A stretch of 43,573 nucleotides of DNA from a virus. Positions 1-43,573 of the stretch are shown here, one piece after another (position 1 is the first letter of the stretch; every line of letters starts with the position of its first letter). The DNA is taken from the IMG/VR virus record IMGVR_UViG_3300027976_000073, positions 1 through 43,573 of that record; one strand, written 5' to 3'. A program made the position numbers and the translations under genes. The notes under the pieces were generated by a model, which saw nothing but the letters and a program-made list of their open reading frames with translations, did no database searches and was not told where the DNA came from.

Positions 1-1
1 C

Positions 2-3000
2 CCAAGTGTAGTAGGTGATCACTCATACAGAGCGCCTTATATGACTGCTGAGGGTGGTATCTCTGGTGGACAGGTAAATAATACAGAAAGAACATACTGG
101 TTCACTGAGGACTATGTAAATGACCTTTTTGTTTATGGGACAACTGTTTCAACAGCAACATTCTCTGTTACTGTTGAAGTTGATCCAACATCACAAAATG
201 GATACGCAGTTATTGGTGGTTCTCAAGTTGTTCTTGATAACGGTCCATATGTAATGGAAGTATCTTCATCATATTATGGTAATATAGCAGTTGGTGTTAC
301 AAACTCATATCGAGCAGCTTATGTTGTAACATCAACGGGTGAAGTTACGGTTAAACAAAGTACAGTGGCTAATCAGAACCCATTGGTAAGTGCTACTGAT
401 ATTGTTTTAGGATACGCTTCATTCTCAGTTGGGAATGGTGGTGTGTTAGCAGTGCCAGCTCCATCATTTAGTGATGTATCATTGAATATGTCAATATATG
501 TTAACGGACCAGCTGATGCAAGATTTAAACCATTTGTTTATGGAACAGATTATCAATATACTGTAACCTCACTTTCAACATTTAAAGTTGAATTCTTAAA
601 TACTAGCTCATCAATCTCAACAAGGGATTATGAACAATACAGAAGATTGAAAGCTTTTAATAAGCTATTGGATTATATAGACTCTTCATCATCTGATAAA
701 GGTGTGATACTTGTTGACCCAACTGAAATTCAGGGTTCAAGTAAAAAATATAGTATGAATTACATATCTGTATCAGATGTTAAAAATACAAATCTTCTTA
801 ACAGATCATTTGTTTTAACTACAACTGTTCCAATCGATGTAACAAGTAATGCTGTTGTCGAGGATGGTTATGTAGATGATTACTTTGTAACAGTAGAAGA
901 TGTTGTTCAAATGGCTAATGGCGATGGACCTCTTGTATTTTACAAATTGGATGATGAACTTATATTAGGTGTTGATGGTGTTGAAACCAAGGCTGTGAAG
1001 GCTGTATTAGGTGGAATGGGTGTTGCGGCAAACAATTCAACTATGTACCTTAAATACGAACAAGGTCAGATTAACACGGGTGATGTTATCTACCAAAAAA
1101 CAAATTATTCACCAGTTACAGTTGATTTTGTACCGGGTGAGGGTGTTACCGCATCATTAGGTGGATATGATTATGTCGTGTTTGGTGTTGATTTAACAGA
1201 GGTTGATGTATTTGGTAACCTAAACTCTGATAATATTGGTGCTAATAACGCATTCTTTGCAGAAGTTGATAACAATAAGGGATATCAGTTCTTAATGAGC
1301 GGTCTTAGCAACACAGGAGTATTCACTACTAAAGCTGATGCTGGTATTATTAGTCCACCTCCAACAGGAGCGGGTGATAGAGCTAATATACTATCAACAT
1401 TGAGTGGTGGTGGATACTCCTTTACAGGAAGCCCAACATATAGCTATTACGCATATGAGGTAAATGAGAATGTAACATTGGAAACACTTTCGAATTTGAT
1501 AAACTTATTCGCTTACAGTGATGCTTATGAAGACAATCCTCTTTATATAGATGCTCACCTTGATAATACATTAAACCTTAAGGTTTACTTTGAGGATTAT
1601 AAATTACAATCAAGAGCATCATTTGGTACTCTAGTATTTGGTGATCAAGATGAAAAAGCACTTAGGTCAAACAATACATATTATGCTAAGTCATTTGACT
1701 CTAACTTCAAACAATCAGTTGAAGTTGAATATCCAGTTGGATATACAACAGTTCCTAATAAAGTATTAGTTAGAGCAAGTAGATACACTGAAGTAAAAGT
1801 TGGTGATTATCTTGAATCAACATACGCGACATCATCACTTCATCCAAATGAGGTTCCAAGAAAACTTACAAGAGTTACTAGTAAGAGACTTTGGTCAGGA
1901 GACACAACACTTGTTGAACTTACTTGTGATAGTGAAATAAAAGTTAACGATTTTGGTAATAATGATTATCAGACATTCAGACACACTGAAATTGATGATT
2001 ATGTATCAACATACAAAGCTATAAGCCTTAAAGGTTTCCGTATCAGACAAGATTCGTTACCTGATGGAACAGAAGAGAAACAGGGTACTATCCTTAACTT
2101 GGTTGCTAAGTCAACACCATTGTTCAAATCTATTACTAATAAGGAATCATTCGATTTCAGATACTTGGTAGATTCATTTGGACTTGGGTTAACTGAACTA
2201 TCTAAACAACAATTAGTTGATATATGTGGTGATAGACTAGATGCCTTGGGTATCTTGAATATGCCATCTGTAAGATCATTTAAAAACTCAAGCTCACCAT
2301 CATTTGTTGATGACGAGGGAGTACTAAGTGTTGAATTTATGGCTCAGGGTGGAGACCCAGAAAGCTCACCATCATTCCTTTACTCATTCGGTGAGGGTGC
2401 TGGTGTAACATCTGTTGGTTATTTCACACCTTATTTGACCGTGAATGATAATGGTAGACCAGTTGATGTTCCGCCAGCAGCTTGGATAGCTACAACTTAT
2501 ATGAGAAAGCACAATTCAACGGTTACAAGTATTGTTCCATGGACAATTGCGGCTGGTGTTACAAATGGTAGAGTTACTGGAATTGCAGGACTTGAACATG
2601 ACTACTCATTAACTGATATTGAATTCTTGAACCAGGCTCAAATGAACCCGGTTGTATTCAAGAGAAATAGAGGAAATATTATTGAGACTGAGAATACAGG
2701 ACAGACACTATATAATTCAGCACTTTCTTATCTACATGTTAGAGAGGTTCTTATTGAACTTGAAAGAGAACTTGGTCGTATGTTGTTGGACTTCCAGTGG
2801 AAATTTAACACACCTGAAGTTAGATCTGAGATTAAACTCAGAGCTGATGTTATTTGTGAGACTTATGTTTCTAGAAATGGTTTATATAACTATTTCAACA
2901 AATGTGATGAAGAGAATAATACTAATGAGATTATTGATAATCAAATTGGAGTTCTCGACACTTATGTTGAGCCTATAAAGGGAATGGGTATCATTGTTAA

Positions 3001-3058
3001 CAATGTTACAATACTTAGAACAGGAGCAATTTCTTCAGGGGGATTTATTAACTCATAA
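2..3058 (+). CDS. 18: contractile tail sheath protein (T4 gp18-like), 5' end cut by window edge
   Basis: The reading frame is open to the left edge of the window, so the ATG at 41 is an internal methionine and the true start lies upstream. At least 1018 residues are visible, against 659 in T4 gp18. The C-terminal 200 residues show the sheath core: a proline-tryptophan-containing loop (PWTIAAG), a conserved helix with FQWKFNTPEVR, then NYFNKCDEENNTNEIID and a final beta-strand region ending GGFINS. These match the C-terminal sheath domain that wraps the tube and contracts. The N-terminal half is rich in Ser, Thr, Val and Gly and looks like added surface beta-domains. A strong terminator follows. 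Fold assignment is by pattern recognition; the domain identity of the extra N-terminal material is unknown. Confidence 0.85.
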   Translation, partial: PSVVGDHSYRAPYMTAEGGISGGQVNNTERTYWFTEDYVNDLFVYGTTVSTATFSVTVEVDPTSQNGYAVIGGSQVVLDNGPYVMEVSSSYYGNIAVGVTNSYRAAYVVTSTGEVTVKQSTVANQNPLVSATDIVLGYASFSVGNGGVLAVPAPSFSDVSLNMSIYVNGPADARFKPFVYGTDYQYTVTSLSTFKVEFLNTSSSISTRDYEQYRRLKAFNKLLDYIDSSSSDKGVILVDPTEIQGSSKKYSMNYISVSDVKNTNLLNRSFVLTTTVPIDVTSNAVVEDGYVDDYFVTVEDVVQMANGDGPLVFYKLDDELILGVDGVETKAVKAVLGGMGVAANNSTMYLKYEQGQINTGDVIYQKTNYSPVTVDFVPGEGVTASLGGYDYVVFGVDLTEVDVFGNLNSDNIGANNAFFAEVDNNKGYQFLMSGLSNTGVFTTKADAGIISPPPTGAGDRANILSTLSGGGYSFTGSPTYSYYAYEVNENVTLETLSNLINLFAYSDAYEDNPLYIDAHLDNTLNLKVYFEDYKLQSRASFGTLVFGDQDEKALRSNNTYYAKSFDSNFKQSVEVEYPVGYTTVPNKVLVRASRYTEVKVGDYLESTYATSSLHPNEVPRKLTRVTSKRLWSGDTTLVELTCDSEIKVNDFGNNDYQTFRHTEIDDYVSTYKAISLKGFRIRQDSLPDGTEEKQGTILNLVAKSTPLFKSITNKESFDFRYLVDSFGLGLTELSKQQLVDICGDRLDALGILNMPSVRSFKNSSSPSFVDDEGVLSVEFMAQGGDPESSPSFLYSFGEGAGVTSVGYFTPYLTVNDNGRPVDVPPAAWIATTYMRKHNSTVTSIVPWTIAAGVTNGRVTGIAGLEHDYSLTDIEFLNQAQMNPVVFKRNRGNIIETENTGQTLYNSALSYLHVREVLIELERELGRMLLDFQWKFNTPEVRSEIKLRADVICETYVSRNGLYNYFNKCDEENNTNEIIDNQIGVLDTYVEPIKGMGIIVNNVTILRTGAISSGGFINS

Positions 3059-3065
3059 TGATAAT

Positions 3066-3099
3066 AAATAAAAAGTCCGAAAATTCGGACTTTTTATTT
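3066..3099. terminator. bidirectional intrinsic terminator after the sheath gene
   Basis: A perfect 16-bp inverted repeat (3066-3081 and 3084-3099, 2-nt loop) has a GC-containing core AGTCCGAA/TTCGGACT flanked by A- and T-runs, so it would work as a terminator in either direction. It starts 8 nt past the sheath stop and separates it from the nuclease gene at 3147. Confidence 0.85.
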
Positions 3100-3146
3100 A
3101 TAGGGAGATAGGTGTCTTTGATATATACATAAAAGGGTATGTTATT

Positions 3147-4856
3147 ATGAATTTAGAAGTGTTTAAAAATTCGGACCCATCTGGTAGGATGTCAAAAGAA
3201 TCTTTTGTGATTAAGAATTACAAAGAAGAGTATGATTATATAACTAATTATTGTGATAATAATAATATTCTTGGAATTCCTTTTAAAGAAAAGGTATATT
3301 TATCGGTTAATGAAGTTGATCATTACCCAGTGTGTAAAAACTTACATTGTGATAATATTGTTAATTTTAAAAACTCAACAATTGGATATTATGAATATTG
3401 TTCAAATAAATGTGTTTCTTCTGATCCAGATATTAAAAAAATAAAGGAGGAAAAATCATTAAAGAAATATGGAACAAAATCACCAGCACAGTCGGACCAA
3501 ATAAAAGAAAAAATAATTAAAACGAATCAGAAGAAATATGGTGGTAATTCACCTATGTCCAGTGTTGATGTGCAAAAAAAGTCTATAAACACTCTTATGT
3601 CTAACTATGGTGTTGATAATCCGAATAAATCCGAGGAATTATTAAAAAAGAGAATAGAATCATTTAAAAATAGCTCATATAAAGAATCCTTCCGGCGCAC
3701 AAGTCTAAAAAGATATGGTGTTGATCATCCATGGATGATCAAGGATATACACAAAAAAACAATAGATTTTTTTTATACGGATTATAAGAGAAGAATCGAG
3801 AGTAAGATAAGTTCAGATTTTATTTTCATTGACTTTAAAAGGGGAGTATCAACAAATTTGGAATTTCACTGCAATACTTGTGATTCAAATTTTGAAATAT
3901 TAACTTATCAGTTCTATGATAGAGTTAATAGAAATAATAGCATATGTACCAATTGTTTTCCTATTTCAGAAAATGCGTCAATATCACAGATTGAGATTTA
4001 TAACTTTATCGTATCGAATTATCATGGTGATGTTATACTTGATTGTAAAGGTATACTAAACCAATATGAAATAGATATATATTTACCCGAATTAAAAATA
4101 GGATTTGAATTCAATGGTGTTTGGTGGCATTCTGAAAAATTTAAAAGTAAAGACTACCATTTAAATAAATACCGTGTATCAGAAAATAATAATGTCACTT
4201 TAATTTCAATATGGGAGGATGAATGGAATATAAAAAGAGATATAGTTAAGTCTCTTATTTTAAATAAAATTGGGAAAACATCTAATAGAATATTTGCCAG
4301 GAAATGTGATATAAGAGAAGTTAGTTATAAAGAATCTAGGACATTTCTATATAACAATCACTTACAAGGAGATTGTAAATCTTCTATAAGGATTGGTATA
4401 TATAATAATGATGACATTGTTAGCCTTATGACATTTTCTAAATTAAGATTACCAATCAGTGGTAAAAATGGTAGGGACAATAAGGACATCTATGAGCTTA
4501 CTAGATTTTGTAGTATATTAGATACTGTTGTTGTCGGTGGGGCTTCCAAGGTAATGAGATATTTTCTGAAAAATTACCATCCAATTCGGATTGAGACATA
4601 TTCTGATAACTTTATATCAAGTGGTGATTTATATAATAAACTAGGGTTCAAATATTCACATACATCTAATCCAGGATACTGGTATGTAATAGATGGTATT
4701 AGAAGCCACAGATTTAATTGGAGAAAACAAAAATTAGTAAAACTTGGATATAATAAGAATAAGACAGAGGAGGAGATAATGTCAGAACTTGGTCGATATA
4801 GGGTATATAATGCTGGGAATAAAAAATGGATTTATAATATAGGGTTACCCATTTAG
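3147..4856 (+). CDS. Vsr-like homing endonuclease with KYG repeats and GNAT-like C-terminus (copy A)
   Basis: A 569-residue free-standing nuclease, probably a homing endonuclease. Order of parts: N-terminal zinc-type module with Cys pairs (CKNLHC near 63-68, CSNKC 85-89); three consecutive 23-residue KYG repeats starting at 107, 130 and 153 plus a fourth at 189; second Cys cluster (CNTC 242-245, CTNC 267-270); Vsr-like nuclease with E283, D310 in EIDIYLP, E321, H328 in WWHSE and D358 in IWEDEW; then a GNAT-like domain, about 385-510, with ELTRFC, GGASK and LYNKLGF. The nuclease layout fits the EDxHD group typified by I-Bth0305I, which shares the Vsr mismatch-endonuclease fold. It sits right after the sheath terminator and ends 6 bp from the truncated relative on the other strand. 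A TGATATATA box lies 20 nt or so before the ATG. Confidence 0.8.
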   Translation: MNLEVFKNSDPSGRMSKESFVIKNYKEEYDYITNYCDNNNILGIPFKEKVYLSVNEVDHYPVCKNLHCDNIVNFKNSTIGYYEYCSNKCVSSDPDIKKIKEEKSLKKYGTKSPAQSDQIKEKIIKTNQKKYGGNSPMSSVDVQKKSINTLMSNYGVDNPNKSEELLKKRIESFKNSSYKESFRRTSLKRYGVDHPWMIKDIHKKTIDFFYTDYKRRIESKISSDFIFIDFKRGVSTNLEFHCNTCDSNFEILTYQFYDRVNRNNSICTNCFPISENASISQIEIYNFIVSNYHGDVILDCKGILNQYEIDIYLPELKIGFEFNGVWWHSEKFKSKDYHLNKYRVSENNNVTLISIWEDEWNIKRDIVKSLILNKIGKTSNRIFARKCDIREVSYKESRTFLYNNHLQGDCKSSIRIGIYNNDDIVSLMTFSKLRLPISGKNGRDNKDIYELTRFCSILDTVVVGGASKVMRYFLKNYHPIRIETYSDNFISSGDLYNKLGFKYSHTSNPGYWYVIDGIRSHRFNWRKQKLVKLGYNKNKTEEEIMSELGRYRVYNAGNKKWIYNIGLPI

Positions 4857-4862
4857 GTCGCA

Positions 4863-5729
4863 CTACAACTCCTGTTCTTTTATTGAACTTGAGTCACTTA
4901 TTGGGTGGCATATTGTACACAGTGGTATATTAAATATTGATCTACTTTTGAAGTTATCATATTTGATCTCGAAATTGTGATCACATCCACAATCACATTT
5001 AAAAAGTGATATGCTATTGTTTAGATAGTTTAAATAATTTTTATGATTAGATATTTCATAATTTTTTCTATAATCCTCAGATTGGAATTTTTCTAATCTT
5101 TTTTTGTTTGATTTCTCAATATTTAAAGTTGATATTACACCATATCTGATTAGGTTTGTTTGTTTTATTTTCTCCTTAACACTATCTATTTGTGATATAT
5201 GATCAACTCCATATTTTTCGATATTATTTACCCTTTGTTGTATTATGAATTCCTCGGTTTTTGAGTAATTATCAACTCCATGTCTATTTAAGTTTGTATT
5301 TTTAAACTTCCTTTGAATTGATTCATTCTGTAGTACATGTTCAACCCCATATTTTTCCAAATTTGTTTTTTTCCTCTTATCGTTGATATGTCTTAACTTA
5401 TTTTTATCTACTTTCTTACCAAGATTTGGGTGTGGTTTTTTAGTGGTTTTTTTTATAGTTTCTTTGAATTTTAATATTCCACACTTTCTTGAGCAGGCAT
5501 ATTTTCCATCAATGTTCTTATTAATTATGCGATTATAGTCAACATTTTTTCGATAATGTATATGTTCACAGTAATCACACTTAACTTGTATTAAATCACT
5601 TATAGATTTTGGGAGATGTTCAATATTGACCGTTATATATTTCAATGAGATATCATATCCCAATGCTTTATAATGTTTTAACTTTTTATTATGTGATGTT
5701 TTTATTAATATATTTTTCGATAATATCAT
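4863..5729 (-). pseudogene. truncated member of the KYG-repeat nuclease family (copy B, lacks nuclease and GNAT domains)
   Basis: This 288-residue frame contains only the front half of the family: the type II N-terminal module (MILSKNILIK..., CDYC near 51, a second Cys pair near 83), four KYG repeats at 23-residue spacing, and the second Cys cluster ending CTICHPISDSSS. It stops (KEQEL) exactly where the first catalytic glutamate helix begins, so the entire nuclease and GNAT-like region is missing. Its end abuts the 3' end of copy A, which reads towards it. The start is supported by TAATATATA 4 nt upstream. It may be a dead remnant, or a surviving DNA-binding protein that could block a site; the sequence does not decide. 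Confidence 0.75.
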
Positions 5730-5733
5730 ATTG

Positions 5734-5742
5734 TATATATTA
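5734..5742 (-). promoter_or_regulatory. TAATATATA box 4 nt before the ATG of copy B
   Basis: Reads TAATATATA-CAAT-ATG on the minus strand. It belongs to the recurrent start-proximal box discussed in the findings and resembles the T4 late promoter TATAAATA. Function is inferred. Confidence 0.5.
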
Positions 5743-5748
5743 AATATG

Positions 5749-5776
5749 ACTTATTCTTTAATAAGTTTCTCAAAGG
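5749..5776. repeat. direct repeat, left copy (duplicated end of the gene 26-like gene)
   Basis: These 28 nt match 5992-6019 at 25 positions. The right copy is the last codons of the gene 26-like protein (FEAFIKE-stop on the minus strand); the left copy would read FEKLIKE-stop but is not attached to a gene. The two copies bracket the 82-residue frame. Confidence 0.7.
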
Positions 5777-6025
5777 TTACTTAAATTTATTAGCCATATT
5801 ACTCATATCATTCATATATGATCCTGGGTTAAAGTTTGGCATTGATTTTTGTTGACTATCCTCTTCCTTCTTCCTATTCTTTTCCTCCTCGCTAACAATC
5901 TCATTTATTATATCAATGTTTTCCTCTAGCATCCAGAATGGCCAGCAATCAATTGATGTTTCGATTACATGATAGTGTTTTTGTATCAGTAACTTATTCT
6001 TTAATAAATGCCTCAAAGGCATCAT
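5777..6025 (-). CDS. small protein overlapping the end of the gene 26-like gene
   Basis: An 82-residue frame that starts (ATGATG) inside the last 32 nt of the gene 26-like gene, in the +1 frame relative to it. It has an aromatic stretch (DCWPFWMLEEN), then a Glu/Lys-rich helix (IVSEEEKNRKKEE) and an Asn/Met-rich tail. Small proteins with this shape follow gene 26 or act as tail-assembly chaperones in several myoviruses, but I cannot name it. The overlap suggests translational coupling; a +1 ribosomal shift fusing it to the upstream protein is possible in principle, and no classical slippery heptamer is visible. The first residues up to about 20 may not be the true N-terminus. Confidence 0.55.
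   Translation of the reverse strand: MMPLRHLLKNKLLIQKHYHVIETSIDCWPFWMLEENIDIINEIVSEEEKNRKKEEDSQQKSMPNFNPGSYMNDMSNMANKFK
5992..6019. repeat. direct repeat, right copy (end of gene 26-like gene)
   Basis: Partner of 5749-5776; encodes the C-terminal FEAFIKE-stop of the gene on the minus strand. The 16-nt stretch ACTTATTCTTTAATAA and the 7-nt TCAAAGG are identical in both copies. Confidence 0.7.
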
Positions 6026-6929
6026 GAATAACGAAAATACCTGACGCTCCGTTGGGAAATGTCATCTCAGTGTGGACCTCCAAACCACACTCAGTACATT
6101 CAGTTCTTAGACCCTCAACACCAAGTGTCATTTTATTAACTGCTGAATTTAGAAATTGGAATGAAATATCATCCAGTCCTTGGAACATAACTAATTTTGA
6201 TTTTATGCCATCATATGTAATAGAGTTTCTGTTCTCCAACATATATGGTATGATTTTTAGAAATGCCATGTTTGGTTTCTTATTATCTATATTCTCCTTA
6301 ACAATATATTCGGTGAATGATTTAGATATTCCTATACTTGGAACAGTCAACTCAAATTCTTTGCCATTTGATATGTTGAATACGAAAGAATTTGTTCTTT
6401 CACTGTAATATTTACTGATTTTATCATCCATTTTGTGGAATTTAAAACTAGACCTTTTTAATTCGATTTGGTTCTGACATCCACAAGCACATTCAGCATC
6501 AACAGCTAATGTATTTCCTTGTTGGAAGGTTAATTCCCTTATTAGGAATATTGTATAGATTCTATCTTGATCCTTTAGATCTAAATAACTACCCATTTCA
6601 CCATCTGGGAATTTTATCCTAACACACGATTTCAGCATGTCATTCATTTTTTCAAAAATATCATAAATATTTTTATCATCAACCATTGAATATGATTGTA
6701 TTTCCCTTACTTGTGCGGATCTAACCATTAGTGATGTGCCCCTTGGGTAAAGATTACCACATGGTAGTTCAGTTATATCAACTGATATAAACTGTAAGTC
6801 GGTGGATCTTGAGCTACTAGGAGCTTTTTTAGTTGATGGATCTGATCTTAGAGGTGATTCAAATGATGATAAATGGTCCTTAAGATAATCATCTTCAGTC
6901 TTTTCCGGTTTTGGAATTTCTTTTGACAT
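5994..6929 (-). CDS. 26: probable baseplate hub / tail assembly protein (T4 gp26-like)
   Basis: A 311-residue protein with a polar, Ser/Pro-rich first 45 residues followed by a compact domain. Seen in it: LPCGNLYPRG near 55-64, a stretch of Cys residues (AECACGC near 145) and a second Cys pair (CTECG near 278) that could together bind one metal. The LPxGxxYP start, the tandem cysteine pairs and the size of the core resemble the T4 baseplate family to which gp26 belongs; T4 gp26 itself is 208 residues, so this one is longer. Role would be in assembling the baseplate hub. It is divergent from the 212-residue unknown at 6996, and an overlapping small frame follows it. Assignment rests on motif shape only. 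Confidence 0.55.
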   Translation of the reverse strand: MSKEIPKPEKTEDDYLKDHLSSFESPLRSDPSTKKAPSSSRSTDLQFISVDITELPCGNLYPRGTSLMVRSAQVREIQSYSMVDDKNIYDIFEKMNDMLKSCVRIKFPDGEMGSYLDLKDQDRIYTIFLIRELTFQQGNTLAVDAECACGCQNQIELKRSSFKFHKMDDKISKYYSERTNSFVFNISNGKEFELTVPSIGISKSFTEYIVKENIDNKKPNMAFLKIIPYMLENRNSITYDGIKSKLVMFQGLDDISFQFLNSAVNKMTLGVEGLRTECTECGLEVHTEMTFPNGASGIFVIHDAFEAFIKE

Positions 6930-6982
6930 TATAAGTTTAGTGTATTTTCAGATATATATTGGAATTTTTCTCGCCCCTGTAT

Positions 6983-6991
6983 TAATATATA
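6983..6991 (+). promoter_or_regulatory. TAATATATA box 4 nt before the ATG at 6996
   Basis: Reads TAATATATA-GACA-ATG. The spacing is too short for a leader with a ribosome binding site, as in the other start-proximal boxes. Confidence 0.5.
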
Positions 6992-6995
6992 GACA

Positions 6996-7634
6996 ATGCG
7001 TCTTATTAAAAAGTATTCAGAGTTTAAACTGATCAATGAATCAAATACTGATGAATGGCCACCTGAAAGGTATAAAACAGATATTATGAGACTTAGGGAG
7101 TTATTTACTTCAACAGATTATGTTGCTGTTAGAGAGATTTTGAAAAAGTTCAAAGATGATTCTAGTGGTGATAATACAATTGAAGACATCTATTATCCGA
7201 CAAAATATCCATCACAGGAGATTGAGGATAATCACGGTATTGAGGGAATATCAAGGGTTTATAAGATGCCCTTTGGATTTGATGAAGAAGAGATCGAAAA
7301 TTTGATTGGGATATTTATGGAGGATACTGAGGTTATAGATATAATATTCAATGAGTTATTGTCATTAAATGATGAGCTATCTGTCTTCGATAAATTTGGT
7401 AAAAAGACTGTTATTATCGGGGGAGCTTGTTCTAGATTCACAGTTGATGATATAAAGGATTACCAATATAACAAGACAGAAATACAAGATTATAATAGTG
7501 ATAAAAAGGAATATGTGATAAAAAGGATAGATAAGTTTTATTCAGATATTTATTCACATTTAACCAGAGTTGGTGTTGGGTTAAATTATTTCCCATCAAT
7601 TGATACTTTGTTAAAGATAAAGGGCTTGGTCTAA
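6996..7634 (+). CDS. hypothetical protein with capsid-targeting-like N-terminus
   Basis: A 212-residue protein of unknown function. Its N-terminus, MRLIKKYSEFKLINES, resembles the capsid targeting peptide of T4 internal proteins (MKTYQEFIAE, cut after IAE), with a candidate cut after INE at residue 15. The rest is acidic, mostly helical by composition, with FDEEEIENLIGIFMED in the middle and a Gly/Ile-rich strand VIIGGACSR. It has its own TAATATATA box. Its stop codon overlaps the end of a decayed nuclease on the other strand. Packaging into the head is an inference from the N-terminus alone. Confidence 0.65.
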   Translation: MRLIKKYSEFKLINESNTDEWPPERYKTDIMRLRELFTSTDYVAVREILKKFKDDSSGDNTIEDIYYPTKYPSQEIEDNHGIEGISRVYKMPFGFDEEEIENLIGIFMEDTEVIDIIFNELLSLNDELSVFDKFGKKTVIIGGACSRFTVDDIKDYQYNKTEIQDYNSDKKEYVIKRIDKFYSDIYSHLTRVGVGLNYFPSIDTLLKIKGLV

Positions 7635-8050
7635 GGAATTAATAGTTCATATTTTAATTTACCAGTATCATATATTTTTAGGTATGTCAAGTTTAGATTC
7701 GGGCACTCCAGTTATTGATTTTTTGAAACTTGATTTGTGTATTCTCTTATCCTTTACAAGGTATTTATAATCTGGTCTTGACTTGTTAATCTCTTTGAAT
7801 CCAAGATTTTTATATAAATTACCATCACTCCAATGAGATCTTTTTAGATAATTCTTTGGATTGGAATCCTATACCACCATACTTCACGGATTTACTTAGA
7901 ATCATGTAGATATATTTTTATTTTGAATAATTTTCTTTTCCTATATGTATGTTCCATGTCCTTGCATCCCCTATTACAGAATTTTTTGTCTTTCCTGCCA
8001 TTTAATTGTTTATTGCACCTTCTATAATTACATATTCTTTCTATTATCAT
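7631..8050 (-). pseudogene. decayed KYG-repeat nuclease (copy C), internally deleted and frameshifted
   Basis: Reading the minus strand from the ATG at 8050 gives a type I-like zinc module (ICNYRRC, FCNRGC, then KRKLF), with the frame breaking near 7895. Past that point, 7870-7665 in another frame encodes a C-terminal GNAT-like part: SDGNLYKNLGF, PDYKYLV, KRIHKSSFKKS. A second frame change gives YDTGKLKYE and a stop at 7633-7631. This is the order seen in copy D, with the repeats and nuclease deleted. At least two frameshifts and one large deletion make it non-functional. The start at 8050 is preferred over a GTG at 8077 because TAATATATA lies 4 nt upstream. Confidence 0.75.
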
Positions 8051-8054
8051 ATAG

Positions 8055-8063
8055 TATATATTA
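8055..8063 (-). promoter_or_regulatory. TAATATATA box 4 nt before the start of remnant C
   Basis: Reads TAATATATA-CTAT-ATG on the minus strand. The box and start are intact although the gene behind them is broken. Confidence 0.45.
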
Positions 8064-8150
8064 GATTTTTGTATCACCCTTTACTTAATATTGAATAAAA
8101 GTTGATTTTTTATACTAATATATAAAACAAGAGGAATATATTATTAAATA

Positions 8151-8158
8151 TATAAATA
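8151..8158 (+). promoter_or_regulatory. exact T4-type late promoter TATAAATA before the tail tube gene
   Basis: TATAAATA is identical to the T4 late promoter core, which is read by gp55; a gp55-like gene is at 25108. It lies 22 nt before the tube ATG, leaving an A-rich leader of about 16 nt without a Shine-Dalgarno site. Confidence 0.65.
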
Positions 8159-8180
8159 GAAAGAAAAAATAACAAACAAT

Positions 8181-8804
8181 ATGCCGTTACCACATTTCAC
8201 TCAATTAAACATGACCGGTTCACCCGGTGGACCTGGTACTCAACCACAAGAGCCAGTATATGTAAATTTATTTGAGATTACCTTTATTTTTCCGGTAATC
8301 TTACAAGCTCAGGGTAGAGACCCTGTTATTATGTTACAACAGGCTAAGAACTTTGATATGGGGGTTACCAATAAGGCAATTGCTGTATCAGAACAAAGAT
8401 ATAAGTACTCTACAAGAGCATACTTAAACGCTGGTCCTGATAAATCAACAGCTGATCTTGATATTAAGTTCAATGTCAATGTTAATAATCAGGGTTCTAT
8501 GGAAACTTGGAATACTTTGAGAGCATGGTACGACTTGGCTTGGAATTCACAGAATGGTTACCTACACTATAAAGCTGATATGATCGGAACATTAATTGTT
8601 AACCAACATGATAAGAAAGGACTTGTTTTGAGAAGGTTAACTTTCCAAAACTGTCAACTTAGCTCTGTCGCTGGTCCACCAATGGACTGGAGCGGACAGG
8701 GTATCTGGGAAGACTGTAGCGCTAAATTTGTTAGTGATTACTGGGTTGACGAGTATATTGATAATAACTTTACTATCCAACCACCATTTGTTGCAGGATA
8801 CTAA
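8181..8804 (+). CDS. 19: tail tube protein (T4 gp19-like)
   Basis: A 207-residue structural protein (T4 gp19: 163). The region with KFNVNVNNQG followed by ETWNTLRAWYDLAWNSQNG is the characteristic tube core, with a strand, a helix and an exposed loop. It would polymerise as stacked hexamers inside the sheath. It starts with an A-rich leader and follows an exact TATAAATA box. The upstream neighbour is remnant C and the downstream neighbour is copy D, so this essential gene is flanked on both sides by nuclease-family members. Codon use here is more regular than in the flanking nuclease genes, as expected for a highly expressed virion protein. Confidence 0.85.
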   Translation: MPLPHFTQLNMTGSPGGPGTQPQEPVYVNLFEITFIFPVILQAQGRDPVIMLQQAKNFDMGVTNKAIAVSEQRYKYSTRAYLNAGPDKSTADLDIKFNVNVNNQGSMETWNTLRAWYDLAWNSQNGYLHYKADMIGTLIVNQHDKKGLVLRRLTFQNCQLSSVAGPPMDWSGQGIWEDCSAKFVSDYWVDEYIDNNFTIQPPFVAGY

Positions 8805-8821
8805 TCAAGTAGATAATTTTT

Positions 8822-8830
8822 GAATATATA
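8822..8830 (+). promoter_or_regulatory. GAATATATA box 5 nt before copy D
   Basis: Reads GAATATATA-CCTAT-ATG. Same type as the other start-proximal boxes with one more spacer base. Confidence 0.45.
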
Positions 8831-8835
8831 CCTAT

Positions 8836-10398
8836 ATGAAGACAGATCATATAGGTATTATTTTTTCTAAAAATCCCACTAGAAGTTCTAAGTGGTTCAT
8901 GGATAATTATGAGGATGAGTATATATGTGTTGATAGACATATATCTGATAATATCAGTTGGAGGGAAAAACTATACCTATATATTAGTAACACCTCTAAA
9001 CCAATATGTTATTGTGGTGGCCACGTCTCCTTTATATCTGCTAAATTAGGGTATCGAGAATATTGCTCAACCAAGTGCCAATCCAATTCAATTAAAACCA
9101 TAGAGAAAAGGAAAAAAACAAATTTAAAAAAATATGGACATGAATATGTATTGGAAAATAAAGACATCAAGGACAGTATATCAAAAACAATAAAGGATAA
9201 ATATGGTGTGGATAATATATCACAATCAAATGATATTAAATTAAAAAAGAAAAATACCACCCAAGAAAATTATGGGGTTGATTATAATTCACAACGACCC
9301 GTTATGAGAGATATTAATTCCAGGTCAATGACTATTCGCAATATTGAAACAAATACTGATAGACATATCAATTACTGGAAAAACAAACTATCTGAATATT
9401 CATTAGAATTTATAAATAAGGAAGTCGGATCTGTTTTAGAAATAAAATGTAGTGATTTTAATCACACATTTAAAATACATAAAACCATGTTCAATGATAG
9501 GGTTAAAAATAAAACTCCTATATGTACTGTGTGTTATCCTATAAATAATACTTGCTCACTGGGAGAGCTTGAACTATATAATTATATATCCAGTATTTAT
9601 CATGGTGAGATCATTCAATCATATAGGGATGGTTTGGAAATATATGTTTATTTACCGGATTTGAATATTGGATTTGAATATAACGGATTATATTGGCATT
9701 CAGAGGAATTTCGGGATAAGAGATATCATTTGGACAAGGTTAATTATTTTAAAGAAAGGGAAATACGTATTATCCACATCTGGGAAGATGATTGGAAATA
9801 CAATACTGATATAATCAGATCACAGGTAAGAAATTTACTGAATTTAACTGAAAAAAAGATATTTGCTCGTAAATGTGTTATCGAAGAGGTTAAGGATTCT
9901 AAAATATGTAGTGAATTTTTTAATGAGAACCATATACAAGGAAAGGTCAATTCATCTTTAAAGTTGGGACTTTTTTTTGACGGTGAGATGGTCGGACTCA
10001 TGACATTTGACCATTTTGAGGGTCGTGGAATATTATCAGGTGATGAATGGAATTTAAACAGATTTTGTACAAAAACAAACCATGTCGTGGTTGGTGGCGC
10101 ATCGAAATTAATAAATTATTTTATAAAGGTTTATAATCCTAATAGGATAATATCTTATGCTGATAAATCATGGAGTCTCGGTAAATTATATGAAAATCTT
10201 GGATTTAATAAATTATATGAAACCGATCCAGATTATAAATATGTGGTTGGTGACAAAAGGATACACAAATCAAATTTCAAAAAATCAAAATTTAAAAATG
10301 GCTTGAGTGAATCTGAGAATATGGGAGAATTTAGTAAAATATATGACTGTGGTAAGATAAAATATGAGTATATAATTTATGATCCAATGGGGTTTTAA
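8836..10398 (+). CDS. KYG-repeat nuclease family, copy D, with altered catalytic aspartate
   Basis: A 520-residue full-length family member. Type I zinc module (CYCGG near 58-62, CSTKC 77-81), three KYG repeats (about 99-165, the fewest of the full-length copies), second Cys cluster (CTVC 230-233), nuclease region about 243-322, GNAT-like domain about 345-470. The family motif E-I-D-I-Y-L-P reads E-I-Y-V-Y-L-P at 268-274: the metal-binding Asp is Tyr (codon TAT where others have GAT). E281, H288 in YWHSE and IWEDDW are kept. The C-terminal end is the IYDCGKIKYEY type, not the KKWVY type. The frame is otherwise intact, so the protein may still bind DNA but probably cuts poorly or not at all. 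Confidence 0.78.
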   Translation: MKTDHIGIIFSKNPTRSSKWFMDNYEDEYICVDRHISDNISWREKLYLYISNTSKPICYCGGHVSFISAKLGYREYCSTKCQSNSIKTIEKRKKTNLKKYGHEYVLENKDIKDSISKTIKDKYGVDNISQSNDIKLKKKNTTQENYGVDYNSQRPVMRDINSRSMTIRNIETNTDRHINYWKNKLSEYSLEFINKEVGSVLEIKCSDFNHTFKIHKTMFNDRVKNKTPICTVCYPINNTCSLGELELYNYISSIYHGEIIQSYRDGLEIYVYLPDLNIGFEYNGLYWHSEEFRDKRYHLDKVNYFKEREIRIIHIWEDDWKYNTDIIRSQVRNLLNLTEKKIFARKCVIEEVKDSKICSEFFNENHIQGKVNSSLKLGLFFDGEMVGLMTFDHFEGRGILSGDEWNLNRFCTKTNHVVVGGASKLINYFIKVYNPNRIISYADKSWSLGKLYENLGFNKLYETDPDYKYVVGDKRIHKSNFKKSKFKNGLSESENMGEFSKIYDCGKIKYEYIIYDPMGF

Positions 10399-10466
10399 AT
10401 TAAAACAACAACATATCAAATTCCATCTATAAATGGAAAACCGATTGTTGGTTCAAAAAATATAAA

Positions 10467-10634
10467 ATGTTTAAATTAGAAAGATCAAGAGATGGTTTTT
10501 TATTTACTGGAAAAACTTTAGAAACCTTTAAAGTAATAGAGGATGGTGAAAAAAGAGAGAAGGGATCTAGTTCCGGGTTCTACAATAAATTAGATACTTT
10601 AAAGGGTATTGGACTTGGAATCTTCACCATCTAA
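10467..10634 (+). CDS. small hypothetical protein, 55 residues
   Basis: A short frame starting ATGTTTAAATTAGAA and ending at TAA. It is basic at the N-terminus (MFKLERSRDG) and has a Gly/Ser stretch (KGSSSGFYNK) and a hydrophobic end (IGLGIFTI). It occupies the 288-nt gap between copy D and the next gene; nothing else is seen in that gap. No family recognised. Its composition looks coding, but the evidence is limited. Confidence 0.4.
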   Translation: MFKLERSRDGFLFTGKTLETFKVIEDGEKREKGSSSGFYNKLDTLKGIGLGIFTI

Positions 10635-10687
10635 GTATAAAGAGATGTTTTGAATAAACAAATATAAAGTAATCCAGTATAATCTAT

Positions 10688-10981
10688 ATGAGAATAGATC
10701 TTCCAAAAGATGGTGATACAAGGTACATAACTAAATTTCTATTTAAGCCAGAGAGGTTTGATGGTAGTATACGATTTTTAGAAAAAGTAACTATAAGACA
10801 GGGGTATTTTTATCATGGCATGATTCAACCAGGATGGTCAAATATTTGCTTATCAAATCCACTTACTGGAAGTCCGGAAAGTTTTGAAGTGTATAGCTAT
10901 ACACCTCTATTAAGGAATCCGATGACGGAAATTGGCGTTTATCCAAATATTAATAAAGATTCTCATATAAAAAAAGTATAA
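10688..10981 (+). CDS. small hypothetical protein, 97 residues
   Basis: A 97-residue protein, no family recognised. It is rich in aromatic residues and Pro/Gly (GYFYHGMIQPGW, SYTPLLRNPMTE) and begins MRIDLPKDGDTRYITK. TATAAT lies 4 nt before the ATG. It ends 7 nt before the gp47-like gene, so the two probably share a transcript. Confidence 0.55.
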   Translation: MRIDLPKDGDTRYITKFLFKPERFDGSIRFLEKVTIRQGYFYHGMIQPGWSNICLSNPLTGSPESFEVYSYTPLLRNPMTEIGVYPNINKDSHIKKV

Positions 10982-10988
10982 TTTTATA

Positions 10989-12080
10989 GTGAAAGTTTAC
11001 ATGACCACCGATTGGCATTTCGGTATTTACCTTAATGATCTGAACAAGTGGATAAATATGATGGAAGATTATTTCTATAATTTTTATATACCATATTTAA
11101 AGAAAAATGTAAAAGAAGGTGATGTACTTGTGCATTGTGGGGATCTATATGATAACCGAACTTCAATTCCAATTATTGCTTCTTATAAGGTTGAAAAGAT
11201 ATTATCTGAAATAGCAAAGATAATGCCTATACATTTAATAGTTGGTAATCATGATTTATATAACAAGGGATCTAATGATGTAAACTCTGTTAGATTATTC
11301 GACCATATCGATAATATTAGTGTTTATACAGAGGCAGCAAATATTGAAATATTTGATAAGAAGTTAATATTAATACCTTGGGTCGAGAAAAGGTTAGATC
11401 TTATAAAAACGATCAAGGATAATCCGGGTGATTACTTATTTTGTCATTCAGATCTTAATGGTTGTAGAATGCACCTTAGTTCGGTTGCTCATAGAAATCC
11501 AGATAAAATAGATATTTATGAATTTAAGGGGTATAAGCATGTTTTTAGCGGACATATTCACCTTAGACAAACAAATAATAATTTCACATTTATTGGAGCT
11601 CCATATCATATGGATAGAAACGATATTGGTGATGAAAAGGGGATAACTATACTTGATATTGTTAGTGGTGAAGTTGAATTCGTACCAAATACATATTCAC
11701 CGGTTTTCAGAAAGGTTATTGTGAAAACAAGTGATGACATTGATATTCTTGAAAAATATACTGATAGTAAGGATTATATTGACTTAGCTGTATCAAATAA
11801 TTTACTTATAAATGATAGAAGACTTCGTAGAAAGTTAGAGATAATGTTAGAATCTGGAGGATTTACATCAGTATCTTATATTGATGATATACCAAGGGAG
11901 AAAGAGGATGATGAGGATCTGGATGGTATGATCGATGTATCTATACAGTTGGATTATGAGGAATTTATAAGGGAGTGGATTGTTAAAAGAGAATATGATA
12001 GTAAGTTTCAGGGCGGAATACTAAAAGAATATGATTCTATAATAGAGATATATCAGGATAATTACAGGAGCAATGTGTGA
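10989..12080 (+). CDS. 47: recombination endonuclease subunit, SbcD/Mre11 type (T4 gp47-like)
   Basis: A 363-residue calcineurin-like metallophosphatase (T4 gp47: 339). All five motif blocks are visible: D8-W-H10, GDLYD 51-55, GNHD 86-89, H153 and GHIH 188-191. In T4, gp47 pairs with the ATPase gp46 to resect double-strand ends for recombination-dependent replication; no gp46 gene is in this window. The start is GTG at 10989; no ATG is available before the DWH motif except Met5, which would cut the first strand. Such a nuclease also processes breaks of the kind homing nucleases make. It is convergent with the peptidase gene, 3 bp apart, with no terminator between. Confidence 0.82.
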   Translation: MKVYMTTDWHFGIYLNDLNKWINMMEDYFYNFYIPYLKKNVKEGDVLVHCGDLYDNRTSIPIIASYKVEKILSEIAKIMPIHLIVGNHDLYNKGSNDVNSVRLFDHIDNISVYTEAANIEIFDKKLILIPWVEKRLDLIKTIKDNPGDYLFCHSDLNGCRMHLSSVAHRNPDKIDIYEFKGYKHVFSGHIHLRQTNNNFTFIGAPYHMDRNDIGDEKGITILDIVSGEVEFVPNTYSPVFRKVIVKTSDDIDILEKYTDSKDYIDLAVSNNLLINDRRLRRKLEIMLESGGFTSVSYIDDIPREKEDDEDLDGMIDVSIQLDYEEFIREWIVKREYDSKFQGGILKEYDSIIEIYQDNYRSNV

Positions 12081-12083
12081 TAA

Positions 12084-13214
12084 TCATGACAACTTTTTTA
12101 CCAGTTCAAGTGGTGAATTGAATCCGAATATGTCTAATATTTCTTCAACCTCTTCATCAGATTCAGCATATTTTAGTTGATATAAAATATCATTTTTTAG
12201 TGTTTTCATAACATGATCGGTGAATTGTTGCATAGTCATGTCATTTCCATTCATACTAATATTCTTACCTTTAAGAGTTATATCAATATCAAAATTCTCA
12301 AGCCATTTTGAAAATGTTATCCTCTGCGAATCATTATTTGATATATCTCTTGTTTTTAATAGACCAATTAATAAAAGCATGTCGATTATTTTATCAGCAT
12401 TTTCGTCCTGTATAAAAGAATTGTAACCACCAACTGACCTATCCTTTTTATTTGAAAATCTTTCTTCCGACCCCCTACTTGTTGGTAATTCCTCCCAGTT
12501 AATATTAATGGCTGCCTGTAATACTTTCCAAGTATAGTTAAGATCTACCCACTCTGATTTGTGGTGTTCATCAAATCCACCAGCGCTTAAATTAGTACAT
12601 TCTGGTATGACGTCCATAAATGTAGCAGTGTCAGTATAATATCCAAAAGCTCCACTTTCATCATGTGGTATTCCGAATCTTTTTAAATCTTGTGATAATT
12701 TTTCAGTAAATTCTTCTGAACAGCAAAATCTACCCATTTGTCGTGTTACAATAGATCCATACCTTCTTCTATCAAATGCTATACATCTTTTGAATCTTTT
12801 GAAATACTCCGGGTTTGATTTCAAAGCATTTGAAGATCCATATAGTCCTCCGCTTTTTAATGGCTCCTCACCCAGGAAGAAATAGTATGTTCCTGGTATT
12901 CTATCATTTATCATTCCAATGAGAATTGAGCATCCTAGTTTATTATCACCTCCTAATATGGTTGTTCCGTCAGTTGATATTTTATACTCGTCCTTTTTGT
13001 TAATAACATGATTCACTTTTTCATGATCCGTGCAATAAGTATCAAGGTGTGTCGTGAAAAGTGTTTCAGATCTACCTATTTCATAATAATAATTACCGAT
13101 AGAATCCTTTTTAAATCCTGTTGGTAGATACTTTTCCAATTTTGGCTCCCTGCCAAATGGTATTGTCCATTCGGTTAATTTTAAAAATAGTTCTTTTAGT
13201 TCTGGTTTTGTCAT
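12084..13214 (-). CDS. zinc-dependent peptidase of the M20/M28/M42 type
   Basis: A 376-residue protein with the co-catalytic two-zinc pattern of these exopeptidases in order: H56-x-D58 in THLDTYC, D90 in GGDNKLGC, E116-E117 in LGEEPLKSGG, D148 in AFDRR and H217/H218 in GGFDEHHKSE. The C-terminal 140 residues are polar and helical with no recognised domain. There is no signal peptide, so it should act in the infected cell. It stands alone between a recombination gene and an HNH gene. Its substrate is unknown; candidates are host peptides or a phage-made precursor. The pattern is clear, the exact family less so. Confidence 0.7.
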   Translation of the reverse strand: MTKPELKELFLKLTEWTIPFGREPKLEKYLPTGFKKDSIGNYYYEIGRSETLFTTHLDTYCTDHEKVNHVINKKDEYKISTDGTTILGGDNKLGCSILIGMINDRIPGTYYFFLGEEPLKSGGLYGSSNALKSNPEYFKRFKRCIAFDRRRYGSIVTRQMGRFCCSEEFTEKLSQDLKRFGIPHDESGAFGYYTDTATFMDVIPECTNLSAGGFDEHHKSEWVDLNYTWKVLQAAININWEELPTSRGSEERFSNKKDRSVGGYNSFIQDENADKIIDMLLLIGLLKTRDISNNDSQRITFSKWLENFDIDITLKGKNISMNGNDMTMQQFTDHVMKTLKNDILYQLKYAESDEEVEEILDIFGFNSPLELVKKLS

Positions 13215-13273
13215 CTTACAAATATATATATTATTATTGGAATATAAAAATTGTTTAGATGATAGGCAGTTAT

Positions 13274-13282
13274 TTATATATA
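13274..13282 (+). promoter_or_regulatory. TTATATATA box 4 nt before the HNH gene
   Basis: Reads TTATATATA-ATTA-ATG. Confidence 0.45.
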
Positions 13283-13286
13283 ATTA

Positions 13287-13991
13287 ATGTCTAAACAGTG
13301 TAGTAAATGTAAATGTGTTAAAGAATTTTCCATTTTCTCAATTCGAAACGGTAAATACTCTTCGAGTTGTAAAGAATGTAAAAATATTGCTAGCGCGAAA
13401 TGGAGGAAATCAAACAAAGAAAAGATGAAATCATACCGATCTAAATGGGTAGATGAGAATCCAGAATACCAAACCAGGTATTATGAGAATAACAAAGATA
13501 GGCTATTAGAGTATAGAAAGGGTTGGTATAATGATAATATTGAAAGCGTTATAGAAAGGTCTAGTAATTATTACCACGATAATAAAGATAGTATTCTAGA
13601 AAAAAGAAATATATATTATAATGATATTAAGAATGATAGTGATTTTCTCCTAAAGAGAAGAAATTATATTAGAATATGGGGATCGAATAACCCACATTAT
13701 ATTTTTTGTAGAAATATAGTAAAGAGGTCATTAGCGCATATTGGTACCGATAAAAAGAACACAACCAACAATCTTTTAGGATATTCACCTGGTCAATTAA
13801 GGAATCATTTAGAAGGTTTGTTTATTGATGGTATGTCTTGGGATAATTATGGTGATTGGCATATTGATCATATAAGACCAATATCTAGTTTTCAAGAATC
13901 GGATAAAATAAGTGTTATCAATTCCTTGGATAATTTACAACCTTTATGGGCCGAGGATAATCTAAAAAAAGGAAATAATTACAATGCTTGA
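13287..13991 (+). CDS. HNH homing endonuclease overlapping the start of the baseplate gene
   Basis: A 234-residue nuclease. N-terminal zinc finger with two CxxC pairs (CSKCKC near 5-10 and CKEC near 33-36), then a middle of near-repeats with YYxxNK-type units (residues 60-120), then a C-terminal HNH domain: WHIDHIRPISSF, and NLQPLWAEDNLKKGN with the final Asn/Lys. The zinc finger and repeats would recognise DNA and the HNH part would cut. It has its own start-proximal TATATA box. Its last 8 nt overlap the ATG of the giant baseplate gene, so it is inserted hard against that gene without interrupting it. It is free-standing, not in an intron or intein. Confidence 0.8.
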   Translation: MSKQCSKCKCVKEFSIFSIRNGKYSSSCKECKNIASAKWRKSNKEKMKSYRSKWVDENPEYQTRYYENNKDRLLEYRKGWYNDNIESVIERSSNYYHDNKDSILEKRNIYYNDIKNDSDFLLKRRNYIRIWGSNNPHYIFCRNIVKRSLAHIGTDKKNTTNNLLGYSPGQLRNHLEGLFIDGMSWDNYGDWHIDHIRPISSFQESDKISVINSLDNLQPLWAEDNLKKGNNYNA

Positions 13992-16900
13992 TGATTCACT
14001 TATATTCTTCGACAAGGAAGGACACTCACTAAATTACAATTATAACTCTACTATTGGAAGATATGAGGGTGATGTTATATTTCACGAGAATTCTAGTGAT
14101 ACTTATAAGACACAGGCTATTTATATGTTTCAGAAGTTAGATGCTTTTGAGTATGACAATCCACCAGATCTTACTATTAGAAAGTTTCAACTATTTAATG
14201 AGTTTGGTATTAATTTCTACAATTCTAAATATTTTATACAATCAATAATTAGTATTGAACCTGTTAACCAAGAACCAGACTATTATTCTAAATGGGTATA
14301 TGGTGATGAATTCCATAGAAAGTTCCCAATTGGTACAGTTTTTAGATTTAACTCAAATATATTTGAGTTTACTAATACTGACCAGACATATGTTGTTATT
14401 TCAACTAAAAGAGGAGCTATAATGATAATAACATTTGTTGATAATCAGACATTTAATTTTGCTTATCCTTGGGGTTTAGCATCATCTTATGTTAATCAAA
14501 CAGTTTCCTCTATGGATGTTATTGGTATATATAATTATGTTGACTCAACTACATTTGTTGATAATTTATCACCAGATTGGAATGAGCCTGGATTTTATGA
14601 TGTATTGTACACTGGTAGAAAGTTGAATATAGTTAATACATCCAAGAATGATGAATACAAACCAGGTGGTAATTATGAAGATGTAGAGGTTGTTACTATT
14701 GAGAATCCGGATATATTGGACATAGTTCATTTTGAGTACTATCTAAACGAGTTATCTGTTGGTGTGAACCAGGATGTTGAGATTGAGGTTATCACAAGGA
14801 CCGATTTACCAATGGTTTACCAAGGAGGTGTTCAATTTGTAGGCGCATCTGATAAATTAATATTCACATCGGACATACCAACATTATTAAAGCCAGGAAT
14901 ACAGTTCAAAGTGATAAATTCTGTATTGAATACACAATTCTTCACCGTTGATAATGTTTCAAACTTTACGGGAAATGCTAACTTAATTAACTATGTTATC
15001 GGTGACCAAGTTATGTGGAATAATCAAATAAGTGAGTGTGTTTTGTCACACACATGGTATGCTACATCATCTACTAACCCAGATAGCGCAACATTTTGGG
15101 GAGACCCTACATATTTGCCACTTGCTCAGACACCTGTTAATGAAACTTTGTTACAGGGTGATATATATCTAACAAATGATCATTTATATTTTTCACAATC
15201 ATATACATTTTCATCAGCAGTAACACTGGCATCAGCAGCTGATAGATTCAAAGAGGATTTATCATCACTGAATATAGACATATACTATGATATTAATAAC
15301 AGTAGATTGGTAGCGGATTTAATTTACCCTACACAATATGCAATGGTCAATTTTTACACAACCGCATTGCCAGGGACAGCGGTTGGATCAACGAATAAGA
15401 TATATGAGAACGCTATAGAAATTGAGGAAAGCATTGTTAGGGAATTTAACTATGATATAAGTGAGAACTTTGATTATAATGTAGTATTCACTGATATTGA
15501 TGAATATGGTATAATTGTTACTATAAACAAGGAAGTATACCAAGAAGAGGTAGAATTTTTATACTCCTCAGGAGTTGTTGATATGGAAAGAAGCATGCAT
15601 AAGACACTACGGAATTGGTATTCTAATAATGCTGTCGGTCTTATATTATTGGGTATTATACCAACACTTCAAACAATAGGATCGGTATCACCTTATTATA
15701 ACTCTATAAATTTAGCAACTCAATATCCAAATATACCACTTGAGTTCAATGTGAAGGTTGGATCAACAGCAGATTTTTATATCGAACATTCATATTTGAC
15801 CTTCTATGATCCCTCTAACGAGGGTGTTGTTCCTGGAATTGGTAACTATATCAATATACAAGTAAACAATAGATCTTATGGTATATCACATTTGACTCCT
15901 GATATATCTCAAACATTGCAAAATTGGGTAGATAATTATTATGATATTTTAGATAATTATGGGATATATGTTAAAAATGCCGCATCTACATTAGAATTTA
16001 GGGTAAAATCACAGAGGCAGAGGTGTGATATTGTTGTAAGTCCTGGACTTTCAACATTACCAGGAGATTTCAATTATAAACTATCTAAAAAATTTACTGG
16101 AAACCATGGTGCTTTGATAACATCGAATGAGATATTGTTAGGAACCGCTTCGGCAACACAATCACAGTACCAATCCTTGGAAAATGCTGGATTTGCTACC
16201 GGAATGGTTGTTGGTATAAATGGCACCGTTTATCCATTACAAAATGTTGAATATAATTCACTATATCTAGAGCCAGAAGTAATTAATTTAAGTTACGAAG
16301 GTCCTTTTTGGGGATCAACATCTTCATTGTGTAATGTTTCCCCGTTCTTAACAATTGCTTTTAATGGTGGGTTTGGGGCGACTGCTTGTGTGTCCGCTAC
16401 TTCATCCGGGTTGGGGATGTTTAATTCATTACAGTTCGGTGGATCCTTTACTACAACATATATAAATTCTATAACATATAGTGTTAATACTTATAATATC
16501 TCTTCATATGTTGCTAGCACCGCTAGTATGGTAGATATTAAATATATTCAACTATCCAATACTATAATGGTTTTGGATAATAATGTTATTGTTTATGATG
16601 CTATTAACGCTTCATATACCGATTCTATTGATTTAAATGGCAACACTAGTAGTATTTCGATATTATTTAACGATGTTGATAGCTATGTATACGCTCTCTC
16701 ATTAAATGGTATATACCAGATAGATCCATTCACTAATAATTTAGTTTCTAGTGCATCACATTCAAATGCATATGCATTTGATTATAATACTGATAATGGT
16801 GATGTTTATGTTACAACAGATTCGTCTGTTTTAATTTATAATAATGCTGTATTGGTTCAGACAATATCCGGATCTTCTTATAATCTTGTTTTTAATGATT

Positions 16901-19728
16901 TTGAAAAAGATATGTATGTTGCTAGAAGAAATGGTACAGATGTTAATAGAATAAATGGATCATCTAGATCCATTCAATCGACATATACTATTGCTGGTCT
17001 AACCAATGATAAATTGGTTTATGATCGTGTGAACGAATCGGTATATGTATATGGATCAGTTAATCTCTATAAGATTGATAATAACTCTGTAACTCCAATA
17101 CCACTTGTATTGACTGGTGGTTTTAATGATATGATCTTTAATAATACTATAGATTCTATTAACATATCTAATGATAATCCTTTGTTTTCCGCTTTAGATA
17201 TTTCAGATGACACTTATAAATACAATGAGGTTACCACTGCTTATGGTTATCAATTAATTAATTATTATGATGGACAGGTTTATATTTCTAATCAGGACCC
17301 GTTATCAGCTTCTATTGATATCTATAATAGTAATACCGGTGATTTTAATGAGCAAGTTCTATTGAATGTTGGTGAAAATACGACAAAATTAACATGGGAT
17401 CCTGATAGAAATAGTATGTGGTTTATACAACCTACACTAAAAAGATTAATTGAGGTTGTATCATCTATAACATTATCAATAATCACAGTTCCTTCTGGCC
17501 CACCTATTTCTATAACAGAGAGTAATTATGGGACATTGGCATCGGATTATATTGAGAGAAACTACCTATGGTTGCATACAAGGGACTATATAAGAAGACC
17601 GAGGGCTAATTTCAATGATGATGTTGATGTAAATCTTTACTGGAAATGGTTTTCTGGTAATGTGCCGGAATTCTTCCTCTATGATTTCTCTGGTAATATG
17701 TTACCAACATCTAGCGTCCTATCATACACTGGGGATAAGCCATTGGAGACAGTAAGGCTTAATTTGACAGCTAATAGGGATATGGATAAAGTAAAATCAC
17801 CTGAGTATCAACAGACTGTATTTGGTAGAATTGATCATATACTTGCTAAGGTTGATGATGAGGATGATTATTCAATTGTGCCAGAACCAATCGAAACATT
17901 TATTGGGTTTAATTCAGTTGAGGAGGGAGCCTTGAGGAGTATATTACAATTATACCAAGAAGAAAATGTAGATTACACAATTGATGTGACAAAAGATGTT
18001 AGTAATATAATATCCATTGATCATATCGATGACCCGATTACAGGAGATAGATATGGTAAGATATCATTAGCCCCATTATCAACTGATATATTCCTAACAG
18101 ATAGTGATGGATTACCAAGAGGGTTTAAACCTGGCCAACATGTAGCTATGTTTATAACAGATATTACTAACTCAAGGAATCAGTATATCTCAAATAATAA
18201 TGGGTACTTATTAAAAATAAGAAATGTTTACTCAAGAGAGATAACATTTGACTACTTTAAATCAGTTGATGTTTTGTCACCTGAGACATCCATTGTTAGT
18301 GACTATCCATCAGATGGATCAACTACCTATTTGTCTGTTAGGTTAAAGGTGTGGGACCGTGAGATAGGTAGGTTTAATGTTTTTGGACAGACAGAAATAG
18401 AAGATATAAGATATAAAATTGAACTTGGTAATACTGGTAAATTAATATCATCCGATGATGTTTATATCTATAAAGAATATGATATAAAAGAAGAGGGTAT
18501 TGATTGGACATACCTAAATAGTAAGAGAAAGGAGATGATACTTATGAGAAGTATGATATACCCCTATATAGGATCATATAAGTCTATTATAAACGCTATT
18601 AACCATTTTGGATATAACGATCTTGAGCTTTATGAATATTATAGGAATGTGGATATTTTATCAGAAAGTTATGATAAATTATACAAGGTTGAAATACCTG
18701 ATATATTTGATAATAGTGTGGAGGGTTGGACAGAGAATGATTTTATAAAACACACATTCCCTAATAAGAGTTATGAGGAGACTAACTTATTTAATTTGAC
18801 ATATAGGATAACTGATAGAGAGGGTAATAATGTACTTAATTATACTTTACAGGAAATACAGACAAAATTACAAGGTTTAAAGTATTGGTTACAATCTAAT
18901 ATTATACCTATAACACATAAAATATTGGATATTACTGGCAGAGCTGATTTTGTTGGAGTTAATACAATATCACATAGTGTTAAGGAAATACAGATAATTA
19001 AAATTAGTGAGAATCTAAACCCGGTCTCATTTAAGTTGAATGAAACCTATTTGATGCCTGTTAATAATGGATCAACAGTTTATAACTGTGTATTAGATTT
19101 TTATCTATATGGAACATATTCATATAATCCAGATTATTATACTGTTGATATATCTACTTATGAAATATATCGTGAGTGGTATGCTTTGAAAACATATGGT
19201 ATTGGTGAGAAAATAGTTTATTTGGATAAATTATATGAGTCAATGATACCCACTAATAAGGCTAATAATCCAAGAAAATATCAAAATATATCAACTTGGA
19301 AATCTGGTACATTCTATAATCTTGGTGATATTGTTAAAGAGGATAGGGATTATTATGCTTACAGTGCTTGGGGTGTAACCGTATCGACAGCAACAGCCTC
19401 TTTTGTGAATCCATCTTTTGATAGTGGAACAACTGCTTCAAATTGGGTAGATATTACTGAATGGAGGGAATATGACATGACCCCTATACAACATATAACG
19501 GAAAGGAGAAGAATTTCGGATCTTAAACCATATAATTTTACAATAGATTCTAATATTGATCCATACCTTGTTATTGAAGTTACTTCAGAAAATGGATATG
19601 GGGCAACATATCGTGATAAGAAAAATTATGAGATAAGAGGAATACTGGATATACAGGAATTAGAAGCATTTAGTAACTTAACAAGTAAGCAATATATTGA
19701 TGCTACTTTAGGAACCACTTATGTTTAA
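13984..19728 (+). CDS. giant baseplate/tail protein, possible gp7-like wedge scaffold with receptor-type domains
   Basis: 1914 residues, the largest gene here. Residues 1-500 are Tyr/Asn/Asp-rich beta-type sequence. Around residues 860-1170 there are short repeated strands (for example YVYGSVNLYKIDNN, VYVTTDSSVLIYNN, VYISNQDPL) spaced like blades of a beta-propeller. Around 1510-1560, MIYPYIGSYKSIINAINHFG is similar in feel to a part of T4 gp7. Near 1770-1850 are two units with W/Y-x-x-G-D-x-V and Y-x-A/S patterns (YGIGEKIVYLDKLYES; FYNLGDIVKEDRDYYA) resembling carbohydrate-binding modules of CBM5/12 type. Gene 25 lies directly behind on the opposite strand, with overlapping stop codons, which supports a baseplate role. 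The name gp7-like is tentative; T4 gp7 has 1032 residues. Confidence 0.6.
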   Translation: MLDDSLIFFDKEGHSLNYNYNSTIGRYEGDVIFHENSSDTYKTQAIYMFQKLDAFEYDNPPDLTIRKFQLFNEFGINFYNSKYFIQSIISIEPVNQEPDYYSKWVYGDEFHRKFPIGTVFRFNSNIFEFTNTDQTYVVISTKRGAIMIITFVDNQTFNFAYPWGLASSYVNQTVSSMDVIGIYNYVDSTTFVDNLSPDWNEPGFYDVLYTGRKLNIVNTSKNDEYKPGGNYEDVEVVTIENPDILDIVHFEYYLNELSVGVNQDVEIEVITRTDLPMVYQGGVQFVGASDKLIFTSDIPTLLKPGIQFKVINSVLNTQFFTVDNVSNFTGNANLINYVIGDQVMWNNQISECVLSHTWYATSSTNPDSATFWGDPTYLPLAQTPVNETLLQGDIYLTNDHLYFSQSYTFSSAVTLASAADRFKEDLSSLNIDIYYDINNSRLVADLIYPTQYAMVNFYTTALPGTAVGSTNKIYENAIEIEESIVREFNYDISENFDYNVVFTDIDEYGIIVTINKEVYQEEVEFLYSSGVVDMERSMHKTLRNWYSNNAVGLILLGIIPTLQTIGSVSPYYNSINLATQYPNIPLEFNVKVGSTADFYIEHSYLTFYDPSNEGVVPGIGNYINIQVNNRSYGISHLTPDISQTLQNWVDNYYDILDNYGIYVKNAASTLEFRVKSQRQRCDIVVSPGLSTLPGDFNYKLSKKFTGNHGALITSNEILLGTASATQSQYQSLENAGFATGMVVGINGTVYPLQNVEYNSLYLEPEVINLSYEGPFWGSTSSLCNVSPFLTIAFNGGFGATACVSATSSGLGMFNSLQFGGSFTTTYINSITYSVNTYNISSYVASTASMVDIKYIQLSNTIMVLDNNVIVYDAINASYTDSIDLNGNTSSISILFNDVDSYVYALSLNGIYQIDPFTNNLVSSASHSNAYAFDYNTDNGDVYVTTDSSVLIYNNAVLVQTISGSSYNLVFNDFEKDMYVARRNGTDVNRINGSSRSIQSTYTIAGLTNDKLVYDRVNESVYVYGSVNLYKIDNNSVTPIPLVLTGGFNDMIFNNTIDSINISNDNPLFSALDISDDTYKYNEVTTAYGYQLINYYDGQVYISNQDPLSASIDIYNSNTGDFNEQVLLNVGENTTKLTWDPDRNSMWFIQPTLKRLIEVVSSITLSIITVPSGPPISITESNYGTLASDYIERNYLWLHTRDYIRRPRANFNDDVDVNLYWKWFSGNVPEFFLYDFSGNMLPTSSVLSYTGDKPLETVRLNLTANRDMDKVKSPEYQQTVFGRIDHILAKVDDEDDYSIVPEPIETFIGFNSVEEGALRSILQLYQEENVDYTIDVTKDVSNIISIDHIDDPITGDRYGKISLAPLSTDIFLTDSDGLPRGFKPGQHVAMFITDITNSRNQYISNNNGYLLKIRNVYSREITFDYFKSVDVLSPETSIVSDYPSDGSTTYLSVRLKVWDREIGRFNVFGQTEIEDIRYKIELGNTGKLISSDDVYIYKEYDIKEEGIDWTYLNSKRKEMILMRSMIYPYIGSYKSIINAINHFGYNDLELYEYYRNVDILSESYDKLYKVEIPDIFDNSVEGWTENDFIKHTFPNKSYEETNLFNLTYRITDREGNNVLNYTLQEIQTKLQGLKYWLQSNIIPITHKILDITGRADFVGVNTISHSVKEIQIIKISENLNPVSFKLNETYLMPVNNGSTVYNCVLDFYLYGTYSYNPDYYTVDISTYEIYREWYALKTYGIGEKIVYLDKLYESMIPTNKANNPRKYQNISTWKSGTFYNLGDIVKEDRDYYAYSAWGVTVSTATASFVNPSFDSGTTASNWVDITEWREYDMTPIQHITERRRISDLKPYNFTIDSNIDPYLVIEVTSENGYGATYRDKKNYEIRGILDIQELEAFSNLTSKQYIDATLGTTYV

Positions 19729-20102
19729 ACGATAACAGCTTGTATTTCGATATCCCTTACTTTGAAGTCAACTACCATAATATCTTGATAGTTTTCAACA
19801 TCTTGTTGGAAGGTAACATCTAATTGGTATGATGTACCATTCAATTCTGAAATATACTCATCAATTTGTTCGTTGATTATAGCTTTTGTTGCTTTAGCAG
19901 ATACTTTGGTTTGGTGTAGAAGTATTTGTAAATCACATCCAAATTCAGGATCTCCTAATAATTCACCTTTATTAGTGAATAATATCATTTCGTACTTCTG
20001 TACTATAACTCGAATAGCATCATCAGTTATAATCCTGTTTACTTGGAACCTTGGATGTCCTTCGTATCCTATGTATAGATCTCTAAAATCAAATTCTCCC
20101 AT
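19725..20102 (-). CDS. 25: baseplate wedge subunit (T4 gp25-like)
   Basis: A 125-residue protein (T4 gp25: 132) of the GPW/gp25 family. The stretch ILFTNKGELLGDPEFGCDL is the family signature (strand, T-x-K/R-G-E, then PEFG). gp25 sits at the inner baseplate and starts sheath assembly. Its start codon is embedded in a perfect palindrome shared with the divergent gene at 20117, and its stop overlaps the stop of the giant baseplate gene. Confidence 0.85.
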   Translation of the reverse strand: MGEFDFRDLYIGYEGHPRFQVNRIITDDAIRVIVQKYEMILFTNKGELLGDPEFGCDLQILLHQTKVSAKATKAIINEQIDEYISELNGTSYQLDVTFQQDVENYQDIMVVDFKVRDIEIQAVIV

Positions 20103-20119
20103 TTAATATATATTAAATG
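20100..20119. promoter_or_regulatory. perfect 20-bp palindrome containing two divergent start codons
   Basis: CATTTAATATATATTAAATG is its own reverse complement. The outer three bases at each end are the start codons of gene 25 (minus) and of the gene at 20117 (plus). Only 14 A/T bases separate them, with TAATATATA-TTAA-ATG in each direction. There is no space for a Shine-Dalgarno leader on either side. Confidence 0.65.
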
Positions 20120-20668
20120 TTAAAGCACCAGTTAATTGAATCTATTAAAAAAGGTCCTCGTCCTAAAATGCAATTATTTGGTCTTTTACCAAAGAGTGTT
20201 GATTGTAGAATAGTTGACTTCATGATGAAAAAGTTTGGTAATTATTTCTCTAAGAGTCCATGGAGTCATTCTTATTATAGTAAGGATAAGGATTGGGGTA
20301 AAACATTGGATGGTACATACCGAATGAGTGATCATTGTAATTTCAAATCAAATGGTAAATTACATGCCAATACATCCAAATCGGTTAGTGATAACACACA
20401 CTGGTCAGTTGGTGTATGGAATGGTGATAACTTTGACATTTTAATGTCATATCCTCTTAATGATACTGAGGAGAATGTGAAAAATAGATATGATCTCAAT
20501 AGATCATATATTGAAGAAAATATGACATCATTGAGAAATGATCCTAGATTAAGTGATCTGGATAAGTTGAATGACTTGGTTGATAAAGGCTATTATATGT
20601 TGATATGGTATCATATTGTGGTGGTAGAGTTGATGGTGAATATAAGAATGCTAAAGTGGTTAGGTTAA
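20117..20668 (+). CDS. hypothetical protein, N-terminal part of a probably frameshifted gene
   Basis: 183 residues as read, starting MLKHQLIESIKKGPRPKMQLFG. Up to about residue 164 (KGYYM) the sequence looks normal; the last 20 residues (WYHIVVVELMVNIRMLKW) have the odd composition of an out-of-frame read. In the -1 frame the region instead reads MVSYCGGRVDGEYKNAKVV and continues for 258 residues. The simplest reading is one gene of about 420 residues with a single-base change near 20600, either real or a sequence error. No family recognised; the phrase HTSKSVSDNTHWS-like middle is polar and Trp-containing. Confidence 0.5.
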   Translation: MLKHQLIESIKKGPRPKMQLFGLLPKSVDCRIVDFMMKKFGNYFSKSPWSHSYYSKDKDWGKTLDGTYRMSDHCNFKSNGKLHANTSKSVSDNTHWSVGVWNGDNFDILMSYPLNDTEENVKNRYDLNRSYIEENMTSLRNDPRLSDLDKLNDLVDKGYYMLIWYHIVVVELMVNIRMLKWLG

Positions 20669-21381
20669 AGACTAATAAAATGGGAATAAGATTAGATAGT
20701 GATGAGGAGATAACATTTAACCATACATCATATGATAAATCAGATATAAAATTCTATAATAAAAAAACGGGGGAGATGGTGAAACATAAAGAATATAAGA
20801 AAAAACATATAGTAGATAAAGAATTCTATGAAAGATTTCTAATTAACGAGTCGCTTGATCCATCACCTTCTGGGCTTACCGCTAGGGAGTTATATGATAT
20901 CTGTATTATATTAGTGAATGATGGCGGTGGGGTTGATGCTTGTGTGGCACAGGTGGTAAACAATAACCAATTTAATTGCTTCTGGGATATAGAACTTTAT
21001 CGTGGTAAAATGAATGTTGGTGATTATAATATGGATTGTGATGATATATTGCGAAAATTATCAAAAAAATCCGGCAAGACAGGTTTAGCGTTTATTGATA
21101 ATAACCATATGTTTAAGGGGCTTAGGTTATATATTGGTCAATACAGAGAGTTAGAGTTTGAAGTAGATGAATTTGATATAGAGGCAATAGAAGAGGTTTT
21201 GATATCAGGAGTTTATAGAAATGCATATGATACACATCTATTAAAATCTATTGTTTATAGAAATAGGAATGGTAAAATTAGCCTAAATCCTGGTCAATAC
21301 ACAGTGCTGGTAGCGTCTTTAAAGTATGTTGGATCAGATGTTGTTGTTAGTAAATTACAAAATCCTATATTCACCAAATAA
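20605..21381 (+). CDS. hypothetical protein, C-terminal part of the same frameshifted gene or a separate gene
   Basis: 258 residues beginning inside the previous frame. The first 90 residues are small-barrel-like (GEYKNAKVVRL, EEITFNHTSYDKSDIKFY). At about 76-80 there is FLINESLDPSPSG, which matches the [I/V/F]NE-S motif seen at other predicted prohead-protease sites. The remainder has a Cys/Asp-rich stretch (MDCDDILRKLSKKSGK) and a long Glu/Asp helix. The ATG at 20605 has no box or ribosome site, and an in-frame TAA lies about 25 nt upstream, so translation probably depends on the upstream frame. Convergent with gene 44, 2 bp apart. Confidence 0.5.
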   Translation: MVSYCGGRVDGEYKNAKVVRLKTNKMGIRLDSDEEITFNHTSYDKSDIKFYNKKTGEMVKHKEYKKKHIVDKEFYERFLINESLDPSPSGLTARELYDICIILVNDGGGVDACVAQVVNNNQFNCFWDIELYRGKMNVGDYNMDCDDILRKLSKKSGKTGLAFIDNNHMFKGLRLYIGQYRELEFEVDEFDIEAIEEVLISGVYRNAYDTHLLKSIVYRNRNGKISLNPGQYTVLVASLKYVGSDVVVSKLQNPIFTK

Positions 21382-21383
21382 AA

Positions 21384-22340
21384 TTAATTCAATAATTTCT
21401 TAAACTTCCCTATAATCGTCATGCCCAAAACAATTGGATCTGTCTTAGTGTCCAGTTTATCCCTATAATCAGATATTATATTATTACATTCAAATAATTT
21501 ATCGACATCCTTTTTCTGTGATATTGATATTTCGATAAATGGCCTTCCTAGGATATTGAATAATTCATCAATTCTTTCTGGTCCAAATGAATTCATTAGA
21601 AAGTTATAAGTTGTTGGATAATCAATATTTGCATCATATATTAGTTTATATAATTCCGTTTTTAACTTATTGTCTATCTTGACCATACCATCATCAACAT
21701 TGCCGAGTTTCAGAATTTCCAATTGTTTGAACATCTCCCGGTTATCTGGATATTTTTTGTTTACAATTCCTGTTAATGTTTCCTTATCAACTTCTATTTC
21801 TTCTTTTTCAGCGATATCTCTCATTCTTTTATAAATGCCAATCTTCATAGATTTTATCTCATCGGCATTTTGTGGATTAAAGTTCAATTCAGCGAATCTT
21901 GATTTAATACCATCAGTTATTCTATTAAAGTGATTGGTTACTAGAATAAATCTAACATTTTTATAATGCTCGATAAATGCTTTTAAGCCATCTTGGTATT
22001 CAGCAGATGCCCTGTCAAATTCGTCAAGAAAAACATATTTTGTTGAACCTGATGATTCTAGCATTGGTACAATTTTACAGAATTTATCAACTTCTTCTCT
22101 TAACACATTAATAGATGTGTAAAGTGAGGTGTTTATTTCTAAAAATGGTTTGTCCTTTGAATATTTGCCTATCAATATCTGAGCAAGTGATGTTTTACCA
22201 GTTCCATAATTTCCGTGGAATATGTAATTCTGTGTTACTTCACCATCTTTGAAGTGATTTCTTATCCTTTCTGGTAGAACTATGTCTTCTAGTGTCTTAG
22301 GTCTGGATCTTTCCCATAGTAATAATTGTGATATTGACAT
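21384..22340 (-). CDS. 44: sliding clamp loader ATPase (T4 gp44-like)
   Basis: A 318-residue AAA+ protein, nearly the length of T4 gp44 (319). Walker A GNYGTGKTS at 43-51, Walker B VFLDEFDR at 103-110, sensor 1 Asn136 in VTNHFN, and the SRF arginine finger at 147-149. With gp62 it would load the gp45 clamp; in T4 the clamp also activates late transcription together with gp55 and gp33, so this gene is linked to the late sigma gene at 25108. Neither gp45 nor gp62 is in the window. A TATATATTA stretch lies about 30 nt upstream on the minus strand. Confidence 0.88.
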   Translation of the reverse strand: MSISQLLLWERSRPKTLEDIVLPERIRNHFKDGEVTQNYIFHGNYGTGKTSLAQILIGKYSKDKPFLEINTSLYTSINVLREEVDKFCKIVPMLESSGSTKYVFLDEFDRASAEYQDGLKAFIEHYKNVRFILVTNHFNRITDGIKSRFAELNFNPQNADEIKSMKIGIYKRMRDIAEKEEIEVDKETLTGIVNKKYPDNREMFKQLEILKLGNVDDGMVKIDNKLKTELYKLIYDANIDYPTTYNFLMNSFGPERIDELFNILGRPFIEISISQKKDVDKLFECNNIISDYRDKLDTKTDPIVLGMTIIGKFKKLLN

Positions 22341-22414
22341 TTTAAGAGTTTTACTTGTTTAATATATAGTATTATGTTATTGGAAGGTTTAGATAAAAGC
22401 AATCAGGAGAATTT

Positions 22415-23146
22415 ATGATAGGTGAAAGGTTTAATTATAGTGAAACATTTCTTAGGGACTTAACACTCACCGTACTAGATACATTAGAAGGTAGGGTAAA
22501 ATGGATAAATAAATTTTCATCAGGAGATGTTGAGGTTAATGTCCCATTTTATTATTCACTCAGCGGAGACGAAAGATTTTTATTAGATAGCTTCCAAGAT
22601 GATGTTGTCTCCAATAATAGATTTGTCGAGTTAAATACTGATATTATACCAAGGGGTCATATAACACTGACTAATTGGGCAGTTAGATCTGATGAGTTTC
22701 GTAACCCAAATGTTTGGTTAAGAGATATATCAGAAGAGAAGAAAAATTTAAAGACAGTTCTTAGAAAAGTTAGGGCGATTCCAGTAACAGTTAATTATGA
22801 GTTATCAATATTATTGAAAACAGAAATTGATGTGTTCAAATGTTCACAATCAATATTGAATACACTTTGGTTATATAAATTTATGTTTTTTGAATATAAT
22901 TATATGAATATAGATGCCTTCTTATTAGTACCAGATGACACCAGTGTTGAAATAGTTAGGGAAAAGAACTTATCAAGTGATAATAATATTAAACTAACTC
23001 TTAGTCTATCGGTTCAAACATATTATCCAGCATTTATCGAAGATCAGAGCGTTCATCCATATAGGACACGATGGTATAATAATATTATAGCGCTTAGGAA
23101 TAAAAGTGGTAATAGTACCAGGCCGGATTCTGATACAACCGATTAA
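22415..23146 (+). CDS. 15: tail sheath terminator / tail completion protein (T4 gp15-like)
   Basis: A 243-residue protein (T4 gp15: 272). It follows the T4 gp15 pattern along its length: an opening RFNYSETFLRDLTLTVLD, then VNVPFYYSLSGDERFLLDSF (T4: VPITYASKEHFM), IIPRGHITLTNW (T4: ILPRINLHLVDF), PVTVNYELSILLKTEIDVF (T4: IYELSIFTRYEDDMF), and a Tyr-Pro near the end. gp15 caps the sheath and joins tail to neck. This is one of the few genes with a Shine-Dalgarno-like AGGAG, 5 nt before the ATG. Confidence 0.75.
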   Translation: MIGERFNYSETFLRDLTLTVLDTLEGRVKWINKFSSGDVEVNVPFYYSLSGDERFLLDSFQDDVVSNNRFVELNTDIIPRGHITLTNWAVRSDEFRNPNVWLRDISEEKKNLKTVLRKVRAIPVTVNYELSILLKTEIDVFKCSQSILNTLWLYKFMFFEYNYMNIDAFLLVPDDTSVEIVREKNLSSDNNIKLTLSLSVQTYYPAFIEDQSVHPYRTRWYNNIIALRNKSGNSTRPDSDTTD

Positions 23147-23214
23147 AATTATTTTAGAAAAAAGTGGTTTTTTTATGATAATATATACTCTATATAAAAA
23201 AATAAATTTTTAGT

Positions 23215-24492
23215 ATGAAAAACCTTAAACTTGAACTTTTCAACTTTAAAAAGGGCTTAAACTTCGACAGATCGGAAATAGCCTATATCATTGAGGGACA
23301 CATGAACTTTTCGGATAACGAAGAAAAGAATGTTATTAGCTCATTAAATGGTAAATTAAAGCCGTTTATGTACGATTCAGGAGTAAAATCCCTTCTTGAG
23401 GGTTTGAATGATGATTACATACAATATGAATTGTTATACGAATTGAAAAACTTGTATAATGTTATAAATTCAAAAAACCAAGGTGAGGTTTATCGACATC
23501 CATTGAATGTTTTATTACAGACTATTAATCTTGAAACTGATCAAGATAGAATGTCTAAGATTCTTAACGAATTAGCTGTCTATGATTGGGTTCCTGAAAT
23601 AAGGTTGTTCGTTCATAATCTTACCGATTCTCCAGAGCAAAAGACTAATCTTTTGAGCGGTGGTAGAGTAGAGCCTGTTTATACAATAGTTGAGCAGGTT
23701 GAGGAAGGACACTTGGCATTTATTCAAGATTCTTGGTTCCTATTATCAGAGGGTACCATTGAGAAAACTCTTTTAGAGGCACATGTAAAGGATGACAATA
23801 AGCTAAGAACACTTAGAACGCTAGAAACAGCATTGCAATTTTGCAATGTTTCAGAATCAAGAATCGATTTCAGAATTTCTGAATATTTGACTATTGGTAT
23901 TGGTGTAGAAAAGAAAGGACTTTTTATTAATGAGGATGAGCTTAACGGTGAATCGACATTAGAGAGCGTTTTCTCATCACCAGTTATTCCTATTGTAAAT
24001 AAGAATTTTTATCCAATTATTTTGGAAGTTTCCAACAACATGGACTCATTTGTTGAATTAGATGTTGTTAAGAGAGTTAGCAATCTTATCAATCCAACAC
24101 TAGAAGTTTTCGCTTTTAATTTCAAGGATAATATTTTCCTATACAGATGTGATGAAAGATACGGACATTCATTCTTTAAATATGATTCGGCAATAGAACT
24201 TGTTAATGAGGTAAAAAATGAATTAAATTGTGATCTTACTTATTTCTTTGAAGATAAGATGGGTAAGGAAACAATGTCAAGAAGAAGATTGGAGGACAAA
24301 GAAAGAGAAATCACTCTAAAATTGGAAGATGTTAATTTTAATATCTCTAAGATTAAAGGATCTATTCAATTGATAGGTGGGACTAATGTTCTTAATAGCG
24401 CTCTTAGAAACCTACAGAAGAGAAAGGAAAATCTTGATAGTGAAATCTTAGCAATAAAAGAGGTTAAATTCCAAGAAGTTACAAGATTTTAA
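23215..24492 (+). CDS. hypothetical protein with C-terminal coiled coil, 425 residues
   Basis: No family recognised. The N-terminal 330 residues are mixed alpha/beta. From about 345 to the end the sequence is a charged, heptad-like helix (RRRLEDKEREITLKLEDVN, then LRNLQKRKENLDSEILAIKE), likely a coiled coil. Two TATATA stretches lie 20-45 nt upstream, in an A-rich leader without a Shine-Dalgarno site. It sits between gene 15 and the late sigma factor gene. Its length and coiled coil would fit a virion or assembly protein, but nothing shows this. Confidence 0.6.
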   Translation: MKNLKLELFNFKKGLNFDRSEIAYIIEGHMNFSDNEEKNVISSLNGKLKPFMYDSGVKSLLEGLNDDYIQYELLYELKNLYNVINSKNQGEVYRHPLNVLLQTINLETDQDRMSKILNELAVYDWVPEIRLFVHNLTDSPEQKTNLLSGGRVEPVYTIVEQVEEGHLAFIQDSWFLLSEGTIEKTLLEAHVKDDNKLRTLRTLETALQFCNVSESRIDFRISEYLTIGIGVEKKGLFINEDELNGESTLESVFSSPVIPIVNKNFYPIILEVSNNMDSFVELDVVKRVSNLINPTLEVFAFNFKDNIFLYRCDERYGHSFFKYDSAIELVNEVKNELNCDLTYFFEDKMGKETMSRRRLEDKEREITLKLEDVNFNISKIKGSIQLIGGTNVLNSALRNLQKRKENLDSEILAIKEVKFQEVTRF

Positions 24493-24508
24493 AAAGATAC
24501 ATGTAAAT

Positions 24509-24928
24509 ATGAAACATATTAGTAGATTTAACGAAGAGCTATCACCATCGACATATGATAGTGTTGAGAGATCTGGTAGAATCAGAGGAGATACGAGAGG
24601 TAGGGAAATATCTAACACCGCTAAAGGTCTAAAATATAGACAATACCTTGGAGTCACTATTAGGTACAAATCCAAGGGATCAAATGATGTCAAGAATGAT
24701 AATATATCAGTTGTGAATTCTGATAATGATGGATGGGTGTCATTTGAAACGGATAATACAAGAGTATTGTTAATTCTAAGGGTTAGTACATCCGGTGGTA
24801 GCTTGTCTATAACAAGTGATAATAGTATTAACTACGAGGTTGATAGAAAAACCGCTAATCTATTTGTTAAGGCCATGGATGAATTCTGTGGTAAGGATTT
24901 CAAAGCTTCTGATGTTCCACAATTTTAA
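24509..24928 (+). CDS. hypothetical protein with capsid-targeting-like N-terminus
   Basis: A 139-residue protein beginning MKHISRFNEELSPS, similar to the start of T4 packaged internal proteins, with a possible protease cut after FNE at residue 9. The middle is Arg/Gly-rich and basic (RSGRIRGDTRGRE), suitable for a protein that binds DNA in the head; the C-terminal half is beta-rich. It follows the coiled-coil gene by 16 nt and is ended by a strong terminator. Function unknown; packaging is inferred. Confidence 0.6.
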   Translation: MKHISRFNEELSPSTYDSVERSGRIRGDTRGREISNTAKGLKYRQYLGVTIRYKSKGSNDVKNDNISVVNSDNDGWVSFETDNTRVLLILRVSTSGGSLSITSDNSINYEVDRKTANLFVKAMDEFCGKDFKASDVPQF

Positions 24929-24933
24929 CCACT

Positions 24934-24952
24934 CATAGAATAGTATTCTATG
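24934..24952. repeat. inverted repeat CATAGAATA-G-TATTCTATG
   Basis: Perfect 9-bp arms around one base, 6 nt past a stop codon and just before the terminator. It has the shape of an operator half-site pair, but it could also form part of the RNA hairpin region. Confidence 0.4.
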
Positions 24953-24956
24953 ACCG

Positions 24957-24991
24957 ACACCATACCCTAAAAAAGTATGGTGTTTCTTTTT
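24957..24991 (+). terminator. intrinsic terminator
   Basis: A 9-bp stem ACACCATAC/GTATGGTGT (24957-24965 and 24975-24983) with a 9-nt loop is followed by TTCTTTTTAA. It ends the 22415-24928 gene group and isolates the late sigma gene downstream. Confidence 0.8.
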
Positions 24992-25107
24992 AATATATAA
25001 TTACATAAAAAAGGTGGAAAACTCAAAGGTTTTTTAAACAAATAAAAAATGATTTACTATAACATGAAAGCGTGTAAACCGAAAGGATATAAAATAATGC
25101 TTTAAAT

Positions 25108-25473
25108 ATGTATTTAAGTAATAAAGAACTGTATTGTGAGATCATTGTATCAAAAGCTCAGGGTAAGTTGACAAGAAGAGCTGAAAGAATGCTTGAAATA
25201 TTGGGTAATGAGACAATAAAGAAGATGAAATACTATAATTATGATGATAAAATGGATTGTTATCAATCTGGTCTTCTGGATATGTACCAGAACTGGTACA
25301 ATTTTAATGAATCAAAATCAGTTAATGCCTTTGCATATTTTACTGAGGTTTTTAAGCGAGGGCTGGCCAAGGGATTCAACCAACTTTATAAAAAAAAGGG
25401 AGATTCTGAGAACGGAATTAAGTTAATATCATTGGAAGGATCAAATGATGGAATGGGATTACATTCTTTATAA
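25108..25473 (+). CDS. 55: late-transcription sigma factor (T4 gp55-like)
   Basis: A 121-residue protein (T4 gp55: 185). It opens YLSNKELYCEIIVSK, like the T4 NNKELLQAIIDWK, and has DKMDCYQSGLLDMYQNWYNFNESKSVNAFAYFTEVFKRGL, the counterpart of the T4 region with the same spacing of helix, NFDE and N-x-x-AYIT. This is the minimal sigma-2-like domain that directs host RNA polymerase to TATAAATA late promoters. The C-terminal clamp-binding part of T4 gp55 is not evident. Its own leader, 24992-25107, starts with TAATATATA after a terminator, so it may be self-controlled. Confidence 0.75.
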   Translation: MYLSNKELYCEIIVSKAQGKLTRRAERMLEILGNETIKKMKYYNYDDKMDCYQSGLLDMYQNWYNFNESKSVNAFAYFTEVFKRGLAKGFNQLYKKKGDSENGIKLISLEGSNDGMGLHSL

Positions 25474-25497
25474 ACCCCTAGGGGAGAACTCTTTATA

Positions 25498-25506
25498 TAA
25501 TATATA
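25498..25506 (+). promoter_or_regulatory. TAATATATA box 6 nt before copy E
   Basis: Reads TAATATATA-GAGTTA-ATG. The box lies within an imperfect palindrome (25490-25510, CTCTTTATATA...TATAGAG). Confidence 0.45.
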
Positions 25507-25512
25507 GAGTTA

Positions 25513-27306
25513 ATGATAAAGGAAAAGTTTATTTTGTTAAAGGGACATCCTCGTAATAAAAAATATTACGAAAATCTTGGATATAATGTTATAATTGGGA
25601 GCACGTTTAGTGTTAATGTATTACACCTTAGTAAAGGATGTTCTACTAAGATCACATCAATATGTGATATATGTGGAAACGAATCGAATAATTGTTTTAA
25701 GGATTATTGGAATTATACAAATGGTGTCGTGGATAAATATTATTGCAATCTGTGTAATAAAGAAGTGGCTAAACAGACATGTATTGATAGGTACGGGGTT
25801 AACAATCCCATGAAGAGTGATAAAGTAAAGAAAAAATTAAAAAAATCTATATTAGATAAATACGGAGTCGATCATTATTCTAAAACCGATGAATATAAGA
25901 TAAAGTATAAAAAAACATGCATGGATAGGTATGGGAAAACCAATACATTTCAAGTTGATGAATTTAAGGAATCTTCCAAAAAAACAAATTTAAAGAATCT
26001 TGGGGTTGAATATCCAATGCAGTCTAAAGATGTTATTGGAAAATCACGAAAGACATTTTTTGAAAATTGGGGGAAAGATTGGTATTCCAAAACAAAGGAT
26101 TGGAAAAAAAGGTCCGAAGAAATATCTATGGAAAAATATGGAGTCAATCACTATTCTAAAACCGATGAGTATAAGCAACGGTGTATTAATACAAATGATA
26201 TCATATGGGGTGGTCATCCATCTAAAAATGAGTTTTTTAAAACTAGGTCAAAAATATCTAAGGAAAGAAAAACACATATTAAATATTCTGAATTGATTTC
26301 AGAGAAATATGATACAGTATCTTATCACAATGAGGAATTTAAGATATTACATATAGAATGTAATAAGGAATTTTCAATAAGTAAAGGGTTATTATCAGCA
26401 AGATATACTATGGGTAAGTGTATTTGTGTAGAATGTAATCCAGTTGGTGTTCAATATTCTTTTATAGAATCGGAAATATATAATTTCATTAAAGAGATGT
26501 GTATTAATTGTGAAAGGAATCGCAAAGACCTAATAAAGGGGGAAATAGATATATATTTACCAGATCACAATATTGGTATTGAGGTCAACGGTATATATTG
26601 GCATTCTGAGATATTCAAACCATCCAATTATCATTTAGATAAAACAATGCAATGTAAGAAATCGGGTATAGATCTTTTGCATATATGGGAGGATGATTGG
26701 CAACATAAGAGAGATATTGTCAAATCTATAATAAAAAACAGAATGGGTGTGGTTGATAAAAAGATAGGAGCTAGAAAATGTTCAATAGACATTGTTGGTG
26801 CTAAGGAATATAGACAATTTCTTGATGAGAACCATATACAGGGATTCTCCAGTTGTTCTATAGCTATTGGACTTTATTCATCAGGCACATTGGTTAGCTT
26901 AATGACATTTGGATGGAGAAGGACAAATAATAAAAAGGAATATGAACTGATAAGATTTTGCAATAAGAAACACCATTCTATTATGGGATCAGCATCTAAA
27001 TTATTTAATTTTTTTCTTAATAATCATTATGATGGGCAAAATATTACATCCTATGAGGATATCTCATTATTCAGTGGATCGTTATATAGTAGATTGGGAT
27101 TTGACGATATATCATTATCCGATCCAAATTATTTCTGGGTAGTTGATGGTGTGCGAAAGCATAGATATAACTTTTCTAAGAGAAAATTGGTGAATGATGG
27201 ATTTGATAAAAATATGACAGAGGTTGAGATAATGCATAGCCGTGGATATTATAGGATATATTCAAGTGGTCAGAAAAAATGGGTATATAGTATATCGATT
27301 TGTTGA
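25513..27306 (+). CDS. KYG-repeat Vsr-like nuclease with GNAT-like domain (copy E)
   Basis: A 597-residue full-length member. Type II N-terminal module (GHPRNKKYYENLGYNV, then CDICGN 51-56 and CNLC 78-81), seven 23-residue repeats (93-253), a second Cys cluster, nuclease region with EIDIYLP, IEVNG, YWHSE and LLHIWEDDW, and the GNAT-like domain (FLDENHIQG, LVSLMTF, YELIRFC, GSASKLFNFF, LYSRLGF). The C-terminal end is of the KKWVY type. All catalytic positions are intact. It lies between the late sigma gene and gmd, with its own start-proximal TATATA box. Confidence 0.8.
   Translation: MIKEKFILLKGHPRNKKYYENLGYNVIIGSTFSVNVLHLSKGCSTKITSICDICGNESNNCFKDYWNYTNGVVDKYYCNLCNKEVAKQTCIDRYGVNNPMKSDKVKKKLKKSILDKYGVDHYSKTDEYKIKYKKTCMDRYGKTNTFQVDEFKESSKKTNLKNLGVEYPMQSKDVIGKSRKTFFENWGKDWYSKTKDWKKRSEEISMEKYGVNHYSKTDEYKQRCINTNDIIWGGHPSKNEFFKTRSKISKERKTHIKYSELISEKYDTVSYHNEEFKILHIECNKEFSISKGLLSARYTMGKCICVECNPVGVQYSFIESEIYNFIKEMCINCERNRKDLIKGEIDIYLPDHNIGIEVNGIYWHSEIFKPSNYHLDKTMQCKKSGIDLLHIWEDDWQHKRDIVKSIIKNRMGVVDKKIGARKCSIDIVGAKEYRQFLDENHIQGFSSCSIAIGLYSSGTLVSLMTFGWRRTNNKKEYELIRFCNKKHHSIMGSASKLFNFFLNNHYDGQNITSYEDISLFSGSLYSRLGFDDISLSDPNYFWVVDGVRKHRYNFSKRKLVNDGFDKNMTEVEIMHSRGYYRIYSSGQKKWVYSISIC
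25789..26271 (+). repeat. seven 69-bp (23-codon) KYG repeats in copy E
   Basis: Units begin RYG, KYG, RYG, NLG, NWG, KYG and IWG at exact 23-residue spacing. Each has an aromatic-Gly start, a variable stretch of about six residues, S/T/Q-x-D/E, and a Lys-rich helix. DNA sequences have diverged, so the unit is conserved at protein level. Confidence 0.75.
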
Positions 27307-27366
27307 CTTTTATCTAAGACTAATTTTTTTAAATAAACTTTAATTATCCTGTTGTATAAAACTCTT

Positions 27367-28422
27367 ATGGGAAAAACGGCATTGATCACTGGAATAACTG
27401 GACAAGATGGGAAATATCTAGCAGAATTATTATTAGAGAAGGGGTATATTGTGCATGGTATTAAAAGAAGAAGTTCTTCATTTAATACCGATAGGATAGA
27501 TAATATTTTTGAAAAGACAAAGGATGATGGAACATTTCACCTTCACTATGGTGATATGACAGATTCTACAAACCTTATAAGTATTATACAAGAGGTTCAG
27601 CCGGATGAGATATACAACTTAGCCGCCCAGTCACATGTTAAGGTTTCATTTGAAACTCCTGAATACACAGCAAATGCTGATGCTATTGGCACATTAAGAA
27701 TATTGGAGGCTATTCGTATACTTAAATTAACAAAAAAGACAAAATTTTACCAAGCTTCAACATCTGAAATGTTTGGACTTGTGCAAGAGATTCCACAAAA
27801 CGAAAAAACCCCATTTTATCCAAGAAGTCCATACGGAGTTGCCAAACTATATTCACACTGGATAACTATTAATTACCGAGAGGCTTATGGTATATATGCT
27901 TGTTCGGGAATACTTTTCAACCACGAAAGTCCAGTAAGGGGTGAAACATTCGTTACTCGTAAGATAACAATGGCGGCATCACGTATTAAAGTTGGTCTTC
28001 AAGAGAAATTATATGTTGGGAATCTAGACGCTAAGAGAGATTGGGGACATGCTAAGGATTATGTCCGTGGAATGTGGCTTATGTTGCAACAAGATAAGCC
28101 AGATGATTTTGTTTTATCAACTGGTAAAATGGTATCTGTTAGAGAATTTATTGAGATGGTTTTTAAACAACTTGGTATAATTATATCTTGGGAGGGTAAT
28201 GGTCTTTTTGAGAGGGGTATTGATATTGATACCGGTGGTACATTAATAGAGGTAGATGAGGAATACTTTAGACCGACAGAGGTTGATCAATTATTAGGAG
28301 ATTCTACTAAAGCAAGAACTATTCTTGGATGGGAGCCAGAATATGACCTTGAATCATTATGTAAAGAAATGGTTGATGAGGATTATAATAGTGTTTTAAG
28401 AGAGTTAAAAATATTACAATAA
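27367..28422 (+). CDS. gmd: GDP-mannose 4,6-dehydratase
   Basis: A 351-residue short-chain dehydrogenase-type enzyme that turns GDP-D-mannose into GDP-4-keto-6-deoxy-D-mannose using bound [12 protein letters not shown] at 8-15 binds the nucleotide; STSE 131-134 and Y156-x-x-x-K160 (SPYGVAK) form the active site; [17 protein letters not shown] is the family's later signature. The start is ATG 27367; a TTG 15 nt upstream is also in frame but adds nothing to the fold. The stop overlaps the start of fcl by 1 nt (TAATG), so the two are translationally coupled and make consecutive enzymes of GDP-L-fucose synthesis. Confidence 0.92.
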
Positions 28423-29369
28423 TGGTTAGAATTAAACCTTATTCCAAGATATTGGTGTGTGGTGGTCGTGGTATGGTTGGATCTGCTATAATACGAGAAT
28501 TAGAATCTAAAGGATTCAATAATATAATATCACCCACAAGTTTTGATTTAGACCTAACTAATCAATCAAGGGTTGATGAATACTTCAAAGAATATAAACC
28601 TGTTTTTGTTTTCTTGGCGGCTGCTTATGTTGGTGGTATAAACTATAATAACACAAAGAAGGGTGATTTTATTTATAAAAATATAATGATTCAATCAAAT
28701 GTTATAAATGCTTCCTATAAAAACGGTGTTGAAAAACTACTTTTTCTAGGATCTTCTTGTATTTATCCGAAAATGTGTCCTCAGCCAATAAAAGAGGAAT
28801 ATATGATGACTGGTCCTCTTGAGGAAACTAATGATGCATACGCTTTGGCTAAATTATCCGGTATAAATATGTGTCAGTCATTTAACCAGCAATATGGTAC
28901 TAATTTTATATCTGTTATGCCAACAAATATATATGGTGTTGGTGATGATTATGATCTTGGATCATCACATGTTTTACCAGCTCTTATTCGTAAAATACAC
29001 CAGGCTAAAATGAATAATGATAAGAGTGTTGTTGTATGGGGATCTGGTAATCCTATGAGAGAATTTTTACTTGTTGATGATCTAGCTGAGGCTTGTATAC
29101 ACCTTTTTGAGAATTATGATGGTGATGGAATTGTGAATATTGGAACTGGCGAAGATCTATCAATAAGAGATCTTGTGTATCTAATACAGGATATCATTGG
29201 ATATAAATGTGATATAGAATTTGATAGTAGTAAGCCAGATGGAACACCTAGAAAGTTATTGGATGTTTCAAAGGTTCATAATTTGGGCTGGAAACATAAA
29301 ACTTCTTTGAGAAATGGTATAGAATCAGTATATAAAGATTTTTTAAGTAATGAAAGAGATATTAATTGA
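28422..29369 (+). CDS. fcl: GDP-L-fucose synthase (GDP-4-keto-6-deoxymannose epimerase/reductase)
   Basis: A 315-residue enzyme converting the gmd product into GDP-L-fucose. GGRGMVGS at 14-21 binds NADPH; SSCIYP at 111-116 and Y140-x-x-x-K144 (YALAK) are catalytic; [10 protein letters not shown] and the DLA-x-A motif are also present. Full length for the family. It would use host GDP-mannose. No glycosyltransferase gene lies in the window, so the acceptor (virion protein, DNA base or host glycan) is unknown. The last 20 nt overlap the next small gene. Confidence 0.9.
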
Positions 29370-29667
29370 TGGTGATACATATAGGTATTTGATTGGGTAT
29401 ATTTATGGTGATGATATACACTCAAGTCCAATCTTCGGTACAAAATTTTTTGATGGATATGAAGAATATACCAAAAGGTATGGATTCCTCTGGTTGAAAA
29501 CTAGGACATCATCACGACCTAAATATGCTTTCAAGGTATACTATGATATAGAGAGTTATGAGTTTAAACATATGAAGGGCTGGTCACATGTATTGAGAGA
29601 GGCTAAATCGAAATACGAATTAGAATCTAATAATGATCCATATCCGGATGATAGAATTAAATACTAA
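29350..29667 (+). CDS. hypothetical protein, 105 residues
   Basis: Starts inside the end of fcl (20-nt overlap) in another frame. It is Tyr-rich and acidic ([20 protein letters not shown], then [15 protein letters not shown]). No family recognised. Coupling to fcl suggests a shared transcript. Convergent with gene 4, 8 bp apart. Confidence 0.5.
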
Positions 29668-29675
29668 GAGTAATT

Positions 29676-30197
29676 TTAACTTTTAAAGTGGTTCTCAGTT
29701 ATAACTATAAAGTCAAATCCCTTTAAATCACAGAATTTTATCATACTTTCCCATTTTCTTAGATTTTTTTGCGCCATCTTTAATCGATATTCCAGGCTGT
29801 TTAGTTTCTTAATAGTGACATCTTTTGGGATCTTAAACATTTTTTTCTCCAATAATATAACATCTTCATATTCTTTCATTGGTTTAACCTCGACCACAAC
29901 CTTTTTAAATATTCCATTGTTATCTATTTCATAGTAATAATCTGGGTAATATATATGGCTTTTAAGGTTAATATCTCCATTTTTTTCATAATGTGTTAGT
30001 TGGTATGGGATTTTTAAACACTCTGATCCCCACCTTTTAATTTTATCGCTACGATCTAACCATGTCATAAATTTGAGCTCCAATCCGGATCTATAGTATA
30101 CCCCATCCTCACTATTCAATTTTAATATTTTATCTTTATTAACTGGTGTGTAATTGCCTTGGTGGTAGTTTTTATTATTCGGCTTGCTATTGATCAT
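29676..30197 (-). CDS. 4: head completion nuclease (T4 gp4-like)
   Basis: A 173-residue protein (T4 gp4: 150). The family pattern is clear: YHQGNYTPVNKDK, then VYYRSGLELKFMTWLD, IKRWGSECLKIPY, SHIYYPDYYYEI and VVVEVKPMKE, that is a TnsA-like restriction-fold core with E (GLELKF), D (YPDYY) and E-x-K (VEVKP). gp4 completes filled heads before tail joining. The start is set at the ATG at 30197 and not at 30239: GATATATA-TTAC-ATG sits there as in other genes, and the 14 upstream residues (with HILKCSHIDIYY) are out of keeping with the family. Confidence 0.8.
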   Translation of the reverse strand: MINSKPNNKNYHQGNYTPVNKDKILKLNSEDGVYYRSGLELKFMTWLDRSDKIKRWGSECLKIPYQLTHYEKNGDINLKSHIYYPDYYYEIDNNGIFKKVVVEVKPMKEYEDVILLEKKMFKIPKDVTIKKLNSLEYRLKMAQKNLRKWESMIKFCDLKGFDFIVITENHFKS

Positions 30198-30201
30198 GTA
30201 A

Positions 30202-30209
30202 TATATATC
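30202..30209 (-). promoter_or_regulatory. GATATATA box 4 nt before gene 4
   Basis: Reads GATATATA-TTAC-ATG on the minus strand; it decides the choice of start for gene 4. Confidence 0.5.
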
Positions 30210-30256
30210 TATATGGGAGCACTTCAGTATGTGATTCATTAAGAGGATGAATATTT

Positions 30257-30265
30257 TAATATATA
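30257..30265 (+). promoter_or_regulatory. TAATATATA box 4 nt before the DUF723-type nuclease
   Basis: Reads TAATATATA-TGAT-ATG. Faces away from the gene 4 box 48 nt to the left, giving a divergent pair. Confidence 0.5.
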
Positions 30266-30269
30266 TGAT

Positions 30270-31184
30270 ATGCCAATTCAGTTATCAATAGGCCAATTTA
30301 TGGATAGATCTAGTAAAATACATAATAATAAATATGATTATTCACTTGTTGACTATAATAATTGTATGACAAAGGTTAAGATAATTTGTCAGATACATGG
30401 TGTGTTTGAGCAAACACCGTTAAATCACCTTAATGGGCATATATGTAAGAAGTGCTCATCATATAATGTATCTGTTTATCAGCGAAAGGATAAAGAGTTT
30501 TTTGAAAAAGTAAGTATAAAATTTGGAAATAAATATGATTATTCACTGGTTAGATATAAAAATAGAAAAAGTAAGGTCAGAATAATATGCCCAACCCATG
30601 GTGAGTTTTTATCAACACCTGTAAATCACCTTAAAGTAGGTTGCGTGAAATGTTCTAAATCTGAAAGAAGAAGAGTTAATAAAAACATATTTATTGATAA
30701 ATCAGTTGATAGTCATAGGAATCGATACGATTATTCGGATGTTGAATATATATCAGATAAGATAAAGGTCAGGATAATATGTCCAACACATGGGTATTTT
30801 TTACAGAAGCCAAATGATCATATACTTGGTGTTGGTTGTCCATCATGTTCTTGTAGTAAAGGTGAGTTAAAAATACTTAATTATTTAAGTGATAATTCTA
30901 TTGAATTTGAGCCGCAGAAAAAATTTGACGGGTGTTTATTTATAAATAATTTAGTATTTGATTTTTACCTACCAAGTCATAATATATGTATCGAATTTGA
31001 CGGAAAGCAGCACTTTAAACCAATCGATTTCTTTGGTGGGATACCAGTATATAATGAGACCAAGATAAGGGATGGTATAAAAGATCAGTATTGTATAGAT
31101 AAGAGTATAAAATTAATAAGAATGCCTTATTATGATTCAGATAATGTGTATAAAATTTTAGATAATAATATATGGGAGCATTAG
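30270..31184 (+). CDS. putative homing endonuclease with DUF723-type zinc repeats and restriction-fold domain
   Basis: A 304-residue protein. Three repeats of about 65 residues each follow the form H-x-NKYDYS-x-V-x-Y, KV-x-IIC-x-x-HG-x-F, P-x-x-HL, C-x-x-C (for example near 18-61, 86-128 and 150-194), the DUF723-type zinc unit. The C-terminal domain from about 200 has FDFYLPSHNICIEFDGKQHF, a D...E-x-D-G-K pattern of PD-(D/E)xK/Vsr-like nucleases. It is a different family from the KYG nucleases. Its last 13 nt overlap the start of the next gene, which it leaves intact. Confidence 0.72.
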   Translation: MPIQLSIGQFMDRSSKIHNNKYDYSLVDYNNCMTKVKIICQIHGVFEQTPLNHLNGHICKKCSSYNVSVYQRKDKEFFEKVSIKFGNKYDYSLVRYKNRKSKVRIICPTHGEFLSTPVNHLKVGCVKCSKSERRRVNKNIFIDKSVDSHRNRYDYSDVEYISDKIKVRIICPTHGYFLQKPNDHILGVGCPSCSCSKGELKILNYLSDNSIEFEPQKKFDGCLFINNLVFDFYLPSHNICIEFDGKQHFKPIDFFGGIPVYNETKIRDGIKDQYCIDKSIKLIRMPYYDSDNVYKILDNNIWEH

Positions 31185-31867
31185 AAGAAAGGGTTAAGTT
31201 AAGTATGGCAGTTTTCGGAAAAGATATTGTAGATTATTATAAGAAAAATACATTACATATGTATGATAAATATTCAAAATCTGATGATATGGTTGAGGCT
31301 ATAAATAAGCAAGATATACAGGTTGGGTGTTTTTATAATATTTTTTATCTAGACGATTCAAATTGGATGAAATATTCACCAATATTCTGTGCTGATTATC
31401 GAAAGATTGGAAATATTATAGTGATACTCGGTGTTAATTTCAATTTCATCCCATTAGAGTTAAGAAGCGCTATTTTTGATAAGTATATTGTAGAAGACGA
31501 CTTTGAAAAGAATAAAACATTAAAGGTGGATTTTCAGGGGGTATATGGAGCATTAATAAGATATGGATTTGAATATTCTATTGTCGAATATAATGTTGCT
31601 CAGGTAAAAATGGTACATCGAATAAATCTTGAATATTTACCTAGGTTTCTGTACTCATCACATCCAAAGAATACATACGATCCTAGAAAATTGATGGATA
31701 TATGGACTAAGAAGATAGAAACAAAGCAACAGAGACATAAAGAGATGACGCAAACATTATTGGCTGATTTTTATGATATAAAATCTGAAGTATCTGAGAA
31801 ATATGATGCTCTTGGTGACCACATATCTAGGTTACAGAAAAACTTTGAAAAATATGGAAAGAATTAA
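31172..31867 (+). CDS. hypothetical protein, 231 residues
   Basis: Starts within the end of the nuclease gene (MGALEERVKLSMAVFGKDIV). The middle is strand-rich and aromatic; residues 175-231 form a charged helix (KKIETKQQRHKEMTQTLLADFY, then a heptad-like SEVSEKYDALGDHISRLQKNF) likely to be a coiled coil. No family recognised. Placement before the portal and the invasion of its 5' end by a homing nuclease point to a conserved, probably virion-related gene. Confidence 0.6.
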   Translation: MGALEERVKLSMAVFGKDIVDYYKKNTLHMYDKYSKSDDMVEAINKQDIQVGCFYNIFYLDDSNWMKYSPIFCADYRKIGNIIVILGVNFNFIPLELRSAIFDKYIVEDDFEKNKTLKVDFQGVYGALIRYGFEYSIVEYNVAQVKMVHRINLEYLPRFLYSSHPKNTYDPRKLMDIWTKKIETKQQRHKEMTQTLLADFYDIKSEVSEKYDALGDHISRLQKNFEKYGKN

Positions 31868-32059
31868 ATCATAGGTAATAATATACTAATGGATTTTATG
31901 CTAATAATTGAAGATTTGTAATCACCAAAGGTATCGCCATGATTAAATGCTAAGCTTTTCTTTGATAGATCACTTTGTCGTTGGTTATTTTTATTAGTTA
32001 GGAATTTTTTAACATCATCAATACTTTTAAATATAATATCGTTATCTGCGGATCTTCAT
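31864..32059 (-). pseudogene. small broken gene on the minus strand
   Basis: A TAATATATA-CTCT-ATG start at 32059 gives MKIRR then a stop. With one base shifted, the same strand reads about 60 residues (SADNDIIFKSIDDVKKFL...QRQSDLSKKSLAFNHGDTFG...) to a stop that overlaps the convergent gene. The good start signal and protein-like sequence point to a small gene with a recent frameshift, or to a sequence error. Function unknown. Confidence 0.45.
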
Positions 32060-32063
32060 AGAG

Positions 32064-32072
32064 TATATATTA
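32064..32072 (-). promoter_or_regulatory. TAATATATA box 4 nt before the broken gene
   Basis: Reads TAATATATA-CTCT-ATG on the minus strand. Confidence 0.4.
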
Positions 32073-32142
32073 GTATATTTTTATCCTTATTACTCACAAT
32101 TATTTATTAGTGAAAAATATAGAAAAAGAGGAAGAAGAGGTT

Positions 32143-32151
32143 TTATATATA
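32143..32151 (+). promoter_or_regulatory. TTATATATA box 5 nt before the HTH gene
   Basis: Reads TTATATATA-GTGAT-ATG. Confidence 0.45.
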
Positions 32152-32156
32152 GTGAT

Positions 32157-32306
32157 ATGAAAGCAAAGGATATAATGGAGAAATACCAGATAACACGGAG
32201 AACATTAAGTAACTGGGTTAAGAAGGGGACCATAGGAACTAAATTGACACCTTCCGGGAGGTATATATATTTTGAAAAAGAAACAGTGAGGGATGAAGAG
32301 GTGTAG
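32157..32306 (+). CDS. small MerR/excisionase-type HTH protein coupled to the HNH gene
   Basis: A 49-residue protein. YQITRRTLSNWVKKGTIG is a helix-turn-helix of the MerR/excisionase kind, followed by a wing (TPSGRYIYFEKETV) of the sort seen in IS607-type small HTH domains. Its last 14 nt overlap the start of the HNH gene. The pair looks like a nuclease whose DNA-binding part is made as a separate protein, or a regulator of the nuclease. A start-proximal TATATA box stands 5 nt before the ATG, and the HNH gene has none, so the two are probably one transcript. Confidence 0.6.
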   Translation: MKAKDIMEKYQITRRTLSNWVKKGTIGTKLTPSGRYIYFEKETVRDEEV

Positions 32307-33018
32307 CAAATGTAAATTCGGGAAAGAGTTGAATTTATTTAATAAGGATAAATCATCCAAGGATGGACATCGATCCAATTGTAAGGAATGTTCTAGGAAA
32401 TATCGGGAGGAAAATAAGGACAAACAGAAGGAATATAGGGATAGTAGAAAGGAAAAAAAGAGTCTGGAAGATAAATTATGGTATTCTAGTAACAAAGAGT
32501 TAAAGGGTATTCGCAATAAGGAATATTATAAAAAAAAATCTGATAATATCAAGAAAAGGTCCTCTGAATATTATTCTAATAATAGGGAATCTAAATTGGA
32601 ATATCAAAAAGAATATCAGAGGAATAATAAAGAAAAACGGAATATACAATTATTAGAGCGTAGTAAAAATGATCCATTATATAGATTACGTGTTAATATT
32701 AGAAATTTGATAAATAATTCATTCTATAATATCGGGTATCCAAAAAATGGTAGGACAGAAGAAATATTAGGATGCTCATTTGAGGAATTGAAAGATTATT
32801 TAGAATCAAAATTTGAACCATGGATGACATGGGAAAATAGAGGAATATATGATGGTGGTTTCAACTCTGGGTGGGATATAGATCATATTATACCGGTATC
32901 AAGTGCTGAATATATAGAAGATGTGGTAAAATTAAACCACTATAAAAATATACAACCACTCTGTAGTAAAATAAATAGAGATATAAAGAAAGATAACATG
33001 AACTATGGCGAGCTATAA
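32293..33018 (+). CDS. HNH homing endonuclease overlapping the start of the portal gene
   Basis: A 241-residue nuclease of the same plan as the one at 13287: N-terminal CSKC and CKEC zinc finger, a highly charged middle with EYYxxN and KEYQRNNKEKR units, then HNH with WDIDHIIPVSSA and NIQPLCSKINRDIKKDN. Its 3' end overlaps the portal start by 14 nt. The zinc finger plus YY-x-x-N middle is shared with 13287, but the HNH loops differ, so they are distant relatives and not recent copies. Confidence 0.78.
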   Translation: MKRCSKCKFGKELNLFNKDKSSKDGHRSNCKECSRKYREENKDKQKEYRDSRKEKKSLEDKLWYSSNKELKGIRNKEYYKKKSDNIKKRSSEYYSNNRESKLEYQKEYQRNNKEKRNIQLLERSKNDPLYRLRVNIRNLINNSFYNIGYPKNGRTEEILGCSFEELKDYLESKFEPWMTWENRGIYDGGFNSGWDIDHIIPVSSAEYIEDVVKLNHYKNIQPLCSKINRDIKKDNMNYGEL

Positions 33019-34711
33019 TCCAACGAATGAGGCAGGTGGGAATTTTCAAATGATGAATTCTGCTGTAGAGAATAAAGGACTTTTCAGCAGAATACTAAGA
33101 GACTTATCTTCATGGGGTATGAACTACGATGATATGGTGATGAGAAATCAGGTTGGTGTGGGTATGAACGAAGATCCGTTCTCACAACAAGGAAATTCGA
33201 TGTACGATTTTTTTTCGCAAAGGGCGGTAGCCTCCGTTTTATCCAGAAAATCTATTCCTTACCTAGATAGAAGCTATCCAGATAAACGAAGAATTTTGAG
33301 AGAATATTCTATTAAAGATGAGATTAGAGATTTTGTATCAACCGTTTGTGATGAGGCTATTGTTTATTCAGATTCCGACTTCTGTACACCAAGATCAATA
33401 GGAAGCGACTATACTCAGGACATTAAAGATAAATATTTGGAATATTTTGAGGTTATCTATAATAAGATGGGATTTTCTGACTCTATTACAGCTTGGAATA
33501 TGATGCGTGACTTCCTTATTGATGGGTATATAGCCATGGAGATTGTTTGGGATGATAAGAAAAAGAACATTATCTATTTCAATAGAATGTATCCTGAAAC
33601 ACTTGTTCCAGCATATGAGCCATCTATTGGGCATATTTGGATTCAGTATCCAGAAGATCCACAATTAAGAAGGATCTTACTTGACTCACAGATAACATTT
33701 ATATCATACTCAACACAGAACGATTATTCAGAAACATCTTATGTAGAGGGACTTATTAAGCCATATAACCAATTGAAAATTATTGAACAGACCAAGATTA
33801 TGTTCAACATTATAAATGCAACACTTTATCAGAAATTTGTCATCCCGACAAAAGGACTTGGTAGAGCAAGAGCTGAAGAACAGATTGGTCAACTAATACA
33901 GGATTATTCAGAGGAAGTAGAATGGGATGATTCACTTGGAACACTAAAAATAAATGGGGCAAAACATTTACCATATAATAAGCAGTTCTGGTTCCCAGAG
34001 GGTGATGCTGGACAGCCTACTATGGAAATTGTATCACCAGAAGGTCATGACCTTAATGAGGATTCAATGCTTAGATGGTTTTTCAATATTTTAAAGAGAG
34101 CTACTAAGATTCCGATGCAGAGATTTCAGGATGATTCTGGTGGTGGTAGTGTATTCTCAGATGCTTCTGAAATAACAAGAGATGAGGCTAAGTTTGGAAA
34201 TTTTATACAAAGATTACGAGCTGTGTTTAAAGAGATAATAGTAAAGCCATTAAAATTACAAATACTTGTGGAATTCCCGGAGCTGAAAGAGGATGAAAGA
34301 TTCCTTAATCAGGTAGATATTGACTTCTTATCCAATCAATTATTTGAGGAGTGGAAGAAATTGGGTAACCTATCTAAGAAGGCGGAGATAATGCAATCAC
34401 TTCAGGCTATACAAGATGGTGATAAGCCATATTTCCACATAGAGTACCTAGTTGATAGAATTCTTAAATTGTCACCAGCTGAGAAGGAAGAGAATAAAAG
34501 GTATTGGGTTAAAGATGCTAATAAAGGTGGTGAAGGTGAAGGAGGTGAGGGAGACCTTGGTGGCGGAGGTGACTTCGGTGGTGACTTCGGTGGAGATGAT
34601 GGCGGAGGTGATGACTTCGGTGGTGGTGATACTGGTGTATCTGGTGGAGATGATGCTGGTGGAGATGATGCTGGTGGAGATGATGCTGGTGGTGCAGAAT
34701 TTGAATTTTAG
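33005..34711 (+). CDS. 20: portal vertex protein (T4 gp20-like) with Gly/Asp tail
   Basis: A 568-residue protein (T4 gp20: 524) forming the dodecameric DNA gate of the head. Signature stretches: EIRDFVSTVCDEAIVY near 105-120, MRDFLIDGYIAMEIVWDD, LNEDSMLRWFFNILKRATKIPMQRF and ITRDEAKFGNFIQRLRAVFKE. The last 60 residues are almost only Gly, Asp and Glu and include three perfect GGDDA repeats, a disordered acidic tail. The first codons overlap the HNH gene; there is no ribosome site, so translation may rely on coupling to it. Confidence 0.88.
   Translation: MASYNPTNEAGGNFQMMNSAVENKGLFSRILRDLSSWGMNYDDMVMRNQVGVGMNEDPFSQQGNSMYDFFSQRAVASVLSRKSIPYLDRSYPDKRRILREYSIKDEIRDFVSTVCDEAIVYSDSDFCTPRSIGSDYTQDIKDKYLEYFEVIYNKMGFSDSITAWNMMRDFLIDGYIAMEIVWDDKKKNIIYFNRMYPETLVPAYEPSIGHIWIQYPEDPQLRRILLDSQITFISYSTQNDYSETSYVEGLIKPYNQLKIIEQTKIMFNIINATLYQKFVIPTKGLGRARAEEQIGQLIQDYSEEVEWDDSLGTLKINGAKHLPYNKQFWFPEGDAGQPTMEIVSPEGHDLNEDSMLRWFFNILKRATKIPMQRFQDDSGGGSVFSDASEITRDEAKFGNFIQRLRAVFKEIIVKPLKLQILVEFPELKEDERFLNQVDIDFLSNQLFEEWKKLGNLSKKAEIMQSLQAIQDGDKPYFHIEYLVDRILKLSPAEKEENKRYWVKDANKGGEGEGGEGDLGGGGDFGGDFGGDDGGGDDFGGGDTGVSGGDDAGGDDAGGDDAGGAEFEF
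34643..34687 (+). repeat. three perfect 15-bp tandem repeats in the portal tail
   Basis: GGTGGAGATGATGCT occurs three times without change and encodes GGDDA each time. Identity at DNA level implies recent expansion or slippage. Confidence 0.85.
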
Positions 34712-34747
34712 CCACTTTTTGTATATATAATAAATAAAATTAATAAC

Positions 34748-34916
34748 ATGAAACACCTAAGAAAATTTAAACCATTTAATGAATCATTATATGAGGATCA
34801 GACAATAACACTACAAGAATGAGTTTAGTAACGATCCAGAGAGTGGGCATAGTATTATTTTTAAATTAAACTGTTTGGTTTTTTTGGCATTTGAATTTTT
34901 TCAATACCCTGTGTAG
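34748..34916 (+). pseudogene. small capsid-targeting-like gene with a frameshift, between portal and protease
   Basis: The first frame gives 24 residues, MKHLRKFKPFNESLYEDQ..., then TGA at 34820. One base over, the sequence goes on as NEFSNDPESGHSIIFKLN to TAG at 34914. The opening matches the T4-type packaging peptide with a candidate cut after FNE at residue 12. The place between genes 20 and 21 is where T4 keeps the small prohead core genes 67 and 68. A nuclease remnant (copy F) begins immediately downstream, so its arrival may have truncated this gene. Confidence 0.45.
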
Positions 34917-34932
34917 GTGTGACATCTTATAG

Positions 34933-35313
34933 TTATCTATCTTTATAGACTGTTTGTGTATCACTTTTCCTATCAGAGATTGTTTTCTTCATCTTTTCAT
35001 AGATCTCCTTATTCTGTATAGGATATTCCACCCCAAAGTTTTTCTTTAAAGAGGCTTTTCTTTTCTTTTCTGAGCATTTTCTGCAATAGTAATATCCCCA
35101 TGTGTTATCATACTTAACATAGTTCTTGAATATTACCTCTTTTTGAATACCACATCCGTCACACTCACAATTTATTTTGTGGTGAGACCCCTTTGATATT
35201 AACTCAATCGGAATTTTAATAATATCACCAATTGATATCTCATATCCCATATTTTCAAAATATTGGAGATTTGATTCAATCACCTTAACGCTTATATCTC
35301 TAGTCAAAATCAT
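34933..35313 (-). pseudogene. N-terminal fragment of a KYG-repeat nuclease (copy F)
   Basis: 126 residues: type II N-terminal module (MILTRDISVKV, CDGCG, CRKC) and a single repeat (NFGVEYPIQNKEIYEKMKK), then about ten unrelated residues and a stop. Everything downstream in the family is absent. It lies in the same orientation as full-length copy G just to the right, and its opening is closely similar to that of G. A TGATATATA box lies about 25 nt upstream. Confidence 0.75.
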
Positions 35314-35363
35314 AAAAAACCGTCATCAATTTAAGTTATATATCATTTCGACAGACCCCTCCT

Positions 35364-35381
35364 TGTAAAAAATCCACCTAT
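35364..35381. repeat. direct repeat flanking copy G, left
   Basis: TGTAAAAAATCCACCTAT is identical to 37145-37162; the match continues imperfectly for about 10 more bases (TAGTTTTTAAT against TGTTTTTTAAT). Confidence 0.75.
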
Positions 35382-35396
35382 AGTTTTTAATTCCTG

Positions 35397-37103
35397 TTAT
35401 GAGACATATCTAAATTTTATTTTACCAGAATCATATATTCTTAGAATATTTTTAGTGTCTTTGTTACGAAAATTAAATTTATGCTCTCTTATTCCTAATA
35501 CTATATAATGGTAGTCAGGTTTTATATTATATTCCTTCTTGAATCCAATCTTTTTATATAAATCACCATTGCTATAGGAATTATCCGAAAACGTTACAAT
35601 ATTGTTAGAATAATTGTTTATAAAATATTTTAGCAATTTGCTGGCTCCTCCAACAATACTAGTGTTCAATATGCTGCAATATCTATTAAGATCATACATA
35701 TCCTTGTTCTTTTTGAAACACATTATACTAACAAGTTTTTTATTATAATATAATCCTATTTTAACGGTAGATCCAACCCATCCTTGTATGTGGTTATTAT
35801 TTAGAAATTTCTTAATAACATAATTGTCTGTTATTTCCTTTATATCGCATTTACGAGCATATATCTTATTAGAGGCATTACCGATCTTGTTTAATATCAT
35901 TGATTTTAATATAGTGTTCTTGTATATCCAATCATCTTCCCATATATGTATTAATTGTATGTTATTGTTTAAGCAAATATCTGTCTTGTCTTTGTGATAA
36001 TTGCGTCCTTTATATAATTCACTATGCCAATAAACGCCATTGAGCTCAAATGCTATATTATCTTCTGGCAGGTATACATCCATTTCCTTTCCACCAATCC
36101 TATGATTAGTTAGCATTTCTTTGTTATAATTCTCGCTTATGAAATTTTGTAACAATACCTCTAATCCAGATTGATGTTTATCAATTTCATTACAAATAGT
36201 GCATATGCATGTATTTGTTTCTCTTCTTTTATAGAATAGCGAGTAGCTTATTCCAAATTCCTTTTGACAATAATCACATTGTATTCTGAACATCCTATTG
36301 GTAGAGTCTATTCTAATAATATTTTCACCACCATTTAGTATTTTCTCGTGTAGTGTTTTTAGTACTGATTTTTTTATTTTATTCTTAATATTTTCATTTT
36401 TTGATGGATTATCCTCTCCGTATCTTTCAATATTGGTTTCCTTGATTTTATCCCTTATTTCAATAGACTTTAGTAGATTATCAACGCCATATTTCTTAAT
36501 ATTATTTGTTATCATTCTTTTTTGAAATGATTCATCAAGGAAAATATATTTTGATCCTGTATTTTCTAAGCATGTTTTCATTTTTTTGATTTTAACACTG
36601 TCCAATTTTGAGATATTTGACACGCCGTATCTGTTTATGTTTGTTTGAATCTGTTTTTCTAGTATTTCTTTATTTTGTAGATGGTGTTCTGATCCATATC
36701 TCTCCATATTTCTCATTTTTATAAACTTTTGTATTTCGGTAGATTGTGAGATATATTCAACACCATATTTCTCCATATTTGTTTTCTTAGACTTATTCTT
36801 TATGGTGTCTAATTGGAATACATTTTCAACCCCATACCTTTCCATATTGTTCTTTTTTAGATTACATCTCCTGCAGGTGTATTCGCTGTTGATGTGTCCA
36901 TATGATGCATAGTTCTTATGTGATATTTCCTTCCCGATTCCACATGAATCACATTCAACAATTATTTTGGCATTACTATTCTTTGTAAGATTATTTACTG
37001 ATACCTGTATCTCCTCACCACATTTTATATCTGGATATGTTTTGTGGTAGTGACTGAAATTGGATGATCCTATCCTAACTGTTACACTTTTACTTATTAT
37101 CAT
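35397..37103 (-). CDS. KYG-repeat Vsr-like nuclease with GNAT-like domain (copy G)
   Basis: A 568-residue full-length member. Type II N-terminal module (CDSCG 51-55, CRRC 77-80), seven 23-residue repeats (89-249), second Cys cluster (CDYC, CTIC), nuclease with EMDVYLP, FELNG, YWHSE and LIHIWEDDW, GNAT-like domain (NNHIQG, LVSIMCF, YDLNRYC, GGASKLLKYF, LYKKIGF). The C-terminal end is the IYDSGKIKF type, as in copy D. Catalytic positions are intact. It is placed between portal and protease, facing against them, and is bracketed by an 18-bp perfect direct repeat. Confidence 0.8.
   Translation of the reverse strand: MIISKSVTVRIGSSNFSHYHKTYPDIKCGEEIQVSVNNLTKNSNAKIIVECDSCGIGKEISHKNYASYGHINSEYTCRRCNLKKNNMERYGVENVFQLDTIKNKSKKTNMEKYGVEYISQSTEIQKFIKMRNMERYGSEHHLQNKEILEKQIQTNINRYGVSNISKLDSVKIKKMKTCLENTGSKYIFLDESFQKRMITNNIKKYGVDNLLKSIEIRDKIKETNIERYGEDNPSKNENIKNKIKKSVLKTLHEKILNGGENIIRIDSTNRMFRIQCDYCQKEFGISYSLFYKRRETNTCICTICNEIDKHQSGLEVLLQNFISENYNKEMLTNHRIGGKEMDVYLPEDNIAFELNGVYWHSELYKGRNYHKDKTDICLNNNIQLIHIWEDDWIYKNTILKSMILNKIGNASNKIYARKCDIKEITDNYVIKKFLNNNHIQGWVGSTVKIGLYYNKKLVSIMCFKKNKDMYDLNRYCSILNTSIVGGASKLLKYFINNYSNNIVTFSDNSYSNGDLYKKIGFKKEYNIKPDYHYIVLGIREHKFNFRNKDTKNILRIYDSGKIKFRYVS
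36357..36839 (-). repeat. seven 23-codon KYG repeats in copy G
   Basis: Units start RYG, KYG, RYG, RYG, NTG, KYG and RYG at 23-residue spacing (residues 89-249). The fifth unit is degenerate (NTGSKYIFLDES). Confidence 0.75.
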
Positions 37104-37107
37104 ATGG

Positions 37108-37116
37108 TATATATCA
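37108..37116 (-). promoter_or_regulatory. TGATATATA box 4 nt before copy G
   Basis: Reads TGATATATA-CCAT-ATG on the minus strand. Confidence 0.45.
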
Positions 37117-37144
37117 AACTCACCGTGTCCTACTTCTGTTTTTG

Positions 37145-37162
37145 TGTAAAAAATCCACCTAT
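37145..37162. repeat. direct repeat flanking copy G, right
   Basis: Identical to 35364-35381. It lies in the leader of the protease-scaffold gene, 60 nt before its start, so this is probably the resident copy. Confidence 0.75.
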
Positions 37163-37221
37163 GTTTTTTAATGGTTTTTTATACCCAATATATATACTAC
37201 AAAAAATTATGGACAAGTTTT

Positions 37222-39369
37222 ATGAAGTCAGTACTTATAGTTGAAAATTCAAACAAATCCCTGTCGGTTAATGAATCAAAATCAAAGGATAAATACCTAT
37301 TAGGTGGAACCTTTACAGAGTTTGGTGTTAAGAACAGAAATGACAGGGTTTATACCGCAGCTAAGTTTTTACCATGTTTAGAAGAACTAAACAGTAGAAT
37401 TACTGATCTGGGTGTAGTTTACGGAGAGTTTGATCACCCTGATGTGTTCGACACCTCTTTGTCCAGATCATCACACATCATCAAATCAGCTTCTTATGTT
37501 AAAGAAGGTAATAGAGTTGATGGTGAAATTAGCTTGCTAAGTACTTATTGGGGAAAAGAAGCTAAGGCACTTGTTAATGACGGGTGTCCAATATTTGTTT
37601 CGTCAAGAGCAGCCGGAGTTACGGAGAGTGATGGAACGGTTTCACTTAAGAAATTATTTACATATGATATAGTTGCAGACCCTGGGTTTTCATCAGCCAG
37701 GATGAGCGTTAAATCAATAAACGAATCACTAGGCTACCAGCCTGATTCTAACTTTAGAATATATGAAATGACTGATGAATCAAAAATAAACGAACTATTC
37801 AATATGAACGCAAAAGACTTTGTAACAAAAACACAGTTGACTGATTATTCTAACTATTTGGTGAATGAATTAGCAACAACTAAGAGAGAGGTTAAAAACG
37901 CTGTGACTAAAGGTCATTTAGCTCCTAAAAAAATGGAACAACTTCTAGAGTATTATGAGGAATTGAACCAAACAAACGCTAAGATGGAAAAATATCTTAA
38001 CTATTTGGCTGAGAAAATTCAAGTTGTTGTATCAGAGAACAAATCTCTTAAAGAAACAACATCTAGATTGATCAAGCATAATGATTATCTAGCTGAGAAC
38101 ATTGAGAAGAGTGTTAATTACTCTGAGTATTTGGCTGAAAATCTTGACAAGAACATTTCTTACGGAGAATACCTTGCTGAGAACTTGGATAAGAACATTT
38201 CTTACGCTGAGTACCTAGCAGAAAACTTAGATAAGAACATTTCTTACGCTGAGTACCTAGCAGAAAACTTAGATAAGAACATTTCTTACTCAGAATACAT
38301 TGCAGAAAGTCTTGACAAGAACATTTCTTACTCAGAATACCTTGCAGAAAACCTAGATAAGAACATTTCTTACGCTGAGTATCTAGCTGAGCACTTAGAT
38401 AATTCAATTGCTTACTCAGAATATCTTTCTGAGCATGTTGAGGGGAATATCGCTTATTCAGAATACATAGCTGAGAATCTTGATGATAACATCGCTTATT
38501 CTGAATATCTAGCAGAAAATCTTGACAAATCAGTTTCTTATCAGTCACTTATTACTGAAAAGTTAAACGGTGCTAGACTAAACGAGAATAGAAAAGCATT
38601 TAGACTTCCTACTGTTGAAGAAGCAGGATTTGAAGTTATCAAAGAAGATTTTTATGATGAGGAATTTGGTGATGAAGGTGAGAACCCAACACTAGACGAA
38701 ATGCCAATGGGCCGTTACCGAGGTGACTTTGAAAATGAAAAATGCTGCCTAGAGTGTGTTTTTGACCCATGTGAATGTCCAACACTTGAAAATAATGACT
38801 ATAACGATGAAGAAGATTCATCAGAAGAAATAGATGGAGACTCTGATACAGAGTTGTCAGCATCTATTGATAAACTAATTGAGGAAGCTAAAAAACGAAA
38901 AGCATCCGAAACATCCGACCTACACTTTTTGAGGTTCTTAAACAAAACTCAGGTTGACAGTTACTACACCCTTACAAATGAGGAACAAGAAACTGTTAAG
39001 CTTTACATAAACGAAAAAGGCTCATTCTTTACAACGAAAGACGTATTGAGTTTAATCTCTGAGGCATTGGCAAGTAAGAATGAAACGTTAGAGGAAAAGG
39101 TAATCAGATTAATGCCAGAAAATACAAAGGCTATCTGGAACCAAATGAACGAGAGTTCAAGAAAATCTGTCCTATCACAGGCTAGATTATATCCTGAAGA
39201 AATTTTGAGAACCGAAGAACAGGTTGATCACTTCTGGATGACTAGAAATCTCAAGAAAAATGAATCAGTTACTAAGAAATTAGTTTCCCACGATGCTCTT
39301 ATCCAAGAGGATAAATTATCTGAAACGGATTACAGCGCAATAATGGAAAGATTCGGAAAATTAAGCTAA
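37222..39369 (+). CDS. 21/22: prohead protease fused to scaffold (T4 gp21 + gp22-like)
   Basis: 715 residues from the ATG at 37222 (an ATG 51 nt upstream is in frame, but MKSVLIVEN fits a real start). Residues 20-160 are the serine protease: H72 in GEFDHPD, Ser in FVSSRAAG (about 127-128) and DIVADPGF. T4 gp21 cuts after I/L-x-E. Such sites occur at VNE18, at INE168 where protease joins scaffold, and in the scaffold repeats. Residues 200-300 are helical, 299-438 hold ten 14-residue repeats, then come an acidic stretch with CCLECVFDPCECP and a helical end. In T4, protease and scaffold are separate genes. Directly upstream of the capsid gene, as in T4. Confidence 0.8.
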   Translation: MKSVLIVENSNKSLSVNESKSKDKYLLGGTFTEFGVKNRNDRVYTAAKFLPCLEELNSRITDLGVVYGEFDHPDVFDTSLSRSSHIIKSASYVKEGNRVDGEISLLSTYWGKEAKALVNDGCPIFVSSRAAGVTESDGTVSLKKLFTYDIVADPGFSSARMSVKSINESLGYQPDSNFRIYEMTDESKINELFNMNAKDFVTKTQLTDYSNYLVNELATTKREVKNAVTKGHLAPKKMEQLLEYYEELNQTNAKMEKYLNYLAEKIQVVVSENKSLKETTSRLIKHNDYLAENIEKSVNYSEYLAENLDKNISYGEYLAENLDKNISYAEYLAENLDKNISYAEYLAENLDKNISYSEYIAESLDKNISYSEYLAENLDKNISYAEYLAEHLDNSIAYSEYLSEHVEGNIAYSEYIAENLDDNIAYSEYLAENLDKSVSYQSLITEKLNGARLNENRKAFRLPTVEEAGFEVIKEDFYDEEFGDEGENPTLDEMPMGRYRGDFENEKCCLECVFDPCECPTLENNDYNDEEDSSEEIDGDSDTELSASIDKLIEEAKKRKASETSDLHFLRFLNKTQVDSYYTLTNEEQETVKLYINEKGSFFTTKDVLSLISEALASKNETLEEKVIRLMPENTKAIWNQMNESSRKSVLSQARLYPEEILRTEEQVDHFWMTRNLKKNESVTKKLVSHDALIQEDKLSETDYSAIMERFGKLS
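38116..38535 (+). repeat. ten 42-bp tandem repeats in the scaffold, each with a protease site
   Basis: Ten units of 14 residues with consensus SYSEYLAENLDKNI. Two neighbouring units are identical at DNA level over most of their length. L/I-A/S-E occurs in every unit. Partial units lie on each side (NDYLAENIEKSV before, SYQSLITEKLNGA after). Confidence 0.9.
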
Positions 39370-39407
39370 TCTCAAAAAGGAGATAAAAAAAAGAAAAACA
39401 AAAAAAT

Positions 39408-41201
39408 ATGTCACACATTAGAATAGACAAACAAAAAGCCGTTAAGAAATGGTCACCAGTATTGGAGAACATGGGCGTTGTTGGTGATCGTATTGAATGG
39501 ATGTCAGAATACGCTGAACTTCACTCAATTAACGAGAACGCTTACGCAAACGCAACTACTGCGGGTATGGGTGGATTTGTTTCAGCTCAACCAGGTACTC
39601 TTCCAGGACTTCTTGGTGGTGGTGCAGGATTTGGGTCACAAGCCGGAATCGATCGTAACATCGGATCAGGAGATTTAGGACAGAACCTACTTCCAGTAGC
39701 AATGAAAATCGCAGCTCAGACAATTGGTCTTGACCTTGTCGCTGTAAAACCAACACCAGGTCCAAAAATCGATTTACTTTATATTGATTTTCAATATGAT
39801 GATCTTTCAGACGTTGGTGGAATGTCACGACCACAAGTATTTAAATTATCTGCAGTTGGCGACACAGGTAGTATGTTACTTGTAAAAGCCGCTATTAACG
39901 CAGCTCTTGTGTCGGCACCAGGTATTACACAAACACAAGGTGGATTAGAAGGTGGTAGATTATTCGTAAAAAACTCACATCTTGTATCGAGCACTATTAC
40001 ACCAACAGTTCCAACACAGTTGGACATAGACCCGGCTGGGGTAGTCACCGGTCTACAAGGAGCCTTAGAATTTCTTGGATACTCTCGTATCGATGGTTTC
40101 CCAATGTTCAGAGCTTGGAGACAAGCTAACTCAACACCAGGTGGATCACAAGCCGGTACTGGTACTTATGCATACCAGTTCGATCAAACGCAGAATACAT
40201 TTACTAGCGCTGCTTCAATGACATCACAACTTCTTTGGATAGGTGGTGCAACTGCTGGAACTGTTGATACATATACATCAGAAGTTACAATTGAATTAAT
40301 TTCAGCTCTAGAAGATCAACTTCCAGGGTTCTCAGCTAACTGGACATCAAACCTTAGTTCAGGAGATTACCCGATGAATCGTCAGAAAGATGAGGACACT
40401 TATTCAAGTGTTATCGGACCTAAAGTATCTACTAAATCAGTTGCTGTTGGTACTATTGAAGTATCTACTTCATTAAGAAGAACAGAAATTGAAGATATCA
40501 AGGCTAACACAGGAATGGATATCGTTCAAAAGATGGAATCAATCCTTGTTAATGAATTGTCTCAGACAATCTCTAAGCAAATTGTTCAAAGAATATTTGC
40601 TCTTGGTCAAGCTAACAGAGCTACATCACCTGTACAAGCAGGATTGGGTGTTACTTCTGTTGTTGCGACTGCTTCAAGTATTTTTGACCTTGACACTGCT
40701 TACGTAACTCGTAATGGTGGTATCGGTGGAGAAACAACACATGCTGTTCAAAGAAAACTTATCACTAAGTTGGCACATGCGTCTAACTACATCGCAACAG
40801 AAGGTAGAGTTGGCCCAGCACAGTTTGCTGTAACTAACGGAGGACTTGCTGCATCTCTTATGGACATCGCAGGTTACACTGTTAATCCAGTTAAATCTAA
40901 ATTGAACGGACAAGGTCAATTGTACCCTGTTGGTCAAATTGGAGATATCCAGATTTATGTTGACCCGTACATGAGATACAATGACAACAGAATCGTTATT
41001 GGAAGAAAGAATAACCCAGACCAACCAGGTTTGATTTTTGTACCATATCTTATGGCACAGTCAATCTCTGTGATCTCTGAAGCAACTTTCGCTCCAAGAA
41101 TGTTACTAAGAAGTCGTTACGCGCTCGCTGACGTTGGGTTCTTCCCAGAGAAGCAGTATATGACGATTGTTGTTAATGACGCAGCTCAATTCTTGAACTA
41201 A
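39408..41201 (+). CDS. 23: major capsid protein (T4 gp23-like)
   Basis: A 597-residue protein (T4 gp23: 521). The opening AVKKWSPVLENMG and RIEWMSEYAELHSINENAY are typical of gp23 precursors; T4 gp23 loses its first 65 residues by gp21 cleavage, and here the matching cut would follow INE at residue 43. The central MSR/R-P-Q-x-F and TGLQGALE parts and the end LMAQSISVISEATFAPRMLLRSRYALADVGFFPEKQYM match the HK97-fold gp23 group. The leader is strongly A-rich with AGGAG 30 nt before the ATG, too far for a ribosome site. A strong terminator follows. The DNA has a more even codon use (more C-ending codons) than the nuclease genes. Confidence 0.9.
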   Translation: MSHIRIDKQKAVKKWSPVLENMGVVGDRIEWMSEYAELHSINENAYANATTAGMGGFVSAQPGTLPGLLGGGAGFGSQAGIDRNIGSGDLGQNLLPVAMKIAAQTIGLDLVAVKPTPGPKIDLLYIDFQYDDLSDVGGMSRPQVFKLSAVGDTGSMLLVKAAINAALVSAPGITQTQGGLEGGRLFVKNSHLVSSTITPTVPTQLDIDPAGVVTGLQGALEFLGYSRIDGFPMFRAWRQANSTPGGSQAGTGTYAYQFDQTQNTFTSAASMTSQLLWIGGATAGTVDTYTSEVTIELISALEDQLPGFSANWTSNLSSGDYPMNRQKDEDTYSSVIGPKVSTKSVAVGTIEVSTSLRRTEIEDIKANTGMDIVQKMESILVNELSQTISKQIVQRIFALGQANRATSPVQAGLGVTSVVATASSIFDLDTAYVTRNGGIGGETTHAVQRKLITKLAHASNYIATEGRVGPAQFAVTNGGLAASLMDIAGYTVNPVKSKLNGQGQLYPVGQIGDIQIYVDPYMRYNDNRIVIGRKNNPDQPGLIFVPYLMAQSISVISEATFAPRMLLRSRYALADVGFFPEKQYMTIVVNDAAQFLN

Positions 41202-41225
41202 TCATTAATAGTTAATTAGAAATTA

Positions 41226-41261
41226 GAAACTCCCTGTTAAAAACAGGGAGTTTCTTTTTTT
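41226..41261 (+). terminator. intrinsic terminator after the capsid gene
   Basis: A 13-bp perfect stem GAAACTCCCTGTT/AACAGGGAGTTTC (41226-41238 and 41242-41254) with a 3-nt loop is followed by seven T residues. Confidence 0.9.
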
Positions 41262-41288
41262 ATATATATTATAGGCAACCTTCACACC

Positions 41289-43196
41289 ATGTATAATATT
41301 AAAATAATCAATGATATAACAAATGATATCCCTGCTAGGATGAGGGAGTCCTATTTTAGAAATAACTATCCTGATGTTCACCAGAAAATAATTGATTATA
41401 CATCTGATATAGATATTAAGTTCGTACAGAGAATCTGGCATTGGGTGAATTTATATCCGAATTATAATCTTTGTAAATGTGGTAAAAAAACCACCTTTAA
41501 TAGAAATTGGAAAGATGGGTATAGGTTATCATGTTCTCCTAAATGTGCTCAGTCATGTGAGTCTACTAAAAGTAAGAGAAGAAATACAAATATTGAAAAA
41601 TGGGGAGTTGATAATATTTCAAAGTCGGATATAATAAAGAATAGAGCATCTTCTACTAACCTGGAGAGATATGGTCATACGTCTAGCTTTCAAAATGAAA
41701 CCGTTCGTAAAAAATGGTCAGATAGTATAAAGGATAAGTACGGTGAAGATCATTATTTTAAGACGGATGACTTTAAAACAAAGTCGGCAAAGACTATGAA
41801 TAATAAGTACGGGGTCGATCATTATGTACAATCGGATGATTACATAGAAAAGACTATTAATACCAATAATGAGAAATATGGGGAAGATTGGTACACACGT
41901 ACGGATGACTATTTAGTAAAATCAAAGAAGACTAGTAATGAGAAATATGGTGAAGACCATTACTCTATGACAGATGAATACAAGATTCGTGTAAACGAGT
42001 CTAATCTTTTAAAATATAAGGAAAAATGGTACTACCAGTCGGATGATTTTAAAAAGAAGTCATCCGAGTCAATAATGTTTAAATATGGAGTGGATCACTA
42101 TACAAAATCAGAAGAATATAAGAATTATATTGATAGTGATGAATATAAAAGTCTCAGGATGTTAAAAAGAGTTTCCTTTTATGAGGAAAGGGGATTTAAA
42201 TTTATATCTGGTAAGAAGCTAGGAAATGCTAGATTATATAGTGATCTATGTGGTCATGAATTTGACATACACCCAACAACCTTGCAACGGAGATCAATAT
42301 GTGGTGTTATTATATGTACTTCTTGTAACCCTGTTGACACTAAACAGTCAGGACAAGAGTTAAATATAATGAATTGGTTAGTGGAAATTGGATCCGATTT
42401 CAAATCCAAGGATAGAGATTCAATTAGCCCTTATGAATTGGATTTTTTAATAGGTAATACTGCTTTGGAATATAACGGTCTGTATTGGCACAGTGAGATG
42501 TATAAAGAAAGAACATATCACCTTGATAAAACAACAAAGTGTGTTAATAGTGGTATTGACCTTATACACATATGGGAAGATGATTGGTTATATAAACAAG
42601 ATATAATTAAATCAGTGATACTATCACGTATTGGAAAGATAGATAAACTTATATATGCTAGAAAATGCGCAATAAAAGAGGTTACTGATACATCTGTGAT
42701 AAGGGAATTCTTGGATAGAAACCATATACAGGGATATACATCATATAAAACATGTATTGGATTGTATTATAACGATCTATTAGTTTCATGTATGTTATTC
42801 CATAGTACAAGGGGTCGTGTTGAACTAGTTAGGTTCGTAAATATTTTAAATACATCTGTTATTGGGTCAGCTTCTAGACTGTTTAAATACTATACAACCA
42901 ATTATACTTGTTCGGAAATTACATCATTTGCTGACAGATCAATGTTTAGTGGTGATATTTATAAGAAACTTGGATTTAAATTTATACATAGAACACCTCC
43001 TAATTATTGGTGGGTTATTGATGGTATCAGGAAACATAGATTCAACTATAATAAGAAAAAACTGATAAAGGATGGATTTGATCCTAATAAAAGTGAAAGT
43101 GAGATAATGTGTGACCGGGGATATTATAAAATATATGGTTGTGGTCAGGATAAATGGGTTTGGAAAAGAACAAGTTTGTATAAAAGTGAGTTTTGA
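41289..43196 (+). CDS. KYG-repeat Vsr-like nuclease with GNAT-like domain (copy H, longest)
   Basis: 635 residues. Type I module (CKCG 62-65, CSPKC 82-86), eight 23-residue repeats from residue 104 to about 287, second Cys cluster (CTSC), nuclease with YELDFLIG (this copy lacks the YLP of the others but keeps the Asp), LEYNG, YWHSE and LIHIWEDDW, GNAT-like domain (FLDRNHIQG, LVSCMLF, VELVRFV, GSASRLFKYY, IYKKLGF) and a KWVW end. Found between the capsid terminator and the next structural gene. TATATATATTATA lies about 20 nt before the ATG. Confidence 0.8.
   Translation: MYNIKIINDITNDIPARMRESYFRNNYPDVHQKIIDYTSDIDIKFVQRIWHWVNLYPNYNLCKCGKKTTFNRNWKDGYRLSCSPKCAQSCESTKSKRRNTNIEKWGVDNISKSDIIKNRASSTNLERYGHTSSFQNETVRKKWSDSIKDKYGEDHYFKTDDFKTKSAKTMNNKYGVDHYVQSDDYIEKTINTNNEKYGEDWYTRTDDYLVKSKKTSNEKYGEDHYSMTDEYKIRVNESNLLKYKEKWYYQSDDFKKKSSESIMFKYGVDHYTKSEEYKNYIDSDEYKSLRMLKRVSFYEERGFKFISGKKLGNARLYSDLCGHEFDIHPTTLQRRSICGVIICTSCNPVDTKQSGQELNIMNWLVEIGSDFKSKDRDSISPYELDFLIGNTALEYNGLYWHSEMYKERTYHLDKTTKCVNSGIDLIHIWEDDWLYKQDIIKSVILSRIGKIDKLIYARKCAIKEVTDTSVIREFLDRNHIQGYTSYKTCIGLYYNDLLVSCMLFHSTRGRVELVRFVNILNTSVIGSASRLFKYYTTNYTCSEITSFADRSMFSGDIYKKLGFKFIHRTPPNYWWVIDGIRKHRFNYNKKKLIKDGFDPNKSESEIMCDRGYYKIYGCGQDKWVWKRTSLYKSEF
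41598..42149 (+). repeat. eight 23-codon KYG repeats in copy H
   Basis: Units start KWG, RYG, KYG, KYG, KYG, KYG, KYK and KYG at 23-residue spacing. Neighbouring units 3-6 are the most alike (KYGEDHY/KYGVDHY, TDDY/SDDY), consistent with more recent duplication inside the array. Confidence 0.8.
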
Positions 43197-43229
43197 ATAC
43201 TAATATATAATAAAAAGAAATTAAACAAA

Positions 43230-43573
43230 ATGTCTAGACCTTATTTAGAAATAAACTCATTAAGTTACGCAACCGTATCAAATGTTTTATCAGTTGGTGT
43301 ACATGCTCTCCGAATAAGAGGTGGAGCAGATATAACACTAAGTGGATTAGTGACCGCTACAATATCATTGTCCGATGGATATACAAATGGAACATATACT
43401 TATTCGGTGGATATTGATGGATCAACATCTTCAACTGCTACTCATGTACCAGCAACAGTTACATTTGCCTTAACAGGAACAGCTTATCCAGGTGATAACT
43501 TCCAAATGGAAGTATTTGGTACACCACTAGATTACACATTCTCTGCTACATCATCCTCATCATTTGCTGCTAC
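43230..43573 (+). CDS. start of an unknown, probably structural protein (cut by window edge)
   Basis: 114 codons are visible from the ATG (MSRPYLEINSLSYATVSNVL...). Rich in Ser, Thr, Ala, Gly and Val with alternating strand-like pattern and no Cys, like a virion beta-protein. TAATATATAATA lies 20-30 nt upstream with an A-rich leader. Position after the capsid gene is where T4 has the vertex protein gene 24, but the sequence seen gives no support for that identity. Confidence 0.6.
   Translation, partial: MSRPYLEINSLSYATVSNVLSVGVHALRIRGGADITLSGLVTATISLSDGYTNGTYTYSVDIDGSTSSTATHVPATVTFALTGTAYPGDNFQMEVFGTPLDYTFSATSSSSFAA

Follow-up and report, generated by a model that had tools for sequence, protein, structure and literature searches.

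A single open reading frame in the 43,573-nucleotide stretch of viral DNA analyzed here (the window, a fragment held in IMG/VR as IMGVR_UViG_3300027976_000073) appears to combine in one polypeptide the roles that phage T4 divides between its prohead protease, gp21, and its scaffold, gp22. We consider it probable, on sequence comparisons, that this one chain replaces both proteins, assembles the prohead core, frees its own protease, and then cuts itself into peptides of about 14 residues. The component ideas are already known: self-releasing fusions of protease and scaffold occur in herpesvirus UL26 and in phage P2 gpO, and T4 provides the example of a scaffold cut at multiple sites. What is probably new, as far as open-licence papers show, is their combination, in which a protease is joined to a presumed scaffold with a likely cut site every 14 residues or so. 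A single-chain core with regular sites would also offer a simple in vitro system for studying assembly, release, and dismantling with one protein and the capsid protein. It bears on how the largest phages construct and clear their very large heads, where even the scaffold core of T4 still awaits a resolved structure (PMC9958956).

The reading frame, at 37222-39369 on the plus strand (as are its parts and the portal and MCP genes described below), encodes 715 amino acids. The start at 37222 was chosen over an extension of the frame up to 37171 because homologues share its methionine and an N terminus of the form MK(P/S)VLI(V/I)E, read as MKSVLIVE in the window, while the longer frame is unconserved. 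A gp20-like portal gene lies upstream at 33005-34711 (Pfam Portal_T4, 9.7e-58), separated from the fusion by two opposite-strand reading frames, one of them with a DUF7487 match. Directly downstream, at 39408-41201, is the gene for a gp23-like major capsid protein (MCP), the presumed substrate (Pfam Gp23, 5.9e-26), an arrangement that follows the gp22 family, whose genes lie upstream of gp23. No separate gp22-like gene was found between portal and MCP in the window. As the T4 gene order in the same stretch is 67, 68, 21, 22, 23, the fusion occupies the place of T4 genes 21 and 22. Promoter and terminator scans gave results at chance level.

The N-terminal part of the protein (residues 9-168, 37246-37725) is a gp21-like serine protease domain, matched by phrog_207, “head maturation protease,” at 2.7e-27. 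An AlphaFold2 model built from 32 relatives, of modest confidence (mean pLDDT 60), finds T4 gp21 (5jbl) as its top Foldseek match in the PDB (E 2e-6, with a target-normalized TM-score of 0.67), and a sequence profile comparison with 5jbl gives an E value of 0.0025. Residues H72, S127/S128, and D149/D153 are invariant across 32 sequences, the catalytic triad being assigned from the motif and not from the structure. Ahead of the domain, the putative propeptide MKSVLIVE (37222-37245) ends at a candidate activation site, IVE8/N9, of which L5 and E8 are invariant in the 32 relatives. The N terminus of T4 gp21, MNEPQLLIE/T, is comparable, and loss of these nine residues has been proposed as the trigger of its activation (PMC9958956). 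At the other end of the domain is the junction with the scaffold half, where a candidate release site, INE168/S169 (37717-37728), retains N167 and E168 without exception in 32 relatives at identities as low as 33%, with I, L, or V at P3 and S, A, C, and others at P1'. Homologue N termini and domain searches thus agree with the reading frame, start, and domains of the original prediction, and its proposals of a gp21-like protease joined to a presumed scaffold, with INE-S at the boundary, are borne out by the profile match, the fold match, the presence of both parts on one chain, and the conservation of the site.

The scaffold half begins with a helical segment (37726-38073; modelled helices 187-193, 203-229, and 235-270) and continues into an array of eleven 14-residue units (38077-38538, residues 286-439) with the consensus Y-S-E-Y-(I/L)-A-E/N-L-D-K-N-I-x, the slash marking the candidate cut. 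In the AlphaFold2 model, residues 277-448 form one continuous 172-residue helix (pLDDT about 70), which at 1.5 Å per residue would be about 25-26 nm long. A further candidate site, LNE455/N, follows the array at 38578-38589; E455 is almost invariant, and near relatives read L/V/I-N/F-E. An acidic, variable linker (residues 457-540, 38590-38841; 35% D/E, pLDDT about 30) is presumably disordered, and the protein ends in a helical domain (residues 541-715, 38842-39366) recognized from family conservation, modelled helices, and W...(L/M)NE/S...FW.TR motifs, a short similar stretch of which is also present in phage PTm5. A search for gp22 homology in the scaffold half gave neither a Pfam nor a PHROG match (T4_CASP, phrog_237), and hhalign assigned a probability of 0.5% against six gp22 proteins; we therefore infer scaffold function from gene position, helix, and sites. 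Matches of Pfam families within the array (LTI65 repeat, FERM, and others) were discounted as apparent chance matches to low complexity.

The form (L/I)(A/S)E is present in all 11 units, so that the earlier expectation of a motif in every repeat stands, with the count raised from ten. The accompanying description of the units as near-identical in DNA was overstated. Tandem Repeats Finder reports a period of 42 bp at which about 77-82% of positions match, units 4 and 5 are the only DNA-identical pair in the window, and mean identity of units within a genome is 0.70-0.76 across the family. Concerted evolution of the units was considered and set aside, since codon identity is 0.62-0.65 between units of one genome versus 0.54-0.64 between orthologous units of different genomes, which indicates that homogenization is weak at most.

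The course of events that these features suggest would most likely be the maturation of T4 performed by one chain, by analogy with the degradation of gp22 to peptides by gp21 (PMC9026906, PMC9958956). The scaffold half, a helical rod of about 25 nm made mostly of the eleven 14-mers together with the acidic linker and C-terminal domain, would help to form the prohead core. After assembly, the N-terminal protease would be activated at IVE8/N, release itself at INE168/S, and clip the capsid propeptide at INE44/N. The scaffold would then be cut at many (I/L/V)xE/(N/S/H) sites, of which every 14-mer supplies one, reducing the core to peptides of about 14 residues, such as NLDKNISYAEYLAE (1643 Da), and these small products would exit through the shell ahead of DNA packaging. 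Activation, cleavage, the order of events, and the fate of the peptides are all inferred here, and the single-chain model has the advantage of predicting exact virion peptides.

One complication is stoichiometry. T4 employs about 55-100 copies of gp21 with about 580 of gp22 (PMC9958956, PMC5694885), and a 1:1 fusion would supply far more protease than this. It is thus possible, if on balance doubtful, that the fusion is a minor form that delivers the protease, with the bulk of the scaffold made separately, either by internal initiation near Met195 or by an unrecognized gp22 gene elsewhere. Met195 (37804-37806), in frame at the start of the scaffold, occurs in each of 62 near relatives, with a counterpart in a clade of 33-36% identity (L097-L117), and herpesvirus UL26.5 is a comparable shorter gene in frame with a longer one (PMC4498786). 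Against such a separate supply, no Shine-Dalgarno sequence was seen at Met195, although its absence may not matter in the predicted Bacteroidetes hosts, and the interval between portal and MCP holds no gp22-like gene of its own. Moreover, a separate supply would be compatible with the single-chain explanation, altering the stoichiometry alone. Translation from Met195 could yield the scaffold on its own, a possibility that is offered as a lead.

The motifs of the array could be cut sites or by-products of a helical repeat. T4 gp21 cleaves after L/I-x-E (PMC9026906). Among near relatives, 628 of 629 units have the P1 glutamate, with I, L, and V at P3 in proportions of 0.45, 0.45, and 0.10 and N, H, or S at P1' (H in 23%). 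Tyr4 and Ala6 are just as invariant and Glu3 nearly so, and the constancy of the P1 glutamate alone therefore cannot tell cutting from structure. It is conceivable, though we think it unlikely, that the 14-mers are kept solely as a coiled-coil rod, that LAE is incidental to the helical repeat, and that the array, once the protease is released at the junction, exits intact or trimmed by a few terminal cuts. The single continuous helix of the model, the shared invariance of Tyr4 and Ala6, and a near-fixed, ruler-like number of units all fit such a rod. More diverged sequences argue otherwise. In the arrays of the 33-36% identity clade, the P1 glutamate (Glu7) is held at 0.74 versus 0.37 for Glu3, and P2 is nearly free; glutamates in motifs are conserved at 0.63 versus 0.25 for those outside motifs (p 0.003), and outside the array the corresponding values are 0.32 and 0.11 (p 0.01), both p values being optimistic because the seven distant rows are mutually related. 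Glu7 is also kept in units 8-10, where N, G, or D stands in place of Lys11, the residue that could pair with it at i+4.

Enrichment tests extend this argument against a purely structural rod to non-repetitive scaffolds. When I/L was counted at every distance from glutamate, the P3 spacing was enriched 1.8-3.5-fold in 14 of 14 scaffold sets, some of them overlapping, which comprise fused and separate scaffolds and include T4 gp22 and the window scaffold minus its array; the same measure in seven control proteins gave 0.4-1.5, with none enriched. In shuffles that keep composition, (I/L)xE occurs 12 times in the array versus 4.7 expected, and the remaining scaffold is also above expectation. Shuffles that preserve the hydrophobic pattern give 28 versus 14 for the scaffold and 16 versus 8.6 with the array excluded (p 0.005), and in these shuffle tests no excess was found in the MCP, portal, or other control proteins of the phage. 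The P3-P1 spacing is in addition a sequence test that may help to spot scaffolds among unannotated phage proteins. The motif form also recurs at the places expected, IVE8/N, INE168/S, LNE455/N, and, in the MCP, INE44/N. MCPs of relatives have MNE/N, IHE/N, LYE/N, or LNE/S as the counterpart of INE44/N45, the candidate propeptide site. In a MAFFT alignment of MCP N termini, INE44 was out of register with LTE65, where T4 gp23 is cleaved, and the site is proposed from its motif and its conservation in the family.

Taken together, the comparative tests favor genuine cut sites in the array, and the earlier statement that the repeats bear the protease motif holds, the motif being apparently under selection as judged from enrichment and from retention of glutamate at 33-36% identity. 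Some observations nevertheless count against the proposal. A stable coiled coil, as the modelled helix could be, would resist proteolysis; V at P3 in a tenth of the units and H at P1' in 23% contrast with the L/I-x-E of T4; and no sequence similarity of the scaffold to T4 gp22 was found. A 462-kb phage has the P1 glutamate in 6 of 11 units and has dropped it in the other 5, a loss that suits the rod and indicates that some relatives can do without a complete ladder.

The number of units is held near-constant even though units can be lost. Among 59 distinct arrays (four more could not be parsed), 51 have 11 units, five have 12, and three have 10; arrays of the 33-36% identity clade have drifted, with 8-11. 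We tentatively suggest that the array could be a self-erasing ruler, in which a rod whose length is fixed at 11 units, or in rare cases 10 or 12, sets a dimension of the core and, with one cut site per four-turn helical unit of 14 residues, is then reduced by the attached protease to uniform peptides. The original prediction had instead proposed that the number can vary and might tune core size; that a hypervariable tandem array sets core and capsid size in this way is very improbable, for although 10-, 11-, and 12-unit arrays exist and locus L084 is one unit short of its close relative L051, most arrays have exactly 11, units (above all 8-11) retain their positional identity, and unit number shows no trend with genome size in complete genomes (11 units at 462 kb, 11 at 634 kb, 10 at 636 kb, 11 at 642 kb, and 12 at 735 kb).

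The fusion is carried by some of the largest phages described. Searches with tblastn matched LR745206 (about 634-635 kb), LR756504 (636 kb), LR756502 (642 kb), and LR756501/3 (735 kb). By their sizes these correspond to the four largest phages with complete genomes reported in 2020, which belong to the Mahaphage clade and have predicted Bacteroidetes hosts (PMC7162821). More distant matches were found in LR756500 (462 kb) and Lak phages, and the gene is also present in dozens of genome fragments and in at least 287 coding stretches of IMG/VR. Fusions exist already among annotated phages, in Tenacibaculum phage PTm5 (564 residues) and Chryseobacterium phage MA9V-1 (1347 residues), while protease and scaffold are separate in RaK2, 121Q, Deifobo, P-TIM40, PC5, and T4. 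In a tree of 17 proteases, in which the branches leading to PTm5, MA9V-1, T4, and PC5 are long, a branch with support of 100/98 divides fused from separate forms. Fusion is a trait of a clade, which the window family shares with Lak and with the annotated Tenacibaculum and Chryseobacterium phages. Searching viral_contigs for PTm5 relatives yielded a single locus, 100% identical.

Among known systems, T4 shares with the window protein the protease fold, the gene position, the L/I-x-E motif, and a site-rich scaffold that is destroyed in maturation, but gp21 and gp22 are two proteins, gp22 is without a repeat, and homology between the scaffolds is undetectable. The PTm5 protein (BBI90999, “prohead core scaffolding protein and protease”) is likewise a phrog_207 fusion between portal and MCP with a site-rich scaffold; it comes, however, from a 226-kb phage, and the 14-mer is absent, replaced by its own array of period 16/32 with the motif within units. 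MA9V-1 ORF151 (WIC41415) is also a phrog_207 fusion and has 24 xNE sites, but these are not periodic. We read the scaffolds of PTm5, MA9V-1, and the window family as site-rich forms that evolved repeatedly. Herpesvirus UL26 has the same order of N-terminal protease and C-terminal scaffold and cleaves itself for release (PMC4498786), as is predicted for the window protein; it differs in having at least two sites and no ladder, and in that a scaffold product of an overlapping gene has been shown there, whereas here such a product may exist. In P2, gpO carries an N-terminal protease and a C-terminal scaffold domain on one chain and cuts both itself and the MCP (PMC7552001), but its scaffold domain is short, at about 90 residues, and PMC7552001 describes no repeat array.

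Several additional features accompany these genes. MA9V-1 ORF151 (L095, 3896-7939) contains an inserted DUF5856 domain at residues 465-576 (PHROG 858, “starvation-inducible transcriptional regulator”), with the xNE motifs located elsewhere in the protein; the insert may be internal cargo released through self-cleavage. In the window, the portal ends in a Gly/Asp-rich GGDDA tail coded by a 15-bp tandem repeat at 34564-34692. Long look-alike reading frames are scattered among the structural genes (3147-4856, 8836-10398, 25513-27306, 35397-37103, and 41289-43196); the two that were scanned have Pfam DUF7487 matches, and together they resemble free-standing mobile endonucleases of one family. Finally, two adjacent putative nucleotide-sugar genes amid the head and tail genes, at 27352-28422 and 28422-29369, resemble in sequence those for a GDP-mannose dehydratase and a GDP-fucose synthase.
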